Origin: a virus
Reading direction: 5' to 3' (one strand)
IMG/VR virus record: IMGVR_UViG_3300027896_000068
Coordinates: 1 to 47,678 of that record
Length of the DNA stretch: 47,678 nt
Numbering within the stretch: the first letter of the stretch is position 1; the number at the start of each line of letters is the position of its first letter. Made by a program: the position numbers and the translations under genes. This document shows, piece by piece, positions 1 to 47,678 of the stretch. The notes under the pieces were generated by a model that was not told where the DNA came from, did not search any database, and saw only the letters and a program-made list of their open reading frames with translations.

Positions 1-520
1 CCCCCCCCCCTGCCATATCATCAATCGTCTCCAAGGCGTGTTGAACATCACTATCTGACGGCCCAAGATTTTTCCCGAAATTCGTCGTATCAACTTCGAT
101 TGAAGCGGCGATCATCGGGTCGGTCTCTTCGACCTGGGAGACGATATCATCTCGGAGATAGCTGGAAAGAACGTCCGATGCCTTGGGCTGATACCAATAA
201 TAGATGTAGAAATTCTCTACTCGTGGAGCATAATTCAGAGTCACCAGGCCTCCCGAGCTGATACTCACCAGAGCGATTCTGTGCCGGGTAAACGGAATGG
301 CTGAATCATAAAGAGGTTTTTTGTTCGCGTTTGTGATGTCGCCCAGGTCCGTAATAATCACGCAGGAAGGATCCCAGGCCCCAATTTGGAAGGTGGCATT
401 CAGGACCGTGCCCGTAAGCTGGAAAGTCGTAGCCGCGCCGGTCCCCGTGAATTGTTCCTGGAATACCAAGGGCTGACTCGCCGCTGCCACTCTTGGGATA
501 TTGAATACCTGAGAACCCAT
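1..520 (-). CDS. Virion appendage/fibre protein, N-terminal part (runs off the left edge)
   Basis: An open leftward frame starts at ATG 520, one base after the stop of the preceding gene, and has no stop before the window edge, so about 173 residues are visible. It begins MGSQVFNIPRVAAASQPLVF and ends in SDVQHALETIDDM followed by a glycine run encoded by ten C bases at positions 1-10. A small N-terminal domain ending in an ALETIDDM-Gly linker is common at the start of phage tail-fibre or appendage proteins, where it joins the virion-binding part to a distal domain. That role is inferred from composition and from its place in the late gene cluster. The C-terminal domain, and hence any receptor specificity, lies outside the window. 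Confidence 0.75.
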   Translation of the reverse strand, partial: MGSQVFNIPRVAAASQPLVFQEQFTGTGAATTFQLTGTVLNATFQIGAWDPSCVIITDLGDITNANKKPLYDSAIPFTRHRIALVSISSGGLVTLNYAPRVENFYIYYWYQPKASDVLSSYLRDDIVSQVEETDPMIAASIEVDTTNFGKNLGPSDSDVQHALETIDDMAGGG

Positions 521-871
521 TTAATCGTCCGTGAAATCCACTACCATCGTTTGATCCGAACCGCCCACAAAAGATACTGATGCTTTTATGGTCTTTTCAA
601 ACGATGTCAAAGAAAGGGGAATCCGATAATTCCCGGGCGTATTGAAAAAGAAGGTTTGCGGGATCACCAGTGTTCCACTCATATAAATCGGCTGATACTC
701 ATCTGTGGCATTGATATTCTTGCTGATTGCCGTAACCACAATCGTTGCAGAAGTACCGCTACCTTTGGAATATTTGCACAGTAAAACCGTGCCTTCCCGA
801 GAGGCCCCACTTATATGGGTGACGACATTGGCGGTACACGGATCAGTTCTGGAAGAAGCTAAATTCGCCAT
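521..871 (-). CDS. Small virion-associated beta-rich protein, paralogue 1 of 3
   Basis: This 116-residue protein starts with MANLASSRTDP. It shares the N-terminal signature SRTDP-x6-THxxxA and a following LxKxxxGxGxS segment with the two proteins at 8332-8697 and 8707-9078, so all three descend from one gene. All end in a short acidic tail after a VVDF/VVDC/VIDF strand. Predicted beta-rich composition and the position among structural genes suggest a capsid or tail decoration role, but I do not recognise a named family. It abuts the next upstream gene at 872 with no gap, indicating translational coupling. Confidence 0.7.
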   Translation of the reverse strand: MANLASSRTDPCTANVVTHISGASREGTVLLCKYSKGSGTSATIVVTAISKNINATDEYQPIYMSGTLVIPQTFFFNTPGNYRIPLSLTSFEKTIKASVSFVGGSDQTMVVDFTDD

Positions 872-1135
872 TTAATTTGATTTCCCAGAATTGCCACCAG
901 GAGGCATCTGCCCGATTCCCCCGGGCATCTGTACACTCATTTTAGGTAAGATTGCATACTTCACCTGAATGCCATGTGTCGCAGAGAGCATCATCTGAGC
1001 ATCCAACATACAGTTGTACTTCTTGAGAACCACGTCGATCTCCAGACCGCAAGCCTGCGCCCGCTTGCTCGCCTCCAGGGGATCCCCCATTGCCGCTATT
1101 TCTTCCGCCCTCTTTCTTGCCATCTCGTCGCTCAT
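872..1135 (-). CDS. Small hypothetical protein of the late operon
   Basis: This 87-residue protein begins MSDEMARKRAEEIAAMGDP. A strong ribosome site (GAGGAGGGAAAACAG) stands just before ATG 1135. The first 45 residues look helical and charged, and the C-terminus is rich in Met, Pro and Gly (MPGGIGQMPPGG), which suggests a flexible tail. No family is recognised. It lies between the beta-helix gene and the small paralogue at 521-871, so a structural or assembly role is likely from context only. Confidence 0.6.
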   Translation of the reverse strand: MSDEMARKRAEEIAAMGDPLEASKRAQACGLEIDVVLKKYNCMLDAQMMLSATHGIQVKYAILPKMSVQMPGGIGQMPPGGNSGKSN

Positions 1136-1161
1136 CTGTTTTCCCTCCTCAGAGATTTTAG

Positions 1162-1207
1162 GGGGGCCGCCACGCCCCCGGTTCTTTACGTGGATTTATA
1201 GTCCACG
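1162..1207 (-). promoter_or_regulatory. Tandem hairpins between late genes
   Basis: In the leftward mRNA two hairpins follow the stop of the beta-helix gene: CGTGGA/TCCACG with a 7-base loop, then GGGGGC/GCCCCC with a 6-base loop. The second is followed by CTAAAATCT rather than a true U run. They could act as a weak or partial terminator or as an mRNA processing or stability element upstream of the next ribosome site. Confidence 0.4.
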
Positions 1208-1226
1208 AAGGCAGGGTTATCGAAAG

Positions 1227-2228
1227 TTAAGCTGATGTAAGCGACCGTAACGCCTCGGAAGCAGTCGTGGTGTAGAAGCCTCTCGGAATGCGCATCCATG
1301 CTTTGGACGCCGCAGCCGTAAGCAAGGTCACGCCGTCGAATACGCAATCCTGATCGAACTCCATGTGGGCCTGATAGGTATTACTCCCACCAGTAAACAA
1401 GAATGCTTCGCTCATCGCCTGACCTTGGCCAAGGACATCGAAAGCGATGAATTTGCATCGGCTAAAGAATGCCCTGGTGACCGTTGATGTGTTGCAGACT
1501 TCAAAGAAATACGGATAGCCATTACCGCTTACTCGTACCAGGAAGATGCAATCTTCCCAGGTAGTAACGGAGCCAGCGCCAAGGCTCACAAGGGCATTGG
1601 CAGCGGTCATAGAACAGGCTTCATTTCCAACGACGCAATGATCGAAATGGCAGTTACCAGTGGCCGTGACCGAAAGTGCCCGGAAGCCGGAAGCGGCACC
1701 TTGGGTATCATTCTGGGGAGCGGCCATGTGCATCCGATAGAAGGAATTATATGCACCAGTAACGGACCAGCCAACTAGCATTGTGGCACCGGCGCTTACT
1801 CCCTGGGTCACATACATATTGGCAAATAGATTTCCTTGACCACTTACGAGAATCTGCGGTGTACCAAAATCGGTAGCCGACATCATTCGGGAACGCTTGC
1901 CGAGCATAAGCGGAGGGGAGTTTCCGACGAAACTGGTCATATTCTCGGTAAAAGTCAGGGCAGACGTTATGCTTAACGCGCTACCACCGCTGCTTGACGT
2001 GGAATTGGGGGCACCTTGGAGCAGTATAATCCTGTCGTTTCTGCCAGTTGTGATTTTGGCTCGGGCAACCGCCAAGGTCTTGACGGCTCCATCCAATGAA
2101 CTGCCATCGTTCCCGTCGCTTCCATTCGTCGGATCAAGATAAATCGTCCGACGGACGAGCGGATTGACTCCACCACCGATGATTGAATCAACCGTCAACT
2201 CGCCGATACTGATTTTCTCTTTCTGCAT
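1227..2228 (-). CDS. Parallel beta-helix (pectate-lyase-fold) virion protein
   Basis: The protein has 333 residues. Near residue 30 it carries IYLDPTNGSDGNDG, followed by a D-G-A-V-K-T-L motif and DRIILLQG. This Y-V/L-D-P-x-NGSDxNDG start is the usual opening of right-handed beta-helix proteins in phage particles. The rest is rich in short beta-strand repeats and in small and polar residues, with several Cys in the rungs (CHFDHCVVG, EDCIF, SRCKF). Such proteins serve as tailspike, fibre or capsid-surface proteins. No catalytic residues for sugar cleavage can be assigned by eye. A tRNA and a hairpin lie between it and the preceding capsid-associated genes. Confidence 0.75.
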   Translation of the reverse strand: MQKEKISIGELTVDSIIGGGVNPLVRRTIYLDPTNGSDGNDGSSLDGAVKTLAVARAKITTGRNDRIILLQGAPNSTSSSGGSALSITSALTFTENMTSFVGNSPPLMLGKRSRMMSATDFGTPQILVSGQGNLFANMYVTQGVSAGATMLVGWSVTGAYNSFYRMHMAAPQNDTQGAASGFRALSVTATGNCHFDHCVVGNEACSMTAANALVSLGAGSVTTWEDCIFLVRVSGNGYPYFFEVCNTSTVTRAFFSRCKFIAFDVLGQGQAMSEAFLFTGGSNTYQAHMEFDQDCVFDGVTLLTAAASKAWMRIPRGFYTTTASEALRSLTSA

Positions 2229-2293
2229 TGGAACTTCTCCTTGTCGTTACTCGGTGCGTCTGTGCTTCCCGGCCACCTACAGGTTAGATGAAA

Positions 2294-2324
2294 CCCGCCG
2301 GCTCACTCTTTAATAACCGGCGGG
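2294..2324 (-). terminator. Terminator-like hairpin after the tRNA
   Basis: A perfect 8-bp stem CCCGCCGG/CCGGCGGG with a 15-base loop stands immediately downstream (leftward) of the tRNA. It is followed on the minus strand by TTTCATCT. It may end or trim the tRNA transcript, or partly terminate the late operon before the beta-helix gene. Confidence 0.55.
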
Positions 2325-2327
2325 GGA

Positions 2328-2403
2328 TGGTAGCGGGACTGGGAATCGAACCCAGGTATTCCGTGGGTATGAGCCACGGGTCTTACCACTTGACGATCCC
2401 GCA
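2328..2403 (-). tRNA. tRNA with CAU anticodon (Met, or Ile2 if lysidine-modified)
   Basis: Read on the minus strand it folds as a cloverleaf: acceptor TGCGGGA/TCCCGCT with a U-U mismatch at 1:72, then A73 and an encoded CCA; short D-arm GTC/GAC; anticodon stem CGTGG/CCACG with loop CTCATAC (anticodon CAT); T-arm CTGGG/CCCAG with loop TTCGATT. The mismatch at 1:72 recalls initiator tRNA, but the three consecutive G-C pairs typical of initiators are absent from the anticodon stem. The short D-stem resembles tRNA-Gln. Charging identity is therefore uncertain. It sits inside the late operon between virion genes. Confidence 0.85.
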
Positions 2404-2408
2404 ATGGT

Positions 2409-2873
2409 TTAGAAACCGAAATCCACGATCTGGACGAAGAAATCGACCACCGCCAGCGTTACGCTGGTTGCATCATTGTTGTAAAGGGTCAGAACGCTCG
2501 CAGTCGTAGCCAGATACCCGACTCCCGTGGTGGTAATCAGGATATCCAACTCTCCCCTGGGCGTTGTGACAAAGCCGGCCGTCTCCAGCGTGGCTCCATC
2601 GAGTAAACCGTCCTGGTCAATTTCTACGGCCGCGGTCGTGAAGAGTCCCAGATCAACATCGGTAACTCCGGTATTGGCCGTGATGACTTTCATGTACGCA
2701 GATATGATCCAGGCGTTGGCGGGAAGATTCATAATCGCCATCCGTTTGGCGTTTGCCAGGTTGTTTGCCGTCGCGGTAAAGTCTACCCTTTTCTTGGCGA
2801 CGAACACTCTGCCTTTTCCATCCCATGGGAGAGCAGTTCCCTCATAGGTTGTCAGATCGACATCGAAAGCCAT
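2409..2873 (-). CDS. Capsid-associated (putative decoration) protein, tandem copy 2
   Basis: This 154-residue protein begins MAFDVDLTTYEGTALPWDGK. It aligns from end to end with its neighbour at 2902-3366, sharing the first 21 residues almost exactly, GLLD in the middle, TGVGYLATT, and the ending DFG-F. Two tandem copies directly downstream of the major capsid gene suggest a capsid decoration, stabilisation or head-fibre protein present in two forms. Function is inferred from position and size. The ribosome site AAGGAGAAAAAAACTC precedes ATG 2873. Confidence 0.75.
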   Translation of the reverse strand: MAFDVDLTTYEGTALPWDGKGRVFVAKKRVDFTATANNLANAKRMAIMNLPANAWIISAYMKVITANTGVTDVDLGLFTTAAVEIDQDGLLDGATLETAGFVTTPRGELDILITTTGVGYLATTASVLTLYNNDATSVTLAVVDFFVQIVDFGF

Positions 2874-2901
2874 GAGTTTTTTTCTCCTTTCCTTATGGGA
2901 T

Positions 2902-3366
2902 TTAAAATCCGAAGTCTGAGCAGAGGACGAAGAAGTCCACTACCGCCTCGTTTATGGTGTCGGAATCGACATCATAAAGGGTTAGATAGCAATCCGTTGT
3001 GGCGAGATACCCAACGCCGGTGGAGTTCACCAGGAAGTTCAGGACACCCAGGGTAGTCGTCTTCCATCCGACGGTAGCGAACGACAGGGAATCCAGTAAT
3101 CCGTCCGCGTCGATAACCGTGCTCCCGTCCGTATAAAGCCCCAGATGCGTATCGGTAATGTCCGTATCAGCGGTTATCACCTTGGCGTAGCCGGCGAGAA
3201 TCCAGGTGTTGGCCGGGATCTTCATGATCGCCATGAGTTTTGTCGTGGCCAGATAGTTGGCCGACTGGGTGAAATCGACTCTCTTCTTCGCCACGAACAT
3301 TCTTCCCTTGCCGTCCCACGGAAGCGCGGTGCCTTCATAGGTTGTTAAATCAACGTCAAAAGCCAT
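2902..3366 (-). CDS. Capsid-associated (putative decoration) protein, tandem copy 1
   Basis: This 154-residue paralogue of the 2409-2873 protein begins MAFDVDLTTYEG. A longer frame exists to 3405, but the ribosome site AGAAGGAGCAACACA sits directly before ATG 3366. That start also matches the N-terminus of the second copy, so the shorter form is chosen. Divergence in the middle third (ADTDITDTHLGLYTDG against ANTGVTDVDLGLFTTA) with conserved ends implies an old duplication with separate surfaces. Two hairpins with the same loop lie between this gene and the capsid gene. Confidence 0.75.
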   Translation of the reverse strand: MAFDVDLTTYEGTALPWDGKGRMFVAKKRVDFTQSANYLATTKLMAIMKIPANTWILAGYAKVITADTDITDTHLGLYTDGSTVIDADGLLDSLSFATVGWKTTTLGVLNFLVNSTGVGYLATTDCYLTLYDVDSDTINEAVVDFFVLCSDFGF

Positions 3367-3382
3367 TGTGTTGCTCCTTCTG

Positions 3383-3443
3383 ATAGGTGGGGAAGAAAGC
3401 CCCACCTATTGATTCAGTGTGTAAGCGTGGAAGAAAGCCACGC
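3383..3443 (-). promoter_or_regulatory. Two hairpins with identical CTTTCTT loops after the capsid gene
   Basis: In the leftward mRNA, GCGTGG/CCACGC (3425-3443) and ATAGGTGGGG/CCCCACCTAT (3383-3409) each close the same 7-base loop CTTTCTT. They occupy the space between the capsid stop and the ribosome site of the next gene. Neither has a U run, so they are more likely RNA stability, processing or attenuation elements than strong terminators. Confidence 0.45.
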
Positions 3444-3452
3444 CATGGTTTC

Positions 3453-4274
3453 TTACTTCCGGATGTAGAACATCCCCAGGGAAACGGGCTTCATGACCTT
3501 GTATCCGTAGACGTTCAGACCACGAACGAGGTCACCAAAGGTGCTCTCTGCCCGCAGGGTTTCCGTCTTGATCAACTGTGACGCGAACGTCAGAGCTGAT
3601 TTGTGACCGAACGGAGCGTAGTAGCAAGTGGTGCTCGTCAGCGTGGTATCGGCCAGGGAATACAGGTTATTGGAGATGTAAATCGTGAACTCGTCAATCG
3701 ATCCGATCCGGCCGTTCCTCATGGGCGTGACCTGGCCACTCACCAGGGCGTCTCCAGTCAGGGCAACGTCTTTCAGATCGGACTTCTTGATAAGTCCAGC
3801 CGCCCATGCGGGCAGCACCATCCACCGGTCGCTCCGGGGGATATTCTGCTCATCCAGCACCGAGCCCGCGTCCACGATCGCTTCGAGAACGTTGGTCTTG
3901 GTGAACTGGAGAGGCGCACCCACCGCACCTAGGGCATAGGAAACGGATTTCACACCGGCGGTATTGCCGTAATTGTATGCGGCCGCTCCGGAATAAAACG
4001 CTGAATCCGCCAGGATGCCCTGATCGATGCTGATGCCCATCTGATACCCGGCGTCCATCGTCCAGTCTTCGAACAGCCGTAAATCCGTCTGGACCTGCAC
4101 AACATCGTCACAGGTGAATCCGAAATATTTACCTTTGTCGATGTTGAGCTCGACCGGGGTGCTGGTCGGGCGTTGATAATTGAGGTTCTGCCCGATCGTG
4201 TAAGTGTTAATAGTGATATCCGGGGTCGTGCGCACGATAACTTTGTCACCATACGCTTTGATCTCGCCTTCATA
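3453..4274 (-). CDS. Major capsid protein, exon 2
   Basis: Exon 2 encodes 273 residues starting YEGEIKAYGDKVIVRTTPDI and continuing to YKVMKPVSLGMFYIRK. Joined in frame to exon 1 (4980-5120), it makes a 320-residue coat protein whose spliced junction reads FGDIANTD-YEGEI. NTDYEGEI followed by a GDxVxVRTTPDITI segment is characteristic of one branch of HK97-fold phage coat proteins. The coat forms the icosahedral shell with the scaffold encoded just upstream. Read unspliced, this exon has only an internal GTG start at 4235, which would lack the N-terminal arm, so splicing should be essential for a functional capsid. Confidence 0.92.
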   Translation of the reverse strand, partial: YEGEIKAYGDKVIVRTTPDITINTYTIGQNLNYQRPTSTPVELNIDKGKYFGFTCDDVVQVQTDLRLFEDWTMDAGYQMGISIDQGILADSAFYSGAAAYNYGNTAGVKSVSYALGAVGAPLQFTKTNVLEAIVDAGSVLDEQNIPRSDRWMVLPAWAAGLIKKSDLKDVALTGDALVSGQVTPMRNGRIGSIDEFTIYISNNLYSLADTTLTSTTCYYAPFGHKSALTFASQLIKTETLRAESTFGDLVRGLNVYGYKVMKPVSLGMFYIRK

Positions 4275-4979
4275 CTTTTTGTTATCGCTAACTTTTACTG
4301 TTAGCTTCTAACGGTTTTCCCGTTAGGTCAGACTGTATCTTGTTCCGCAATTTATATTCGCGGAGCTCATCGTGCAGTCGTTGAGGATTCCTATTGTGTA
4401 TCGTTGCCACCTGTTCGATGATTTCAAAATCACGTTCATCGTAATTGGCGCGTCCATAATTGCCATAAGCTAATTTTACCCATTTGGAATTAAGTCTCCG
4501 ATCACAGAATTCTTGAATCAGCCTTGCTTCTGTTTTCTTACTGATTATGTAGAGAGATAAAATATTCAGCGCCTTCACTACTCTTTTAAGACCCTGAATC
4601 TTTATGGTCCACCTTGCCTTTCTCTGTCGGCCATTTGAACTCTTCCAAGAATTGGCTTGCTCGACAGATTGAAACTGAACATAAAAAGGAATGTTCGAGT
4701 TTCTTAAAACTTCTAGGCAAGTATCTATGATCGTTTTATCTGTGTTCGTTATGGCAATGAGTGGAGAGAACAGCAACGTCTCTCTTTTGGTCTGTTTGTG
4801 GAGCCGATGATGATTGATCGTAATACATCCTTCACCATCTATGATTCCACCAAACCAACACAACAGTCTTTCCTGCTGATTGACTCCCTGTATAGGAGAT
4901 TGTTCCATAATTAGGACCCCTATCTTTTGAAGTTATTCCAGCATATAGATGAGTTTTACACCGACCATGAAGGTTTTTA
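4275..4979 (-). ncRNA. Group I self-splicing intron in the major capsid gene
   Basis: Minus-strand pairing supports every boundary. P1: the 5' exon end ACACCGAT pairs with internal guide GTCGGTGT (4958-4965) over 8 bp with a U-G wobble at the splice site. P10: exon 2 TATGAAGG pairs with CCTTCATG just before the guide. The base before exon 2 is the expected terminal G (4275). Core elements: P (TGCTGGAA, 4936-4943) pairs with Q (CAATCAGCAGG, 4872-4882) as P4; R (CCTCAACGACTG, 4375-4386) pairs with S (AAGATACAGTC, 4331-4341) as P7; P8 is TCCGC/GCGGA (4344-4364). Two hairpins (CTAACGG/CCGTTAG and GCTAAC/GTTAGC) form the P9 region. Subgroup not assigned. Confidence 0.93.
4288..4908 (-). CDS. LAGLIDADG homing endonuclease encoded in the capsid intron
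   Basis: This 206-residue protein carries one LAGLIDADG-type motif, LLCWFGGIIDGEGCI, around residues 15-29. It is preceded by VNQQER, also seen in organellar intron endonucleases. A single motif suggests a homodimer of the I-CreI kind. The expected role is cutting intronless capsid genes to spread the intron. The frame does not sit neatly in a loop of the ribozyme: its first codons run through the Q/P4 strand and its last 40 codons run through R, P8, S and P9. The RNA core and protein therefore constrain each other. Start ATG 4908 has AGGGG eight bases upstream. Confidence 0.9.
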   Translation of the reverse strand: MEQSPIQGVNQQERLLCWFGGIIDGEGCITINHHRLHKQTKRETLLFSPLIAITNTDKTIIDTCLEVLRNSNIPFYVQFQSVEQANSWKSSNGRQRKARWTIKIQGLKRVVKALNILSLYIISKKTEARLIQEFCDRRLNSKWVKLAYGNYGRANYDERDFEIIEQVATIHNRNPQRLHDELREYKLRNKIQSDLTGKPLEANSKS

Positions 4980-5120
4980 ATCGGTGTTGGCAATGTCGCC
5001 AAAAACCGTCGCGGAGTAAAATTTGACCAGGATCTTACCTGACCAAATCTCCGGGATAAATTTGCTAGAGCCCGTCACATTAGAGTAGGCGGGCTGCGGT
5101 GCTACAAAAGGGTAAGGCAT
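4980..5120 (-). CDS. Major capsid protein, exon 1
   Basis: Exon 1 has 47 codons from ATG 5120, MPYPFVAPQPAYSNVTGSSK and on to FGDIANTD, exactly in frame with exon 2 after removal of the 705-bp intron. Without splicing, translation stops two bases into the intron (GAT-TAA), giving a 47-residue peptide. The ribosome site AAGGAG lies in the 3' arm of a stem-loop that reaches to the start codon. The gene follows the scaffold gene by 36 bp, the usual scaffold-coat order of tailed phages. Confidence 0.92.
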
Positions 5121-5156
5121 TGTCAATCTCCTTGTTTATTCCAAGGAGCAAGACAA
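5120..5156 (-). promoter_or_regulatory. Stem-loop covering the capsid ribosome site
   Basis: On the minus strand TTGTC-ttg-CTCCTTG-gaataaa-CAAGGAG-att-GACAA forms a 7-bp plus 5-bp stem. The CAAGGAG arm is the Shine-Dalgarno sequence and GACAA ends in the A of the start codon. It fills the entire gap between scaffold stop and capsid start. Translation of capsid could depend on ribosomes finishing scaffold and opening the stem. Confidence 0.6.
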
Positions 5157-6224
5157 TCAGACGACCCTCCCCTCTCTCTGTGCTGCGGTAATTTCGGCCT
5201 CAATCTGCGCTTGAAGAGCCGCTTGGCCTCTGTAAAGCCCCTTTGCTACGTTCGCGTAATATTCGCTGATGTCTTTCCTTGAAATGAGTTGTTTGGGTTG
5301 AATCCCTGGCGGCACACCCGGGGGCCCACTAGGAGGCGTGATTGCGCCTGCCCTTGGATTTGTGGGGACCGGTGGTGTCGCCGGTAAGGCTGGCGGAGTT
5401 GCCGGGGGTATCGCTGCCGGTGGCGTTACGCTGGGGAAAACCATTCTGAAATCTTTGATCATGTTGACGACCGATGTGCTATCGAATCCGGCCAGGGCGT
5501 CCTTGAGCATTTCCCCGCGAGTTTTGTTCGCGTATCTGTCTCGCTGGGAGAGCCAAGCGGGCCAGTTGGGGTCTTGCTGACAGGTCACTTGCCAGTCCGG
5601 GACTGTGGTATTCATGGCTACCATGAAATTGTCCTGGGCTGTCTTTGCTTTTTCCTGGTCGGCTGTTTTGAACCGGCTCTCGGTACTGGCCGTGATATTT
5701 GCCGCAGCCTGGTCAACGATCTTGGCTACGGCCTGGGCCACATCCGGGTATTGTTCCCGAAAAGCCTTGAGTGTCGGTTCTTCCGATGTCGTGATCATTT
5801 GCCCTATGTTCCCGGTAGGATCCGGCGCCGTGGTGAGGGGTGTTCCGGGCTGCGCGGGAGGGGCCGTCTTTGCGGATGTCAACTGATTTTGGAGATCAGA
5901 GATCTGATTTTCCAGGTAGGCCACGCGGTAACTTAACCGTGGCACTTCCGCGATATACTTCCCGTTGAGAGTTTGGTAACGCTGTTTCCAGGTCTCCAGA
6001 CTATCTTCCAGGGGTAATTGCGCTGGGGGTGCCGCCACTTGCGGGGTCGCTGGGGGAACTGCCGGGGGCGCCGGAGGCGTATCACCGGGGACGGCCGGAG
6101 GAGTTGCGGGGGGTGTCACAGGGGGCACCGGGGGCGCGTTGGGGTCTGCCGGGGGTGCGAACTGGGCCTTGAACAACTCATCCGCTATCTTTCCTTGTTC
6201 TGCGACTGCATCTGGTACTGGCAT
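5157..6224 (-). CDS. Capsid scaffolding protein
   Basis: This 355-residue protein lies directly upstream of the coat gene. Residues 20-70 and 265-315 are Pro/Ala-rich. Between them is a coiled-coil segment (WKQRYQTLNGKYIAEVPRLS and on to LENQISDLQNQL, about 80-115) and helical stretches. The charged C-terminus (ISRKDISEYYANVAKGLYRG, then EIEAEITAAQREGRVV-like helix) fits the coat-binding end of scaffolds. Scaffolds guide coat assembly into procapsids and leave or are cleaved. Assignment rests on gene order, length and composition rather than a sequence motif. ATG 6224 follows AAGGAGAAAAT. Confidence 0.82.
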   Translation of the reverse strand: MPVPDAVAEQGKIADELFKAQFAPPADPNAPPVPPVTPPATPPAVPGDTPPAPPAVPPATPQVAAPPAQLPLEDSLETWKQRYQTLNGKYIAEVPRLSYRVAYLENQISDLQNQLTSAKTAPPAQPGTPLTTAPDPTGNIGQMITTSEEPTLKAFREQYPDVAQAVAKIVDQAAANITASTESRFKTADQEKAKTAQDNFMVAMNTTVPDWQVTCQQDPNWPAWLSQRDRYANKTRGEMLKDALAGFDSTSVVNMIKDFRMVFPSVTPPAAIPPATPPALPATPPVPTNPRAGAITPPSGPPGVPPGIQPKQLISRKDISEYYANVAKGLYRGQAALQAQIEAEITAAQREGRVV

Positions 6225-6359
6225 ATTTTCTCCTTAATTGGGGGCCCCCGGTTGGTGAGGCCGAGGGTCTCCCCGAACTTCAATCCCGCCGGGGCCATGG
6301 GTAGGTCTCCCGGTCAGGGTAAGACAGAATCTTATTTAATTGTCAAAGAGCAGACAGAC

Positions 6360-6833
6360 TTAAAGAACCTGTTTCTTCGCTTTCGACTTCATTAAAATCA
6401 ACTTCTTTACATCGAAATTCGATTCTCCGGGAGTCAGGACAAACGATGCCAGGCCCTTCTCTAGATATTCTTTATCGATGTAGGTATAGGTCTTACCCTT
6501 ACCGGAAACTATTTTCTGAATCGATGGGCTATGATTCACTCCGATCAAATACGGATCTGGAGTTCCATTTTTATTTTCTGCGGCAAAGATAGCCAAGATC
6601 CATTCGTCGTTATTCGCTGGATTGCAGGCCTCAAAACCAACAATCACCAAGTATGCCCCGGAATGTACAGGCATAAAATCACCCGGCCATTTGGTAAAGT
6701 CCGGCAGAGATGCCGGAACCTGGTACGTCTTATCCCAGATTTTAAAATCCTTGGATGAATCTGAAATCTTCGCCACTGTGGCGCAGGAAAACAAAAAGAG
6801 AACAAGAAAGACCAGAACACAAAACTTCTTCAT
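6360..6833 (-). CDS. Phage lipoprotein of the lysis region
   Basis: This 157-residue protein has a Lys-rich N-terminus, a hydrophobic stretch and lipobox LFSC (MKKFCVLVFLVLFLFSCAT), so it should be lipidated and anchored in the outer membrane. ATG 6833 is chosen over 6851 because AAAGGTGGATTTACC gives a ribosome site and the signal peptide then begins properly. It follows the endolysin and holin, where an outer-membrane spanin subunit or a superinfection-exclusion lipoprotein is often found. It is longer than Rz1-type proteins and shows no Pro-rich spanin region, so function stays open. Confidence 0.7.
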   Translation of the reverse strand: MKKFCVLVFLVLFLFSCATVAKISDSSKDFKIWDKTYQVPASLPDFTKWPGDFMPVHSGAYLVIVGFEACNPANNDEWILAIFAAENKNGTPDPYLIGVNHSPSIQKIVSGKGKTYTYIDKEYLEKGLASFVLTPGESNFDVKKLILMKSKAKKQVL

Positions 6834-6847
6834 GGTAAATCCACCTT

Positions 6848-7435
6848 TCACTTCTTGCCGTTCAACATTTTCTGGACATCTCCCATTGGAATAGAGTTGG
6901 CCAAAAGATCATTTTTCGCACTACTCGACTTTGTACTCCCGAAAAAGAACTGAAGAACCATTCCGAAGCCAGAGGCCAGGGTGCCTAGGAGCATAAAGAG
7001 AACCGGCTGAGCATCTTCTACGAAAACGGTGGTACGCATTAAAGCATAGATGATAGCGAAAAAACCAACCACGACGACCCAGGCCAGAACGTAGAGATTG
7101 TAATCGGTATGACCTGTCGCCTTCTCATGTTCGATCTGGCGGGTACGGGCGCCCGCGACATCTGCCAAGGCGGCCATGAACTCTTCTTTGTCCGCTTGCC
7201 GCATGGCCATCTGGAAATTATAATCCAGCGCCTTTGCCTTTAGGGCGAAGTCGGGATCGGCACTTATGGCAGCGTGGATCTCATCCGGAGTCGGGTCTTC
7301 TTTGGTAATCCCGAGCATCCCGGCCAACACCTTGACGCCCATGCCGATGGTAGCTCCCGCTGGTCCACCGATCGCAGCTCCGACCATCGGGGCCGCTCCA
7401 GTAATTAATTTAGCAATATCTTGCCAGGTTGCCAT
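6848..7435 (-). CDS. Holin of the 3-TM superfamily
   Basis: The 195-residue protein starts at ATG 7435 (ribosome site AGAGGAAATA); its A is the last base of the endolysin stop (TAATG). Hydrophobic segments lie near residues 10-45 (GAAPMVGAAIGGPAGATIGM), 120-140 (YVLAWVVVVGFFAIIYAL) and 145-165 (VLFMLLGTLASGFGMVLQFF), ending in FFGSTKSSSAK. Segment spacing, the central charged helix (QMAMRQADKEEFMAALADVA) and the FGS-T/S-K-S tail match the phage/GTA 3-TM holin family. It would permeabilise the inner membrane to release the endolysin. Confidence 0.82.
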   Translation of the reverse strand: MATWQDIAKLITGAAPMVGAAIGGPAGATIGMGVKVLAGMLGITKEDPTPDEIHAAISADPDFALKAKALDYNFQMAMRQADKEEFMAALADVAGARTRQIEHEKATGHTDYNLYVLAWVVVVGFFAIIYALMRTTVFVEDAQPVLFMLLGTLASGFGMVLQFFFGSTKSSSAKNDLLANSIPMGDVQKMLNGKK

Positions 7436-7860
7436 TATTTCCTCTGTGCATATTTGGGAAGAAAAATTACCTGCTGAGGATGTCGAGAATCGGTAGCTGT
7501 ATCCGCATGAAGCCAAACATCCCCCACTTCTATCCGGTTGAATTGCGCCAGCAAGAGGCCAAGCAAGACGAACCGCTTGTGCGAATCCGTGCAGGCAATA
7601 TCTGCGGCCTCTCCCACTTTCTTGTCCGTGGTCAGGTGGGCCGAATCCGGTTCGCCTCCAACTTCGGCATTGTGCTTTTCACATCGGCACACACAATTCA
7701 GGGTGAGTCCTTCTTTAAAAACCGCAAAGTATTGATCCCGGACCACCTGTAATTTGCACATTAGCGTCAAACTCACCAGATCGATGCCACAGCATTTGCA
7801 CTTCACTTCTTCCCGAGAGAAGTTAGCCGTGATCATATTACCCACTTGCATTGTTCCCAT
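7435..7860 (-). CDS. Endolysin, M15-type zinc D-Ala-D-Ala peptidase
   Basis: This 141-residue protein has the M15 zinc-site pattern: SAHLTTDKKVGEAADIA (His...Asp) near residue 90 and LHAD near residue 118. The N-terminal segment ANFSREEVKCKCCG and the recurrent LQVVRDQYF helix are typical of this single-domain peptidase. It should cut peptidoglycan cross-links or stem peptides. No signal peptide is present, so it needs the adjacent holin. Start ATG 7860 follows GGGGGGAGGAAAAG. It overlaps the gene ahead by 23 bp and the holin by 1 bp, forming a tight lysis cassette. Confidence 0.87.
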   Translation of the reverse strand: MGTMQVGNMITANFSREEVKCKCCGIDLVSLTLMCKLQVVRDQYFAVFKEGLTLNCVCRCEKHNAEVGGEPDSAHLTTDKKVGEAADIACTDSHKRFVLLGLLLAQFNRIEVGDVWLHADTATDSRHPQQVIFLPKYAQRK

Positions 7861-8041
7861 CTTTTCCTCCCCCCACTAAAATATCTATGGCCTTCTTCAA
7901 ACACTCTTCTGCGTTGAAAAATGCCCTATTGCCTTCGGCTGACATATTTTCCATAGTAGGAAGATATTTTTTTTGCGCCCGCTTGAGCCAACCGGAAGCG
8001 CCATGCAATTTATTCAGGAGAATCGCTTCCTTTTCCGTCAT
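7838..8041 (-). CDS. Small helical protein in the lysis cassette
   Basis: This 67-residue protein begins MTEKEAILLNKLHGASGWLK. Its ATG at 8041 overlaps the stop of the preceding gene (TAATG), which is preferred over the longer frame to 8065. It looks helical, with many Lys and Glu and a Gly-rich tail. No family is recognised. Position between a small membrane protein and the endolysin suggests a lysis-accessory role, from context only. Confidence 0.6.
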   Translation of the reverse strand: MTEKEAILLNKLHGASGWLKRAQKKYLPTMENMSAEGNRAFFNAEECLKKAIDILVGGGKDGNNASG

Positions 8042-8283
8042 TAAAATTTTCCGGTAAAAAGCCACTTGGCTGCTACGACAGCTCCCGCCCCAATAAAACC
8101 GAACATTCCCGATACCGTCATGTTGCTTGCTTTGTTTTTCTGGACCATCGTAAAAATATCTTGCGTGTTCTGTAAATTGACCATCAACAAGTCAAATAAA
8201 ATATTGTGTTGTGTCTTATCGTCTGCACATGAAAACGTTGCCTTATCTGGCAGCGGTAGTTTAATTTGTTCTCGCTCATCCAT
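8041..8283 (-). CDS. Small membrane protein at the head of the lysis cassette
   Basis: This 80-residue protein begins MDEREQIKLPLPDKATFSCA. It has a soluble, helical N-terminal two-thirds (DLLMVNLQNTQDIFTMVQKN) and a single C-terminal hydrophobic segment (GMFGFIGAGAVVAAKWLF). The topology recalls tail-anchored phage proteins such as some antiholins or holin partners, but no motif proves it. An upstream TTG codon at 8286 could also start it; no strong ribosome site is visible for either. Confidence 0.6.
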   Translation of the reverse strand: MDEREQIKLPLPDKATFSCADDKTQHNILFDLLMVNLQNTQDIFTMVQKNKASNMTVSGMFGFIGAGAVVAAKWLFTGKF

Positions 8284-8331
8284 CAAAAAATACGCTATCG
8301 GCTACATCGGCCCCGATCCTTTCCGGTTATT

Positions 8332-8697
8332 TTATTCATCCATGCAATCAACTACGGTTGCGTTTGCAGTCCCTCCAGCCCATGCCGGGGTGATCGTGAA
8401 AGAACCAACAAAGTCCGGAACGGGAAGAAGGAAATCAAGATTCCCGGTCACAATTTTGTACGTCTGCGCAGTCACCGTAATTTGATCGGTCGCGGATATA
8501 AAGACCGGAGCATATGTATCCGTGCTTAAGCCTCTGTCTGCTTTTGGCACATAGGCAACCGACAGGGTAACGTAAGATCCACCAGACCCTGGGGTATGTT
8601 TAACGAGTACCCTCACCCCTTTTTTGGTCGCCGGGCAGACATGCGTGAGAACATTTGTCCCAACCGGATCTGTTCGGGATGTTAAAAGATTCGACAT
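8332..8697 (-). CDS. Small virion-associated beta-rich protein, paralogue 2 of 3
   Basis: This 121-residue protein begins MSNLLTSRTDPVGTNVLTHV. It is a close relative of the next gene (8707-9078), sharing SRTDP, THxCPA, KADxGLST and a DQITVTxQT strand, and a more distant one of the gene at 521-871. The arrangement suggests a tandem duplication plus a transposed third copy at the far end of the late cluster. Likely a small decoration or tail protein; function is inferred from context. ATG 8697 follows a weak AGGAGT. Confidence 0.7.
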   Translation of the reverse strand: MSNLLTSRTDPVGTNVLTHVCPATKKGVRVLVKHTPGSGGSYVTLSVAYVPKADRGLSTDTYAPVFISATDQITVTAQTYKIVTGNLDFLLPVPDFVGSFTITPAWAGGTANATVVDCMDE

Positions 8698-8706
8698 GAT
8701 TTACTC

Positions 8707-9078
8707 CTATTGATCCATAAAATCGATGACGCAAACGCTGGTATCCCCACCCGTAAAGGTAGGAGTAATTTCAACCGCAGCCGCATAATCCGGAATTGGA
8801 ATCGGGATCACAAAGTTTCCCTCGGGAACCGTGAAGGTCTGGACCGTTACCGTAATTCGGTCAGCGACAGCCAGAAAGGACATTTGATACAGGTTTGTAC
8901 TTAATCCCTTATCTGCTTTCGGCAAAAAGGCGATGGCAAGGCTTATTGTCGAATTCCCATTCCCGGCGGTATATTTCACCAATGCCATCGTGCTATTCTT
9001 GATGGCCGGGCAGATATGGGTCACGATGCCGCCCGACACCGGATCGGTTCGAGACGTGAATGAATTGGCAGCAGGCAT
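8707..9078 (-). CDS. Small virion-associated beta-rich protein, paralogue 3 of 3
   Basis: This 123-residue protein begins MPAANSFTSRTDPVSGGIVT. It aligns with the 8332-8697 protein along its length (KADKGLST against KADRGLST, ADRITVTVQTF against TDQITVTAQTY) and ends in the shared acidic DFMDQ tail. A clear AAGGAGTAGTC ribosome site precedes ATG 9078. High Thr, Val and Ile content points to a beta-sandwich. No enzymatic motif is visible. Confidence 0.7.
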   Translation of the reverse strand: MPAANSFTSRTDPVSGGIVTHICPAIKNSTMALVKYTAGNGNSTISLAIAFLPKADKGLSTNLYQMSFLAVADRITVTVQTFTVPEGNFVIPIPIPDYAAAVEITPTFTGGDTSVCVIDFMDQ

Positions 9079-9087
9079 GACTACTCC

Positions 9088-9252
9088 TTATGACTTCTTT
9101 CGATCCACATAATGCGTAGGACCGGCTACGGTATGGCCACCACGGGGACCTGCCTTGGGCACCACGGCGACATGTTTATATTCGCCTGGGGCCGTCTTGA
9201 CGGTTCGCCAGCGTTTGGCGCCCCCTCGGGCCTTGATTTCTTTCTCGGGCAT
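9088..9252 (-). CDS. Small basic virion-associated protein
   Basis: This 54-residue frame begins MPEKEIKARGGAKRWRTVK and contains AVVPKAGPRGGHTVAG near its end. It is rich in Arg, Lys and Gly. Short proteins with a Lys-Ala-Gly-Pro-Arg-Gly-Gly-His-Thr-Val-Ala-Gly core are frequent near phage portal genes, though their role is not established. The start follows AGAGGG, and the stop TAA precedes the next ribosome site AAGGAG directly, fitting the operon. Confidence 0.65.
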   Translation of the reverse strand: MPEKEIKARGGAKRWRTVKTAPGEYKHVAVVPKAGPRGGHTVAGPTHYVDRKKS

Positions 9253-9254
9253 GA

Positions 9255-9539
9255 TTACGGACCCTCTTGTTTACTTCCGGGCATCTGTGTGCCTTCCGGA
9301 CCCTTGAGCGCGTTGATACCGGAGAACTCACGGGAGCCCTTCAGCTTGTCGTTCGGGGCGTAGGTGTGTTTGGGCAGGCCACCGCTTTTCTTGGAGTCGT
9401 GCGCAGCCACGGTATCCTGTTTGACTACTCCGCCGGCGGGCAGACTCGCGCTGTAGGGTTTGGAGGACTGTTGTTTGAACACGCCGCTTTCTTTACTCCC
9501 GCGGCCACCTTCGACTGAACTGATTTTCACGTCTGGCAT
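9255..9539 (-). CDS. Small low-complexity late protein
   Basis: This 94-residue protein starts MPDVKISSVEGGRGSKESGV and is rich in Gly, Ser, Lys and Pro with no hydrophobic core, so it is probably disordered. An AAAGGAGAGTACC ribosome site precedes ATG 9539. It is packed tightly between neighbours (stop TAA, then ATG after TC). No family recognised; an internal virion or assembly-linker role is possible. Confidence 0.6.
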   Translation of the reverse strand: MPDVKISSVEGGRGSKESGVFKQQSSKPYSASLPAGGVVKQDTVAAHDSKKSGGLPKHTYAPNDKLKGSREFSGINALKGPEGTQMPGSKQEGP

Positions 9540-9673
9540 GGTACTCTCCTTTTGGGCTTAGATTCTTCGTATGGGTACAGCAAAACAAAAGCGGTATGAC
9601 GAAAACAGTTTTCTCCTGGATTCAATCGGGCCAATGGCCTACCACAAGTTTTACAAAGGCGCTTTCTTCTCAT
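9527..9673 (-). CDS. Small zinc-finger-like late protein
   Basis: This 48-residue frame begins MRRKRLCKTCGRPLARLNPG and contains C-x2-C-x12-C-x2-H, followed by a helix and a basic tail. The Cys/His spacing and the CGRPLARLNPGE phrase are common in tiny phage proteins next to portal genes. It overlaps the next gene's start by 13 bp and the preceding gene's end by 23 bp. A longer frame to 9730 exists, but it would overlap the upstream gene more. Confidence 0.6.
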   Translation of the reverse strand: MRRKRLCKTCGRPLARLNPGENCFRHTAFVLLYPYEESKPKRRVPCQT

Positions 9674-9902
9674 TTTTCCCGGCCAACTTATCGAGTTCTT
9701 CCATGGCCCGTTCAACTCTAAGTTCTTCAATTATTCCATCCACAGCAACGGCCTTGCCCGCATGTCTCTCGATCTGATCTTTTGGCACTCGATGAAACGT
9801 ACCGCAGATATTCGCCAGCTTCATCTTGAGATGTTCCCGGACGATCTCAAAATCCGGGTTGCCTTGAAGACTGAAGACTGCTTTCCAAAAACGCTCGTCC
9901 AT
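9651..9902 (-). CDS. Small hypothetical late protein downstream of the portal gene
   Basis: This 83-residue protein begins MDERFWKAVFSLQGNPDFEI. It looks alpha-helical, with a charged C-terminus (ELDKLAGKNEKKAPL). Its ribosome site GCGAGGTAACGC includes the portal stop codon, so the two genes are translationally coupled. Similar short helical proteins beside portals have been linked to head assembly in other phages, but no motif is diagnostic here. Confidence 0.65.
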   Translation of the reverse strand: MDERFWKAVFSLQGNPDFEIVREHLKMKLANICGTFHRVPKDQIERHAGKAVAVDGIIEELRVERAMEELDKLAGKNEKKAPL

Positions 9903-9905
9903 GCG

Positions 9906-12080
9906 TTACCTCGCGTTGAACTGGCGAAAATCTTGTCCCTGAGATGGTTGCCCACTGACATCAAGTGCCCGGGCATTTGGCTGCGACGGTTGCCCCATAT
10001 TACCCGGTTGTGGTGCCCCGGGCTGTCCCGGGGCTGGGGGTATGGGGTTCTCGGGGTTATCTGGTAATAGTTTGTCCGGATCAAGATCAAGGGCCTTCCC
10101 TGCGTCTTCCAGGAGATACTTCCGGCCCTGTTTGCCCATGATGGCCGCATCCATCGGATTATTGGTCATCTGTAAGAATTCGGTTCTACGAATGGCTTGC
10201 TGCTCCTTGGCGATCAGGCTCGCCGATCCTTTGGCATTGATGGCGTAATCCGGGATGATACCGATGTCTTTCTCCGTCTCGATGGTCAATTCGAATTGGG
10301 CGGTAACAGAAGGTTCGATAATCTTCCGATCGATGCTCTTGATCACGGCCTTGATTCCCCGGGAGGCCTGGCTAATCAACATCGACATGCCCGAAGCGGT
10401 ATTTCCCCCACCGCCTACTTGTGTGTCGCCATGTGCATAGGCGGGGATTCCGCAATACTCGTCAGCCTTCTTATTGAAGAACTCGTAAGCGTTGATAAGT
10501 CGCTCGGTGACGATTGGGGGTGCCCAGAACGTAACGGCTGGCGTATTGAGCATTGCCTCATTTTTCGTGAGCCAGACGCGCCAGGGCCAGATTTTGGTCG
10601 CTTCCCCGGGCGATAAACGGTCCGAATCAACTTCGACTTGGGGACCACTAGCGATACCGATGTTATGCAGAATGGCCCGAAAACATGCATTACAAGCTCT
10701 TTGAATATCGGCAATAAGCTCTGGTAGGCCGTCTCCCCAAAAGACGCCTGGGATTTCTTTGAAACTGGCTTTGTAGAATGCTTTTTTACCGAGCGGGTTT
10801 TCATTGAGTGTCGCCTTGATGACGTGCGCACCGATCAGCCACGCCACGATATCGTATTGTTTTAGGGGTTCGATCCCTTTATCGTGCATCCCCCAGTCGA
10901 CGAGAAGGCTGCCCGGCACGTTACCCCAATATTCCAGGCAGTCGATTTTCTCGTTCATCCACATGGACCATTGCTGCTTGACCTGGATCTGCATCAGCTC
11001 TGCGGCAATTCGGGTCCACTCACGCAGGCCATTCCGGGCGTGTTCCGCGAGCACGGCATCAATCTCATCATCGTTAAATCCCGGTAAACCTTTCAGCTTT
11101 TCGAGTTGAGATCTACGAATCGAAATCTTATCGATGAGGTCTCCGTCGTTGATGTCGATCGAATCGACGGCCGGGTAGATGTTCCACGCGGAACGCCATT
11201 CATATTTCGCAATCTGCTTTTCCTCATACTTGATCTTGAATCCTTTCGACTCACCACTTTGCTCGACTGTCTTGACGGTCTCCATCCGTTGCACCGGGCC
11301 CTTAATGAACCCGGCCTTTAGCTGGACGATATCAGTCAAGCACTCTTCCAGGGCCGCATACCACCCGCCCTCGATCAGATCGTCATCAACGTGCGACTTT
11401 AGTTTCTCCGTCACGTCTTTGGAGATCTTCTTGAGCATATGGTCCATCTCGGCTTCGAATTCGGGTAGCATCTGCCGGACCATGGAAAAGGCCTGAGTGG
11501 GATCAATTTGCTGGCCGGACTGCGCGGCCGTCATCATCAAAGAAGAGAATGTCTCTTGAATAAATTTGCTCTTGATCTGATTGATGACTGACTGGGGCAG
11601 ATCCGGTTCCGGGGTCGGCTCGATGTCCCAGGGATTGTCATTGGGCTGGATCAGGACTTCCTTGATCCAGGCAATGGCCGACCGGCATTTCGCGTCCGTC
11701 AGCATGGCATAGATAACCGGCGCATCGACCTGTTGAATGGCTGCCAACACGTCAGGCTCATAAATTCCCTGGACCTGTCGAAGATTCATCAACATCTTGT
11801 CTTCGATGGGGATCCGGGCTCGGCAGGCGTTCCACCAGACTTTCCGGATGTGGCCCGCCAGAAGCTTTGTGGCGGCTTCCTCTATTTGCTGAACGCCAGC
11901 CACTTCTTCATCTTTTTTATTCTTGGCCGCCGTCACCTGAGCCGGGGTCTGAATCGCAACCAGGCCAAGGCCAGAAGATTGCGGGCCGCCCATAGAAGCC
12001 GGGCCCCCGGGGGTAGATGCCGGACTTCCCGGGTTGTTCGTCATTGGAGGAGCCATTGGAAGATAGTCGCCAGCAGCCAT
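9906..12080 (-). CDS. Portal protein (head-tail connector)
   Basis: At 724 residues it matches the length of P22-type portals (725). It follows TerL directly and precedes small head genes, the canonical place. Features in order are a disordered Pro/Gly/Ala N-terminus (1-45), a helical wing region with many acidic residues, WRSAWNIYPAVDSIDINDGD around 290-310, a central segment FKEIPGVFWGDGLPELIADI near 450, ending in a Gln/Pro-rich tail (PPAPGQPGAPQPG). The GVFWGxGxPELIxDxQ phrase recurs in portals of this class. It forms the dodecameric ring through which DNA is packaged and ejected. ATG 12080 follows AAGGAATAATTC. Confidence 0.87.
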   Translation of the reverse strand: MAAGDYLPMAPPMTNNPGSPASTPGGPASMGGPQSSGLGLVAIQTPAQVTAAKNKKDEEVAGVQQIEEAATKLLAGHIRKVWWNACRARIPIEDKMLMNLRQVQGIYEPDVLAAIQQVDAPVIYAMLTDAKCRSAIAWIKEVLIQPNDNPWDIEPTPEPDLPQSVINQIKSKFIQETFSSLMMTAAQSGQQIDPTQAFSMVRQMLPEFEAEMDHMLKKISKDVTEKLKSHVDDDLIEGGWYAALEECLTDIVQLKAGFIKGPVQRMETVKTVEQSGESKGFKIKYEEKQIAKYEWRSAWNIYPAVDSIDINDGDLIDKISIRRSQLEKLKGLPGFNDDEIDAVLAEHARNGLREWTRIAAELMQIQVKQQWSMWMNEKIDCLEYWGNVPGSLLVDWGMHDKGIEPLKQYDIVAWLIGAHVIKATLNENPLGKKAFYKASFKEIPGVFWGDGLPELIADIQRACNACFRAILHNIGIASGPQVEVDSDRLSPGEATKIWPWRVWLTKNEAMLNTPAVTFWAPPIVTERLINAYEFFNKKADEYCGIPAYAHGDTQVGGGGNTASGMSMLISQASRGIKAVIKSIDRKIIEPSVTAQFELTIETEKDIGIIPDYAINAKGSASLIAKEQQAIRRTEFLQMTNNPMDAAIMGKQGRKYLLEDAGKALDLDPDKLLPDNPENPIPPAPGQPGAPQPGNMGQPSQPNARALDVSGQPSQGQDFRQFNAR

Positions 12081-12091
12081 GAATTATTCCT

Positions 12092-13543
12092 TTATGCCCA
12101 CGCCTGAGACGGCGGAGGCGTTTGACTTACTGCCCCACCGGTAGCGAATCCAGACTTCTCGTACATCCTCATTCCCCGCTCGATCGCCATCACGGCATAC
12201 TGAAGAGCTTCGTGGGGATGCGAGCAAGCGTTCTTCTCGGCCGCATCGGAGTATATTTCCTCACCCGAGATTTGAAGGCGGCGCCTCTTGTACTCTCCAT
12301 TGAACCCTTTGCGCAATAATTTGCAGGATGGATCTAGCTGCAAGGCAGGCCCGCCCTCAACCTGTCGAATAAGAAAATTGTCAACTGAGCTAAACCGCGG
12401 CTCCAAGGCATTCGTCCACGCCTGTTTCACATTGAAGCCACAGTTTTTTAATTCGATGATGCAGGAAAGCGTTTCGTCGATCTCAGACCGATTCCGCCCG
12501 GCCGGGTCACAACTTGAAATATGTTTCCATCCGGGATAGTTCCCGTTTAGAAAAGGCTTCACAACGTTCTGCGCCAGGGTCCGGATCCCCATCTCGGTAG
12601 CGCACAGCTCATGCAGGATATTCAGTTTACCTTTGGGGGTGTACTGGAGGAGTACACAAGCTGGCGTCAGGCCGAAGTCCCAACCGAGAATGAAAGGTAG
12701 GCCCTGAATTGGCTTAATTGTCTCTTTAGCACAGTGTACGGAGTCAAGGTAATTCGTGTAGATAACCTTACCTTCCCGAACGTACCCATACTGGCCATCG
12801 ACATAGACCGAGATGAACTGGGAATCCTTGCCGATGCAAAAATCTTGATAATAATTCCGGGGAAGGTGCGAAAGATTTTCAGCGTTAGGCCCTCTCCCCG
12901 ACGGTTGATGAAAGTAGGCATACTTCTCCTGGAAGATGAAATTATTTGGAAGATCTTCGACGAACAACTTATAGAACCAATGATCGGTGTCGCAGGGGTT
13001 CGTGTCGGCGATTATCCCGGCCCAGGTTGCCCCGCCGTCCTTCATGGCCGGGTATTGGTTGATCCGGCCGTCCATCGTGTCGAAGATGATCTTGGGGATC
13101 TCCCGGAGTTCGTTGAAATAGGCACCGGTGACTTCCAGGGAGAGAAGGTTTTTGACGTGCTCGGGCTTGTCCAGGGCCCGGAACATGAACTCTGATTCAA
13201 GCATGGTCCCATCGGGCAGCGGGAAGGACATTTGATAATCGGGGTTGGGGTTCTGCCTGTAATGCCCAAAATATTCAGGCGGGAACCAATCGAGGAACGT
13301 CTTGATGGTGGTGTCTTTCAACTCGGGGTAAGTGTTCCTCACCACTGCCCAACGGGTTTTTCGGATTCCACGCGAGTTCGGCTTTTGCTGAAGCGATCTT
13401 CGATACAGCTCAAAGCAAGAAGCACTCGACTTACCACTGCGGAACGGGCCCACAATTACGCGAATCCGCTTATCGCAATTGGAAAAGTTCCGCAGGGTAG
13501 GCGCATCGGAGTAATCAAAATTTACGACGTAGGGTTCTGCCAT
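12092..13543 (-). CDS. terL: Terminase large subunit (packaging ATPase and nuclease)
   Basis: The 483-residue protein shows Walker A VGPFRSGKSSA (about 32-42), Walker B region TGAYFNELREI (about 138-148) and nuclease motifs ILGWDFG (about 286-292), SCDPAG (about 350) and HPHEALQYAVM near 450. The first metal-binding Asp is in GWDFG and the last acidic residue is in HEALQYA. It powers DNA translocation through the portal and cuts the concatemer. Its ATG is fused to the TerS stop as TAATG, showing co-translation with the small subunit. Confidence 0.93.
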   Translation of the reverse strand: MAEPYVVNFDYSDAPTLRNFSNCDKRIRVIVGPFRSGKSSASCFELYRRSLQQKPNSRGIRKTRWAVVRNTYPELKDTTIKTFLDWFPPEYFGHYRQNPNPDYQMSFPLPDGTMLESEFMFRALDKPEHVKNLLSLEVTGAYFNELREIPKIIFDTMDGRINQYPAMKDGGATWAGIIADTNPCDTDHWFYKLFVEDLPNNFIFQEKYAYFHQPSGRGPNAENLSHLPRNYYQDFCIGKDSQFISVYVDGQYGYVREGKVIYTNYLDSVHCAKETIKPIQGLPFILGWDFGLTPACVLLQYTPKGKLNILHELCATEMGIRTLAQNVVKPFLNGNYPGWKHISSCDPAGRNRSEIDETLSCIIELKNCGFNVKQAWTNALEPRFSSVDNFLIRQVEGGPALQLDPSCKLLRKGFNGEYKRRRLQISGEEIYSDAAEKNACSHPHEALQYAVMAIERGMRMYEKSGFATGGAVSQTPPPSQAWA

Positions 13544-14181
13544 TATCTTCCCGTGATATTCACGATGACCATCTGACGGCCCCCCCCGGAGGATCCGCGC
13601 TCTTCTGGAGGCACCGCATCTGCTTCTTCCTGTTGCTGCTTCATCTGTTGCTTTTCGTGAATCCTCGATACGATCCTTCCGCGCAACCTTTCAATAACTT
13701 CGAGTCGGTCTTCGGTGCTTTTTGTGCGCACACCCAGGGTCTTCACATATTCGGGGTCGATTTTAAATTTCCCGGGTTTCTCCGGATCTACAATGAAGAT
13801 TCCTTCCCGGCCAAACTCAATCTCGGAAATCAAACTGTCTACGATCGCCAATACTTTTTTGTCCCGCAGACCATCTTCTTGGTCCCGGATTCTTCCCGCC
13901 CAGTCCCATATTTCTGCCCACTCCCGAATCCCCTTCTCACCAACACGAAAATTCCTGGCCTTGGCGACCTTGTCGAAGGACCGTTCCGGCCCCATATTCA
14001 GATATACTTGGAAGGCTTCTTTCTGGAGCCTGGTTTCAACTTCTGGAATGACGATGGGGGCGGCCGGGGGAAGAACGGGGGAAACAATCTGGACGCTCGG
14101 AGAAAGAGTTATCCCCGAAGTGAAGGCAGGCGGCAGAGCTGTTTGATTAAAATGATTTACGCTTTCGCCAGTTGCGGACAT
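13543..14181 (-). CDS. terS: Terminase small subunit (DNA recognition)
   Basis: The 212-residue protein has a Pro-rich N-terminus and then a homeodomain-like segment EAFQVYLNMGPERSFDKVAK through EWAEIWDWAGRIRDQE (about 55-105), where GPERSFDKVAK and W-x2-R form the recognition helix pair typical of phage small terminases. The middle is helical, and the C-terminus is low complexity (QQQEE, GSSGGG). Position directly before TerL with stop/start overlap supports the call. It should bind the packaging initiation site and load TerL. The AAGAGGTCTCG site precedes ATG 14181. Confidence 0.83.
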   Translation of the reverse strand: MSATGESVNHFNQTALPPAFTSGITLSPSVQIVSPVLPPAAPIVIPEVETRLQKEAFQVYLNMGPERSFDKVAKARNFRVGEKGIREWAEIWDWAGRIRDQEDGLRDKKVLAIVDSLISEIEFGREGIFIVDPEKPGKFKIDPEYVKTLGVRTKSTEDRLEVIERLRGRIVSRIHEKQQMKQQQEEADAVPPEERGSSGGGRQMVIVNITGR

Positions 14182-14414
14182 CGAGACCTCTTATATGCCC
14201 GTTTAAGATGCTGATATGTTGCCCGCCATCCATTGCAAACGATCGTCAGGCTGGCCGCCTCTTGCCGATATTGCGGGCCACCATCGAAAATGCCAATAAA
14301 AACTTTCTGGAGACCATGAAAGATTGCCCGATAAGCCCCCTCCCCTACTGTCGTGTCATTGACGGTCTTCCGGTATGCCTCTCTCCGAATTTCCCTCGCC
14401 CTCGTTCCGTTCAT
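14157..14414 (-). CDS. Small basic protein upstream of TerS
   Basis: This 85-residue protein begins MNGTRAREIRREAYRKTVND and ends KRAYKRSRCPQLAKA. ATG 14414 is chosen because GGGAGGATTTT lies just upstream and because its ATGA overlaps the stop of the membrane-protein gene. It is rich in Arg and Lys and overlaps TerS by 25 bp. No family is recognised; a DNA-related packaging accessory role is possible given the charge and position. Confidence 0.65.
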   Translation of the reverse strand: MNGTRAREIRREAYRKTVNDTTVGEGAYRAIFHGLQKVFIGIFDGGPQYRQEAASLTIVCNGWRATYQHLKRAYKRSRCPQLAKA

Positions 14415-14680
14415 AAAATCCTCCCAATCGAAATAATCCCTATCGATGCCCCCATGCCCCAAACCAGGAACCCGATATCGATTGCACCATCCCAGAAAAA
14501 CGGCTGACCTTCCTCTTTAGGATCGAGCCAGACTTCTTTCGGAATCATGTAAACGAATCCGGCACCTACTCCCCACCAATAAACTCCCAGCAGGGATTGA
14601 GACACAAAGCAAAGGACCGCTCCCAAGAGAAAATGCCCGGCCTGAGCAAGAAACTGCGTCGATAGCATCCATGAACCCAT
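14411..14680 (-). CDS. Small membrane protein, first late gene
   Basis: This 89-residue protein begins MGSWMLSTQFLAQAGHFLLG. Hydrophobic stretches occur around 10-30 (AQAGHFLLGAVLCFVSQSLL), 33-48 (YWWGVGAGFVYMIP) and 65-88 (AIDIGFLVWGMGASIGIISI), suggesting two or three membrane spans. It is the first gene after the putative leftward promoter at 14726-14753. No strong ribosome site is visible. The Q-A-G-H-F-L-L-G phrase is reminiscent of small phage membrane proteins, but function is unknown. Confidence 0.6.
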   Translation of the reverse strand: MGSWMLSTQFLAQAGHFLLGAVLCFVSQSLLGVYWWGVGAGFVYMIPKEVWLDPKEEGQPFFWDGAIDIGFLVWGMGASIGIISIGRIL

Positions 14681-14725
14681 TAGAAATAAACCATTGGTGT
14701 ATCAAACTTACCACAATATGAATCC

Positions 14726-14753
14726 ATTCTACAACACTTGATGTATTTTTCAA
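14726..14753 (-). promoter_or_regulatory. Candidate leftward late promoter
   Basis: The minus strand reads TTGAAA, a 16-base spacer, then TAGAAT, about 45 bp before the first late gene. The spacer contains ATACATCAAGTGT, a degenerate copy of the operator-like TTTTGGTGTAT word found at other promoters in this window. Fits a sigma-70-type promoter under phage repressor or activator control. Confidence 0.55.
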
Positions 14754-15463
14754 CACCATTATTCCGTTTTCGCGGAAAAATACACTAAAAAATTTTATGA
14801 ACCACTTCCACCTGATAAACCCAAGACGTACAAACAGGCACCCCATACACCAAAAGTGAACCCTTGACCCCCTACACTCACCGCAGAAGCCAGAACTTGA
14901 TGCACCCACCTACCCATATTCACCAAAATCTACAGAAAAAATTTATAATCGGAGAAAAACCATAAGAGAGATTCACGTGCTTGAGAGGGGGCAAACTGGG
15001 CGGCCCCCCCCTTCCTAATCACCCAGGTTGATGACTCATGCCCCTGGCTCTGCCTGTACTTGGTTGCGCTGGTTCGGGATGAGGCCGGGCTGCACGATCT
15101 TCCGTGCAGAGTTTCATCCGAAACTCTTCCTACAGATCGCTTCGCCCGTCAACATCCCTCGCAAGGCGCCGGGAGCTCGAAGCTGCACATGAAACGAGAA
15201 GCCATTAGACGGGTGTTTAGGAAAAGGACCAGGCAGGCATAAGGGCCCAAACAAGCCCAGGTATAGGCGGGTTTGTAGGATCGATGAACCTGGAGGGTTT
15301 AAGGAGCTCGCCTTTCTGAAAGTTGACCATAACGGTGTCCATAATCAACCTTATCAGACCTTATCTGAGAACATATTTTAGCTTAACTATCATCCGGAAA
15401 TAGAGCTCTCCTGGGCCCGGGCTCCAGCTGATCTACCAGCCAGTGACAGACATCCGGGTTAGT
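14754..15463. other. Non-coding control region with operator-like words and hairpins
   Basis: No convincing gene is seen. Contents: degenerate copies of TTTTGGTGTAT on the minus strand at about 14775-14792, 14845-14856 and 14914-14931; a C-rich/G-rich hairpin (AGGGGGC/GCCCCCC, about 14985-15011); two adjacent perfect hairpins, CTGCACG/CGTGCAG (15090-15109) and AGAGTTTC/GAAACTCT (15108-15127). The last two resemble part of a structured RNA. A frame without a good start (to 15242) crosses this part; I do not call it. Confidence 0.5.
14845..14856 (-). promoter_or_regulatory. Operator-like 12-mer CTTTTGGTGTAT (copy 1)
   Basis: Identical, on the minus strand, to the 12-mer inside the rightward early promoter at 16176-16187. 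The match extends to 15 of 16 bases (TTCACTTTTGGTGTAT against TTGACTTTTGGTGTAT). It is probably bound by the phage repressor or another regulator. Confidence 0.5.
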
Positions 15464-15490
15464 ATGAGTCAAATGAGTCAAATGAGTCAA
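15464..15490 (+). repeat. Three tandem ATGAGTCAA 9-mers
   Basis: Three exact head-to-tail copies of ATGAGTCAA lie at the GC-rich side of the origin-like region. The 9-bp period may mark protein-binding sites near the iterons; no gene crosses it. Confidence 0.8.
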
Positions 15491-15698
15491 CTGCGAAACT
15501 TTTCTTCGCACCTCTGTGTCTTTATGGTCTTTCTCTCTCTAATTTCAGTCTTTCTTAAATAATTTCACTCAGACTGTAATTTGTACAGTATATATTAATA
15601 TATTCATATATGTTAGTTGAAAGGTGTGCAATTATTGAGCATACTGTGCAATTTTCGTCACCCCATCTTGAAATACTTGGCATGAATTTCTCGTTTAA

Positions 15699-15880
15699 AT
15701 TATCACTCGTATTATCACTCGTATTATCACTCGTATTATCACTCGTATTATCACTTGTATTATCACTGCTATTATCACTCGTATTATCAAATTATGGGAG
15801 CTCCTATTCGATTTGATAATAGTGGTGATAATTAGGGTGATAATTGGGTTGATAATAGTGGTGATAATCGTAGTGATAAT
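15699..15880. repeat. Divergent 12-bp iterons, probable replication origin
   Basis: Eight copies of ATTATCA spaced exactly 12 bp (starts 15699, 15711, 15723, 15735, 15747, 15759, 15771, 15783), mostly followed by CTCGT, face six inverted copies TGATAAT, also exactly 12 bp apart (starts 15814, 15826, 15838, 15850, 15862, 15874). The centre holds palindrome GGAGCTCC. The inverted arm keeps only the heptamer; its 5-bp fillers vary. Regular iterons flanking a palindrome beside a long AT-rich tract are the usual build of a phage or plasmid origin. The likely ligand is the replisome organiser at 32066-33259. A partition or regulatory site is the alternative. Confidence 0.75.
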
Positions 15881-15909
15881 ATGGGGTTAAAGTGACCACT
15901 ATATAAATA

Positions 15910-15948
15910 TATATATAAAAGGCTTCTTGAAGTAGCCTTTTATATATA
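15910..15948. terminator. Bidirectional terminator-like hairpin
   Basis: A perfect 15-bp stem TATATATAAAAGGCT/AGCCTTTTATATATA closes a 9-base loop. Each arm gives a U-rich tail in its own direction, so it could stop transcription both ways and isolate the origin. Confidence 0.55.
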
Positions 15949-16034
15949 ATTATTTATGTAGTATAAATACTACAGTAGTATATATATGGGAATAATATTC
16001 TCATTTTCTTATAGTTTAAGTATATGATTTTATA

Positions 16035-16064
16035 TAGTATAAATGTCTTATAGTATTTATACTA
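16035..16064. repeat. Inverted repeat in the AT-rich tract
   Basis: A perfect 10-bp arm pair TAGTATAAAT/ATTTATACTA surrounds a 10-base spacer. It may be a protein-binding dyad or cruciform; similar AGTATA words recur nearby. Confidence 0.5.
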
Positions 16065-16171
16065 CACTATTCATATATACTGTAGTAAAAAGAATACACA
16101 TTCTTTATATATATTATATATAGAAAAATACTGGTATAATAAACTATTGATATTATACAAGTATATTTATA

Positions 16172-16200
16172 TTGACTTTTGGTGTATTTTGGCATAGAAT
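16172..16200 (+). promoter_or_regulatory. Rightward early promoter with embedded operator
   Basis: TTGACT, a 17-bp spacer, then TAGAAT is a near-consensus sigma-70 promoter about 50 bp before the first early gene. The spacer contains CTTTTGGTGTAT (16176-16187), shared with the promoter at 23338-23366 and the copy at 14845-14856, placing a likely repressor site exactly where RNA polymerase binds. Confidence 0.75.
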
Positions 16201-16250
16201 ATGCTTTATGATAGATGAATTTTGATTAATAAATAAAGCGGGAGGGGAAA

Positions 16251-16547
16251 ATGAGTTACACGAAAGGGCCATGGGAAGTTAAGTTTAAGCGTGATCAAGG
16301 TGCCACGATAATGGCAAATGATGGACACGGTAAAATTGCCAGCGTGGTTGTTCGGTATTCCAAAACCGATAATCTTGCCGAGAATGCGGCCAACGCCCGC
16401 CTTATCTCCGCCGCACCGGATCTCCTGGAAGCACTGAAAATTATCGCAAATGCAGAACGCAAAGATGGCCGCTATGATAAATACGATGCTGCAGGTCTTG
16501 TTAAAATTGCTCAAAAGGCCATTGGCAAAGCGGAGCCCGGGAAATGA
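16251..16547 (+). CDS. Early phage protein of the ARLISAAPDLLEAL family
   Basis: This 98-residue protein contains the phrase NARLISAAPDLLEALKII near residue 48, the hallmark of a very common small phage and prophage protein family of unknown function, usually encoded in early regions. The N-terminus (YTKGPWEVKF) is also typical. A GGGAGGGGAAA ribosome site precedes ATG. It is the first gene from the 16172 promoter and is coupled to the next gene by an ATGA overlap. Confidence 0.85.
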   Translation: MSYTKGPWEVKFKRDQGATIMANDGHGKIASVVVRYSKTDNLAENAANARLISAAPDLLEALKIIANAERKDGRYDKYDAAGLVKIAQKAIGKAEPGK

Positions 16548-16906
16548 GTAAAAAGCTTAATGGGATTGGTCTTATTGCGGCTGGGGTTTTGGGCGCGTCT
16601 CTAGTCTCGGGTGTGATGAATTACTGTCAACGAGAAACACCAAGCGACAAAATGATTCGTATTGTGAGGAAAGTTACCAGGGATATGAGGCTTACCGAGA
16701 AAATAGAATATTGCGGAACCCTGGAAAGCAATTCTCCTTATGATCAATGCTTTAGAGAGATGCTGAATTCTGGAAATTTGACAGAGGCAACGCTTAAAGG
16801 ATGCGATAAGTTTGAAAGAAACTCCCCTTATGACAACTGTATGGATCAAATCTCAGAGGATTTGAAGATAGCGGAAAAAACCGCAAAAAACAAGGAGACC
16901 AAGTGA
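16544..16906 (+). CDS. Membrane-anchored early protein with internal repeat
   Basis: This 120-residue protein has an N-terminal hydrophobic segment (GIGLIAAGVLGASLVSGVM) that should span or anchor in the inner membrane. Two copies of a Cys-containing repeat follow: C-x-x-x-E-S-N-S-P-Y-D-Q-C near 57-69 and C-D-K-F-E-R-N-S-P-Y-D-N-C near 87-99. Conserved NSPYD and paired Cys suggest a disulphide-linked periplasmic module. No family is recognised. It overlaps both neighbours by 4 bp. Confidence 0.7.
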   Translation: MSKKLNGIGLIAAGVLGASLVSGVMNYCQRETPSDKMIRIVRKVTRDMRLTEKIEYCGTLESNSPYDQCFREMLNSGNLTEATLKGCDKFERNSPYDNCMDQISEDLKIAEKTAKNKETK

Positions 16907-17019
16907 AGGGCCTCATCACCAAGAAAGACTTTTTCATGGTCCTGAAAGAAATGGGGGTGATTATCGCTTTGAGGTTGCTGTTTAGCGGGCAGCGCACGGC
17001 TCTAAAAATTCTATGGTAG
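16903..17019 (+). CDS. Tiny early protein
   Basis: A 38-residue frame starts with GTG overlapping the preceding stop (GTGA) after AAGGAGACCA. It reads MKGLITKKDFFMVLKEMGVI and ends LKILW. It is helical and partly hydrophobic. Good ribosome site and coupling support it; function unknown. Confidence 0.55.
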   Translation: MKGLITKKDFFMVLKEMGVIIALRLLFSGQRTALKILW

Positions 17020-17028
17020 GGAGGAAAT

Positions 17029-17130
17029 ATGTTAGTCGTTTTGGTAGCTCTTTTTGTTTTTGTCAGTCTCGGGCTGGTTGCTGTGGCCTGCGTGGTGGTG
17101 GGCTGGAAGAGGTTAACAAATCGTGATTAG
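17029..17130 (+). CDS. Tiny membrane protein
   Basis: A 33-residue frame after GGGAGGAAAT begins MLVVLVALFVFVSLGLVAVA. It is a single transmembrane helix with a short basic C-terminus (GWKRLTNRD). It overlaps the next start by 8 bp. Function unknown. Confidence 0.6.
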   Translation: MLVVLVALFVFVSLGLVAVACVVVGWKRLTNRD

Positions 17131-17287
17131 GATCTGTTGCGTTTGCCATAAAATCATGGGGACCAAGCCGCCGTACTGGGACTTCTCCATCACCGGCGGA
17201 TTATGTGAACGATGTTTCTGGATCGAGCTCCAGAAGATTGAAGCATATCACAATCATAAAGGGGGTGATAACGGGAATGTCAATTAA
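17123..17287 (+). CDS. Small zinc-ribbon protein
   Basis: A 54-residue frame starts GTG at 17123, MIRICCVCHKIMGTKPPYWD. Two pairs of Cys (CCVC and LCERC) form a zinc ribbon of a type common in small phage and bacterial proteins (CVCHKIMG...SITGGLCERC). It overlaps its neighbours on both sides. It may act in protein or nucleic-acid binding; no specific role can be given. Confidence 0.65.
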   Translation: MIRICCVCHKIMGTKPPYWDFSITGGLCERCFWIELQKIEAYHNHKGGDNGNVN

Positions 17288-17501
17288 CGCCGTCATCCAG
17301 GTAAAACTCCGCACGTGTGAGGAGCACGATAACACGATTATTGTCTTTGCCGGGGACTTTTGCCCGATGTGTGCAGCCCTGGAGGACTTGAAAGAGGCCA
17401 CCGAAGATCTAGAAGAACTTTTCAATAAAGATAACGATTCTCATGGAACAATGCGGGCCATTCTGAAACCGACGGAGGAGAAACCAATGGAGTCAACATG
17501 A
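17277..17501 (+). CDS. Small early protein with CxxC motif
   Basis: This 74-residue protein begins MSINAVIQVKLRTCEEHDNT. It contains FCPMC and a helical acidic segment (ALEDLKEATEDLEELF). The start at 17277 is preferred over 17205 because the earlier one lies inside the previous gene and lacks a ribosome site. ATGA links it to the next gene. Function unknown. Confidence 0.6.
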   Translation: MSINAVIQVKLRTCEEHDNTIIVFAGDFCPMCAALEDLKEATEDLEELFNKDNDSHGTMRAILKPTEEKPMEST

Positions 17502-17629
17502 AAACCTTAACGGGCATTCTAATGGCCGAGATGACTTACATCATTATCGCCATGCAGGGATACGAGACCCTCATCGTGGGTTGTCTTTGCCTTGCCTGGA
17601 TGATGGAAAGAACGGAGAGGAGGCCATAA
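17498..17629 (+). CDS. Tiny membrane protein
   Basis: A 43-residue frame begins MKTLTGILMAEMTYIIIAMQ. It has one or two hydrophobic segments and a charged tail (MMERTERRP), and starts in an ATGA overlap. Function unknown. Confidence 0.55.
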   Translation: MKTLTGILMAEMTYIIIAMQGYETLIVGCLCLAWMMERTERRP

Positions 17630-17633
17630 CGAG

Positions 17634-17816
17634 ATGCACTTCATAATTGAATCTATGCGGCCTTGCGGCCACAATCAACGCGAGATGATCGACGCCAAGA
17701 GCCAAGATGAGGCCGTCAAAATCGGGGAAGACCATTCAAAAGACATCTGCGACGGCTGTGCATTGATACACGTGTTGAAATGGCGGGCATTCCACGGAAA
17801 GGAGCCAAACGCATGA
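17634..17816 (+). CDS. Small early protein
   Basis: This 60-residue protein begins MHFIIESMRPCGHNQREMID. It has a CGH and a DGCALI segment that could bind a metal, with a helical middle (SQDEAVKIGEDHSKDI). It is coupled by ATGA to the next gene. No family recognised. Confidence 0.6.
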   Translation: MHFIIESMRPCGHNQREMIDAKSQDEAVKIGEDHSKDICDGCALIHVLKWRAFHGKEPNA

Positions 17817-17995
17817 TGGAAAATCTTGAAAGAGCGATTGTCATGATGGAAGCGGCCGGGGACGCTATCCGGGGAAACAACCGGGAAACAGCTCTGGCAT
17901 ACCTGGAAGACGCGAGCGATTGCGTCAAAGATGAACTCTTTAGGTTTGGAGACCGAGAGGAGGAAAGAGCCAAATGCAATTTGTTGACCATTTAA
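17813..17995 (+). CDS. Small helical early protein
   Basis: This 60-residue protein begins MMENLERAIVMMEAAGDAIR, with an AAAGGAGCCAAACGC ribosome site. It looks like a two-helix protein with acidic surface. It overlaps the following AAA ATPase by 22 bp, suggesting coupled expression. Function unknown. Confidence 0.6.
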   Translation: MMENLERAIVMMEAAGDAIRGNNRETALAYLEDASDCVKDELFRFGDREEERAKCNLLTI

Positions 17996-19383
17996 GGGCC
18001 GGCTTTCCTGCCTTGTGGGTACAGACAAGCGAGCCTACCAGGACAATCAAAGAATGGGGAGATGAGGCCGCCAAGATAGGGTACAAAATCTACGGATGGG
18101 ACTGCAACTCCGGCATAAAATCGGGAAGCTTCCATAAGGAAGAGCCGGATCCGCTTAAGGCCGTTAATTTCTTGGCCAGCGCCCAGGATGGAAAGGCTTT
18201 GATGTTCCTCCAAAATTTCCACAAGTACATCAAAGCAATAGATATCATCCAGGAGATTTTAAACCTTGTGGACGTTTACAAGGCCAACGGCCGAACGGTT
18301 GTAATCTTGGCGCCCATAGTAGAGATCCCCGTGGAGCTCGAAAAAGTTTTTACCGTTCTGGAATTCGATCTTCCGGATAAGCCCACCTTAAAAAAAGTGC
18401 TCATGTATATGGCCGAATCCGGAAATCAGACCTTTCCGAATGAAGAGGCAAGCGAAAGTATTCTTGAGGCCGCAAAGGGGTTGACCTGCTTCGAATTCGA
18501 AAACGCTTTAGCCCTCTCCCTCGTCGAGACCAAAGCCTTCACGCCAGCCGCAATCATCGAGCAGAAAACCCAACTGATCAAAAAGAACGCCTCTCTGATG
18601 CTGGAGAACTACGACGAGACCCTTGAGAACTTGGGGGGCCTGGACAACCTTAAAGGCTTTTGCTTGAAGGTAGCCAACAGCCCGCTTTCAAAGGGAGTGC
18701 TTTTGCTTGGGACTCCAGGTACAGGGAAAAGTCATTTTGCCAAAGGTCTGGGGAAAAAGCTCGGAGTGCCAACGGCAGGCCTCGACTTTGGCCGAATGTT
18801 CGGCTCGCTTGTTGGCGAGAGCGAAGGGAGAATCCGGGAAGCTTTGAAAGTTGTCGATGCCTTTTCGCCTTGTGTCCTTTTCATCGACGAGATAGAGAAA
18901 GGCCTTTCGGGAATTCAATCATCCGGACAGACCGATGGAGGCACGGGAAGCCGGGTATTTGGAACATTTTTAACGTGGTTGAATGACCATAAATCCCGCG
19001 TCTTTGTTGTGGCTACCTGCAACGATATCTCGAAGCTACCACCCGAGTTTACCCGGGCTGAAAGATGGGACGCCATTTTCTTTGTGGATCTACCCACGGC
19101 AAAAGAACGCAAGGTGATCCTAGATATGTACCGGAAGCAATTCAAGGTCAAAGGGGAGCCTACATCAACGGAGGGATGGAGCGGGGCAGAGATTAAAAGC
19201 GTGTGCCGTATTGCCGCTATGATGAATACCACGATCCCGGAAGCCGAACGCTTTGTCATGCCCTTGTCAAAATCCATGTGGGAGAAGATACAGGGATTAA
19301 GGGAATGGGCCAAGAGCCGGACCATCCCCGCAAGCCTGGAAGTCGAAGAAACCGGACCGATTATGATCCGGCGAGTGAACTAA
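17974..19383 (+). CDS. AAA+ ATPase, Ycf46-like
   Basis: The 469-residue protein has an N-terminal domain without a complete P-loop (1-220) and a classical AAA domain: GVLLLGTPGTGKSHFAKGLG (Walker A, about 243-262), CVLFIDEIEKGLSG (Walker B, about 300), sensor-1 VVATCND near 350, and arginine finger region PPEFTRAERWD. This layout of a degenerate front half plus active AAA module resembles Ycf46 of cyanobacteria and plastids. DUF1257, DUF2997 and DUF3150 genes downstream strengthen the link, since these families co-occur. The substrate is unknown. An HNH gene follows directly and splits the cluster. Confidence 0.85.
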   Translation: MQFVDHLRAGFPALWVQTSEPTRTIKEWGDEAAKIGYKIYGWDCNSGIKSGSFHKEEPDPLKAVNFLASAQDGKALMFLQNFHKYIKAIDIIQEILNLVDVYKANGRTVVILAPIVEIPVELEKVFTVLEFDLPDKPTLKKVLMYMAESGNQTFPNEEASESILEAAKGLTCFEFENALALSLVETKAFTPAAIIEQKTQLIKKNASLMLENYDETLENLGGLDNLKGFCLKVANSPLSKGVLLLGTPGTGKSHFAKGLGKKLGVPTAGLDFGRMFGSLVGESEGRIREALKVVDAFSPCVLFIDEIEKGLSGIQSSGQTDGGTGSRVFGTFLTWLNDHKSRVFVVATCNDISKLPPEFTRAERWDAIFFVDLPTAKERKVILDMYRKQFKVKGEPTSTEGWSGAEIKSVCRIAAMMNTTIPEAERFVMPLSKSMWEKIQGLREWAKSRTIPASLEVEETGPIMIRRVN

Positions 19384-19788
19384 ATGGATAGAAAGCAATA
19401 TAACCACGAATATTACATTCAACACCGTGAACAATGCACGAAGAGAAATAGGGATTGGGTAAAAAATAATCCTGAGAAGGCGAGAAAGATTCAGAGAAAA
19501 TCTTATCGTAAAAATCGTGTGAAACATCTTGTAAGGACCAATAAAAGAACCGCAGGATATTTTAGGAAATGCCTAGACCATTATGGTTATGACTGCGAAA
19601 TATGCGGTTCAACGAAAGATCCGTGTATGGATCATATTGGGGGAAATCGTGGTGAAAGTCCAGAGTGCGGTACTGCTTTATGGCTTTGGCTTATCAAAAA
19701 TAATTTCCCCCCGGGTTTCCGAACGCTTTGTAATCTTTGTAACATCAAAGATGCACATACTCGAAGAAAGAAAGGAGTAAAACCGTGA
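19384..19788 (+). CDS. Free-standing HNH homing endonuclease
   Basis: This 134-residue protein has a very basic N-terminus (QYNHEYYIQHREQC, NRVKHLVRTNKRT). The HNH/zinc module is CEICGSTKDPCMDHIGGN, with DH as catalytic His region, then TLCNLCNIKDAHTRR. It starts directly at the AAA ATPase stop and runs 4 bp into the DUF1257 gene, lying between two genes that belong together, as expected for an invading homing endonuclease. Its A/T-richer sequence contrasts with its neighbours. The expected role is self-propagation by cutting a related cluster. Confidence 0.88.
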   Translation: MDRKQYNHEYYIQHREQCTKRNRDWVKNNPEKARKIQRKSYRKNRVKHLVRTNKRTAGYFRKCLDHYGYDCEICGSTKDPCMDHIGGNRGESPECGTALWLWLIKNNFPPGFRTLCNLCNIKDAHTRRKKGVKP

Positions 19789-20246
19789 GCCATGTAACGA
19801 TTATAGATTTACAAATAAAAAGTATGGAAGCCCTGAAGGCTGCTTGCAATCGTCTTGGTTTAAAATTCATGGAAGGCCAACAGACTTACAAGTGGTGGGG
19901 CTGCTGGGTTGGAGATTACCCCATGCCAGAAGGGTTTTCGGTTGCTGATCTTGGAAAGTGTACTCATGCCATTAAGGTTCCGGGAGCAAATTATGAGATC
20001 GGCATAGTTGAACGAAATGGAAAAATAACGATTTTATGGGACTTCTGGCAGAGTGGTGGATTAGAAAAGGTTTTGGGCAAAGGTGCAGGACTTTTTAAAC
20101 AGGCCTACACGATAGAAGCCACCAAAATCGAGGCACGCCGAAAGGGTTATAGCGTAACCGAAAAGAGAACGATGTTGGACCGGGTACGCGGGGCCCTGGG
20201 GATGCAACAGGTTGAAGGCGTACGCCTCACTCTGAGGAGGGGGTGA
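19785..20246 (+). CDS. DUF1257 (Ycf35-like) protein
   Basis: This 153-residue protein begins MSHVTIIDLQIKSMEALKAA, the exact opening pattern of the DUF1257/Ycf35 family, followed by CNRLGLKFMEGQQTYKWWG. It keeps the family's ANYEIGIVE and FWQSGG segments. Its biochemical role is unknown. In plastids, cyanobacteria and some phages this family is encoded with a Ycf46-type ATPase and DUF2997, as here. ATGA-type overlap with the HNH gene suggests continued coupling. Confidence 0.85.
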   Translation: MSHVTIIDLQIKSMEALKAACNRLGLKFMEGQQTYKWWGCWVGDYPMPEGFSVADLGKCTHAIKVPGANYEIGIVERNGKITILWDFWQSGGLEKVLGKGAGLFKQAYTIEATKIEARRKGYSVTEKRTMLDRVRGALGMQQVEGVRLTLRRG

Positions 20247-20250
20247 ACCA

Positions 20251-20451
20251 ATGCCAGAAGAGATTATCGTTGAAGTGGACTTTGAGGGAAACGTCGAGGT
20301 ACGGACCCAGGGGATGAAGGGCAAAAAATGTCTTCAGGCCTCCAAGTTTATCGAAGAGGCCTTGGGAACCACCACGGGGATCCGGAAGACCGCGGACTTC
20401 TATGCCGATGAGATCCCGGAGAAGGTGCGGGTATCAAATAATGGAAAATGA
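20251..20451 (+). CDS. DUF2997 protein
   Basis: This 66-residue protein begins MPEEIIVEVDFEGNVEVRTQ, with GMKGKKCLQASKFIEEALG in the middle. The beta-beta-helix outline with V-x-G-x-x-G-x-x-C near residue 25-30 and the FIEEALG helix is the DUF2997 signature. It regularly sits beside DUF1257. Function unknown; the partnership suggests a complex with the AAA ATPase. The next gene starts inside its last codons. Confidence 0.85.
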   Translation: MPEEIIVEVDFEGNVEVRTQGMKGKKCLQASKFIEEALGTTTGIRKTADFYADEIPEKVRVSNNGK

Positions 20452-20614
20452 AGAGCGGATTGACCTTTCCGTATTGCCCAATGGCCAGCTTATCACTGAC
20501 TGGCATGATGCGCAGATCGCTAATTTGCTTTGCGATATCTGCAAGGATTGTGAAGGGTGGAAACATCCCCAGCACAAGATTGATTGTTTAGTTTCCTCCC
20601 GCTTCTGCGGGTGA
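20441..20614 (+). CDS. Small Cys-rich protein
   Basis: This 57-residue frame starts MENEERIDLSVLPNGQLITD at 20441. It carries CDICKDC and further Cys/His (HKIDC, RFC) that could bind zinc. The ATG overlaps the DUF2997 end by 11 bp; a longer frame to 20402 has no ribosome site. Function unknown, possibly part of the AAA/DUF1257 module. Confidence 0.6.
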   Translation: MENEERIDLSVLPNGQLITDWHDAQIANLLCDICKDCEGWKHPQHKIDCLVSSRFCG

Positions 20615-20624
20615 AAGGAGAATC

Positions 20625-21554
20625 ATGAATTTCAAAGACGGTGTTTTAATGACGTTGAACGTCGGGAAGTGGGGCGGGGCCAAGAAGTTAACCCCGGAAG
20701 ATTTGAACTTGAACGAAAGCGATATCCCTCAATTCATGCACTTGGGACGCAAGATGTTAATTCCGGAAGACGAAAAGAATATTTTCACGCAGATCGAAAA
20801 CAATGCCCGGAAATTCTTGGAGCGGTATTCTTTTGCTTTCCCGGTTGGCGCCGCTCGTTTTGTACCCTTGAAGGCCCTGATCTTTGTGGACACGGAACTC
20901 CAGAAATACCAGCACGCCTTCAACACGGCCGCTCAGTCATTCCTTGATCGGTATGATTCAATCAGGGAGGAAATGTTAACTGCTTACCCCGCCTACCGAG
21001 AACGACTTGAGCCCTATTACCCCGCTCAGGAGCACATCAAGGGCAGGTTTATTTTCGGCTGGAACGTATTCGAGATTAAAGAGGCCAGCATTGGGGACAA
21101 GCAAAGCATCCCGGAATATGTCGCAGCGTCCCAGGCAGCCTTCGAGAAATTCAAGACGAACCTGGAAGAGCAGTTCAACGGGTTCCTGGGTGAAGTGGTC
21201 ACGGAGATGCGGCAGAACATCATTGAGTGTTGCAATGGCCTTGCCGAGCGGATTAAAGCCGGAGAAGTGGTCAAGGCTCAATCTCTCCAGGCGATCAAGT
21301 CAATGATGGACCGCTTTTCGATGATGAACTTTGTGGGAGATACAGCCATTGAGGAAAAGCTGAACGAGATGCGCGGATTTATGAACGGGAATTCTCCCAA
21401 AGATTTAGCCCACGATCTGAAGCAACCCGAGAATGAGGAGTTAAAGAAGCAACTGGGAGACCTGGCCGCCGGCATAGCAGCCGAGGCCGCCAACATCCCG
21501 AACGACATTAGCGCCATTACTGGGGGATATAAAAGGAAACTGGATCTCACCTGA
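20625..21554 (+). CDS. DUF3150 protein
   Basis: The 309-residue protein is mostly helical, with FLERYSFAFPVGAARFVP near 65-82 (a pattern typical of DUF3150: SxxxPxGxRxVP) followed by long helices. The family is found in phages and mobile elements, often next to AAA ATPases, and its role is unknown. A strong AAAGGAGAATC ribosome site precedes ATG. The gene ends in TGATG overlap with the next. Within this cluster it may be a structural partner of the ATPase. Confidence 0.8.
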   Translation: MNFKDGVLMTLNVGKWGGAKKLTPEDLNLNESDIPQFMHLGRKMLIPEDEKNIFTQIENNARKFLERYSFAFPVGAARFVPLKALIFVDTELQKYQHAFNTAAQSFLDRYDSIREEMLTAYPAYRERLEPYYPAQEHIKGRFIFGWNVFEIKEASIGDKQSIPEYVAASQAAFEKFKTNLEEQFNGFLGEVVTEMRQNIIECCNGLAERIKAGEVVKAQSLQAIKSMMDRFSMMNFVGDTAIEEKLNEMRGFMNGNSPKDLAHDLKQPENEELKKQLGDLAAGIAAEAANIPNDISAITGGYKRKLDLT

Positions 21555-21793
21555 TGGACTTCTCGCGCCTGCGATTCAGGAAACCGAAACCGAAGCCAGG
21601 GCAGCCGGGATTAAAACCGGTTGCCCTCATTGGGCCTGAGAAGCCCCAGGTTAGGGAGGTCCATCTGTATTGGCTAGATTCTATGGGCAAGCATCACCCG
21701 GGCAAGCTGACGCTGTATGGTGGATCGGAGCCACGGATAAAATTGGAAGGCGCCCTGGAGGTTCCGCTGGACACGCCCGGCCGGGAAAGATAG
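21554..21793 (+). CDS. Small basic protein ending the first early operon
   Basis: This 79-residue protein begins MDFSRLRFRKPKPKPGQPGL, with a Lys/Pro-rich N-terminus, then a beta-rich part (REVHLYWLDSMGKHHPGKL). It is coupled through TGATG and followed directly by a bidirectional terminator hairpin. No family recognised. Confidence 0.6.
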   Translation: MDFSRLRFRKPKPKPGQPGLKPVALIGPEKPQVREVHLYWLDSMGKHHPGKLTLYGGSEPRIKLEGALEVPLDTPGRER

Positions 21794-21815
21794 CGGGGTC
21801 CGGGGCATCCCCGCT
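21792..21815. terminator. Bidirectional terminator between convergent genes
   Basis: AGCGGGG/CCCCGCT, a 7-bp GC-rich stem with a 10-base loop, starts at the stop of the rightward gene and ends at the stop of the leftward gene. Rightward it is followed by TAATATTT. It suits shared termination of the two facing units. Confidence 0.65.
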
Positions 21816-22183
21816 TAATATTTCGTAATTCCCAGAAGTCTATTTTCCCTCTGTCTTCTATCACCCTCCTCCTGAGCTTTCTGTCGATATTCCTCTTCAC
21901 AAGCATCTGTCCATAGCGGATCTACAGAATAGACATTCGAGATGTCTCCAGATGAACTCCGGCCCTGTACGGTTTTATCGCGTACCCATTTTTGCTTTGG
22001 ACATTCTTGGCGAGCTGGACTATCGGTCTGTTGAAAAGATTTTAAATCTTTGGTCTCTTTCTTCATAAGACGAGGATCACGATCAGAAAAGTTCAGGACA
22101 CCGTTCTTATCGGTCCAGGTGTAGACCTCCCCGGCAAAACAGAAAGATGGAAACATAATTAAAATGGCTATGATTGTCTTCAT
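21815..22183 (-). CDS. Secreted DUF4124-domain protein
   Basis: This 122-residue protein starts MKTIIAILIMFPSFCFAGEV, a signal peptide with a probable cleavage after CFA, then EVYTWTDKNGVLNFSDRDP, the DUF4124 signature (YxWxDxxGxxxFSD). The C-terminal part is charged and Gln-rich. ATG 22183 has AGGAGGTCTCCC in front and gives a proper signal peptide, unlike the longer frame to 22258. DUF4124 proteins are mostly periplasmic proteins of Gram-negative bacteria. Opposite orientation to the early genes and location beside the repressor suggest a lysogeny-expressed cargo (moron) gene. Confidence 0.78.
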   Translation of the reverse strand: MKTIIAILIMFPSFCFAGEVYTWTDKNGVLNFSDRDPRLMKKETKDLKSFQQTDSPARQECPKQKWVRDKTVQGRSSSGDISNVYSVDPLWTDACEEEYRQKAQEEGDRRQRENRLLGITKY

Positions 22184-22451
22184 GGGAGACCTCCTGATTA
22201 TCGTATCGGCTGGAACGGAGAGAACTTTAGGCCCCTTTTTCCCAAATACGAACCTCACAAAACTATCCCCTGCCCTTCTCTTATATTTATCTACTTTGAT
22301 GCCGATACATGAATAGGACAGGATTATCCCATTTCAAAATCAATAATGATTTCCGTCAGTTAAGATATATTATGTAAACTTGGGGAATCTAGTACCAATA
22401 TGAACTAAACAATCCTAAAACATGGTAAACACTCTCCTTTAGTCTAAATTA

Positions 22452-22634
22452 CTAAGAAACGAACGATCTAAAATGATACCAGAGAACTCTTGCTTTTTCG
22501 CGACCCATGCCTTTAGGGATTTTTAACTCCGGTATGACGCCATACTTAATGTAAAGTCTCAGGAGCCGTCTGGAGTAAATCCTATCCTGCCCTTCCAGGC
22601 TGTCCGTCCATTCTGCCGCTTGACGGAGACCCAT
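22452..22634 (-). CDS. Small basic protein downstream of the repressor
   Basis: This 60-residue protein begins MGLRQAAEWTDSLEGQDRIY. It is Arg-rich and helical, with RLLRLYIKYGVIPELKIP and a MerR/excisionase-like spacing of short helix, R-x-L-R-x-Y, turn. Its ATG overlaps the repressor stop (TGATG), so it is made from the same mRNA. A small DNA-binding protein is likely but not proven. About 270 bp between it and the DUF4124 gene hold no gene. Confidence 0.55.
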   Translation of the reverse strand: MGLRQAAEWTDSLEGQDRIYSRRLLRLYIKYGVIPELKIPKGMGREKARVLWYHFRSFVS

Positions 22635-23344
22635 CAAATTCTTTTCATGACGCGAATCACCCGGCCGGTAATTTGAACTTGTGGAAGAGCTATGCCCAAA
22701 TTTATATTCATGGCCGGGTATGATCGGTTATCGTTTATCATATCAATTCCCCCGTCCATCCGGTGCATCACGCGACGGATTTTGATTTCGTCGTTGATCC
22801 GGAAGGCGTAAATACCATCTCCTTCGATATTCTTGATTCGCTTATCAATCAGAAGCAGATCTTGATATGTAAGTGTCGGTGTCATGTTGTCACTATCCAT
22901 AACCCAAACCAGGAGATCTCGTATATTCTCCGAAAATTCGGACATAACCCAACTCCTCTTGAGTTCCAGGATTGCTCGAAACACTTCCGGTAGTGCTAAC
23001 TGTTCGGCATTTGAGACTAAAACTTGATTCTCGCCTAAATCCCGTAATGGCGATGACGAAAGAACGCTATTTTCCATTTTGGATCCTTTCTCTTTCATAT
23101 TCATTATTTTAAATATTGCATTCCGATCCAGGTCCGGTTTTTTTTCGATCATCCTATCGGGCCACGTATTCGGGATCTTCTTATTTGCTATAGCATTACT
23201 GATGCCTCCAATGGTTATCCCAAGGAAATTAGCAAATTCTTTCTGGGTACGACAACCTGCCAACTTCATCAATGGACGAAGATTATTGGTTTTAAAAAAA
23301 TTATCTTCAAAAAATTCATCTTCGGTGTATTTTTTTGTTGACAT
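22634..23344 (-). CDS. CI-like repressor with S24-type C-terminal domain lacking the canonical dyad
   Basis: From ATG 23344 the protein has 236 residues. The N-terminal helix-turn-helix is GCRTQKEFANFLGITIGGIS (about 30-50). The C-terminal domain follows the LexA/CI S24 pattern, VMDSDNMTPTL then DLLLIDKRIKNIEGDGIYAF and IKIRRVM. The usual GDSMxP serine position holds Asn (DNMTP) and the usual Lys before R-V/L is Arg, so RecA-stimulated self-cleavage is probably lost. It should repress the promoters that carry TTTTGGTGTAT. No ribosome site precedes 23344; a TTG start at 23392 is the alternative. Confidence 0.75.
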   Translation of the reverse strand: MSTKKYTEDEFFEDNFFKTNNLRPLMKLAGCRTQKEFANFLGITIGGISNAIANKKIPNTWPDRMIEKKPDLDRNAIFKIMNMKEKGSKMENSVLSSSPLRDLGENQVLVSNAEQLALPEVFRAILELKRSWVMSEFSENIRDLLVWVMDSDNMTPTLTYQDLLLIDKRIKNIEGDGIYAFRINDEIKIRRVMHRMDGGIDMINDNRSYPAMNINLGIALPQVQITGRVIRVMKRI

Positions 23345-23366
23345 AGGTATAGTTTTGGTGTATAGT
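23338..23366 (+). promoter_or_regulatory. Rightward promoter over the repressor start, with operator word
   Basis: TTGACA, a 17-bp spacer and TATAGT form a strong sigma-70 promoter reading right, opposite to the repressor gene. It overlaps the repressor's start codon. The spacer and -10 contain GTTTTGGTGTAT (23352-23363), 11 of 12 bases identical to the early-promoter word. This is the expected PR-type switch for the gene at 23518 and the operon beyond. Confidence 0.75.
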
Positions 23367-23517
23367 CCACCTTGAAGCTCGATACTGAGCAATCAAAGTA
23401 AACCAAAGCAAGATGATTTGTAGTGTTTTACCGCTTTTTACCCAAGCTACTACACTTTAGTTGGATTGTCAAGCAGAAAATGAATGAATTTGAATTTATT
23501 TTAGAGGGAGGAAAAAA

Positions 23518-24162
23518 ATGAAGGAAGAAAGCGTCGTTCAGCATCAGGATGCAGAGTTTCTGGGTCCGCTCAGAAAAAAGAATTATGCGGAAAAAATGGA
23601 ATATCTCCGTGAGGGGCAAAACATCTGGAGAGAAGGTACGTATAGAATTCTCCAGAGTGCCAGAGCGATTGAGCTGACCGGAGATTACACCACGGGGAAT
23701 TACGAGACGTTCGAGGAATGGTTGAAGAAGGAGACCCCTTTTACTCTCGGAATCTATTATAAGTATCTGAAAATTGCCTGGTCATTCACCAAGGAGTTGA
23801 TCTTCAGGGCCGGGGGGATACCAGCCTTCAGGCAAATAAGATCTTCTCAACTCAAAGACCCTGAGTACCCAAAAGTGGTCGTGGGCAAGATCGAGCACGA
23901 AGAGGAGGTAAATCCTAAACATCCAGATTATCGTCGCGTCCTTAAAGAACTCGCCGAACGGGGCGCGAAAGTACCCAACCCGAACCGCCCAGGGAACAAA
24001 CTCGCTCAACTCGCGCTGAAGCTAAACCAAAAAACAAAACGAATCAGTCAGCTCGAAGCCGAGAACGAATCTCTGAAGACCAAACTTGGCAAATACGAGA
24101 TGACGATCGACGATCTGAAGGCCCAGATCAAGGAGTTTCAAACCGGCAAGAGAATGATGTAG
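23518..24162 (+). CDS. DNA-associated coiled-coil protein, first gene after the switch promoter
   Basis: The 214-residue protein has an N-terminal helical domain (NIWREGTYRILQSARAIELT to FTLGIYYKYLKIAWSF, about 35-90), which looks like the N-terminal part of phage and plasmid proteins that precede a coiled coil, and a clear C-terminal coiled coil (NQKTKRISQLEAENESLKTK, about 168-208). A GAGGGAGGAAAA ribosome site precedes ATG. Its stop TAG lies inside a degenerate first unit of the repeat array at 24157, and the array fills the space to the next gene. It could be an early regulator or a partner of the HhH protein; no family is firmly recognised. Confidence 0.7.
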   Translation: MKEESVVQHQDAEFLGPLRKKNYAEKMEYLREGQNIWREGTYRILQSARAIELTGDYTTGNYETFEEWLKKETPFTLGIYYKYLKIAWSFTKELIFRAGGIPAFRQIRSSQLKDPEYPKVVVGKIEHEEEVNPKHPDYRRVLKELAERGAKVPNPNRPGNKLAQLALKLNQKTKRISQLEAENESLKTKLGKYEMTIDDLKAQIKEFQTGKRMM

Positions 24163-24490
24163 CCAGATCACCTTTGAAAACCAGACTTCCTGTGCGAGGC
24201 ATTCAGGGCCTGAAACCCACAAGGCGAGTGCGAGCCAGCTCGTAGCTGAAAACCAAAGAAGAATTGCGAGCCAGTCCCTCAATGAAAACCACGACCCATG
24301 TGCGAGCCACAAAACCATTGGAAACCAGTCTTGCCGTGCGAGCCATGGAAAGAGTTAAAACCAAAGGATTCGTGCAAGCCACCGACGCGATAAAAACCAA
24401 ATCAGCTATGCGAGCCACTATTGTTTTGAAAACCAATATGTTTTTTGCGAGCCAGTAGTTGTATGAAAACCAATAGATAAATGCGAGGAG
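24157..24490 (+). repeat. Array 1: 36-bp units of two fixed 9-mers alternating with variable 9-mers
   Basis: Nine units of TGAAAACCA-N9-TGCGAGCCA-N9 follow a degenerate TGTAGCCA that contains the upstream stop codon. A-type blocks start at 24175, 24211, 24247, 24283, 24319, 24355, 24391, 24427 and 24464. The period is exactly 36 bp except for one 10-base variable block in unit 8. Fixed blocks vary little: five A blocks are exact and four differ at one base; six B blocks are exact. The variable blocks are all different. The last B block reads TGCGAGGAG and supplies the ribosome site of the HhH gene. The array fills the gene gap completely. Confidence 0.95.
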
Positions 24491-24496
24491 GCAATT

Positions 24497-25504
24497 ATGG
24501 AAGATGAAATCCGCGAAGAAGAAGAATTAGAAAACGGGGAAGAACAGAAGAAAATTGAAATCAAGCTGCCTGGCTATCTGGATGAACTCAAGCCGGATGT
24601 TCGGCAGAATCTTCTTGAACTGTCCATCTTTTGTTCCCGTGAAAGATTCCTAAAACGGGCGAGACAGTCCATGAAGAATTATGTGGCCAGCATCAAGAAT
24701 ATACTTTCCGAAAAGGGCTGGACGGTGGCAAAAATCGAATTCGTGGAAGACCAGATTAATGCCGTCCAAAAGATGATCGATCAGGTCGAGAAAAATATCG
24801 ACCTATGCCTCTTCCGGATTTCGATCTGGACTCAATTTCTCGAAAAGATAAAAGGTCTAGGAGCCTCTACCGCAGGTGGGATTATCTCGACCATCGGTAA
24901 GATTGATAGATTCCCATCTATTTCTGCTTTGCGAAAATACTCCGGTTGGTATCCACAAGATGGTAAGGCGATCAGGAAAATCAGCGGGGCCAAGCTATGC
25001 TATAGCCCCAAGTTGAAGCAATACCTATACCATTTCGTCAGCGGGATCATGAAGGCGAAAGATCCTTATTACTATCCGATGTACCTGGCGGAGAAAGAGA
25101 GGATCTACAAGATTCATCCCGAATACGTGGATAGGAAGGCCACAAAGAAACAAAAGATCGATGGCATCCCAAGCCATGTTCACAAGATGGCCCTGAGAAA
25201 AGTTATTCAGATGTTTCAATCGGATCTCTTCTGCATCTGGAGAGACATCGAAGGTCTTCCCCCTACCCTGCCCTATGCAATAGCCGTTCTCGGGCATGAA
25301 CATTTCAGGAATCCGCTCACAGAGAATCCGTATTACAAAAAGAGCCCGCTGGACTTTGAAAACCAGCCAGCCGCTGCGAGCCACTATCTTCTTGAAAACC
25401 AAAAGAGAGTTGCGAGCCAGAGGTCCGGTGAAACCCAACGCACTGATGCGAACCAAGATCCGGGTGAAACCCCTCGCAGCTGTGTGAGCCAGGAGAATCA
25501 TTAA
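24497..25504 (+). CDS. IS110-type helix-hairpin-helix (Transposase_20-like) protein without DEDD domain
   Basis: The 335-residue protein begins with an acidic stretch. A helical region with coiled-coil character (about 45-115) follows, then IKGLGASTAGGIISTIGKID with RFPSISALRKYSGW (about 118-152), the HhH core of the IS110/IS116/IS902 C-terminal domain. Then come KLCYSPKLKQYLYHF, a His/Lys-rich segment (HVHKMALRKVIQMF, about 230-245) and PYAIAVLGHEHF. IS110 transposases also carry an N-terminal RuvC-like DEDD nuclease domain; none is present here, so transposition by itself is unlikely. The last 48 codons are array 2 units, giving ENQ-x9-type repeats. Arrays sit on both sides. Confidence 0.8.
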   Translation: MEDEIREEEELENGEEQKKIEIKLPGYLDELKPDVRQNLLELSIFCSRERFLKRARQSMKNYVASIKNILSEKGWTVAKIEFVEDQINAVQKMIDQVEKNIDLCLFRISIWTQFLEKIKGLGASTAGGIISTIGKIDRFPSISALRKYSGWYPQDGKAIRKISGAKLCYSPKLKQYLYHFVSGIMKAKDPYYYPMYLAEKERIYKIHPEYVDRKATKKQKIDGIPSHVHKMALRKVIQMFQSDLFCIWRDIEGLPPTLPYAIAVLGHEHFRNPLTENPYYKKSPLDFENQPAAASHYLLENQKRVASQRSGETQRTDANQDPGETPRSCVSQENH

Positions 25505-25671
25505 AACCAAATCGGAAATGCGAGCCAGGGTTGGCGTGAAAACCAAAAAGCATCTGCGAGCCATCCATCAGATGAAACCCATCAGGTTGATGCGAGCCAG
25601 TATTCTATTGAAACCCAAGAAGTAATTGCGAGCCAAAAAGAATATGAAACCCAATATAAGAATGCGAATTC
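25357..25671 (+). repeat. Array 2: 36-bp dual-motif array, partly coding
   Basis: Nine units with A blocks at 25357, 25393, 25429, 25465, 25501, 25537, 25573, 25609 and 25645 and B blocks 18 bp later. Every fixed and variable block is exactly 9 bp. Here A is TGAAAACCA or TGAAACCCA; six of nine B blocks are exact TGCGAGCCA. The first four units code the end of the HhH protein as E-N/T-Q...A-S/N-Q/H repeats until the fifth A block, TTAAAACCA, gives the TAA stop. After that stop the same frame stays open to a TAA at 25685-25687, just before the next gene. Confidence 0.95.
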
Positions 25672-25687
25672 AAGAAAGGCAAACTAA

Positions 25688-26017
25688 ATGAAAAAATTAT
25701 TTCTACTTTTTTTTCTGGCGCTGGCGTTGATGATGGCGGGATGTACTAAGGTTCCTAACCCCGAGATCATATATCGAGACAAGATCATTCTCCAAGATAA
25801 GATCGTATATCGAGATAGATGCTCAAGCGAAGAAAAGAGTTACCAATTCAGGTGTGGGCAAGCGTTTCAATATGGTCGCATTCAGGCGACTCTCCACCAT
25901 AATAAGTGCAATCAATTAACGGCAACGGGGAAAATATGTGATTTTGAAAATCGAGAACAAAAAGAAAATTGTTTTAGACAATGCGAAGAGGGTTTTTTGG
26001 ACCAAAGTAGGAATTAA
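25688..26017 (+). CDS. Small phage lipoprotein
   Basis: This 109-residue protein has a signal peptide with lipobox LMMAGC (MKKLFLLFFLALALMMAGCT), so it is probably lipidated. The mature part has an I-I-Y-R-D-K-I-I-L-Q-D-K-I-V-Y-R-D repeat and four further Cys (C-x6-C...C...C) that could pair as disulphides. AAAGG precedes ATG, 16 bp after the end of array 2. It might block superinfection or modify the envelope; no specific family recognised. Confidence 0.7.
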   Translation: MKKLFLLFFLALALMMAGCTKVPNPEIIYRDKIILQDKIVYRDRCSSEEKSYQFRCGQAFQYGRIQATLHHNKCNQLTATGKICDFENREQKENCFRQCEEGFLDQSRN

Positions 26018-26054
26018 CTCCCCCCAACCAAGGGGAAATAAAAAAGGAGAAAAT

Positions 26055-26258
26055 ATGACAAAAGAAGCAACGTGTTGTGAGGAAAAGCTGCAAGAACTTC
26101 TGAATGTATGCGATCTGATGGCCAAAGTTTACAAAGATTCCTCGAACGATTATGCAGAACTTGGCGAGATGGACTCATCGAGATTATTCCACGGGATGAG
26201 CCTTGCACATGCAGTCATGGCCACCAAGATCAGGAAATTATTTCCAGAATTGAAATAG
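26055..26258 (+). CDS. Small helical early protein
   Basis: This 67-residue protein begins MTKEATCCEEKLQELLNVCD, with AAAAAGGAGAAAAT directly in front. An alternative longer frame from 25938 lies inside the previous gene and is rejected. Helical throughout, with paired Cys near the start. Function unknown. Confidence 0.65.
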   Translation: MTKEATCCEEKLQELLNVCDLMAKVYKDSSNDYAELGEMDSSRLFHGMSLAHAVMATKIRKLFPELK

Positions 26259-26291
26259 TGCTCGGCTGCCTTACCCCCGGGTAGCACCACA

Positions 26292-26317
26292 TCGCGTCCT
26301 GAGAGATCGGGGCGCGA
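26292..26317 (+). promoter_or_regulatory. Intergenic hairpin
   Basis: TCGCGTCCT/GGGGCGCGA form a 9-bp stem with two G-U pairs and an 8-base loop in the 77-bp gap before the 26336 gene. No U run follows, so it is more likely an mRNA stability or processing element. Confidence 0.4.
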
Positions 26318-26335
26318 CAATTCAAGGAGAAAATC

Positions 26336-26527
26336 ATGAATATAAACTACAAAGAAGACGCGGAAAAGGCCATGCAGATGGCGATCGGGAAAACGATCAG
26401 GAAGATCGAGATCAGCCACAATGAGATGTTGGGAGAGACCATCGAAATCCTTTTGACTGGTGGGAAAAGTCTAAGAGCTCTCTTGATCGGCATCGATCCG
26501 CACGACCACGAATTGTATATCTGCTAG
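26336..26527 (+). CDS. Small early protein
   Basis: This 63-residue protein begins MNINYKEDAEKAMQMAIGKT. It reads as helix followed by four beta strands (IRKIEISHN, GETIEILLTGG, SLRALLIGIDP, HELYIC), a compact alpha/beta fold. AAGGAGAAAATC precedes ATG. No family recognised. Confidence 0.65.
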   Translation: MNINYKEDAEKAMQMAIGKTIRKIEISHNEMLGETIEILLTGGKSLRALLIGIDPHDHELYIC

Positions 26528-26534
26528 GAGGAAT

Positions 26535-27140
26535 ATGTTTTCGACTGACCGAATAGCGAAAGGGCTTTACTGGGATCGACTTTGGAGATTGGTGGATGGC
26601 TGCACGCCGTGTTCTCCTGGATGTCAACATGATTGGGCGGCTCGGGAAGCGAAATTACGCACGTATGGAGCAAAAGACCTTCTTGGTCCAGACGGAATGT
26701 GGAATGGTAATATTCGCGTTCGCCCTGATCATCTTGATCTTCCCCTTCACACGAAAAAGCCCACATCCTGGCTGATTCTGAATGATCTTTTCCATGAGGA
26801 TGTACCGAATGAATTTATTTTGAAGACCTGGGAAGCAATGTTTAACCAAGAAAGACATGTTTTTTTGGTTCTTACGAAAAGAATTGAAAAAATGAACAAG
26901 TGGTGTTCGGATCATTCAATTATGCCAAGGGGACATATTTGGCCCGGCGTAACCGTATGCAATCAGCAAGAGGCTGATGAGAAAATTCCGTTATTGTTGC
27001 AGATCCCGGCGAAGGTGAGATGGGTATCAATAGAACCCATGCTCGGACCCATTAACTTAACTGGAAATGATAAAGGGCAATTTTGCAAAAAAGCCGCTGG
27101 CCGTCTTCTCGATGGCCGGGAATGGAATAAATTTCCGTAG
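26535..27140 (+). CDS. DUF5131 (phage Gp37/Gp68) family protein, shortened
   Basis: The 201-residue protein keeps the family's front part: WDRLWRLVDGCTPCSPGCQ (about 13-31), then the LTKRIEKMNKW and HIWPGVTVCNQQEADEKIPL segments and VRWVSIEPMLGPINL. Full-length relatives continue with a glycine-rich GGESGPxARP segment before the GRLLDGREW ending. Here LGPINL is followed after about 17 residues by KKAAGRLLDGREWNKFP, so roughly 60-80 residues are missing. The usual Cys pattern SPGCxxCYA is also altered (PGCQHDWA). The family resembles radical-SAM proteins; activity of this version is doubtful. Confidence 0.8.
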   Translation: MFSTDRIAKGLYWDRLWRLVDGCTPCSPGCQHDWAAREAKLRTYGAKDLLGPDGMWNGNIRVRPDHLDLPLHTKKPTSWLILNDLFHEDVPNEFILKTWEAMFNQERHVFLVLTKRIEKMNKWCSDHSIMPRGHIWPGVTVCNQQEADEKIPLLLQIPAKVRWVSIEPMLGPINLTGNDKGQFCKKAAGRLLDGREWNKFP

Positions 27141-27148
27141 GTAAAAGT

Positions 27149-27274
27149 ATGAAAGTCGAATTCGATTGGAAGATTAATTGGATAACGGTCATGGGGATGT
27201 TGGGAACCATTGCGGGATGCTGGCTCGTAATTTGCGCCGGTCTATCTCTCATGAAAGCCTGGGGGGTGTTCTGA
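27149..27274 (+). CDS. Tiny membrane protein
   Basis: A 41-residue frame begins MKVEFDWKINWITVMGMLGT, with a single hydrophobic helix (GMLGTIAGCWLVICAGLSLM). GTAGGTAAAAGT stands before ATG. Function unknown. Confidence 0.55.
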   Translation: MKVEFDWKINWITVMGMLGTIAGCWLVICAGLSLMKAWGVF

Positions 27275-27275
27275 G

Positions 27276-27428
27276 ATGATGGTCCTTCACGAAGAAGTTA
27301 AACTGTCTAACAGCCTATGGTACGTCGTTCTGACGAAGGAGAAAAAGACAATGACGATAAGTCCCCCCTATACGTATTGTCCTTCCAAATGCTGGAAGCA
27401 AAACGTCCAAGGCTGGAGGTTAAATTAA
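27276..27428 (+). CDS. Tiny hypothetical protein
   Basis: A 50-residue frame begins MMVLHEEVKLSNSLWYVVLT and ends CWKQNVQGWRLN. It fills the gap between two other genes in the same direction, but its ribosome site is weak. Kept with modest confidence. Confidence 0.4.
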   Translation: MMVLHEEVKLSNSLWYVVLTKEKKTMTISPPYTYCPSKCWKQNVQGWRLN

Positions 27429-27429
27429 A

Positions 27430-27636
27430 ATGTCAGATCCAACTTTAATCCCAAAGCTACAATCCGCTTTTAAATTGGCGTCCCTTCCCGCAGACTCGCC
27501 TATCTGGAGGTCTTTGAGCGGGGAGCAGTATAAGTATCACGAACAGGGTGAATATATCATCACCAACGAACGTCTCGGGTCAAACAAACGAGAACGAATC
27601 GTGGCCTTGATCATCGGAAGCGTGGTGGTGGAATGA
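27430..27636 (+). CDS. Small hypothetical protein
   Basis: This 68-residue protein begins MSDPTLIPKLQSAFKLASLP and ends RERIVALIIGSVVVE. GGAGGTTAAATTAAA precedes ATG. It is coupled to the MazG gene by ATGA. Function unknown. Confidence 0.6.
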   Translation: MSDPTLIPKLQSAFKLASLPADSPIWRSLSGEQYKYHEQGEYIITNERLGSNKRERIVALIIGSVVVE

Positions 27637-27896
27637 AAGATCTACGCTTTGATCAGTTGGGTACGTTATCGGTCATGCTGCTTGCGGAAAATCGTAGGCA
27701 GATTGAGAAATGGGGAATCCAGGATAAAGACCCCATGGAATGGATGTGCTTTATCACCGAAGAAGTAGGAGAACTGGCAGCCGCAATCGCCGACTATAAA
27801 TATGGGCGAGGTCCAAGACAGGACATCATAAAAGAGGCAATCCAGGCTGCAACCCTATGTCTCAAGATTGCGGAGATGCACCTTGACCATTCGTGA
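27633..27896 (+). CDS. MazG-like nucleotide pyrophosphohydrolase
   Basis: The 87-residue protein carries FITEEVGELAAAIADYKYG (about 44-62), the E-E-x-G-E metal-binding helix of the all-alpha NTP pyrophosphatase family, and a second helix DIIKEAIQAATLCLKIAEM (about 66-84) supplying further acidic residues. Such enzymes hydrolyse (d)NTPs or alarmone-type nucleotides, and phages use them to clean or adjust pools. It is shorter than cellular MazG, as common in phages. ATGA overlap with the previous gene. Confidence 0.83.
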   Translation: MKDLRFDQLGTLSVMLLAENRRQIEKWGIQDKDPMEWMCFITEEVGELAAAIADYKYGRGPRQDIIKEAIQAATLCLKIAEMHLDHS

Positions 27897-28032
27897 ATGG
27901 ATCTATATCGGTATCGTTTTTATAATCCTTTGCCTTTCGCTGTGGAACGTCCTGGAATACTTGGTCTGGAAAGAATCCTGGTGGCGTTATGAGCTAAGAC
28001 GATATGAGAAGAGGATAAAACGTGGGGAATAG
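27883..28032 (+). CDS. Tiny membrane protein
   Basis: A 49-residue frame from TTG 27883 (site GGAGATGCACC) begins MTIREWIYIGIVFIILCLSL, one transmembrane helix followed by an Arg/Lys-rich tail (RRYEKRIKRGE). It bridges the MazG and HNH genes with overlaps at both ends. Function unknown. Confidence 0.5.
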   Translation: MTIREWIYIGIVFIILCLSLWNVLEYLVWKESWWRYELRRYEKRIKRGE

Positions 28033-28534
28033 ATTGAATTTGTTTGGCCAACGGTTTGGACGACTTTTCATTATTGAGTTTGCTGGAGTTGACAAAACAA
28101 ATCATTCCCAATGGAAGGCTATTTGTGATTGTGGATTAACAACCATTATTCGAGCTATCAATCTGAAAAATCAAAACACCAAATCATGTGGATGTTTACG
28201 TAGAGAAACGTGTTCAAAAACCGGAAGGAAGGCCTTGATTCATGGTCATGTTATAGGTGATCATGCTTCCCCAACATATAATTCTTGGGTAGCCATGAAA
28301 ATAAGATGTTTAAATCCTAAGCATAAAAAATATTTTTGTTATGGAGGAAGGGGAATTCGTATCTGCGATCGTTGGATGTCTTTCGAAAACTTTCTTACTG
28401 ATATGGGCGAAAGACCATCGGGGTTGACCCTTGATCGAAAAGATACCAATGGAAATTATGAACCCGATAATTGCCGATGGGCGACGTGGGAAGAACAATG
28501 CAAAAATCGTAGACCAAGACAGATAGGGGCATAA
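28022..28534 (+). CDS. HNH-type homing endonuclease (free-standing)
   Basis: The 170-residue protein from GTG 28022 has an N-terminal part with ICDCGLTTIIRAINLKNQ and SCGCLRRE, a zinc-binding segment, then YNSWVAMKIRCLNPKHK, YGGRGIRICDRW, FENFLTDMGERP and LDRKDTNGNYEPDNCRWAT. The last phrases (L-D-R-x-D-x-x-G-x-Y-x-P-x-N-C-R-W-A-T) are diagnostic of a phage HNH/AP2-type endonuclease family. It is A/T-richer than its neighbours and lies between the nucleotide-pool genes and the exonuclease. Likely selfish; a start at GTG is supported by AAGAGGATAAAAC. Confidence 0.85.
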   Translation: MGNRLNLFGQRFGRLFIIEFAGVDKTNHSQWKAICDCGLTTIIRAINLKNQNTKSCGCLRRETCSKTGRKALIHGHVIGDHASPTYNSWVAMKIRCLNPKHKKYFCYGGRGIRICDRWMSFENFLTDMGERPSGLTLDRKDTNGNYEPDNCRWATWEEQCKNRRPRQIGA

Positions 28535-28536
28535 AA

Positions 28537-29505
28537 ATGGATGTGGGGCTGAGAAAACTGTTATTGGACGACACGCCTATGAACCGAATGGGCGGCCTGG
28601 GAGGAAGTGATAGTCCGGTAATATTGGGCGTGAGCCCGTTTAAAACAAAACGACAATTATTTTTAGAGAAAGCCGGATTAGCCGAACCGGAGCAGGCAGG
28701 GCCAGCGGCCAAGCGTGGAAAAACTCTCGAACACATCGTTTCAGAACTTTATGGAATTTTGACTAATCGAGAGGTTGAGGTTGTACGAGAAAAAATTCAT
28801 CATCCCCAGATGGATTTCATCTGGGCGCAGGTAGACAGGAAGATAACCGATGCCGCAAAAAAAGAAGGAATCCTTGAAATCAAATGTCCGGGTGTGGCTG
28901 TTTTCAACAAAGCCAAAAGGGAAGGACTACCAGATTACTATCTGGTCCAACTCCAGCATTACCTTGGTGTCACAGGAAAATCCTGGGGAGCCTTTGCGGT
29001 CTTTTCCGCTGAACGCTGGGAGCTTCTTAAATTTGACGTGGAGAGAAACGAAAAGCTCATCCAAATTATCTTCCAGAAAGACAAAGAATTCTGGCAAGAC
29101 GTTCTCGCCGGACACGTCCCGGAAGAAGATCAAATAGCCGTTGAACTTCCCGATGTCCAGCAAGGTGAAGTCGTAAACGTCGATCGGATGCAATACCGTC
29201 AAGAATGGGCCGAGATCATCATGGAGTACCGGTCTGCGGATCAGATGTACGAAGAGGGGAAAGCCCTTTTGGAAGTATCCGAAGAAAAGATCAAGGCCAT
29301 GATGGAGTCGATGAGTGCCAAGATCGCCGAGGGGGCCGGGGCCCGGGTTTATTTCAAAGAGCAAGCGGGAAAAAAGACATTAGATAAAAAACTATTTCTT
29401 AAGGAAAATCCTCTTGCTTATGAAGTGTATGAAAGTTTCCTCAAGGCCGGAAAACCAAGTAGACCATTTAGAATATTTTTTCCTCGAAAGATTTTGATCG
29501 AATAG
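28537..29505 (+). CDS. YqaJ-family recombination exonuclease
   Basis: The 322-residue protein has the YqaJ opening GGLGGSDSPVILGVSPFKT with RQLFLEKAGL (about 19-50), RGKTLEHIVSELY (catalytic Glu helix, about 66-78), the AQVDRKI Asp and EGILEIKCPG (E-x-K, about 109-118), and the QLQHYLGVTG helix. It belongs to the PD-(D/E)xK lambda-exonuclease-like group that resects double-stranded ends for annealing recombination. The 446-residue protein at 30726 is a good candidate for its annealing partner. Confidence 0.88.
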   Translation: MDVGLRKLLLDDTPMNRMGGLGGSDSPVILGVSPFKTKRQLFLEKAGLAEPEQAGPAAKRGKTLEHIVSELYGILTNREVEVVREKIHHPQMDFIWAQVDRKITDAAKKEGILEIKCPGVAVFNKAKREGLPDYYLVQLQHYLGVTGKSWGAFAVFSAERWELLKFDVERNEKLIQIIFQKDKEFWQDVLAGHVPEEDQIAVELPDVQQGEVVNVDRMQYRQEWAEIIMEYRSADQMYEEGKALLEVSEEKIKAMMESMSAKIAEGAGARVYFKEQAGKKTLDKKLFLKENPLAYEVYESFLKAGKPSRPFRIFFPRKILIE

Positions 29506-29513
29506 GAGTCCTT

Positions 29514-29804
29514 ATGCCAAGTCGTAGCCGTTTAAAGATCAGGAGGAAGATAGAATTTCCGTTTGCTGAAGCTACCATAAGGGCTGACAAAAATCATCCG
29601 TGGTATCCGCTTCTTCCCGTCGAACAGTGTAAGGGCTGTGGGCATAACCGGGAAATAATATGTGACGTATATATGTTTCCCGAGCCCAAATGGGAAGCTG
29701 GTAAAATATGCCCAATGGCCACGAATGTAAAAAAAGAAGTGAAGAAGGATAGCAAGTCGATCGATCCAATTAAAGCCAGTAAGGCTAAGGCAAAGGGGAA
29801 ATAA
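29514..29804 (+). CDS. Small zinc-binding-like protein
   Basis: This 96-residue protein begins MPSRSRLKIRRKIEFPFAEA. It has C-x2-C (QCKGCGHN) and two further Cys (IICDVY, ICPMA) that could complete a zinc site, and ends in a Lys-rich tail (KASKAKAKGK). AATAGGAGTCCTT precedes ATG. Function unknown. Confidence 0.62.
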   Translation: MPSRSRLKIRRKIEFPFAEATIRADKNHPWYPLLPVEQCKGCGHNREIICDVYMFPEPKWEAGKICPMATNVKKEVKKDSKSIDPIKASKAKAKGK

Positions 29805-30404
29805 ATGGATTTTGTTGAGTTTCAAAAGATCCCAAGATTATCCCGAGAATGCATAATAAGTGAAAAAATCGACGGGACGAATGGTCAGATTTATATCGTT
29901 GAAACCGATGCTCCCGGGGCAATCCCTGGAATAGAAAATGCCTTGGTCTATCAAGCAGAAAAGAAACTTTTAATGTTCATCGGAAGTAGAAGTCGGTATA
30001 TTACCCTTAACAATGATAATCACGGATTCGCCAGGTGGGCCAATGATCATGCCAATGAATTGTTCGAGCTTGGCCCCGGAAGACATTTTGGTGAATGGTG
30101 GGGTCAAGGCATCCAACGCGGGTACGGGCTTAAGGAGAAGCGCTTTTCGCTCTTCAACACACACAGGTGGAGTGATCCGGCTGTGCGTCCGGCCTGCTGC
30201 CATGTGGTCCCGATAATCGACCGAGGAAGTTTTACAACCGACCGAGTAGAACAAGCATTGGATTTTTTACAAAGAAATGGAAGTTTTGCGGCTCCTGGCT
30301 TTTACCCTGCTGAGGGAATCGTGATCTACCATACCGCCGGGAATCTTCTCTTTAAGAAGACCTTCGAGAAAGATGATGAACCAAAAAGCATGAGGGAAAA
30401 ATGA
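29805..30404 (+). CDS. RNA ligase (Rnl2-like nucleotidyltransferase)
   Basis: The 199-residue protein carries the covalent nucleotidyltransferase motifs: I, SEKIDGTNGQIY (Lys21 as AMP acceptor); III-type HFGEWWGQG (about 98-106); IV, AEGIVIYH (about 168-175); V, LFKKTFEKD (about 181-189). It matches the catalytic domain of small phage RNA ligases and lacks a C-terminal domain. It would seal nicks in RNA, for instance broken tRNAs. It starts one base after the stop of the previous gene and is coupled to the next gene by ATGA. Confidence 0.87.
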   Translation: MDFVEFQKIPRLSRECIISEKIDGTNGQIYIVETDAPGAIPGIENALVYQAEKKLLMFIGSRSRYITLNNDNHGFARWANDHANELFELGPGRHFGEWWGQGIQRGYGLKEKRFSLFNTHRWSDPAVRPACCHVVPIIDRGSFTTDRVEQALDFLQRNGSFAAPGFYPAEGIVIYHTAGNLLFKKTFEKDDEPKSMREK

Positions 30405-30733
30405 ACCAAAATAAAGTCTGTTGCCTAGATTGTCTAAATTTTCACTGTAAATTAAAGTTGGTAGAACCCAGTGGGCGCATGGCTCTGTCTCCAAAGGCCA
30501 TAGCCTACGGAGCCCTCGGCAAGCCCTTCAGTCTCATCTTTAGCTTTAAGGAGATCAAGGCCCAGTGCGTGGTGGGTAGATTGCTGGGACAAGATGGGAA
30601 GGACAAGGTATGGATTTTGAATCCAAAAAATTCATGGAAGTCCAACATGGAGATGAGCAGGAAGCGCAAGGGATTGAATCACGATCACTGTGATGAATTT
30701 GAATCTGATGAAATGGAGGTAACACATGGCTGA
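30401..30733 (+). CDS. Small hypothetical protein with Cys cluster
   Basis: This 110-residue protein begins MNQNKVCCLDCLNFHCKLKL, with CCLDC and a nearby Cys that may bind zinc, and ends in an acidic segment (HDHCDEFESDEMEV). It overlaps its neighbours on both sides by 4-8 bp. No family recognised. Confidence 0.62.
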   Translation: MNQNKVCCLDCLNFHCKLKLVEPSGRMALSPKAIAYGALGKPFSLIFSFKEIKAQCVVGRLLGQDGKDKVWILNPKNSWKSNMEMSRKRKGLNHDHCDEFESDEMEVTHG

Positions 30734-32066
30734 AAAAAATCTACCGCAATCTTTACAAAATGAACAAGTGGCGAGAACCCCGTTAAGTAGTGTAGTCAGT
30801 ATCGAGCAGCAACGGGCCATTCAGGAAGTCCAGGGCATGATGATCATGGCCAAAAAATTTCCCCGAAATGAAGCGGATATCGAAGAAAAAATCAAGAAGG
30901 CTTGCCAAAGAAAATCCCTCGCCGAAGAAGCCAGATATGTATATCCCAGGGGGGATACAACTGTACAGGGGCCATCTATCAGATTGGCAGAGGCAATAGC
31001 CCGGCTATGGGGAAACATGCTGTATGGCATTCAGGAACTTTCGCGGAGTCCGGGCCATTCAGAAATGGAGGCTTATGCCTGGGATCTGGAATCAAATACC
31101 AGGCGATCGATTAAGTTTCAGGTTGACCACATCCGCTGGACCAAGAAGGGATCCTATGATCTCAAAGATCCCCGAGATATTTATGAGATGACCGCGAATA
31201 TGGGTGCCAGAAGGGTCCGGGCCTGCATCCAAGGGATTATCCCGGCGGACATTTTTGACATAGCCGAGGAAGAGTGCGAAAAAACGGTTGCGGCTGCCCT
31301 GGAAGGAAAGACCGAAGACATTATTAAGGTCATGGTGGCAAAATACGACGAAATTGGCGTTAAGGTAGCCGCTCTCGAAAAGAGGCTTGGCCATAAAATC
31401 GAGGCCACGATCAACCAAGAGATTATCGTATTACGGAAAATCTTTGTTTCCATCCGAGACGGGATGGGCAAGAAAGAGGACTATTTCGAAAGCAGCGTCG
31501 AGCAGAAGAGCAAAGATAAAGAAGCTGCGTTGACAGAGAAACTTGCGGGGGAGCAGGGCAAACAGACGGGGACAGCTACGGATCCCACCATAGGGGATAC
31601 CCGGGCCAAGACCGAATCTGATCCTGTTTCCCCACCCATTGCCGAGCAACCCCCGGGGAAACAACGAAGTCCTGCTGTGGTAGTCGCGCAGGCGCCTCCT
31701 TTCACCCCGGGGGAAGCTCATCCTGTTGTTATTCCAGACGGACAAGACTCCGTGGACCTGGACATTCCCCTCTTCGAACCGCCGGATATGCCAGGACCAG
31801 GTGTGCCCGATCCCCCAGCCGTGGCCCCACCACCACCCCCTCAAAAGGTAAACGAGTTTCGGCTACCCGAAGGGAAGACAAAGAAAGACTATGTAAAAGA
31901 AAGGGGGGGAAAGAACGGAATGGTGCTCGATTGCCCGCCCGGAGGATGGAAGCCAAATATGCGCGTTACGGAGAAATTCTGCCGCGGGATGTGCGATCAC
32001 TATGAAGCAAAGAAGTGCCCGATGTATTTGCCCGATCCTAGCGAGACTGATGGAGCAAAGAAATAA
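30726..32066 (+). CDS. Putative recombination partner protein, zinc C-terminus
   Basis: The 446-residue protein has a conserved N-terminal domain: FPRNEADIEEKIKKACQRKS, YVYPRGDTTVQGPSIRLAEA, AYAWDLESNTRR, then DPRDIYEMTANMGARRVRAC with IQGIIPADIF (about 170-200). This family is widespread in phages beside exonucleases; its function is not settled in my knowledge, but context supports DNA annealing or recombination. A Pro-rich linker follows (about 300-385), then a C-terminal Cys cluster FCRGMCDHYEAKKCPMY. The gene order exonuclease, RNA ligase, this protein, replication protein suggests a replication-recombination block. Confidence 0.65.
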   Translation: MAEKNLPQSLQNEQVARTPLSSVVSIEQQRAIQEVQGMMIMAKKFPRNEADIEEKIKKACQRKSLAEEARYVYPRGDTTVQGPSIRLAEAIARLWGNMLYGIQELSRSPGHSEMEAYAWDLESNTRRSIKFQVDHIRWTKKGSYDLKDPRDIYEMTANMGARRVRACIQGIIPADIFDIAEEECEKTVAAALEGKTEDIIKVMVAKYDEIGVKVAALEKRLGHKIEATINQEIIVLRKIFVSIRDGMGKKEDYFESSVEQKSKDKEAALTEKLAGEQGKQTGTATDPTIGDTRAKTESDPVSPPIAEQPPGKQRSPAVVVAQAPPFTPGEAHPVVIPDGQDSVDLDIPLFEPPDMPGPGVPDPPAVAPPPPPQKVNEFRLPEGKTKKDYVKERGGKNGMVLDCPPGGWKPNMRVTEKFCRGMCDHYEAKKCPMYLPDPSETDGAKK

Positions 32067-33259
32067 TGGCAGATTCGACCGAGCGAGCGATCGGCATCAA
32101 TATGTGGAACGATCCCGAGATGCGGGACGTATCCGGCAAGGCCAAATTCCTCCTGTGGTATTTCATCACGACTCCACACGGGTTTAATGATTTGGGGCTT
32201 TATCTTCTGCGGCCTGCCTATGCAATTACAGACCTGGATTGTACACCAGAAGATTACGATCTGGCCAGGGCAGAGCTGCAAGAAAGAGCCCTGATTTCTT
32301 ATGACGATCACATGGGAATGATCTTCGTCAAGAACTTCCTAAAATATTATCCGGCCAAGAGTCAGAACCATGCGATCAGGCTAAAGAAGGCCTTTGATGC
32401 CTTGCCGGATAGTCAATTGAAGGGAGAGTTTTTGGCCAACATGAGTAGGCCGGAGATTATTGGGGAGAACCGTAATGACATGCTAAGGCGACTTTGCGGC
32501 GGGGAAAAGATCGATGGAACAACCGCTGGATTGAGATGGGGAACAAAAGATCCTCTCCCAAACCTTTCACCAGAGGCCAAGGGGATGTCTGGCCTAATGG
32601 ACGCATGGAATCATATATGCAAGCCAGCCGGTCTTCCGGGAGTTTCCGAGGCCACTCCCAAGAGGAAAGAAAAGGGCAAGAGCAGACTGGCCGAGCATCC
32701 TATAGAATGGTGGATCCAAATATTCAAAACGATTACAATAACGCCTTTTCTGTGCGGGACGAATGATCGGGGATGGAAGGCAAACTTTGATTGGATCCTC
32801 AATACTCCGGATAATGCACTTGCTTTACAGGAAGGGAAGTATGGTGGATTGGCGCCCATTACGAGGCCGGCCCCAGGACCAGTCAACACGAAGAATCTAT
32901 GGGGTCGGTGTCCTGAGTGCCAAAAGGAAACGCTCAAAACCGATCTGGATAAATATGGATCGTGCCAGACTTGTTTTAAACCCCTCAGCCCCGAAAAGAC
33001 CAAAGAATTATTTGGAACAATGCTTTCGGGCATAGGAAAGGAGATTCCAAGTGGACGAGCAGAAACCGGCAACAAAGACCGTGGTAATGACCTCAGCCGA
33101 TTACCCCGAGATGACGGCAATCTTGAAGGAGATTCCATCTCCAGAAAAGACGCCTCCGAATCCCCCACAGGAGGGACCGGCACCGGAGAAGCAGAAGCCG
33201 TCGATTCTGAATTCCCGGGCCCTGAAGCTGGGGATAAAACAGCAAGAGATCATGAATGA
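32066..33259 (+). CDS. Replisome organiser / replication initiation protein
   Basis: The 397-residue protein has a winged-helix-like N-terminus (SGKAKFLLWYFITTPHGFND, with GLYLLRPAYAITDL, about 25-60). The central part ends W-I-Q-I-F-K-T-I-T-I-T-PFLCGTNDRGWKANFDW then ILNTPDN and LQEGKYGG (about 230-275), the classical tail of phage replication proteins with the DnaD-like plan. A zinc ribbon CPEC...CQTC follows (about 290-310), and the C-terminus is disordered. It probably binds the 15699-15880 iterons and loads the host helicase. A TAATG overlap couples it to the previous gene. Confidence 0.8.
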   Translation: MADSTERAIGINMWNDPEMRDVSGKAKFLLWYFITTPHGFNDLGLYLLRPAYAITDLDCTPEDYDLARAELQERALISYDDHMGMIFVKNFLKYYPAKSQNHAIRLKKAFDALPDSQLKGEFLANMSRPEIIGENRNDMLRRLCGGEKIDGTTAGLRWGTKDPLPNLSPEAKGMSGLMDAWNHICKPAGLPGVSEATPKRKEKGKSRLAEHPIEWWIQIFKTITITPFLCGTNDRGWKANFDWILNTPDNALALQEGKYGGLAPITRPAPGPVNTKNLWGRCPECQKETLKTDLDKYGSCQTCFKPLSPEKTKELFGTMLSGIGKEIPSGRAETGNKDRGNDLSRLPRDDGNLEGDSISRKDASESPTGGTGTGEAEAVDSEFPGPEAGDKTARDHE

Positions 33260-33404
33260 CCTGCCCGGCAAGCGCATCATGAGCATCGATCAGGCATCAG
33301 AACCCGGGAGGCATGGGATTGTCTTAAACCTGGACAATGGCCGCAAGTACATCCTGGGTACGGCCGGCGGGAAAGAAATGCTGTTCATCGGGGAGCTTTC
33401 ATAG
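33051..33404 (+). CDS. Small protein in a different frame over the replication gene's 3' end
   Basis: This 117-residue protein starts GTG 33051 after AAAGGAGATTCCAA, the best ribosome site in this stretch. It begins MDEQKPATKTVVMTSADYPE and has a Pro-rich segment, then IKQQEIMNDLPGKRIMSIDQ and a beta-rich end (GIVLNLDNGRKYILGTAGGK). It shares 209 bp with the disordered tail of the replication gene in another frame. The C-terminal half beyond the overlap looks like a folded domain. Function unknown. Confidence 0.65.
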   Translation: MDEQKPATKTVVMTSADYPEMTAILKEIPSPEKTPPNPPQEGPAPEKQKPSILNSRALKLGIKQQEIMNDLPGKRIMSIDQASEPGRHGIVLNLDNGRKYILGTAGGKEMLFIGELS

Positions 33405-33419
33405 GAGGAAAATATCAAA

Positions 33420-33566
33420 ATGGAATCGTTTTTTTACATTGCTGTGCCGGTAATGGGCGGCCTCTTGGGAATTTGGTTAGATTTGATTAGAGGAATAAAG
33501 GCCCCCTATCTTTTTTGGTTCATAGGATTTTGTACGGGTTTTATTACTTTCATGGTGTCACGATGA
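33420..33566 (+). CDS. Small two-span membrane protein
   Basis: A 48-residue frame after AGGAGGAAAATATCAAA begins MESFFYIAVPVMGGLLGIWL and contains a second hydrophobic part (YLFWFIGFCTGFITFMV). It resembles a helical hairpin. ATGA overlap with the next gene. Function unknown. Confidence 0.6.
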   Translation: MESFFYIAVPVMGGLLGIWLDLIRGIKAPYLFWFIGFCTGFITFMVSR

Positions 33567-33751
33567 AGCAAGAATACTTCACATACGAGACGGATGAGTG
33601 GGTAGAAGATCAGATCGACCACATTGTGGATCGTTCGCAAATCGAGCATTATGTGATCGCCTTGAAGCAGTATGAGGACAAACGCAAGGCGCTATTTATC
33701 GCGCTCACATATCCCGAGAATGAAAGGGGGGATGAGAATATGAAAACCTAA
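33563..33751 (+). CDS. Small acidic protein
   Basis: This 62-residue protein begins MKQEYFTYETDEWVEDQIDH. The ATG at 33563 overlaps the previous stop, so the longer frame from 33515 is rejected. Helical and charged, possibly DNA-mimic-like in composition but too short to argue. Function unknown. Confidence 0.62.
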   Translation: MKQEYFTYETDEWVEDQIDHIVDRSQIEHYVIALKQYEDKRKALFIALTYPENERGDENMKT

Positions 33752-33807
33752 GCGCACAGATCCAATATAATTGCTCGCTTTACATTCGAAGAAAAGGAAA
33801 AAAGGAA

Positions 33808-33836
33808 GCGCCCATTCTCGGCATGGGAGTGGGCGC
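33808..33836 (+). promoter_or_regulatory. Stable hairpin in the leader of the RuvC-like gene
   Basis: GCGCCCATTCTC/GGGAGTGGGCGC makes a 12-bp stem (two G-U pairs) with a 5-base loop, ending 6 bases before the CAGGAGG ribosome site. No U run follows. It may protect the mRNA or modulate translation. Confidence 0.5.
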
Positions 33837-33851
33837 GATTCAGGAGGACAA

Positions 33852-34331
33852 ATGATCTATTTTATGGGAGTTGACCCCGGCATGACCGGCGCCTTCGCCA
33901 TCATCACCGATGAAGGTAATTTCGTCAGAGTTGAAGACTGGCAAGATCCGTTATGGCCAGTACTTCAACAGACTCCGTTTAATATTCCCAGACCATGGGG
34001 ATGGGTCGATGTAAAACTGGCCGTCATCGAGAAGGTCTGGGCCATGCCAAAGCAAGGCGTCTCGTCATCGTTCCACTTTGGGGAAAACTTTGGTGCATGG
34101 AAGATGGCCCTACAAGCCCTGGGAGTGCCCTTTATGGTCGAAGCCACGACGAAGATCCGGAAAATTCTCGATTCATCCGTACCGCATAAGCCCAGCAAAG
34201 AAGACTTGAGGCAGTATGCTATCCGACGTTTCCCCGATGCTGCGCAGTTTTTGACACGCAAAGGTGATCATGGACGAGCCGAGGCGCTTGTGATGGCCCT
34301 CTACGCCAGGAGCATTTATGGGCAACATTGA
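33852..34331 (+). CDS. RuvC-like Holliday junction resolvase
   Basis: The 159-residue protein begins MIYFMGVDPGMTGAFAIITD, with the RNase-H-fold catalytic Asp in GVDPG. Further acidic residues are in AVIEKVWAMP (Glu, about 60-69) and DHGRAEALVMALYA (about 138-151). These are the D-E-DxxxA positions of phage RuvC-like nucleases. ATG 33852 directly follows CAGGAGGACAA; the longer frame from 33771 would run through the hairpin. It probably resolves branched DNA before packaging. Confidence 0.85.
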   Translation: MIYFMGVDPGMTGAFAIITDEGNFVRVEDWQDPLWPVLQQTPFNIPRPWGWVDVKLAVIEKVWAMPKQGVSSSFHFGENFGAWKMALQALGVPFMVEATTKIRKILDSSVPHKPSKEDLRQYAIRRFPDAAQFLTRKGDHGRAEALVMALYARSIYGQH

Positions 34332-34407
34332 TCCCCGTGAAGTACAGATTTTCGTCTGGATAATTCTTCTGAAGGAACTATTACGGAGGAAACGAAATGG
34401 TGGATAA
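34318..34407 (+). CDS. Possible tiny peptide gene
   Basis: A 29-residue frame starts in the last codons of the resolvase gene, MGNIDPREVQIFVWIILLKE, followed by a basic tail (LLRRKRNGG). It reads as an amphipathic or short membrane helix. Only its position in the gap supports it. Confidence 0.3.
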   Translation: MGNIDPREVQIFVWIILLKELLRRKRNGG

Positions 34408-34777
34408 CGAGAGACCGATATGTCCACATTGCGGTAAGCCCCTTTTTTGGCAGAGAGAAGATTCTGATGCTGGACGACTTTTATGCATCTGCGGATATAG
34501 TGAGTGGTTCTTCAGAAATCCTCAAACAACGAAGGAAGAGTGCGCGAAAATATGGGGAGCCGATTTGAGATTCTTTAACCATAGTGGTGGCCCCAAAAAA
34601 ACATTACGAACTTTTTCTTGTATAATCTGCGGGGAATCCATAACTCGGGAAGCATATAAGAAGGAAAATCTATGCAAAAAACCTGAGTGCAAAAGGCAAA
34701 GGCAATACCGATATAATGACAGATTGGTAAAACCCAAAAAAGATGTCTTAGAGAAATTCGCGGAGGATGGCGCATGA
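34397..34777 (+). CDS. Two-zinc-ribbon protein
   Basis: This 126-residue protein begins MVDNERPICPHCGKPLFWQR. The first ribbon is CPHC...CIC (about 9-32). The second is CIICGESITREAYKKENLCK with KPECKR (about 75-100), and the end is basic. AGGAAACGAA precedes ATG. It is probably nucleic-acid or protein binding; the family is not recognised. ATGA coupling to the next gene. Confidence 0.7.
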   Translation: MVDNERPICPHCGKPLFWQREDSDAGRLLCICGYSEWFFRNPQTTKEECAKIWGADLRFFNHSGGPKKTLRTFSCIICGESITREAYKKENLCKKPECKRQRQYRYNDRLVKPKKDVLEKFAEDGA

Positions 34778-35055
34778 TCATAATCCATGAGGATGCAGTC
34801 AGGTGGCTGAATCGGCTTTCGATATCCCTAATCATGTGTATGGCTGTAATGTGCTTCTGTGTCCTGGTCCTTTTGGGAACGCTGATAAAGGAGCGCCGAG
34901 AACATATCGAGTCTATGCAGGTCGCCAAGGACATACTGACTGCGGCAGATGATAAGATGGCCCAGCGAGAGGATCATGTGCGATATCTAAAAGAAGAAGT
35001 CAATAAATACCACAAGCGGAACTGGAAGCCGATTCCGGCCGGAGAAAAAGATTGA
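34774..35055 (+). CDS. Membrane protein with cytoplasmic coiled coil
   Basis: This 93-residue protein has one transmembrane helix (LSISLIMCMAVMCFCVLVLL, about 15-36) followed by a charged helix (ERREHIESMQVAKDILTAAD, QREDHVRYLKEEVNKYHK). The plan of one anchor plus coiled coil resembles an inner-membrane spanin, but the gene lies in the early region far from the lysis cassette. TTGA coupling to the next gene. Confidence 0.6.
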   Translation: MIIIHEDAVRWLNRLSISLIMCMAVMCFCVLVLLGTLIKERREHIESMQVAKDILTAADDKMAQREDHVRYLKEEVNKYHKRNWKPIPAGEKD

Positions 35056-35501
35056 ATCCCATTATTGCAATTTTAGTATTTTTGTGCTCTGTCGCGGATG
35101 ACGTGATGTACGTATTCTTTGTCCAATTTATCATGAGAAAGAAGGTCATTCCGGCAAGCGTATTATCCGGTTTGCTTACCGGCCTGGTCTCGTTTGGAGT
35201 AATGATGTATGCCGATTTGCATGCCTATGTTCTACCCAATATCATCGGGAGCGTTCTGGGAACCCCATTGGCCATGTGGGTGGATAGAAAGTATTTCAGC
35301 CGATCGGTCGAGAAGCAGATGAAGGCAAATTGCCCAAAGTGTGGACGCATTTGCTCAGACATAACGGCTGAACTTAATGAGCGTGGAATTGGTAAGGTAA
35401 CAGGATTCTGTAAGGTCCATGGTAGGGAATCATTGAGCGGTTGGGATTACGGGGATTTTGCACCGAAGAAGGTAGTCCAGCAGTCAGGGAAACAGATATG
35501 A
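35052..35501 (+). CDS. Membrane protein with C-terminal zinc ribbon
   Basis: This 149-residue protein from TTG 35052 has hydrophobic segments about 3-25 (IIAILVFLCSVADDVMYVFF), 37-58 (VLSGLLTGLVSFGVMMYADL) and 62-80 (VLPNIIGSVLGTPLAMWV). A cytoplasmic tail follows with NCPKCGRICSD and FCKVHGRE, probably a zinc ribbon. It resembles small membrane proteins of phages that share the DD-V-x-Y-V-F-F start, but no role is known. Confidence 0.65.
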   Translation: MNPIIAILVFLCSVADDVMYVFFVQFIMRKKVIPASVLSGLLTGLVSFGVMMYADLHAYVLPNIIGSVLGTPLAMWVDRKYFSRSVEKQMKANCPKCGRICSDITAELNERGIGKVTGFCKVHGRESLSGWDYGDFAPKKVVQQSGKQI

Positions 35502-36127
35502 AAGATTTGAGAATAGAAATCAAAATCAAAAACAATCTCATTTTCCAGAAGATTAAAGAAATTTATGGGGATATTTCCATAGCAGAATTTTGTCAAAGAA
35601 TAAATATACAAGACACCGAAATGAGTTTTATTTTAAATTTCAAGAAAAGTCCCATTATAAAGCGTCGTAACGGACCTACAAGCTGTGGTGTTGATGGTTT
35701 AACGGGATTTTATTGGAGGAAAATTGCGATTGATATTTCAATCGCCCTAAATTGTCTACCAGAAGATTTATTCCCTGAACATTTAAGAGAGGTCCGCAAG
35801 AATTTCTATGCACTTGAAATTGACTCGGCTATTTTGATAGCCGCTACGGAGAGATCAGAAATTAAGAATCCAGAACAAATAATGCTAGCAAATGAAACAA
35901 AAGACCATACAAGGGAAGGTATTGTAAGGGTTTTATCTGCTCTTACAAGACGCGAAGAGTTGGTTTTGTGTAAACGATTTGGATTTGATGGAGAAGAAGA
36001 ACTCAGTTTGGATGCAATCGGAGAAATGATATCGTGTAGCAGAGAGCGAGTTAGGCAAATTGAACTTAAGGCATTAAGAGAATTGCGGCATCCTGCGAGA
36101 GCAGAATATTTACGAAAATATATGTAG
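35498..36127 (+). CDS. Sigma-factor region-4-like regulator
   Basis: The 209-residue protein ends with a clear sigma-70 region 4: ALTRREELVLCKRFGFDGEE, LSLDAIGEMISCSRERVRQI, ELKALRELRHP (about 150-200), containing the -35-recognising helix-turn-helix. The N-terminal half is not a recognisable region 2, so it is not a complete sigma factor. A phage protein of this kind may redirect host RNA polymerase, for example to the late leftward promoter at 14726. ATG 35498 overlaps the previous stop (ATGA). Confidence 0.8.
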   Translation: MKDLRIEIKIKNNLIFQKIKEIYGDISIAEFCQRINIQDTEMSFILNFKKSPIIKRRNGPTSCGVDGLTGFYWRKIAIDISIALNCLPEDLFPEHLREVRKNFYALEIDSAILIAATERSEIKNPEQIMLANETKDHTREGIVRVLSALTRREELVLCKRFGFDGEEELSLDAIGEMISCSRERVRQIELKALRELRHPARAEYLRKYM

Positions 36128-36140
36128 GAGGATAGACCGA

Positions 36141-36548
36141 ATGCTAAATAAAATTTTTCTAATTGGCCGAGTTGGCCGGGAGCCCGAATTAAGATACGGT
36201 CCTTCGGGTAAGGAACTTTGCACGTTCTCGGTGGCTACTACGGAGTATTACAAGGACAAGTCAGGAGAAAGCAAGGAAAAGACGGAGTGGCATAATATCA
36301 TTGCCTGGGGGCCGACCGGAAAGGGTTGCGCCGATCATCTTTCCAAGGGGGCATTGGTATTCATCGAGGGCAAGAATACCACGAATAACTGGGAAGACAA
36401 AAGTGGAAACAAGCGGCAGACTACCCAGGTCCAGGTAATTCATATGCGAAAATTGGCCGATGGCAAGGGCGGGGCGCCGAAGCCACAGGAACCAGCACCG
36501 AATGCTCCAGTGGGAGGACAAGGTGCGGAAGAAGACGTTCCTTTCTAA
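36141..36548 (+). CDS. ssb: Single-stranded DNA-binding protein
   Basis: The 135-residue protein begins MLNKIFLIGRVGREPELRYG and has the OB-fold pattern of bacterial SSB: SVATTEYYKDKSGE, EWHNIIAWG, ADHLSKGALVFIEGK and a QVQVIHMRKL strand. The tail is disordered and ends EEDVPF, the acidic tip that recruits replication partners. AGGAGGATAGACCG precedes ATG. It protects single strands during phage replication and recombination. Confidence 0.95.
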   Translation: MLNKIFLIGRVGREPELRYGPSGKELCTFSVATTEYYKDKSGESKEKTEWHNIIAWGPTGKGCADHLSKGALVFIEGKNTTNNWEDKSGNKRQTTQVQVIHMRKLADGKGGAPKPQEPAPNAPVGGQGAEEDVPF

Positions 36549-37008
36549 AGTAGCGCCAAAGAAAGATTGGACGGGTACGGTGAAGATTAATAAAAAGCCA
36601 TATTCTCTTCAGAAGCGTCGATGGGTCTACGTGCAGAGCCCGACAGCTTACGAATGTACATGTAACCTGTGCGGGGGATCGAATATCACATGGTCAGAGT
36701 TCAGGCACATGATCTGGTGTTATGACTGCCAAATGGATGTCCGGGGGAATCCGGGAATCTTTGGCGGTCCCATCCCCATGGAAGTTTCAAAGATGCTCGG
36801 GATCTATTTTGATCGTATTCACCTAAAGACCGGGAGAATTTTGAACGAGCAAATATCTCCAAGTGGAAAAAGGATTGTCTGGAAATTCGACCGGGGGCCG
36901 CTGGCCACGGTAGGACAATCATTGATGCGCCTGGAGGCCATGACAACGATTTTTGAGCAAATGAAATGGACGGTGAATCAAATTTTAAAGGAGATGATAT
37001 TTCCATGA
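36523..37008 (+). CDS. Zinc-ribbon-like protein downstream of SSB
   Basis: The 161-residue protein is taken from GTG 36523 because GGGAGGACAAG lies just before it, inside the SSB gene. It has YECTCNLCGGSNITW and MIWCYDCQMD, a four-Cys ribbon (about 40-70), followed by a mixed alpha/beta part (KRIVWKFDRG). No family recognised. The SSB neighbourhood suggests a DNA metabolism role. ATGA coupling to the next gene. Confidence 0.65.
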   Translation: MRKKTFLSKVAPKKDWTGTVKINKKPYSLQKRRWVYVQSPTAYECTCNLCGGSNITWSEFRHMIWCYDCQMDVRGNPGIFGGPIPMEVSKMLGIYFDRIHLKTGRILNEQISPSGKRIVWKFDRGPLATVGQSLMRLEAMTTIFEQMKWTVNQILKEMIFP

Positions 37009-37313
37009 AAGTAGCCTATATCGCAGGACCTTATCGGGGGAAGACACATTACGAGATTGAACAGAACATCCGGGCGGCCGAGGCCGTGGCCATCAAATAT
37101 TGGAAACTGGGATATGCTGTCATCTGCCCTCACAAGAACACGGCACACTTTGATGGATTGGCCACCGATGATATTTGGCTTGAAGGTGATTTAGAACTTC
37201 TCAGACGATCCGACGTAATTGTTATGATGCCGAACTGGGCATTCTCTGATGGTGCCCGGACAGAATATTCCGAAGCTATGGATTTTGGGAAGGAGATCAT
37301 CTACGAAAAATGA
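37005..37313 (+). CDS. DUF4406/nucleoside deoxyribosyltransferase-like protein
   Basis: This 102-residue protein begins MKVAYIAGPYRGKTHYEIEQ with N-I-R-A-A-E, followed by GYAVICPHKNTAHFDG and DVIVMMPNWAFSDGARTEYS with EAMDFGK. The AGPYRG start, the P-H loop and the SxGARxE/Y segment are shared by DUF4406 and nucleoside 2-deoxyribosyltransferase-like enzymes, which work on nucleosides or nucleotides. The substrate is unknown. The ATG overlaps the previous stop. Confidence 0.85.
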   Translation: MKVAYIAGPYRGKTHYEIEQNIRAAEAVAIKYWKLGYAVICPHKNTAHFDGLATDDIWLEGDLELLRRSDVIVMMPNWAFSDGARTEYSEAMDFGKEIIYEK

Positions 37314-37561
37314 GCAGAATCCTTGGCACGAACAAAAGATGCTACCCGAGAGAATTTCACCTAGAACATGCGCTTAATATTGACCTGATGAACGTAGAAG
37401 TAACCGTCGTTCTTGTCGAGGGCGAAGTTGGCGATTACGCCGCCTACGTGGGCAGCGGTTCTCCAGACTGGATTGCGGAAAATGGCGATAAAATTTCCTT
37501 CGAGGAAGCATGTGTGCATTTCCCGGGCGGTCAGCTTAAAAAGGAGTTATACCGATCATGA
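37310..37561 (+). CDS. Small hypothetical protein
   Basis: This 83-residue protein begins MSRILGTNKRCYPREFHLEH. It has beta-rich VEVTVVLVEGEVGDYAAYVG, then an acidic part and FPGGQLKKELY. ATGA overlaps at both ends show coupling. The K-x-R-C-Y-P-x-E-x-H phrase may mark a phage family, but no function is known. Confidence 0.65.
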   Translation: MSRILGTNKRCYPREFHLEHALNIDLMNVEVTVVLVEGEVGDYAAYVGSGSPDWIAENGDKISFEEACVHFPGGQLKKELYRS

Positions 37562-37764
37562 AAATCGACGGAGACGTAGCACCGGATTGGATTAAGTGGG
37601 AAAAAACACTTGGTAAAGAGGTTGCCAAGTATATCAAGTATCTGCATTACCATCCCCCCAGGCTTTTGGGCCATCTAAAAGGTGGAGTTGATGCCGAACG
37701 GATGCAGAGGATCAAAGAAGAGATCGAGGCGAGAGGAGACGGAAATCATGTCAAAAGTATTTGA
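37558..37764 (+). CDS. Small hypothetical protein
   Basis: This 68-residue protein begins MKIDGDVAPDWIKWEKTLGK, with helices (KEVAKYIKYLHYH, AERMQRIKEEIEARG). It overlaps the previous gene (ATGA) and runs 17 bp into the HAD gene. Function unknown. Confidence 0.6.
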   Translation: MKIDGDVAPDWIKWEKTLGKEVAKYIKYLHYHPPRLLGHLKGGVDAERMQRIKEEIEARGDGNHVKSI

Positions 37765-38080
37765 ACCATGGATAGGAGTTGATTTGGACGGAACCCTTGC
37801 CTATTACAGTGAATGGAAAGGGATGACCCATATAGGACTTCCAATCGATGCAATGGTGAAAAAGGTTAAGGCCATATTGGAGACGGGAATATGTGTAAAA
37901 ATATTTACCGCCCGAGTTTGCGAGGGGCCGGAGGCGGTTGCATATATCAAGCAATGGCTGAAAATGGTTGGATTCCCCGATCTAGAAGTAACCAACGTGA
38001 AAGATTTTGGCATGGTCGAACTTTGGGATGATCGATGCCGTAGGGTAGTGGCAAACAAGGGGGTCTTCTCAGAAAAATGA
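37748..38080 (+). CDS. HAD-like hydrolase/phosphatase
   Basis: The 110-residue protein has motif I IGVDLDGTLAYY (about 9-20, nucleophile in DxDGT), the VKIFTARVCEG motif II strand (about 49-60) and a late acidic motif VELWDDRC (about 91-98), with the family's K-D of motif III in NVKDFG. This small size is typical of phage HAD proteins acting on nucleotides or polynucleotide ends. With the RNA ligase upstream it could be part of end repair, which is inference. ATG 37748 follows GAGAGGAGACGGAAATC. Confidence 0.82.
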   Translation: MSKVFEPWIGVDLDGTLAYYSEWKGMTHIGLPIDAMVKKVKAILETGICVKIFTARVCEGPEAVAYIKQWLKMVGFPDLEVTNVKDFGMVELWDDRCRRVVANKGVFSEK

Positions 38081-38319
38081 ATTATCCAACGATGGAAGAA
38101 GTGGAAAAGGCCGACTGGGAGCAACTTTGCCGATGGCATCGGTTTTTAGAACCTCCAGGAGCATCAGAGCCAGGTGAATCATTCTGGAATTTTGTGAAAA
38201 TTTTAAAGAAAGAGCAATATATTTTAAGTCGTATTGACGAACGCTTAAAGGAAACTGGCGGCTTTACGCCGGAGATCAGCAAGAAGATCGGATGGAAGGA
38301 AGAATGCAAAAAGCAATAG
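38077..38319 (+). CDS. Small conserved phage protein (CRWHRFLxxPG type)
   Basis: This 80-residue protein begins MNYPTMEEVEKADWEQLCRW, then HRFLEPPGASEPGE and ILKKEQYILSRIDERLKETG with FTPEISKKIGW. The W-x-x-L-C-R-W-x-R-F-L-x-x-P-G phrase followed by I-L-x-R-I-x-x-R is a widespread small phage family of unknown function. ATGA overlap with the HAD gene. Confidence 0.72.
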   Translation: MNYPTMEEVEKADWEQLCRWHRFLEPPGASEPGESFWNFVKILKKEQYILSRIDERLKETGGFTPEISKKIGWKEECKKQ

Positions 38320-38579
38320 AACGCCTTCAGAAGATGGATCCGGTTATCCTCATCAAGTATGAGGGTAGTGTATTCACCGTCGCGCAGGCATCTGTGGTTC
38401 TACATTCAGGGGAACCAGGCAAAGAATGGATCGCCACGGCCGAGGGAATCGCCCGGAGATCGCACGTTGATGAACCAGATCTTAACCGGGCTCATGAGAT
38501 CGCGGCGGGAAGAGCCCTGAAGGCCCTGGCCAAGAAAGTCATTTGCCGTCGGCCCATTCACCATAAATTTATGGGATAA
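38304..38579 (+). CDS. Small basic hypothetical protein
   Basis: This 91-residue protein begins MQKAIERLQKMDPVILIKYE. ATG 38304 has GATGGAAGGAAGA in front, better than the earlier ATG at 38292. It has a beta/alpha mix and a basic C-terminus (ALKALAKKVICRRPIHHK). It directly precedes two tRNAs, probably co-transcribed. Function unknown. Confidence 0.62.
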   Translation: MQKAIERLQKMDPVILIKYEGSVFTVAQASVVLHSGEPGKEWIATAEGIARRSHVDEPDLNRAHEIAAGRALKALAKKVICRRPIHHKFMG

Positions 38580-38584
38580 TTTCT

Positions 38585-38660
<76 letters not shown>

Positions 38661-38667
38661 AAACTGA

Positions 38668-38744
38668 GGGTCGGTAGGATAATTGGTAATCCACTTGACT
38701 GTGGCTCAGGGATGATGCCAGTTCGAGGCTGGCCCGACCCTCCA
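38668..38744 (+). tRNA. tRNA with GUG anticodon (His), atypical end
   Basis: Acceptor GGGTCGG/CCGACCC is perfect, D-stem GGAT/ATCC, anticodon stem CTTGA/TCAGG with loop CTGTGGC (anticodon GTG), T-arm GCCAG/CTGGC, then T73 and encoded CCA. Bacterial tRNA-His normally has an extra G at -1 opposite C73; here the bases are A at -1 and U73. Histidylation by the host enzyme is therefore uncertain. Confidence 0.85.
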
Positions 38745-38755
38745 GAAAGGAAATC

Positions 38756-38980
38756 ATGCTTACCACTCTTGAAGCTGCTGAAAAATTAAAAGAGGCATCC
38801 AAAATACTAACCAATTTGCAATGCTCGCAGGATACCTTCGAAGAAGACTGGAACAATCTTTGGAATAAGTACGAAAAAGCAAAAGAAGAAATAGACGACC
38901 TAAGAGATCTCCTTTTGTCGATGAAACAGAAATACTCCCAAGCTTTCATTAAATCTTGCATCAGAAAAATTGATACATAG
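38756..38980 (+). CDS. Small coiled-coil protein
   Basis: This 74-residue protein begins MLTTLEAAEKLKEASKILTN. It is helical throughout, with heptad-like NNLWNKYEKAKEEIDDLRDL. AGAAAGGAAATC precedes ATG, just after the tRNA-His CCA. Function unknown. Confidence 0.62.
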   Translation: MLTTLEAAEKLKEASKILTNLQCSQDTFEEDWNNLWNKYEKAKEEIDDLRDLLLSMKQKYSQAFIKSCIRKIDT

Positions 38981-38989
38981 AGAAAAATC

Positions 38990-39205
38990 ATGAAAAAGAA
39001 AAAAGAAGAAGTATACCAGATAACGCCTCTGGGAGCCATCGACGGTATTTCCGATGCTGATGCTTTGGATGCCCTGGAGTTGGTAGCCCGGAGGAAGGCT
39101 GAAAAGGTCGGGCATGGTGCGGTGGGCGCGGTCATTTTTGATACTCCAAGGGGTAGATTTGATGTTGTATTCCGGACGGAGGACAAGAAAGGGAAACATG
39201 GATAA
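38990..39205 (+). CDS. Small basic protein
   Basis: This 71-residue protein begins MKKKKEEVYQITPLGAIDGI, then helix DADALDALELVARRKAEKVG and two strands (AVGAVIFDTP, RFDVVFRTED). It overlaps the next gene by 8 bp. Function unknown. Confidence 0.6.
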   Translation: MKKKKEEVYQITPLGAIDGISDADALDALELVARRKAEKVGHGAVGAVIFDTPRGRFDVVFRTEDKKGKHG

Positions 39206-39449
39206 GCCAAATTGCTACAAATGTGTTCATCGTTCGAATATTCCCGGAGATGCCCATTCGAGATGTAATAATTTTCAGGCAAATGTAACGGGTGATCCTC
39301 ACGGCATATCCCACAATTGGTTTCTATGGCCCTTAAATTTTGACCCCACTTGGCTTGAATCCTGTGATGGTTTTAGCGAAGATTCCAAAGACAAAAAACC
39401 ATTGCAAAAATTAGGCCCACTTGAAGAACTTCTTGCAATGTTGCGATAA
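39198..39449 (+). CDS. Small Cys-rich protein
   Basis: This 83-residue protein begins MDKPNCYKCVHRSNIPGDAH and has C-x2-C, H-S-x-C and a late Cys in WLESCDGF, with WPLNFDPTWL between. The pattern (CYKC...DxHSxC...NFDPxW...C-x-GF) is common in small phage proteins and probably binds one zinc. A start at 39198 is preferred because the longer frame lies in the previous gene. Confidence 0.68.
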   Translation: MDKPNCYKCVHRSNIPGDAHSRCNNFQANVTGDPHGISHNWFLWPLNFDPTWLESCDGFSEDSKDKKPLQKLGPLEELLAMLR

Positions 39450-39459
39450 GGGGTATTTC

Positions 39460-39771
39460 ATGATCATAAAATTCAGCCATGCGTACGAAAAGATGCCACC
39501 GGATTATCGTGTGTCGAGATTGCTCAATATTGAAGCAATAAACCTGGAGGATTGTGATCCAGAATTTCTGAAGAAGGATACAGCGATTCAGGGAGGGGGA
39601 CATTATCCCCTACCCAAGAAGGGAAAGTACATGATTCTGCGTCTGGAGTCCAGCATCATGAATATCCGTTGGCAGACAATCCGCCGGTGGACACCCGGGA
39701 AAGAAAAGTATTATCGGAAATACGTCGGAAAATTTGTGGACTGCGAAATTACAAAAAAGGAGGGAATATGA
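39460..39771 (+). CDS. Small conserved phage protein
   Basis: This 103-residue protein begins MIIKFSHAYEKMPPDYRVSR, then LLNIEAINLEDCDPEFLKKD, YPLPKKGKYMILRLES and IRRWTPGKEKYYRKYVGKFV. The F-S-H-x-Y-x-K-M-P and P-L-P-K-K-G-K-Y-M-I-L phrases suggest an ASCH-like beta-barrel, but this is only an impression. GATAAGGGGTATTTC precedes ATG. ATGA coupling to the next gene. Confidence 0.66.
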   Translation: MIIKFSHAYEKMPPDYRVSRLLNIEAINLEDCDPEFLKKDTAIQGGGHYPLPKKGKYMILRLESSIMNIRWQTIRRWTPGKEKYYRKYVGKFVDCEITKKEGI

Positions 39772-40085
39772 TACCAGGATGGACAAGAGAAAAATTGGAT
39801 AGGCTGATCCAAAAAGTTAAAGAGGTATGGACATCGCCCAAGGATAAGGGATTCTGGGAAAATCTTTATTGCCTAGGACCCGGAGAACACGTGATTATAA
39901 CCTCTGAAAATCTCTATGCCGCCGAGAGTAAGGATGGGAATGTTCACGTTGCTACACTTGATAATTTCGAAAACAAAGCCCGCATGATCATCTCCCAAAA
40001 GATGGCCTACTACGGGAAGAAGCACGGAAAGAAGTATGCAGTTCGCAAGGTCGCGGGAGGGGTAAAAATTTGGAGAATGGAATGA
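39768..40085 (+). CDS. Small hypothetical protein
   Basis: This 105-residue protein begins MIPGWTREKLDRLIQKVKEV. It has helices in front and a beta-rich, basic end (MAYYGKKHGKKYAVRKVAGG). Coupled on both sides by ATGA. The basic surface could bind nucleic acid. No family recognised. Confidence 0.62.
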   Translation: MIPGWTREKLDRLIQKVKEVWTSPKDKGFWENLYCLGPGEHVIITSENLYAAESKDGNVHVATLDNFENKARMIISQKMAYYGKKHGKKYAVRKVAGGVKIWRME

Positions 40086-40264
40086 TCGGATATCTTCTCG
40101 CCGCACTCCCCATCGTCTTCTGGCTTGGCTTTGAGCTTGGAAGGGTGTATGGTAAGCGAAAGGCAACGTATCGTTTGGGCGTTGCTATGGGCAGGGAAGG
40201 ATTCTATGAGTTGCCGATGATCCAATGGACCGAAGGATTCCAGCCGGAGAAGAGGCAGAATTAA
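40082..40264 (+). CDS. Small membrane protein
   Basis: This 60-residue protein begins MIGYLLAALPIVFWLGFELG, one N-terminal transmembrane helix, then a basic and aromatic tail (YGKRKATYRLGVAMGREGFY). ATGA coupling to the previous gene. Function unknown. Confidence 0.6.
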   Translation: MIGYLLAALPIVFWLGFELGRVYGKRKATYRLGVAMGREGFYELPMIQWTEGFQPEKRQN

Positions 40265-40265
40265 A

Positions 40266-40445
40266 ATGATCGGTTGGTATAGGCTCGTAGATGGGGAAAG
40301 AGTGTATTGCTGTTATGAGTGCAAGCACGTTAATCAGGAATACGATACCTGCATGAAGGAGAACCGGAAGTTTGAGAAAGAGGACGGTTGCCCTCCTTCC
40401 TGGTGTCCATATTCGCGGTGCGCTGATTTTACTCTTACTGATTAG
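40266..40445 (+). CDS. Small Cys-rich zinc-binding-like protein
   Basis: A 59-residue frame begins MIGWYRLVDGERVYCCYECK and contains YCCYEC, DTC, DGC and SWCPYSRC: eight Cys in all, probably two zinc sites. It starts directly after the previous gene's stop, with a weak ribosome site inside that gene (GAAGAGG). Function unknown. Confidence 0.6.
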   Translation: MIGWYRLVDGERVYCCYECKHVNQEYDTCMKENRKFEKEDGCPPSWCPYSRCADFTLTD

Positions 40446-40476
40446 TCATCGTAAGATTCAAAAAGTATGATATAAT
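40440..40476 (+). promoter_or_regulatory. Extended -10 promoter with a repeated 20-mer upstream
   Basis: TGATATAAT (40468-40476) is a consensus extended -10. Just upstream, GATTAGTCATCGTAAGATTC (40440-40459) is repeated with 17-18 matches at 40773-40792, before the next gene. The repeated word may bind a regulator that compensates for the poor -35. Confidence 0.55.
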
Positions 40477-40497
40477 ACTGTTGGGAGGATTAAAATT

Positions 40498-40764
40498 ATG
40501 AATTTATTAGAAATATCCGAAAAAGTAGTTGACAAAACAATGTTTTTGGAAGAAAAGAGAATTCGTCCAGCCTTTGTTATCGTGGGGCAATTAGAATATG
40601 ATCTTCTTATAGAAGACATGAAAAATCATCCTGGAATTTTGGAGGATGGAATGAAAGTATTTGGATTGAGTGTTGTCCCGGACTTTCAGTCTTCCTCCAG
40701 GATCACGGTGACGCATGAGATAGGAATGCGAAGTGATAGGTTACGCAAAAAAGCAGGTTTATAA
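40498..40764 (+). CDS. Small hypothetical protein under its own promoter
   Basis: This 88-residue protein begins MNLLEISEKVVDKTMFLEEK, then RPAFVIVGQLEYDLLIEDMK and SSRITVTHEIG, reading as an alpha/beta fold similar in outline to encapsulating-protein or phage capsid-subunit fragments, but too short to judge. GGGAGGATTAAAATT precedes ATG. Function unknown. Confidence 0.62.
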   Translation: MNLLEISEKVVDKTMFLEEKRIRPAFVIVGQLEYDLLIEDMKNHPGILEDGMKVFGLSVVPDFQSSSRITVTHEIGMRSDRLRKKAGL

Positions 40765-40772
40765 TTTTTATT

Positions 40773-40792
40773 GATTCGTCATCATAAGATTG
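40773..40792 (+). repeat. Second copy of the 20-mer GATTCGTCATCATAAGATTG
   Basis: It matches the word at 40440-40459 at nearly all positions and stands about 20 bp before the 40811 start. A third, weaker copy (TTGATTCGAGATCATCTGATT) lies at 41028-41048 over the convergent gene ends. Repeated placement before or after small genes suggests a regulatory site. Confidence 0.5.
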
Positions 40793-40810
40793 CCGAGAAA
40801 GGAGATTGTT

Positions 40811-41029
40811 GTGGAAAAAAATCTGTGTGATCAATGTGAAAACCAACATGGGCCAACGGAAAATCTCTGCACATTAAGACAAGCATTCTTTATGGGGATA
40901 GATAAATTCAATGAACAAATTCGTATAGAATGTCTTCCTGGAGGGACTATTAAAAATGCCTCCTTCCAGTTTTCTTATAATTTTGAAGTTCAACAATGCC
41001 CTCATTATAAAGGAAAATTTAGTTATTGA
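40811..41029 (+). CDS. Small Cys-rich protein, last rightward gene
   Basis: This 72-residue protein is taken from GTG 40811, which AAAGGAGATTGTT precedes; it begins MEKNLCDQCENQHGPTENLC. C-x2-C-x9-C and a later CPHY suggest zinc binding. Its last codons overlap the end of the convergent giant gene by 7 bp, so no intergenic terminator exists. Confidence 0.62.
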   Translation: MEKNLCDQCENQHGPTENLCTLRQAFFMGIDKFNEQIRIECLPGGTIKNASFQFSYNFEVQQCPHYKGKFSY

Positions 41030-44000
41030 TTCGAGATCATCTGATTCCCAAACCTAAGATACTTCTTCTCCGGCTTGGCCTGAACCGATCTTCTCAGCAT
41101 TTGTGAATTGATGGGCGGTATCACCCCCCGGTATTGAGACACTTCCATATTATACTTCTGAACATCTTTGATCACGCCTTGGCGCTCTTCCGGGGTCTTG
41201 GCCAGTCTAAAACGTGCCTCAATCTCTTTTCTCTCCGCATCGTAGTGCTGCTCGACATTGGCAAATGTTCGATGAGTCCCGGCCATCCGTGATATTCTCT
41301 CGGGCCGGAATCCCAAGGTCTGAGCTGCGGCTTCCGGGGCAGTCTCCACAATCGGTTTTCCGCTAACATCATATAGAGGCTTCCCGGTTGGAGTCGTGGC
41401 CCCCTGGCTGGCCATCCGGACCGCCTTCATGATATTTTCAATGAAGATCGGCGAAGCGTTCTCAAATGCCCGGGTGTACTGATCCAGGCTGATTTGCTTG
41501 TACGCTCCGGTAGCCTTCTGGGCCAATCCCCCCCAAACGCCCGTTACGGTCTCTGTGGCGCCCTTGAGAGGGTCACTGATAGATGGTAGACCGATCTTAA
41601 GGGATCCGCTCATATCCACGCCTGTGGGCAATACCTGGCCCAGCATGGCCGGGATTCCGGCGACTCCGAGCTGCTCCAGGGGTTCCCCGCCAACCTGGCG
41701 CAAAGTGTTGCGCATTTCTGTCCTGAACGGCCGGCCGAAGAATTTTTCCAGCTCATCAAGAATGTCATCCAAAAAGGGCAGAGCCGGGGCCCCCCCGATG
41801 ATCGCAAACCAGGCCAAAGACCGGATAAGGACATCAGAGTTCTTAAGGCTGATCTTGCCATCAGCTCCACGCATAGAATAGATCATGGCCAAGATGTAGT
41901 TATGATTGAATCTTCTGAACGTGTAGGCCGTTCCGAGAAGTTGCGAGGCCAGGTCTCCACCCCTCATGGCATGGGGAAGATTTGCCCGGGTCATTAAGTT
42001 ATGGACATCATAGACGTAATCACGGGTCTTGGTGGCAAGTTCTTCGCCTCCCAATCCCAATTCCTGATATACCCGATATGCAGCCAATGCCGCACTATTA
42101 CGGTTAAACTTTTCTATGAGGGAGAACGGTGCCATCATAATATCCATTACGTTGCCAATGATCCCCGGGGTTCCCCCACGGGTTTCCCGGGAGATCTGCC
42201 GTATTTGCTGATCATTGTTGATCCCGGAGTTGACCATTTCGTGGAGTATCATCTTTTCATCATCAGTTCCATGACCCATGGCTACATCCCACATGGCTTT
42301 GATATAGGATCGCTCGGCGGCCAAGGGGCCCTTACCCAGGGGTTTCATGATCCGGGCCAAGAAGGGTATACCCTGGACAAAGTTCTGAGTGAAGTTCAAA
42401 GCGGCCGATCGGACGGACCCACCCAAATACCAGATTGCGGCGAACGCCCGGGCCTTGGACATGGATCGATCCATGGACTCGAAGTTACGGAGCATGCTGG
42501 AGGCGTAATGGGACATCTCCTCAAAGAGTTTGGGCTGATCCTTTGGGACGGCCTGGAGAGAGTCCATGAAGTCAAAGGCTGCTTCCTGCTTGGTTTCTGC
42601 CCCCATGTAACCAGTGATGTAGTTCATCAGGACTTCTTTGAGCCCGGTGGTCTTATAGCCCTCGATCAAACGTGGATTACGATGGATCTGGTGAGCCCCG
42701 GCACCACGGGCGAGAAGCATTTCGCCCACGCTTTGGGCCAAGGCGTTCCGTAAGCCTTCATGGGTGGCCTCCGGGATTTGTTCTCCGGCCTTGAGTTTAT
42801 CGATCGATTTATCAATGAACCGCATGAGATTCATATCGGACATGCCGAAGAAAGCGCTTTCCTGCTCTTGGGTCCACCGGCCATAATTTACCTTGGCGTC
42901 CGGATACTGGGCCTTGAGATCCTTGACCATATCCATGGTTTCGCGTTGGGTATTCTTGAACCCGAAATAGGCCGGGACTTCCCGGGGATTCCCCTCAGCA
43001 TCGTTTTCAGTTACCCAAACGGAAATATAGAAATTGCCCTTCTCTCGTTCCCGCGGAAAGTATCCCTTGTACCGCTGGATGTCCTGGCGGATCTGCCGGA
43101 TGAGATTCATCGGCTTTTGGAGTTTATCGATGATCTTGGCGATGTTGGGATCAAGAGCCGCCTTCTCTTCATCCGTCAATTCTTTTTTGTAATTCTCTTG
43201 AAGTGTTGCAAATTCTGCATCGGTTAAAGTACGTTCATACGGACGCAAGAGCATCCTTTCGGCATGATCGAGCTTGCGTTTGAAAAGTTGCTCTAGGGTC
43301 GCACGTACGGAGTGATAGGCTTCCCGGCCAGCATCCGTGAGATGAAATTGATTTATAAGTTGATCATTGGTATAGATAAAATTCTCTTTGTCTCCTTGGG
43401 ATAAAGCCTTTTCGACTTTATCCAATTCCGGGCCGCTAAGATTCAAGAATGAATTGGTGGCCTCTTTGAATTGAACCACTCCCGCAGATCGATTCTGCTC
43501 ACGTTTCAGTTGATCTTCCACCATAACTTTCAATTGAGGATATTTTTTTGCAAGATGCCATGGAAGGGAAAGCTGTTGTTCCAAAATATTCAAATCTTTA
43601 TTATCGATGAATCCAAAGCCCATCTTGTTCTTGACCCACTTGATAAAGCCGGGATCGGCGGCTGCCCGGTGGGCCATGTACTGATCGGTGTTTTCCAGAT
43701 TATTGGCGGCCAATTCAGGAAGAATACTTCGGGTTTCGGGTAGAAGAGTTTTGAGTCCAGCGACATTTTGCGCGTCACGTTGTCGCGCCTTATCCATGAT
43801 ATCCTGGAAGCTAGGACGTTCGCCAATCTCACCGAGTTTATCATAGAAATTAGAAAGCAGACTGGGATTGCTTTTGGGACCATAAATAATATGGTTCATC
43901 CATTCCAAAAACCGTTGCCATAGATTTTTCTGCACTTGGCCTTTTTCTACTTTTTCAATTCCATCAATAGTTTTCAGCATATCTCTGACTTCGGGATGAG

Positions 44001-47000
44001 CCAACTGGGAAAGCATTTCATGGGGACCACTCAGGGCATAATAGAACTGGGGACTATGCTCTGTCAGCCCTTGCTCTGCATAGGTCTTGGATCGCCCGGT
44101 TCTATCGGTCTGTGGATCCTCCCATATTTTCTTTTCTTTTTCAGACATAACGCTTTCAGCCCGACGCATCATCTCCATGAGTTCGGCGCGATCTGCAACC
44201 GTCATCTTGTTTGCAATGATGCCATGGATGACTTCATGGAAAATAGTTCTGGAGGCTTGCTCGGGAGTTTTGTTTTGCATCAAAGATGGATCAAGCCAGA
44301 CATCTCCTGTCGCCTGATTGTAATACGCAGCACTTCCCGGCTTCCGCGAAATCATATCCGGGCGCAACGTTTTGATGGGAATATTATGAAGCTCGGGGCT
44401 GTACTTCCTCAGAAGTTCTTTGCCCAACATCTTATCTTCGGCGGGGATGTCCGGGCTGTTATTGATGTGACGAATAGCCTCATGGGCTGGATAAGATTCG
44501 CCGGGACGCAAGAGGACTTTCTGATGTTCTTCGGGGAGACCTTTGGCAGCCATGTCTTCGGCGGGGGCCTCTCCGCGGGGAGTAACTTTCTGAATTTTAT
44601 CCATCGGAACTTCGATGGAGGCCATGTCTTTATTTTTAATCAAAGACTGGTCTTCGGGGAATACGAGGGCCATCTTTCCGGGCGTATCATAATCCCGAAC
44701 TTTACCGTTCTGAGTCTTTCCATTCTCATCGGTGAAGGTAACGAAGTCTCCGGCGCGTGGTTCTTGAGCGGGGGCTTCTTTCATCGCCCCCAGTTCTTCC
44801 TGAATCTTTTTCCCGAACATATCAAACTGTTCGCCTTGATATTTTTTACCCGTCCTCTTTACTTCGTGCTGCCGTTTGGTTTCCTCTGCAAAGCTTCGGA
44901 GAACCTTTTCGTATGTCTCTGGACTATCAAAACGCAATCTATCCAATTGCCGAGCATTCTCTTCGGTTAATCCAAGAGTCTTGATCTCCCGAGCATTAAG
45001 GGCCGGGGGAATCCCTGCTTTCTCTTCAAAATATTTTTCCAATTCGGAGATATTCTCTTCTGAATATTCCTGTGTAGTTTTTGCAACACGCGGGGTCTTG
45101 TTCTCCTGGGCGGAGATATCATTCTTGAGCAATTCCATTAAATCATTGCTGGTGGAATCCTTGGCCAGCCATCCTTCATCGATAGCCTGTTTGGCGAGCT
45201 CATCAAAAGTCCGGCCATTCTCTTTGGAAAGAAGCATGGGGATGCCGCTTTCTTTTTGCCGGAAAGATTCAGTCCCGGTTGATTCATCCCAGATACCGCC
45301 TTTGGAACGTACCCATCCAAGAAGGGTATTTGGTTCGTTAATTGTCGTCTTGGGGGTTTGAATCTTTTCCCCTGTCTCTGCGGTAGGCTGACCGGCAAAT
45401 TGAATCTCTGGCCTGACTGGACCAGGGGCCGGTGCGGCAGCGGCTACCGCTCCAGGCTGGGTTAATTTTTCCCCCTCTTTCCCTTGCACGAGAGGCTCTT
45501 TCTGCGGGGCCACGGCTTGGGAAGCGACCGCTGGGGCGGTGATCTGTGTTCCAGCTTCAGGCTTGAATCCTTGTGGATTCATCCGGAATTCGTGTTCTCG
45601 TTCGCTGGCTCGGGCATGGGCCGGATCATATCCCATCCCTTTGGCCATCTCTTGGCGTTCAAGAGCTTCGTGATAAGTCAATTGAGGCCTTTCTGAGGCC
45701 TTGTTTGCATTGTCAATCCAGATGGTATCTTTGGGGATAAACGGATAGACTAAATCATGCCCGCCTTCGGTAAAATCGGTTTTAAAAAGAGAACGGACTT
45801 TATCACCATCGACCAAAGCGATACGCTTTCCATCTTCCGTGCGACCGAGATCTTGGAGTTCGACCGATTTTTGTTCTTCGGGAGTAACTTCCCCGGCAAG
45901 TTTGATTCCTTCGCTGCTTGCCCTTTCATCTGCTTCTTTCCGATCCCCAAGCTTCCGGGCATCTTCAGGTGATTTCCCTTCGTCTAACATCTTTTGAGTA
46001 TAAAGGGCATTGTCTAGGAAGAAATGATATTCCTCTGGGGTTTTGCTCTGGTCGATCCAGACCTGACCCTGAGGGATAAACGGGAAGTCCGCGTGTGTAC
46101 CGAAATCGGTGAATTCCTCCCCTTCCTTCCCATAATCCCGGCGCACTGTCTCCCCATCCACGATCAAAGCCTTGATATTCCCACGGGTGGCATATTCACT
46201 CACGACCGGAGCTTTTCCTTGGGGCGCTGGCTCAGCGGCTTTGGCAGGGGCAGGGGTAATGGGTTTCTCCCCTTCTCCTTGTACGGGGACGGGGGAGTTC
46301 GCCTGTCCTGGGGCTTCTGGCTTCGTCGGGGCTAGCTCTGCGGATTGTGGAAGTTTGATATTTATATTTTTAGGCTCAAGCGGACCTCGTGATCGAATGA
46401 GAGTCCCCGTTACGCTCTTGGTTTCTGGTAAAATTTCTTTAATTAAATCTTTAGCTTTTGTTAAACCCTTGACTCCAAGACCATTACCACCAAGCCAGGC
46501 TATGTGTGCATTTTTTGTATCTTTATCAAAATCAATATTTACTTGCCCTACTTGGCGGTTTCCTTCCTGAATGCCAAAAGCATAAAGAACCTTGTCCGGT
46601 TGATCGTTCTCGCTTAATTTGCTGATCGAAATTTGACCACCTTGGTATGGTGAAAATGATTCTTCCGTATTAGCAGGAGCCGCCGGGGCCGCTTCCTTGC
46701 CAGGAATCACCATGGGAGGCTTTGCGGCCTTTGGCGGGGTTGGGGCCGGCGGTTTTGGAGCGACTTCCGTTCCCGTTGGCTCTTTTGCTCCTACCGGTAC
46801 TTCTGGGCCGGGCCCGGTCTGTGGGGCCGCTTCAGAAGGCGTAGTCGCTTTAGGCGTGGTTGGTATAGGTGCCTGCGCGGGAGGAGTTGACGTTTCCGGT
46901 GTAGGGGTTACCTGTGGAGGAGGAGTCACAGGCGGGGCAGCCTCACCGGGGGTTGCCTCCCCCTCGGGCGCAAGCTTTTCGATTTTGGGTTGGAGCCATT

Positions 47001-47678
47001 CGGAAACATCTTGATCCAGAGGGATCACTTCTTTATTGAGTACGGCTTCGGTCGCTCTGATTTTCCACATTGCTCCAAGTTTAGGATCTGCTTCACCGAG
47101 AACCTTGGCTATCGTATCGACGGTCTGTCCGCGAACGTCTTCTGGTGTATTCGGATCGGATAGTGCAGATTCGAATCTCTTGGACATGATCCGGTTTAGA
47201 GGATGGGCCATTCCTAGAGTCATGGCGGAAAGAACGGCCGTAGGGCCTACTACGCTCAGGGCTTCTTTTAAAAGATCTGCATCGGGTCGGATTCCAGACG
47301 CTTTCTCAACGGCGGCCTCTCCTGCTTGCTGGCCCATTTCCGTGCCGACTTCAACGGGGATCGTCACGCCGAAAAACTCTCGCATCATCCGGGAGAATCC
47401 GGGCCTGATAATATCTTTGATGGCGATCTTCCCGCCTTTGGAAACTACGGGGGCCAGGGGGCCAAAGAGTCTTTGGAGGGCTATTGTTCCAGCCGTCTCG
47501 CCAAGGGCCTCGATTCCACCAGTGGCGTATGGAGCCATGCCGGGTTCGACTTTGGCTTTTTCTGCGGTTTCCTTGGTTTGCTGGGCTTGGGATAATCCGA
47601 ACAGGGCACCAGCCGCGATACCGGCCGGGACTACACCTGCACCACCAGCCGCAAGAACGGCCGGAACGGCTAAGATCG
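41023..47678 (-). CDS. Giant polyvalent virion protein (runs off the right edge)
   Basis: At least 2,218 residues are visible; the frame stays open past the first in-window ATG (47538) to the edge, where a hydrophobic Ala/Gly-rich segment appears. Counting from 47538: Pro-rich linkers (about 190-290, 400-455); a GNAT-like segment VGQVNIDFDKDT...GLTKAKDLIKEILP (about 300-385); a duplicated module with DFPFIPQGQVWID and YPFIPKDTIWID (about 455-545, 565-655); SH3-like FVTFTDENGKTQNGKVRDYD (about 925); a zinc-peptidase site FHEVIHGI (about 1098-1105) after NQATGDVWLDPSL; long helices; and a C-terminal part SVRSAALNFTQNFVQGIPFL resembling large polyvalent-protein domains (LPD38-like). Such proteins are carried in the virion and injected with the DNA. 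Confidence 0.85.
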   Translation of the reverse strand, partial: ILAVPAVLAAGGAGVVPAGIAAGALFGLSQAQQTKETAEKAKVEPGMAPYATGGIEALGETAGTIALQRLFGPLAPVVSKGGKIAIKDIIRPGFSRMMREFFGVTIPVEVGTEMGQQAGEAAVEKASGIRPDADLLKEALSVVGPTAVLSAMTLGMAHPLNRIMSKRFESALSDPNTPEDVRGQTVDTIAKVLGEADPKLGAMWKIRATEAVLNKEVIPLDQDVSEWLQPKIEKLAPEGEATPGEAAPPVTPPPQVTPTPETSTPPAQAPIPTTPKATTPSEAAPQTGPGPEVPVGAKEPTGTEVAPKPPAPTPPKAAKPPMVIPGKEAAPAAPANTEESFSPYQGGQISISKLSENDQPDKVLYAFGIQEGNRQVGQVNIDFDKDTKNAHIAWLGGNGLGVKGLTKAKDLIKEILPETKSVTGTLIRSRGPLEPKNINIKLPQSAELAPTKPEAPGQANSPVPVQGEGEKPITPAPAKAAEPAPQGKAPVVSEYATRGNIKALIVDGETVRRDYGKEGEEFTDFGTHADFPFIPQGQVWIDQSKTPEEYHFFLDNALYTQKMLDEGKSPEDARKLGDRKEADERASSEGIKLAGEVTPEEQKSVELQDLGRTEDGKRIALVDGDKVRSLFKTDFTEGGHDLVYPFIPKDTIWIDNANKASERPQLTYHEALERQEMAKGMGYDPAHARASEREHEFRMNPQGFKPEAGTQITAPAVASQAVAPQKEPLVQGKEGEKLTQPGAVAAAAPAPGPVRPEIQFAGQPTAETGEKIQTPKTTINEPNTLLGWVRSKGGIWDESTGTESFRQKESGIPMLLSKENGRTFDELAKQAIDEGWLAKDSTSNDLMELLKNDISAQENKTPRVAKTTQEYSEENISELEKYFEEKAGIPPALNAREIKTLGLTEENARQLDRLRFDSPETYEKVLRSFAEETKRQHEVKRTGKKYQGEQFDMFGKKIQEELGAMKEAPAQEPRAGDFVTFTDENGKTQNGKVRDYDTPGKMALVFPEDQSLIKNKDMASIEVPMDKIQKVTPRGEAPAEDMAAKGLPEEHQKVLLRPGESYPAHEAIRHINNSPDIPAEDKMLGKELLRKYSPELHNIPIKTLRPDMISRKPGSAAYYNQATGDVWLDPSLMQNKTPEQASRTIFHEVIHGIIANKMTVADRAELMEMMRRAESVMSEKEKKIWEDPQTDRTGRSKTYAEQGLTEHSPQFYYALSGPHEMLSQLAHPEVRDMLKTIDGIEKVEKGQVQKNLWQRFLEWMNHIIYGPKSNPSLLSNFYDKLGEIGERPSFQDIMDKARQRDAQNVAGLKTLLPETRSILPELAANNLENTDQYMAHRAAADPGFIKWVKNKMGFGFIDNKDLNILEQQLSLPWHLAKKYPQLKVMVEDQLKREQNRSAGVVQFKEATNSFLNLSGPELDKVEKALSQGDKENFIYTNDQLINQFHLTDAGREAYHSVRATLEQLFKRKLDHAERMLLRPYERTLTDAEFATLQENYKKELTDEEKAALDPNIAKIIDKLQKPMNLIRQIRQDIQRYKGYFPREREKGNFYISVWVTENDAEGNPREVPAYFGFKNTQRETMDMVKDLKAQYPDAKVNYGRWTQEQESAFFGMSDMNLMRFIDKSIDKLKAGEQIPEATHEGLRNALAQSVGEMLLARGAGAHQIHRNPRLIEGYKTTGLKEVLMNYITGYMGAETKQEAAFDFMDSLQAVPKDQPKLFEEMSHYASSMLRNFESMDRSMSKARAFAAIWYLGGSVRSAALNFTQNFVQGIPFLARIMKPLGKGPLAAERSYIKAMWDVAMGHGTDDEKMILHEMVNSGINNDQQIRQISRETRGGTPGIIGNVMDIMMAPFSLIEKFNRNSAALAAYRVYQELGLGGEELATKTRDYVYDVHNLMTRANLPHAMRGGDLASQLLGTAYTFRRFNHNYILAMIYSMRGADGKISLKNSDVLIRSLAWFAIIGGAPALPFLDDILDELEKFFGRPFRTEMRNTLRQVGGEPLEQLGVAGIPAMLGQVLPTGVDMSGSLKIGLPSISDPLKGATETVTGVWGGLAQKATGAYKQISLDQYTRAFENASPIFIENIMKAVRMASQGATTPTGKPLYDVSGKPIVETAPEAAAQTLGFRPERISRMAGTHRTFANVEQHYDAERKEIEARFRLAKTPEERQGVIKDVQKYNMEVSQYRGVIPPINSQMLRRSVQAKPEKKYLRFGNQMISNQ

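Follow-up and report, generated by a model that had tools for sequence, protein, structure and literature searches.

Within the window, a metagenomic contig of 47,678 bases held as an IMG/VR virus record, the major capsid gene occupies minus-strand positions 5120..3453 and is interrupted by a 705-bp insert (Table 1). Read along the minus strand, the edges of the insert are ...GCCAACACCGAT/TAAAAACC...GATAACAAAAAG/TATGAAGGCGAG, and its removal yields the spliced junction GCCAACACCGAT/TATGAAGGCGAG. The product of exon 2 is a major head protein, as judged by matches to phrog_267 (E 3e-43) and Pfam Phage_capsid_4 (E 9e-9), and exon 1 starts downstream of an AAGGAG ribosome site. The first codon of the insert is a stop in the unspliced frame, so that only 47 residues would be made before translation ends; capsid reading resumes at YEGEI. 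A first-pass annotation of this DNA had placed the split between NTD and YEGEI and had predicted that exact excision of 705 bp restores a 320-residue coat. Minus-strand sequence and translation agree on both counts: deletion of 4979..4275 in silico leaves one continuous 320-aa frame with both exons intact and in phase. The G+C content of the insert is 40%, against 55% in exon 2.

Comparison with intronless coat genes, which the same annotation had recommended, gives the same boundaries. The closest relative found (L002, 66% identity) has a capsid gene that is uninterrupted at the intron site, and the N-terminal region is uninterrupted in 232 of 240 fetched capsid-bearing loci (a few contigs counted twice). 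The NTDYEG target codons are intact in 71 of the 85 relatives with a readable motif, as expected for a homing site. Exon 1 by itself is too short as a search query; an alignment of four exon 1 sequences was usable and, as a query, revealed no further introns near the site occupied in the window.

Elsewhere in the window, the capsid gene is closely followed downstream by two adjoining paralogous genes that start with MAFDVDLTTYEGTALPWDGKGR (2409-2873 and 2902-3405, minus strand), and three small paralogues at 521-871, 8332-8697 and 8707-9078 (minus strand) have in common SRTDP...THI near the N-terminus. There are tRNA genes for Met (2328-2403, minus), Pro (38585-38660, plus) and His (38668-38744, plus). 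The phage has an SU10-type portal and encodes a transposase-like protein (phrog_4285, integration and excision) at 24497-25504 on the plus strand.

Table 1. Exons, intron elements and intron-borne gene at the capsid locus of the window (slashes mark splice sites)
Feature	Positions	Strand	Basis or pairing partner
Exon 1, major capsid gene	4980..5120	-	141 nt, 47 codons, MPYPF...ANTD; translation and alignment to uninterrupted relatives
Group I intron, 705 bp, U/UAAAAACC to ...AACAAAAAG/UAUGAAGG	4275..4979	-	P1/P10 pairing, RF00028 partial matches, core word pattern, covariation
P10 guide strand CCUUCAUG	4966..4973	-	Pairs with exon 2 UAUGAAGG at 4274-4267, 8/8
P1 guide strand GUCGGUGU	4958..4965	-	Pairs with exon 1 ACACCGAU at 4987-4980, 8/8, U-G at splice site
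P3 5' strand CUCAUC	4948..4953	-	Partner GAUGAG 4371-4366
P4 5' strand UGCUGG	4938..4943	-	Partner UCAGCA 4879-4874
Putative homing endonuclease gene, 206 aa	4288..4908	-	phrog_5046, weak Pfam LAGLIDADG_1, family alignment, pN<pS, overlap map
P7 5' strand GACUG	4375..4379	-	Partner CAGUC 4335-4331
P8 hairpin UCCGC...GCGGA	4344..4364	-	
P9 hairpin CUAACGG...CCGUUAG	4308..4326	-	
P9.1-like hairpin GCUAAC...GUUAGC	4287..4305	-	Then GAUAAC and terminal G at 4275
Exon 2, major capsid gene	3453..4274	-	822 nt = 273 codons + stop; phrog_267, Pfam Phage_capsid_4

Ribozyme core and guide sequences

The insert contains helices P3 to P9 and a P9.1-like hairpin, all in the correct order, and the P3, P4, P6, P7 and P8 core has the order of the P3/P7 pseudoknot. 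The P4, P7 and P8 elements recognised in the first pass are thereby joined by P3, P5, P6, P9 and the P9.1-like hairpin, and the 8-bp P1 with a U-G pair at the 5' splice site, the 8-bp P10 with exon 2 and the terminal G were all read correctly. J7/3 is only 3 nt long, shorter than in the intron of a capsid relative (L003), and neither P7.1 nor P7.2 was seen in the window intron. P1 and P10 together comprise 16 of 16 possible pairs, whereas shuffling the first 60 intron bases 200,000 times gives at most 14. The window matches a word pattern for the P7/P3/P8 core at a single place, and 100 shuffles yielded no match at all. A helix-only descriptor without the conserved words gave similar counts in shuffled sequence; it is unspecific and was given no weight.

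A covariance-model search had been suggested as a check, and it recovers group I matches in part but misses the curated cut-off. In the 1.1-kb stretch searched, Rfam Intron_gpI (RF00028) scores 24.3 bits (E 9e-4) at 4477-4308, and a separate group I P4-P5 piece scores 13.1 bits at 4943-4874, both below the gathering score of 50. The cut-off is missed because about 480 coding bases of the endonuclease gene, lying between the two P6 strands, split the model. Four sister introns with an identical layout reach only 33-44 bits. The low score is read as a shortcoming of the model: the cut-off is a database threshold and does not define these introns.

Comparative evidence comes from two alignments, in both of which columns were trimmed by hand to fit the structure, so that the resulting counts are biased towards it: in the window lineage (window, L361, L349, L317, L347 and L273) 100% of cells are paired and five pairs are changed on both sides, and of the 32 pairs in the cores of L003, L031, L007 and the window 17 show double changes, 98% of cells being paired. 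The lineage double changes fall in P3 and P7; P4 and P6 are invariant in the lineage and thus uninformative on covariation. Between 0 and 2 of 500 shuffles reach the lineage covariation measures. A better control than the hand-trimmed columns is provided by P1 and P10: the exon letters with which they pair differ in L361, L007 and L349, and the match is re-established in each. Taken together, the sequence tests are without exception consistent with a group I intron at the splice sites first proposed, and compensatory changes occur in P1, P3, P7 and P10 in relatives whose introns share its architecture.

An endonuclease reading frame over the core

The earlier reading is sound as far as it went, but it lacked the homing endonuclease gene, the probable mobility of the intron and the recurrence of capsid genes as targets. 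The endonuclease reading frame lies on the same strand as the capsid gene, 8-9 nt downstream of a GGGG stretch resembling a ribosome site. It starts in the P5 loop, has its bulk in the P6 loop and overlaps P4', P6, P7, P3', P8, P9 and most of P9.1, amounting to almost all of the 3' half of the ribozyme. Group I introns with endonuclease genes overlapping the core are already known (PMC3984707).

The encoded protein has a single LAGLIDADG-type motif, GGIIDGEG, in which the acidic residues are kept. G25, E26 and G27 are invariant in a six-member family alignment, and the relatives L349, L317, L347 and L290, found by the core pattern, also keep GEG. Its match to phrog_5046 (E 1.7e-8) is to a PHROG annotated 'HNH endonuclease', and its Pfam LAGLIDADG_1 match is weak (E 0.026, below cut-off); a LAGLIDADG-type protein is the probable assignment from the weak Pfam match and the HNH-labelled PHROG. 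Most of the relatives begin with (N/D)QQER, a start for which the P4'/P6 bases around UCAGCAGGAAAG code. By codon comparison, pN is 0.26 and pS 0.80, with third positions accounting for 102 of 194 differences, indicating that the protein is under purifying selection. BLAST of intron and endonuclease against named phages returned no matches, nor did scans of viral and genome contigs that used the single endonuclease sequence as query, and the family was reached only through the ribozyme-core pattern.

Sister introns and rival accounts

The nearest relative of the endonuclease (57% identical over 184 residues) is encoded in L361 (IMG/VR 3300025323_000088), where a 700-bp intron occupies the homologous junction VITNKD/YEGEI of a divergent phrog_267 capsid gene. 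The two introns share the codon junction and the layout; the L361 intron has a 6-bp P1 and a 7-bp P10, and differs in that no P9.1 hairpin was seen and in its much diverged capsid gene. The capsid proteins of the window and L361 are 42% identical over only 64 residues, and the contrast with the closer endonucleases suggests horizontal movement. A sister intron at the same junction and an endonuclease under purifying selection argue for a mobile element and not debris, and the window intron is probably such an element.

Other capsid relatives contain introns of different kinds. L007 has a group I intron at the same junction as the window, with a LAGLIDADG_2 gene, and L003 and L031 have group I introns 12 nt downstream of that junction, with an HNH gene in L003. 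The endonucleases of L007, L003 and the second L031 intron are located in the P8 region, unlike that of the window, which is in the P6 loop. As these endonucleases are of other types, and that of L007 has no significant similarity to the window endonuclease, separate invasions are indicated. The capsid gene of L031 (1117-2630) holds two group I introns, one after YEG and one after KGKY, the second with a LAGLIDADG_2 gene. In L221 (2420-3460), an insert of about 1 kb around capsid residue 123, without an Rfam intron match, has a two-motif LAGLIDADG-like reading frame. In L290 (2681-4363), two introns whose endonucleases are related follow one another in tandem; the short exon before them reads like an SU10-type capsid and matched no family.

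The major capsid gene of this phage is almost certainly interrupted by a mobile group I intron that encodes its own homing endonuclease, with splicing, cleavage and homing predicted from sequence. In the capsid pre-mRNA, the guide sequence would hold the end of exon 1 through P1 and the start of exon 2 through P10. Guanosine bound at P7 would attack after the U of the P1 U-G pair, and exon 1 would then attack after the terminal G, joining exons that encode the 320-aa coat. The endonuclease, translated from unspliced RNA or from excised intron, would cut at the conserved NTD/YEG codons in co-infecting phages whose capsid genes lack the intron, and repair from the intron-bearing copy would spread the intron.

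The insert might instead be a group I intron that still splices but has lost its mobility, the protein acting mainly as a maturase that aids splicing. A Thermotoga group I intron is reported to have LAGLIDADG maturase-like activity (PMC3984707), and overlap of gene and core would tie both functions together. On the other hand, the acidic GEG position is kept in all aligned members of the family, and the scatter of the intron among divergent hosts speaks for movement, which makes this account unlikely. It is very improbable that the insertion inactivates the gene, as a pseudogene or an assembly chimera in a population that relies on intronless copies. The metagenomic origin of the contig would allow a chimera, but neither exon is damaged or out of phase, selection acts on the endonuclease, the ends of the insert pair with the very exons they interrupt, and a second contig, that of L361, has a sister insert at the same junction.

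Removal as an intein, or by ribosome bypassing, would dispense with RNA splicing altogether, and endonucleases of this type do also occur in inteins. However, the entering frame stops at the first codon of the insert, Pfam finds no intein domain, and an RNA core with matching P1 and P10 is present, so that the probability of either route is close to negligible. If the insert is a group I intron, as preferred here, the gene needed in largest amount would depend on RNA splicing; this step of the first-pass annotation is a sound inference from the sequence.

Capsid genes as intron targets

The lineage was followed by an alignment-based endonuclease scan followed by a strict word pattern for the intron core, which places a core around the endonuclease gene in 15 of 80 loci. 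The downstream exon is assignable in 13 of these 15 and encodes a major head protein in all 13 (L361, L373, L380, L387, L394, L404, L413 (=L349), L414, L418, L419, L428, L432 (=L347) and L433). The exons come from six families, phrog_267, 1357, 10, 9953, 371 and 1328, and 11 of the 13 loci are absent from the query alignment. Similarly, head-protein families top the tally of 67 non-redundant downstream reading frames, 37 of which fall in two capsid families according to local iterated profiles.

For comparison, 91 other group I introns were collected with the core pattern; among the matches listed, at least 26 and at most about 43 have capsid exons, the upper figure being the 26 plus the listed head-protein families with overlap ignored. 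Other exons in this set include those of ribonucleotide reductase, DNA polymerase and terminase. Although these introns were not selected for their exons, a single family of major head proteins, phrog_1328, accounts for 26 of the 91 downstream exons in the comparison loci (L242-L358), again among the matches listed. The difference between 13 of 13 and even the upper figure of 43 of 91 is significant (p 0.00015). However, common descent links the loci, and the comparison draws on the matches listed only, which makes the capsid bias a lead and not a survey. The balance tips slightly towards an intron lineage, defined by a P6-loop, phrog_5046-type endonuclease over the core, with major capsid genes as its special target and a history of movement between capsid families alike in fold but with hardly any sequence in common. 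Its cause may be that capsid transcripts or genes are privileged in co-infection, or that the endonuclease is retargeted within conserved capsid codons.

Introns in capsid genes have precedents. The mycobacteriophage LittleE has a group I-like intron of about 0.8 kb in its major capsid gene, with a LAGLIDADG-type (I-CreI-like) endonuclease, and splicing of the capsid gene was shown by RT-PCR and N-terminal sequencing (PMC3706429). LittleE thus resembles the window in combining a capsid-gene intron with a LAGLIDADG-type endonuclease. It differs in its capsid family and phage, and in having the endonuclease gene on the opposite strand, whereas the window has it on the sense strand, overlapping the ribozyme core. 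The lactococcal phage Tuc2009, known here from a citation in that paper, is likewise described as having an intron in a capsid subunit gene (cited in PMC3706429). Recent studies of phage introns name polymerase, terminase and reductase genes (PMC11878797, PMC12363816), and no survey of capsid genes as intron targets was found in the open-access literature. Capsid-gene introns were therefore known before, and the capsid bias of the lineage to which the window intron belongs is the part that may be new.

Introns of this kind score below the Rfam cut-off, and annotation therefore leaves split coat genes that resemble missing or truncated capsids. The window adds a clear case in which the most abundant structural protein of a virus is predicted to depend on a ribozyme. 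It suggests that in uncultivated phages group I introns have capsid genes among their standing targets, alongside those for polymerase, reductase and terminase.

What the first reader, a model, noticed from the sequence alone, without database searches (positions are those of the whole stretch)
24157..25671. Two 36-bp dual-motif arrays flanking a DEDD-less IS110-type HhH protein
Both arrays alternate TGAAAACCA and TGCGAGCCA with variable 9-mers, giving A9-N9-B9-N9 for nine units each. The phase is exact over all but one unit. Variable blocks are all different. A and B share TGnnAnCCA, so the base period is 18 bp. The arrays fill both gene gaps: the upstream stop codon lies in a degenerate first B block, the HhH gene's ribosome site is made from the last B block, and array 2 starts inside the gene's 3' end. 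The protein keeps the IS110 HhH domain but no RuvC-like DEDD domain. IS110 elements are known to use a bridge RNA with guide loops encoded beside the transposase, so an RNA with many short guides read by a nuclease-less relative is a testable idea. I know of no described system with this layout.
Basis: partly seen in the sequence, partly recalled or inferred. Interest (0 to 1): 0.96.

Follow-up and report, generated by a model that had tools for sequence, protein, structure and literature searches.

The report
A phage TIGR-TasA guide-RNA system
This virus of microbes carries two rows of short paired guide sequences around a gene for a guide-RNA-binding protein: a new example of the TIGR-Tas RNA-guided DNA-binding systems described in 2025, here in a form with no DNA-cutting part and with targets still unknown.

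Summary
In detail: two arrays of nine 36-bp units (TGCGAGCCA-9-TGAAAACCA-9) flank and touch a gene for a 335-aa protein; none of 100 shuffles gave the repeat pair. The protein passes NCBI's TIGR-Tas model (103.8 bits, cutoff 100). Its predicted fold matches solved TasR (Z 21.9, 1.6 A over 204 residues) and TasH better than IS110 recombinases (Z about 14), with no nuclease domain. The arrays show the TIGR grammar: UG...CCA boxes, an edge repeat with an inner base pair, 9-nt spacers, truncated edge repeats at both ends. Fifty of 73 other virus DNA stretches with these repeats carry a Tas gene. Local features: the cassette lies beside a CI-like repressor, is absent from the one relative whose CI region could be read, and its array end forms the tasA ribosome site; array 2 is read as the protein's tail. 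No targets were found in the phage, its relatives or other TIGR phages. Most likely TasA uses 36-nt tigRNAs to bind, not cut, 18-bp DNA sites. New member of a known kind.

The parts
24161..24486 (+). TIGR array 1: 5'-truncated edge (AGCCA), nine units edge-spacerA-loop-spacerB, 3'-truncated edge (TGCGA)
24486..24491 (+). Shine-Dalgarno AGGAGG of tasA, overlapping the truncated last edge repeat of array 1
   Evidence: sequence; 40 of 74 array ends in the family are followed by a ribosome site and start codon within 50 nt, against 5.2% of random 50-mers
24497..25504 (+). tasA: solo-Nop (HhH) Tas protein, 335 aa; conserved fold residues 23-281, residues from about 283 to 335 are a translation of array 2
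25343..25667 (+). TIGR array 2: truncated edge (AGCCC), nine units, truncated edge (TGCGA)
23338..23366 (+). sigma-70-like promoter (TTGACA-17-TATAGT, 11 of 12) between the CI-like gene and the TIGR operon; candidate operon promoter (number of sites in the region is at chance level; chosen by context)
22634..23392 (-). CI-like transcriptional repressor, divergent from the TIGR operon
   Evidence: phrog_4 E 3e-17, phrog_6201 E 1e-15
23518..24162 (+). first gene of the operon, 214 aa with C-terminal coiled coil, function unknown; stop codon inside array 1
   Evidence: no homologue in the other TIGR loci
25688..26017 (+). next gene: small lipoprotein-like protein with weak similarity to Cor superinfection-exclusion proteins
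   Evidence: phrog_1119 E 2e-4

Best explanation
This is a TIGR-TasA system in the early operon of a temperate tailed phage. [quoted passage not shown] A TasA dimer holds one tigRNA. Spacer A pairs with one DNA strand and spacer B with the other, over an 18-bp site whose top strand reads A followed by the reverse complement of B. With no nuclease domain, TasA would bind and bend the DNA without cutting it, blocking transcription or replication of a competing element or of chosen host or phage genes. Shown here: arrays, protein family and fold, family-wide linkage, genomic position. Inferred from Faure et al.: processing, dimer, dual-strand DNA binding. Guess: what is bound and why. The confidence given is for the identity as TIGR-TasA; the biological role is much less sure (see rivals).
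For: NCBIfam NF052498 TIGR_Tas at 103.8 bits (cutoff 100; IS110 model 30.7 against cutoff 140). phmmer to PDB TasR 9mty E 2e-20 and TasH E 1e-6. AlphaFold model pLDDT 83; VIA Z 21.9 to TasR, 20.6 to TasH, about 14 to IS110 recombinases IS621/ISCro4, 8.6 to Prp31 (Nop). Array grammar as published: alternating repeats with UG/CCA boxes, 9-nt spacers, truncated edges. In 583 distinct units the edge repeat keeps a pairable 3-6 pair (499 C-G, 16 U-G) while the loop repeat is mostly A-C or A-A. 73 virus DNA stretches have the same repeats, 50 of them with a Tas gene; all 39 Tas proteins tested match NF052498. Spacers are not under coding constraint. The published FpTasA binds 36-nt RNAs from its array (PMC12045711).
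Against: No target could be found: no excess of A+rc(B) sites in the phage itself, in relatives, or around other TIGR loci, compared with re-paired spacers or wrong geometries. The score over the NCBI cutoff is narrow, and that model is named for endonucleases. No terminator was found on the + strand after array 2, where one is typical. RNA expression is not shown. DNA targeting was published for TasR and TasH, not for TasA.
Confidence: 0.93

Rival explanations
1. The arrays are operator or iteron-like DNA repeats (or coding repeats) and the protein is an IS110 remnant that happens to sit between them.
For: The ORF reads through four complete units and into a fifth; Pfam calls the domain Transposase_20; direct repeats near repressors are common in phages.
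Against: Same repeats linked to Tas genes in 50 of 73 other virus stretches; spacers all different, with no codon constraint; fold nearer TasR/TasH than IS110; precise TIGR grammar, including truncated ends.
Confidence: 0.03
2. Role, variant 1: TasA with its guides acts on the phage's own cycle: it binds sites in the phage genome or attachment region to control lysogeny or to help integration.
For: Position beside a CI-like repressor; Faure et al. suggest DNA bending could aid integrases. One weak own-genome site for unit 4 at 22501 (2 mismatches, gap 2).
Against: Own-genome sites with up to 2 mismatches: 1 observed against 0.38 with re-paired spacers; with up to 3: 1 against 3.1. Eighteen guides are many for self-regulation.
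Confidence: 0.1
3. Role, variant 2: the guides are aimed at competing phages or plasmids (RNA-guided superinfection exclusion by blocking, not cutting).
For: Mobile-element home of TIGR systems; accessory cassette missing in the relative whose CI region could be read; the next gene resembles Cor superinfection-exclusion proteins.
Against: No excess of target sites in the related phages fetched; published TasR gave no phage or conjugation protection in E. coli.
Confidence: 0.45

Closest known systems
TIGR-TasA (Faure et al. 2025, PMC12045711; e.g. Flavonifractor plautii FpTIGR)
   Same: Solo-Nop protein with adjacent dual-repeat array, 9-nt spacers, UG...CCA boxes, truncated edges at the array ends, arrays upstream and/or downstream of tas, home in a phage.
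   Different: Both arrays fill gene gaps of one operon; array 1 supplies the tasA ribosome site and array 2 is translated as the protein's tail; no terminator found after array 2; next to a CI-like repressor.
TIGR-TasR / TasH (PDB 9mty, 9w04)
   Same: Nop fold (Z 21.9 and 20.6), array layout, repeat boxes.
   Different: No RuvC or HNH nuclease domain.
IS110 family bridge-RNA recombinases (IS621, ISCro4)
   Same: Related Nop/HhH fold (Z about 14), dual-guide RNA principle.
   Different: No DEDD domain; array of many small guides instead of one bridge RNA; below the IS110 family cutoff.
Box C/D snoRNP Nop5/Nop58, Prp31
   Same: Nop fold (Prp31 Z 8.6); C and D box logic of the guide RNA.
   Different: No methyltransferase partner; boxes lie in 9-nt repeats; described TIGR targets are DNA.

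Membership tests
TIGR-Tas | Tas protein with a Nop domain of the Tas family | tested here: met
   NF052498 103.8 bits above cutoff 100; PDB TasR E 2e-20; Z 21.9 to TasR
TIGR-Tas | Array of two distinct alternating 8-12-nt repeats separated by 9-nt spacers | tested here: met
TIGR-Tas | Box D (UG) and box C (CCA) in both repeats; extra base pair in the edge repeat only | tested here: met
   583 distinct units: edge 3-6 C-G 499, U-G 16; loop mostly A-C or A-A
TIGR-Tas | Array begins and ends with truncated edge repeats | tested here: met
   AGCCA...TGCGA and AGCCC...TGCGA; same in relatives
TIGR-Tas | Array adjacent to the tas gene across relatives | tested here: met
   50 of 73 fetched stretches carry Tas, the window not counted; several others are short or edge fragments
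TIGR-Tas | Array processed to 36-nt tigRNAs bound by Tas | not testable with these tools
   needs small-RNA sequencing; shown for FpTasA in PMC12045711
TIGR-Tas | tigRNA-guided binding of dsDNA, one spacer per strand | tested here: inconclusive
   no excess of A+rc(B) sites in the sequences held; true targets may lie elsewhere
TasA subtype | No nuclease domain fused to the Nop domain | tested here: met
   fold match begins at residue 23; residues 1-22 too short for RuvC or HNH
IS110 transposase | N-terminal DEDD (RuvC-like) domain | tested here: not met
   only residues about 22-278 align, to IS621 residues 67-321; IS110 model 30.7 bits against cutoff 140
CRISPR-Cas | Cas effector or adaptation genes with 25-36-nt repeats | tested here: not met
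   repeats are 9 nt; no Cas match among the proteins scanned, though not all window ORFs were scanned

The most novel reading that the evidence does not exclude
A CI-controlled, nuclease-less TIGR-TasA cassette acts as a programmable RNA-guided repressor of the phage. Because the processing site of array 1 overlaps the tasA ribosome site, tigRNA maturation and TasA binding would also set TasA level, a built-in feedback not described for TIGR systems.
Probability: 0.15. Interest if true: 0.65.

Novelty: new member of a known kind. Interest (0 to 1): 0.36.

Why it matters
What TasA systems without a nuclease do, and what they target, is an open question of the 2025 paper. A compact locus in a temperate phage, with related phages to compare, two arrays and a candidate promoter beside a repressor, is a good place to ask it. 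The set of virus loci sharing these repeats (583 distinct 9+9 units) is a ready data set for target searches.

Tried and rejected
(1) The search for related loci with the protein alone found no close relative; the repeat pattern worked instead. (2) Target searches with A+rc(B), gap 0-2: no excess over re-paired spacers or wrong geometries in the window, its relatives, or about 670 kb around TIGR loci. An apparent excess at 4 mismatches in other phages (418 against 340) vanished against geometries of equal composition. (3) Idea that unit alleles shared between phages vary like codons of a target gene: rejected (14 of 30 sites in best phase, permutation p 0.95). (4) Coding-repeat explanation: no stop-codon depletion in the read-through frame. 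(5) ParB partner (TasParB of the paper): the upstream gene shows no ParB match in Pfam, NCBIfam or PHROGs and no homologue in other TIGR loci. (6) A terminator after array 2: none found on the + strand.

Full report
What is there. The window is a 47,678-base virus record. Two arrays of nine 36-bp units lie at 24161-24486 and 25343-25667. Each unit is TGCGAGCCA, nine variable bases, TGAAAACCA or TGAAACCCA, nine variable bases. The repeat pair occurs 15 times with up to two mismatches, all inside the arrays, and never in 100 dinucleotide shuffles. All spacers differ; one is 10 nt. The gene between the arrays (24497-25504) encodes 335 residues.

The protein. Pfam gives only Transposase_20 above its cutoff. 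NCBIfam gives NF052498, TIGR-Tas, at 103.8 bits over a cutoff of 100; the IS110 model scores 30.7 against 140. By sequence the nearest solved proteins are TasR (9mty, E 2e-20) and TasH (21kl, E 1e-6). An AlphaFold model from an alignment of 39 sequences has pLDDT 83 and pTM 0.76. It aligns to TasR with Z 21.9 (1.6 A, 204 residues), to TasH with Z 20.6, to the IS110 recombinases IS621 and ISCro4 with about 14, and to the Nop protein Prp31 with 8.6. The match starts at residue 23, so there is no room for a nuclease domain. The conserved fold ends at residue 281 (nt 25339), just before array 2 begins. Residues from about 283 on are array 2 read in frame, through four complete units to a TAA in the loop repeat of the fifth; locus L018 shows the same kind of tail.

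The family. Faure et al. 2025 (PMC12045711) describe TIGR arrays: alternating edge and loop repeats with UG and CCA boxes, 9-nt spacers, truncated edge repeats at both ends, next to Tas proteins. TasA, TasR and TasH bind 36-nt tigRNAs; TasR and TasH use spacer A on one DNA strand and spacer B on the other. Every sequence feature checked fits. TGCGAGCCA is the edge repeat: over 583 distinct units from the window and other viruses its positions 3 and 6 are C-G in 499 and U-G in 16, whereas the loop repeat is mostly A-C or A-A. Both arrays begin with a truncated edge (AGCCA, AGCCC) and end in TGCGA, as in relatives. Scans of IMG/VR with the repeat pair gave 73 stretches; 50 of them, besides the window, carry a Tas gene, and all 39 Tas proteins scanned match NF052498. 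A genome scan found the repeats in six contigs labelled with diverse phyla; four of these six show a tas-like match by tblastn.

Setting. A CI-like repressor (22634-23392, minus strand) faces the operon; a TTGACA-17-TATAGT site lies at 23338. Next come a 214-aa gene of unknown function, array 1, tasA, array 2 and a small lipoprotein-like gene with weak similarity to Cor superinfection-exclusion proteins. The stop codon of the 214-aa gene lies in the first edge repeat and the tasA ribosome site AGGAGG overlaps the last. Arrays ending near a ribosome site are common in the family (40 of 74 ends, against 5.2% of random 50-mers). The phage has a terminase and an SU10-type portal. A relative with syntenic genes (G006: L091 and L121) has a CI homologue but no Tas match; between CI and its homologue of the window's 27430 gene there is under 1 kb, against 4 kb in the window. 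The Tas search of the ten relatives came back empty without a positive control in the same call, and most are fragments, so absence rests on G006. The TIGR operon is therefore probably an accessory cassette.

Predicted tigRNA spacer pairs (A/B). Array 1: GATCACCTT/GACTTCCTG, TTCAGGGCC/CAAGGCGAG, GCTCGTAGC/AAGAAGAAT, GTCCCTCAA/CGACCCATG, CAAAACCAT/GTCTTGCCG, TGGAAAGAG/AAGGATTCG, CCGACGCGA/AATCAGCTA, CTATTGTTT/ATATGTTTTT, GTAGTTGTA/ATAGATAAA. Array 2: GCTGGACTT/GCCAGCCGC, CTATCTTCT/AAAGAGAGT, GAGGTCCGG/ACGCACTGA, AGATCCGGG/TCGCAGCTG, GGAGAATCA/AATCGGAAA, GGGTTGGCG/AAAAGCATC, TCCATCAGA/TCAGGTTGA, GTATTCTAT/AGAAGTAAT, AAAAGAATA/ATATAAGAA. The target geometry A+rc(B) is my inference from the published 8-nt 3' overhangs.

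Targets. No excess of such sites was found in the window, in related phages or around TIGR loci, compared with re-paired spacers or wrong geometries. The target is unknown; the host is unknown too.

Verdict. What stays open is the function of nuclease-less TasA.

Noticed in passing
L007, L008, L010, L013, L019, L020, L021, L022: Related contigs share TIGR units in shuffled order; among pairs of distinct units with identical spacer A, 8 of 11 also have spacer B within 4 mismatches, so the A-loop-B unit seems to move as one.
   Followed up: partly
units of L047, L048, L064, L067 and others: In some lineages both spacers mostly end in G (e.g. 25 units of L064: 80% of A, 96% of B), and over 583 units C is rare at position 9 of both spacers (about 10%); either 10-nt repeats with 8-nt spacers or a preference at the target centre.
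   Followed up: partly
IMGVR_UViG_3300036863_000086 (L030, L049, L061, L064): One 72-kb virus record gave four fetched stretches with many TIGR units, far more than most records.
   Followed up: no
window 15699-15885: About seven copies of a 12-bp repeat ATTATCACTCGT followed by TGATAAT repeats in the opposite sense, in a gene-poor stretch; looks like an iteron or operator region.
   Followed up: no
window 41023-47538, minus strand: A 2171-aa ORF without any Pfam match.
   Followed up: no
window 35441-36127: Protein whose C-terminal part resembles an RNA polymerase sigma factor family of phages (phrog_351, E 1e-14).
   Followed up: no
L121 11814-12512: A protein with a ParB-like N-terminal part, by eye, close to the CI homologue in the relative that lacks TIGR.
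   Followed up: no

What the first reader, a model, noticed from the sequence alone, without database searches (positions are those of the whole stretch)
25357..25687. Array 2 is in frame, but its conservation follows nucleotides rather than codons
36 bp equals 12 codons, so units read E-N/T-Q-x3-A-S-Q/H-x3. The HhH protein ends at a TAA created by one base in the fifth A block (TTAAAACCA), yet the frame then stays open for 60 more codons. The conserved 9-mers include the third base of the preceding codon and never use synonymous choices: the base before GAA is T in all A blocks that keep GAA, and the Ala-Ser codons are almost always GCG AGC. Array 1, with the same motifs, is interrupted in the equivalent frame by a TAA and a 1-base insertion. 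This argues for selection on DNA or RNA, with translation either tolerated or a second use.
Basis: seen in the sequence. Interest (0 to 1): 0.75.

Follow-up and report, generated by a model that had tools for sequence, protein, structure and literature searches.

The report
Phage guide-RNA array overlapping its gene
The repeats are a TIGR array, a row of short guide-RNA units of a recently described phage system (TIGR-Tas), and here the gene for the guide-binding protein happens to run into the array, so part of the guide array is also read as protein.

Summary
Nine TGAAAMCCA-type and eight TGCGAGCCA-type blocks alternate every 18 bp, in frame with the 335-aa ORF. The ORF stops at a TAA made by one base in the fifth A block, and the frame then stays open for 60 codons.

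The array and ORF are a TIGR-TasA system. The protein passes the curated TIGR-Tas model and its fold matches TasR and TasH. Blocks carry box D (TG) and box C (CCA); loop, edge and 9-nt spacers fit the published 36-nt unit. Array 1, upstream, is of the same kind; together they hold 18 guide units.

The same blocks occur beside diverged TasA genes, in all three frames, mostly after the tas stop. The open frame itself is weak evidence: the consensus blocks cannot form a stop in this frame, and 60 open codons have a chance probability near 0.3. ORF-into-array overlap is uncommon but recurrent, with different frames and peptides.

No target was found. A possible feedback: guide processing cuts the tasA mRNA upstream of its stop. 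New member of a known kind; the overlap was not found described in what I could read of the founding paper.

The parts
23518..24162 (+). upstream ORF (214 aa, coiled-coil matches only, unknown function); its stop TAG overlaps the first truncated edge of array 1
24161..24487 (+). TIGR array 1: 5'-truncated edge AGCCA, 9 loop blocks, 8 full edge blocks, 3'-truncated edge TGCGAG; 9 guide units; one 10-nt spacer at 24436-24445
24486..24491 (+). AGGAGG, probable Shine-Dalgarno of tasA, overlapping the terminal edge of array 1
   Evidence: sequence
24497..25504 (+). tasA ORF (335 aa): solo Nop-type RNA-binding protein; conserved domain ends about residue 273; about the last 50 residues are array-coded
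25342..25667 (+). TIGR array 2: 5'-truncated edge GAGCC (25342-25346), body 25348-25662 (9 loop, 8 edge blocks, 9-nt spacers), 3'-truncated edge TGCGA (25663-25667); 9 guide units, the first ones inside the tasA ORF
25502..25504 (+). TAA stop of the tasA ORF, made by a G to T difference from consensus in box D of the fifth loop block (TTAAAACCA)
25685..25687 (+). next in-frame stop TAA, abutting the ATG of the next gene
25688..26017 (+). downstream ORF (109 aa; weak match to the Cor superinfection exclusion family)

Best explanation
Array 2 is a TIGR guide-RNA array of a phage TIGR-TasA system. TGCGAGCCA is the edge repeat and TGAAAMCCA the loop repeat; TG is box D and CCA box C, the contacts for the Tas dimer. 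The two 9-nt spacers of each unit would pair with opposite strands of a target. Inferred from the published systems: the array is transcribed (probably with tasA), cut in the edges into 36-nt tigRNAs, and TasA carries them to DNA without cutting it, since it has no nuclease domain. The conserved 9-mers are held by RNA function. The tasA ORF simply lacks a stop before the array, so it reads about four units until a box D change happens to make a stop; the extra C-terminal residues are tolerated.
For: The protein passes the curated TIGR_Tas model NF052498 (103.8 bits, cut-off 100). Sequence matches are TasR 9mty (2e-20) and TasH 21kl (1e-6). Foldseek's best 11 hits are TasR and TasH chains, then IS621/ISCro4. 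The published array anatomy is met: two alternating 9-nt repeats, 9-nt spacers, truncated first and last edges, box C/D, A-rich loop, position next to tas. Of 90 sources (89 loci fetched by this repeat pair, plus the window), 55 carry a TasA ORF, the window included. 57 of 111 distinct Tas domain sequences have a downstream array in the strict scan, and 4 of these 57 have two or more full blocks inside the ORF. Frames differ between loci.
Against: No RNA data: expression and processing are inferred from other TIGR systems. No terminator-like site was seen after array 2 on the + strand, whereas published arrays typically end with one. Three loops (two in array 1, one in array 2) have a changed box D, so some units may be dead. 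The closest TasA found is only 41% identical over 169 aa, so the fate of this TAA in near kin could not be checked. The NCBIfam score is only just above the cut-off. No target was found.
Confidence: 0.93

Rival explanations
1. The array is chiefly a protein repeat: a 12-residue C-terminal repeat (E-N/T-Q-x3-A-S-Q/H-x3) of a nucleic-acid-binding protein, and the nucleotide regularity is a by-product of tandem duplication.
For: 36 bp is 12 codons, the frame is open, and about 50 array residues are read before the stop. L013 and L035 read the same kind of peptide.
Against: Array 1 has the same blocks upstream of the gene and is not open in that frame. In most relatives the array lies after the tas stop and in any frame. 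L125 and L166 tails read in other frames give other peptides. Mean pLDDT over the last blocks of ten residues is 47-71. Spacers differ from unit to unit while blocks do not.
Confidence: 0.03
2. Both uses are selected: the array gives guides and the translated tail gives TasA an adaptive C terminus.
For: The frame stays open up to the fifth loop and again after it; a few other lineages also read into arrays.
Against: Openness is expected by chance (about 0.4 for 4 units, 0.3 for 5). Tails are not conserved in sequence, length or frame. The in-ORF blocks have, if anything, more changes (3 of 8) than the blocks after the stop (0 of 8).
Confidence: 0.06
3. The repeats are DNA-level binding sites (operators, iterons or a centromere) and not guides.
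For: 18-bp spacing and two alternating motifs are compatible with protein sites; some TasA loci are reported with ParB-like genes (PMC12045711, passage).
Against: Agreement with TIGR arrays, whose RNA products have been shown (PMC12045711, passage), together with a Tas protein; fully variable 9-nt spacers.
Confidence: 0.03
4. An IS110-type element with a bridge RNA.
For: Pfam Transposase_20 match and a match to the IS110 NCBIfam model (30.7 bits).
Against: The IS110 cut-off is 140 bits; no N-terminal DEDD domain in Pfam; an array of units rather than one bridge RNA; TasR/TasH fit better in fold.
Confidence: 0.01

Closest known systems
TIGR-TasA systems (e.g. Flavonifractor plautii FpTIGR; Faure et al. 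2025, PMC12045711)
   Same: Solo Nop protein, arrays beside the gene, alternating edge and loop repeats, 9-nt spacers, 36-nt unit, truncated end repeats, found in tailed phages.
   Different: Here the tasA ORF runs through about four units of array 2; the terminal edge of array 1 overlaps the tasA Shine-Dalgarno; no terminator seen after array 2.
TIGR-TasR (PDB 9mty) and TIGR-TasH (PDB 21kl, 9w04)
   Same: Nop domain by sequence and fold; TG and CCA boxes as described for TasR arrays.
   Different: No RuvC or HNH domain in this protein.
IS110/IS621 bridge-RNA transposases
   Same: Shared RNA-binding domain (Transposase_20).
   Different: No DEDD nuclease match, below the IS110 model cut-off, array instead of a single bridge RNA.
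CRISPR arrays
   Same: Repeats with variable spacers beside an effector gene.
   Different: Two short repeats, 9-nt spacers, Tas and not Cas protein.

Membership tests
TIGR-Tas | Nop-domain Tas protein next to the array | tested here: met
   NF052498 103.8 bits vs cut-off 100; TasR/TasH top fold hits
TIGR-Tas | two alternating 8-12-nt repeats with about 9-nt spacers | tested here: met
   9-nt blocks, 9-nt spacers except one of 10 nt in array 1; definition
TIGR-Tas | box D (UG) and box C (CCA) in both repeats, A-rich loop, extra pair in edge | tested here: met
   TG-AAAM-CCA and TG-CGAG-CCA; definition from PMC12045711 section 8, given there for TasR arrays
TIGR-Tas | 5'-truncated first edge and 3'-truncated last edge | tested here: met
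   AGCCA and TGCGAG in array 1, GAGCC and TGCGA in array 2
TIGR-Tas | rho-independent terminator after the array (typical, not defining) | tested here: not met
   no + strand terminator-like site in 23400-26300
TIGR-Tas | array processed to 36-nt tigRNAs bound by Tas | not testable with these tools
   needs RNA sequencing
TIGR-Tas | spacers A and B pair with opposite strands of a target | tested here: inconclusive
   no clear excess of A.rc(B) sites over controls; database scans of 2 of 18 units uninformative
TasA subtype | no RuvC or HNH nuclease domain | tested here: met
   only Transposase_20 passes its Pfam cut-off; only about 32 residues precede the long coiled-coil helices
IS110 transposase | DEDD domain plus Transposase_20 | tested here: not met
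   IS110 model 30.7 bits vs cut-off 140; no DEDD match in Pfam

The most novel reading that the evidence does not exclude
Because guide units lie inside the tasA ORF, each processing cut in the edges at 25375, 25411, 25447 or 25483 would leave a tasA mRNA without a stop codon. TasA made from it would be tagged and degraded by the host's tmRNA system. Guide production would then limit TasA, a built-in negative feedback, and ribosomes on the ORF would in turn shield the first guides. The terminal edge of array 1, fused to the tasA Shine-Dalgarno, could add translational autorepression when TasA binds it.
Probability: 0.12. Interest if true: 0.6.

Novelty: new member of a known kind. Interest (0 to 1): 0.38.

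Why it matters
It identifies an unexplained phage repeat as a TIGR-TasA locus, in what looks like the early operon next to a CI-like repressor. It also shows that a TIGR array can share nucleotides with the coding sequence of its own effector. The biological role of TasA and the maturation of tigRNAs are open questions in the founding paper; loci where guide and ORF overlap, or where an array edge abuts the tas ribosome site, give a genetic handle on how guide processing and Tas synthesis are coupled.

Tried and rejected
Single-protein scans of viral contigs with TasA and with the upstream ORF found no relative, so the near-kin test of the TAA could not be done. Self-targets: 779 distinct spacer pairs against 0.83 Mb of masked sequence gave 10 sites with at most 1 mismatch in the expected arrangement against 3, 4 and 5 in three control arrangements, and 3 own-locus sites with at most 2 mismatches against 1, 2 and 2. 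The 10 sites include the same unit hitting one locus twice or hitting duplicate contigs, and I do not claim the excess. The arrangement A.rc(B) is my own derivation from the paper's statement of 8-nt 3' overhangs and the C-5 rule. Targets in viral contigs: 2 of 18 window units were scanned. One gave 33 matches, of which 14 are one homologous gene family and the other 19 fall into 14 groups by blastp; the other gave 5. I take these for chance matches, but no control scan was run. Array growth by unit duplication: within-array units are a little more alike than units of different arrays, but not more at lag 1 than at other lags, so local composition may explain most of it. Rfam: no match in 23400-26300. 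PADLOC: no match for TasA. TasA in the plasmid collection: none; in phages: 1 record, Microcystis phage Mvi-JY20.

Biases: loci L004-L092 were chosen by the window's own repeat pair, L093-L172 by a TasA profile. Rows with an identical Tas domain were dropped before counting (111 distinct kept of 135 ORFs). The strict array scan looks for TGN4CCA and misses other box types. The relaxed scan admits AG boxes and lists 73 loci, of which 5 have the ORF running at least 54 nt past the first spacer start (window, L166, L125, L021, L013), plus L035, whose first sub-array lies in the ORF. Some chains in the relaxed scan may be spurious.

Full report
What is there. The window is a 47,678-base virus record. 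Nine TGAAAMCCA-type and eight TGCGAGCCA-type blocks alternate at 18-bp steps from 25357 to 25653, with 9-nt variable spacers. The same pair forms array 1 upstream, at 24161-24487. The paired pattern TGN4CCA-N9-TGN4CCA is found 21 times, all within these arrays, against 0.09 expected.

What it is. The 335-aa ORF matches Transposase_20 in Pfam (2.7e-5), TasR 9mty and TasH 21kl by sequence, and the NCBIfam TIGR-Tas model above its cut-off. A structure predicted from 24 aligned sequences (mean pLDDT 82) finds TasR and TasH chains as its first 11 hits and IS621/ISCro4 transposases next. Entry 9MTY is the TasR structure of Faure et al. 2025 (PMC12045711, passage). Of that paper I saw the abstract and outline, sections 4, 6, 7, 8 and 10 and passages. 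Its array anatomy is edge, spacer A, loop, spacer B, with box D UG and box C CCA, an A-rich loop, truncated first and last edges, and 36-nt processed RNAs. The window fits: loop TG-AAAM-CCA, edge TG-CGAG-CCA. The protein has no nuclease domain that Pfam finds, so it is of the TasA type.

Why the conservation follows nucleotides. The exact pair pattern fetched 66 stretches from viral contigs and 23 from prokaryote contigs. With the window, 55 of these 90 sources carry a TasA ORF. The Tas proteins compared are about 19-41% identical to the window's, yet the 9-mers are shared. In 622 loop and 591 edge blocks from 76 distinct arrays of relatives, the TG, CCA and CGAG bases are mostly kept and position 6 of the loop is the freest site. 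That position is a second codon position in the window's frame, so the freest site is non-synonymous, as RNA-level constraint predicts. Wobble-equivalent sites deviate in 49 of 1827 against 315 of 3654 other sites in loops, and in 82 of 1737 against 120 of 3474 in edges. The edge figures alone would not argue for either view. Spacers are 9 nt in 1312 of 1358 steps (duplicates and the window not removed from this count).

Why translation looks incidental. In this frame the consensus blocks hold no stop and only two codons per spacer can be one. Simulated arrays stay open for 5 units with probability 0.29-0.32 and for 9 units with 0.11-0.13. Among 111 distinct Tas domains, 57 have a downstream array in the strict scan; the first array is mainly in frame 0, 1 or 2 in 21, 24 and 12 of these. 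In many, the first truncated edge overlaps or closely follows the stop codon (TAGCCA, TAAGCCA, TGAGCCA). Two or more full blocks lie inside the ORF in 4 of 57 (window, L035, L021, L013), and one block in 4 more. The relaxed scan adds L125 and L166. These tails are read in different frames and give different peptides. The window's tail has block-mean pLDDT of about 47-71. In-ORF blocks deviate from consensus in 3 of 8 and blocks after the stop in 0 of 8; the stop block deviates too. All three in-ORF changes are non-synonymous, but the number is too small for a test. TT in box D is also found in 10 of 622 loops of relatives and once in array 1, so the TAA-forming difference is an ordinary repeat variant.

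How it likely works. Shown here: anatomy, protein family and fold, recurrence. Inferred from the published systems: transcription, processing in edges, binding of 36-nt guides, and RNA-guided DNA binding without cutting. The locus lies directly after a CI-like S24 repressor on the other strand, and before RecE-like and replication genes on the same strand, which suggests an early operon. Upstream arrays commonly end in a truncated edge close to the tas ribosome site: in 28 of 31 loci with an upstream array (relaxed scan) a Shine-Dalgarno-like site with an in-frame start was found, starting 2 to 46 nt after the start of the last edge as parsed. In the window it starts 4 nt after the edge begins, so they overlap. 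This makes autoregulation thinkable; it is not shown.

Targets. No clear self-target signal was found, and the two units scanned in viral contigs gave only what I take for chance matches. The target remains unknown.

Novelty. The system is a new member of a known kind. The words 'stop codon', 'Shine-Dalgarno' and 'open reading frame' have no occurrence in the main text of PMC12045711, and 'overlap' occurs once, in section 7, about spacers; supplements were not available to me. Two library searches listed no other primary TIGR paper; the review PMC12385481 was seen only in passages and has no occurrence of 'TasA'. So the ORF-array overlap seems undescribed in what I could search, but it is a variation of detail.

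Noticed in passing
15699-15885: About eight 12-bp copies of ATTATCACTCGT followed by about seven TGATAAT copies in the opposite orientation; looks like an operator, iteron or centromere cluster.
   Followed up: no
24482-24499: The last, truncated edge of array 1 (TGCGAG) overlaps the AGGAGG ribosome site of tasA; upstream arrays of relatives also end shortly before the tas start.
   Followed up: partly
24160-24165: The stop codon of the upstream ORF overlaps the first truncated edge of array 1 (TAGCCA); relatives show the same at the tas stop before downstream arrays.
   Followed up: partly
24355, 24391 and 25501: Three loop blocks have a changed box D (TT, TA, TT), so these guide units may be inactive.
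   Followed up: no
25411-25500: Guide units 3 and 4 of array 2 look like a diverged duplicate with small shifts in the spacers.
   Followed up: no
L041:743-850: Three consecutive identical guide units, a sign that arrays can grow by unit duplication.
   Followed up: partly
L103, L123, L124, L139, L158: TasA arrays with AG in place of TG in box D of both edge and loop, i.e. covarying boxes.
   Followed up: no
25688-26017: Gene directly after array 2 matches the Cor superinfection exclusion family weakly (E 2e-4).
   Followed up: no
26535-27140: DUF5131 protein; also matches two PADLOC candidate-defence models, PDC-M41B and PDC-M30B.
   Followed up: no
17974-19383: 469-aa AAA ATPase with CDC48/FtsH-type matches below their cut-offs.
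   Followed up: no
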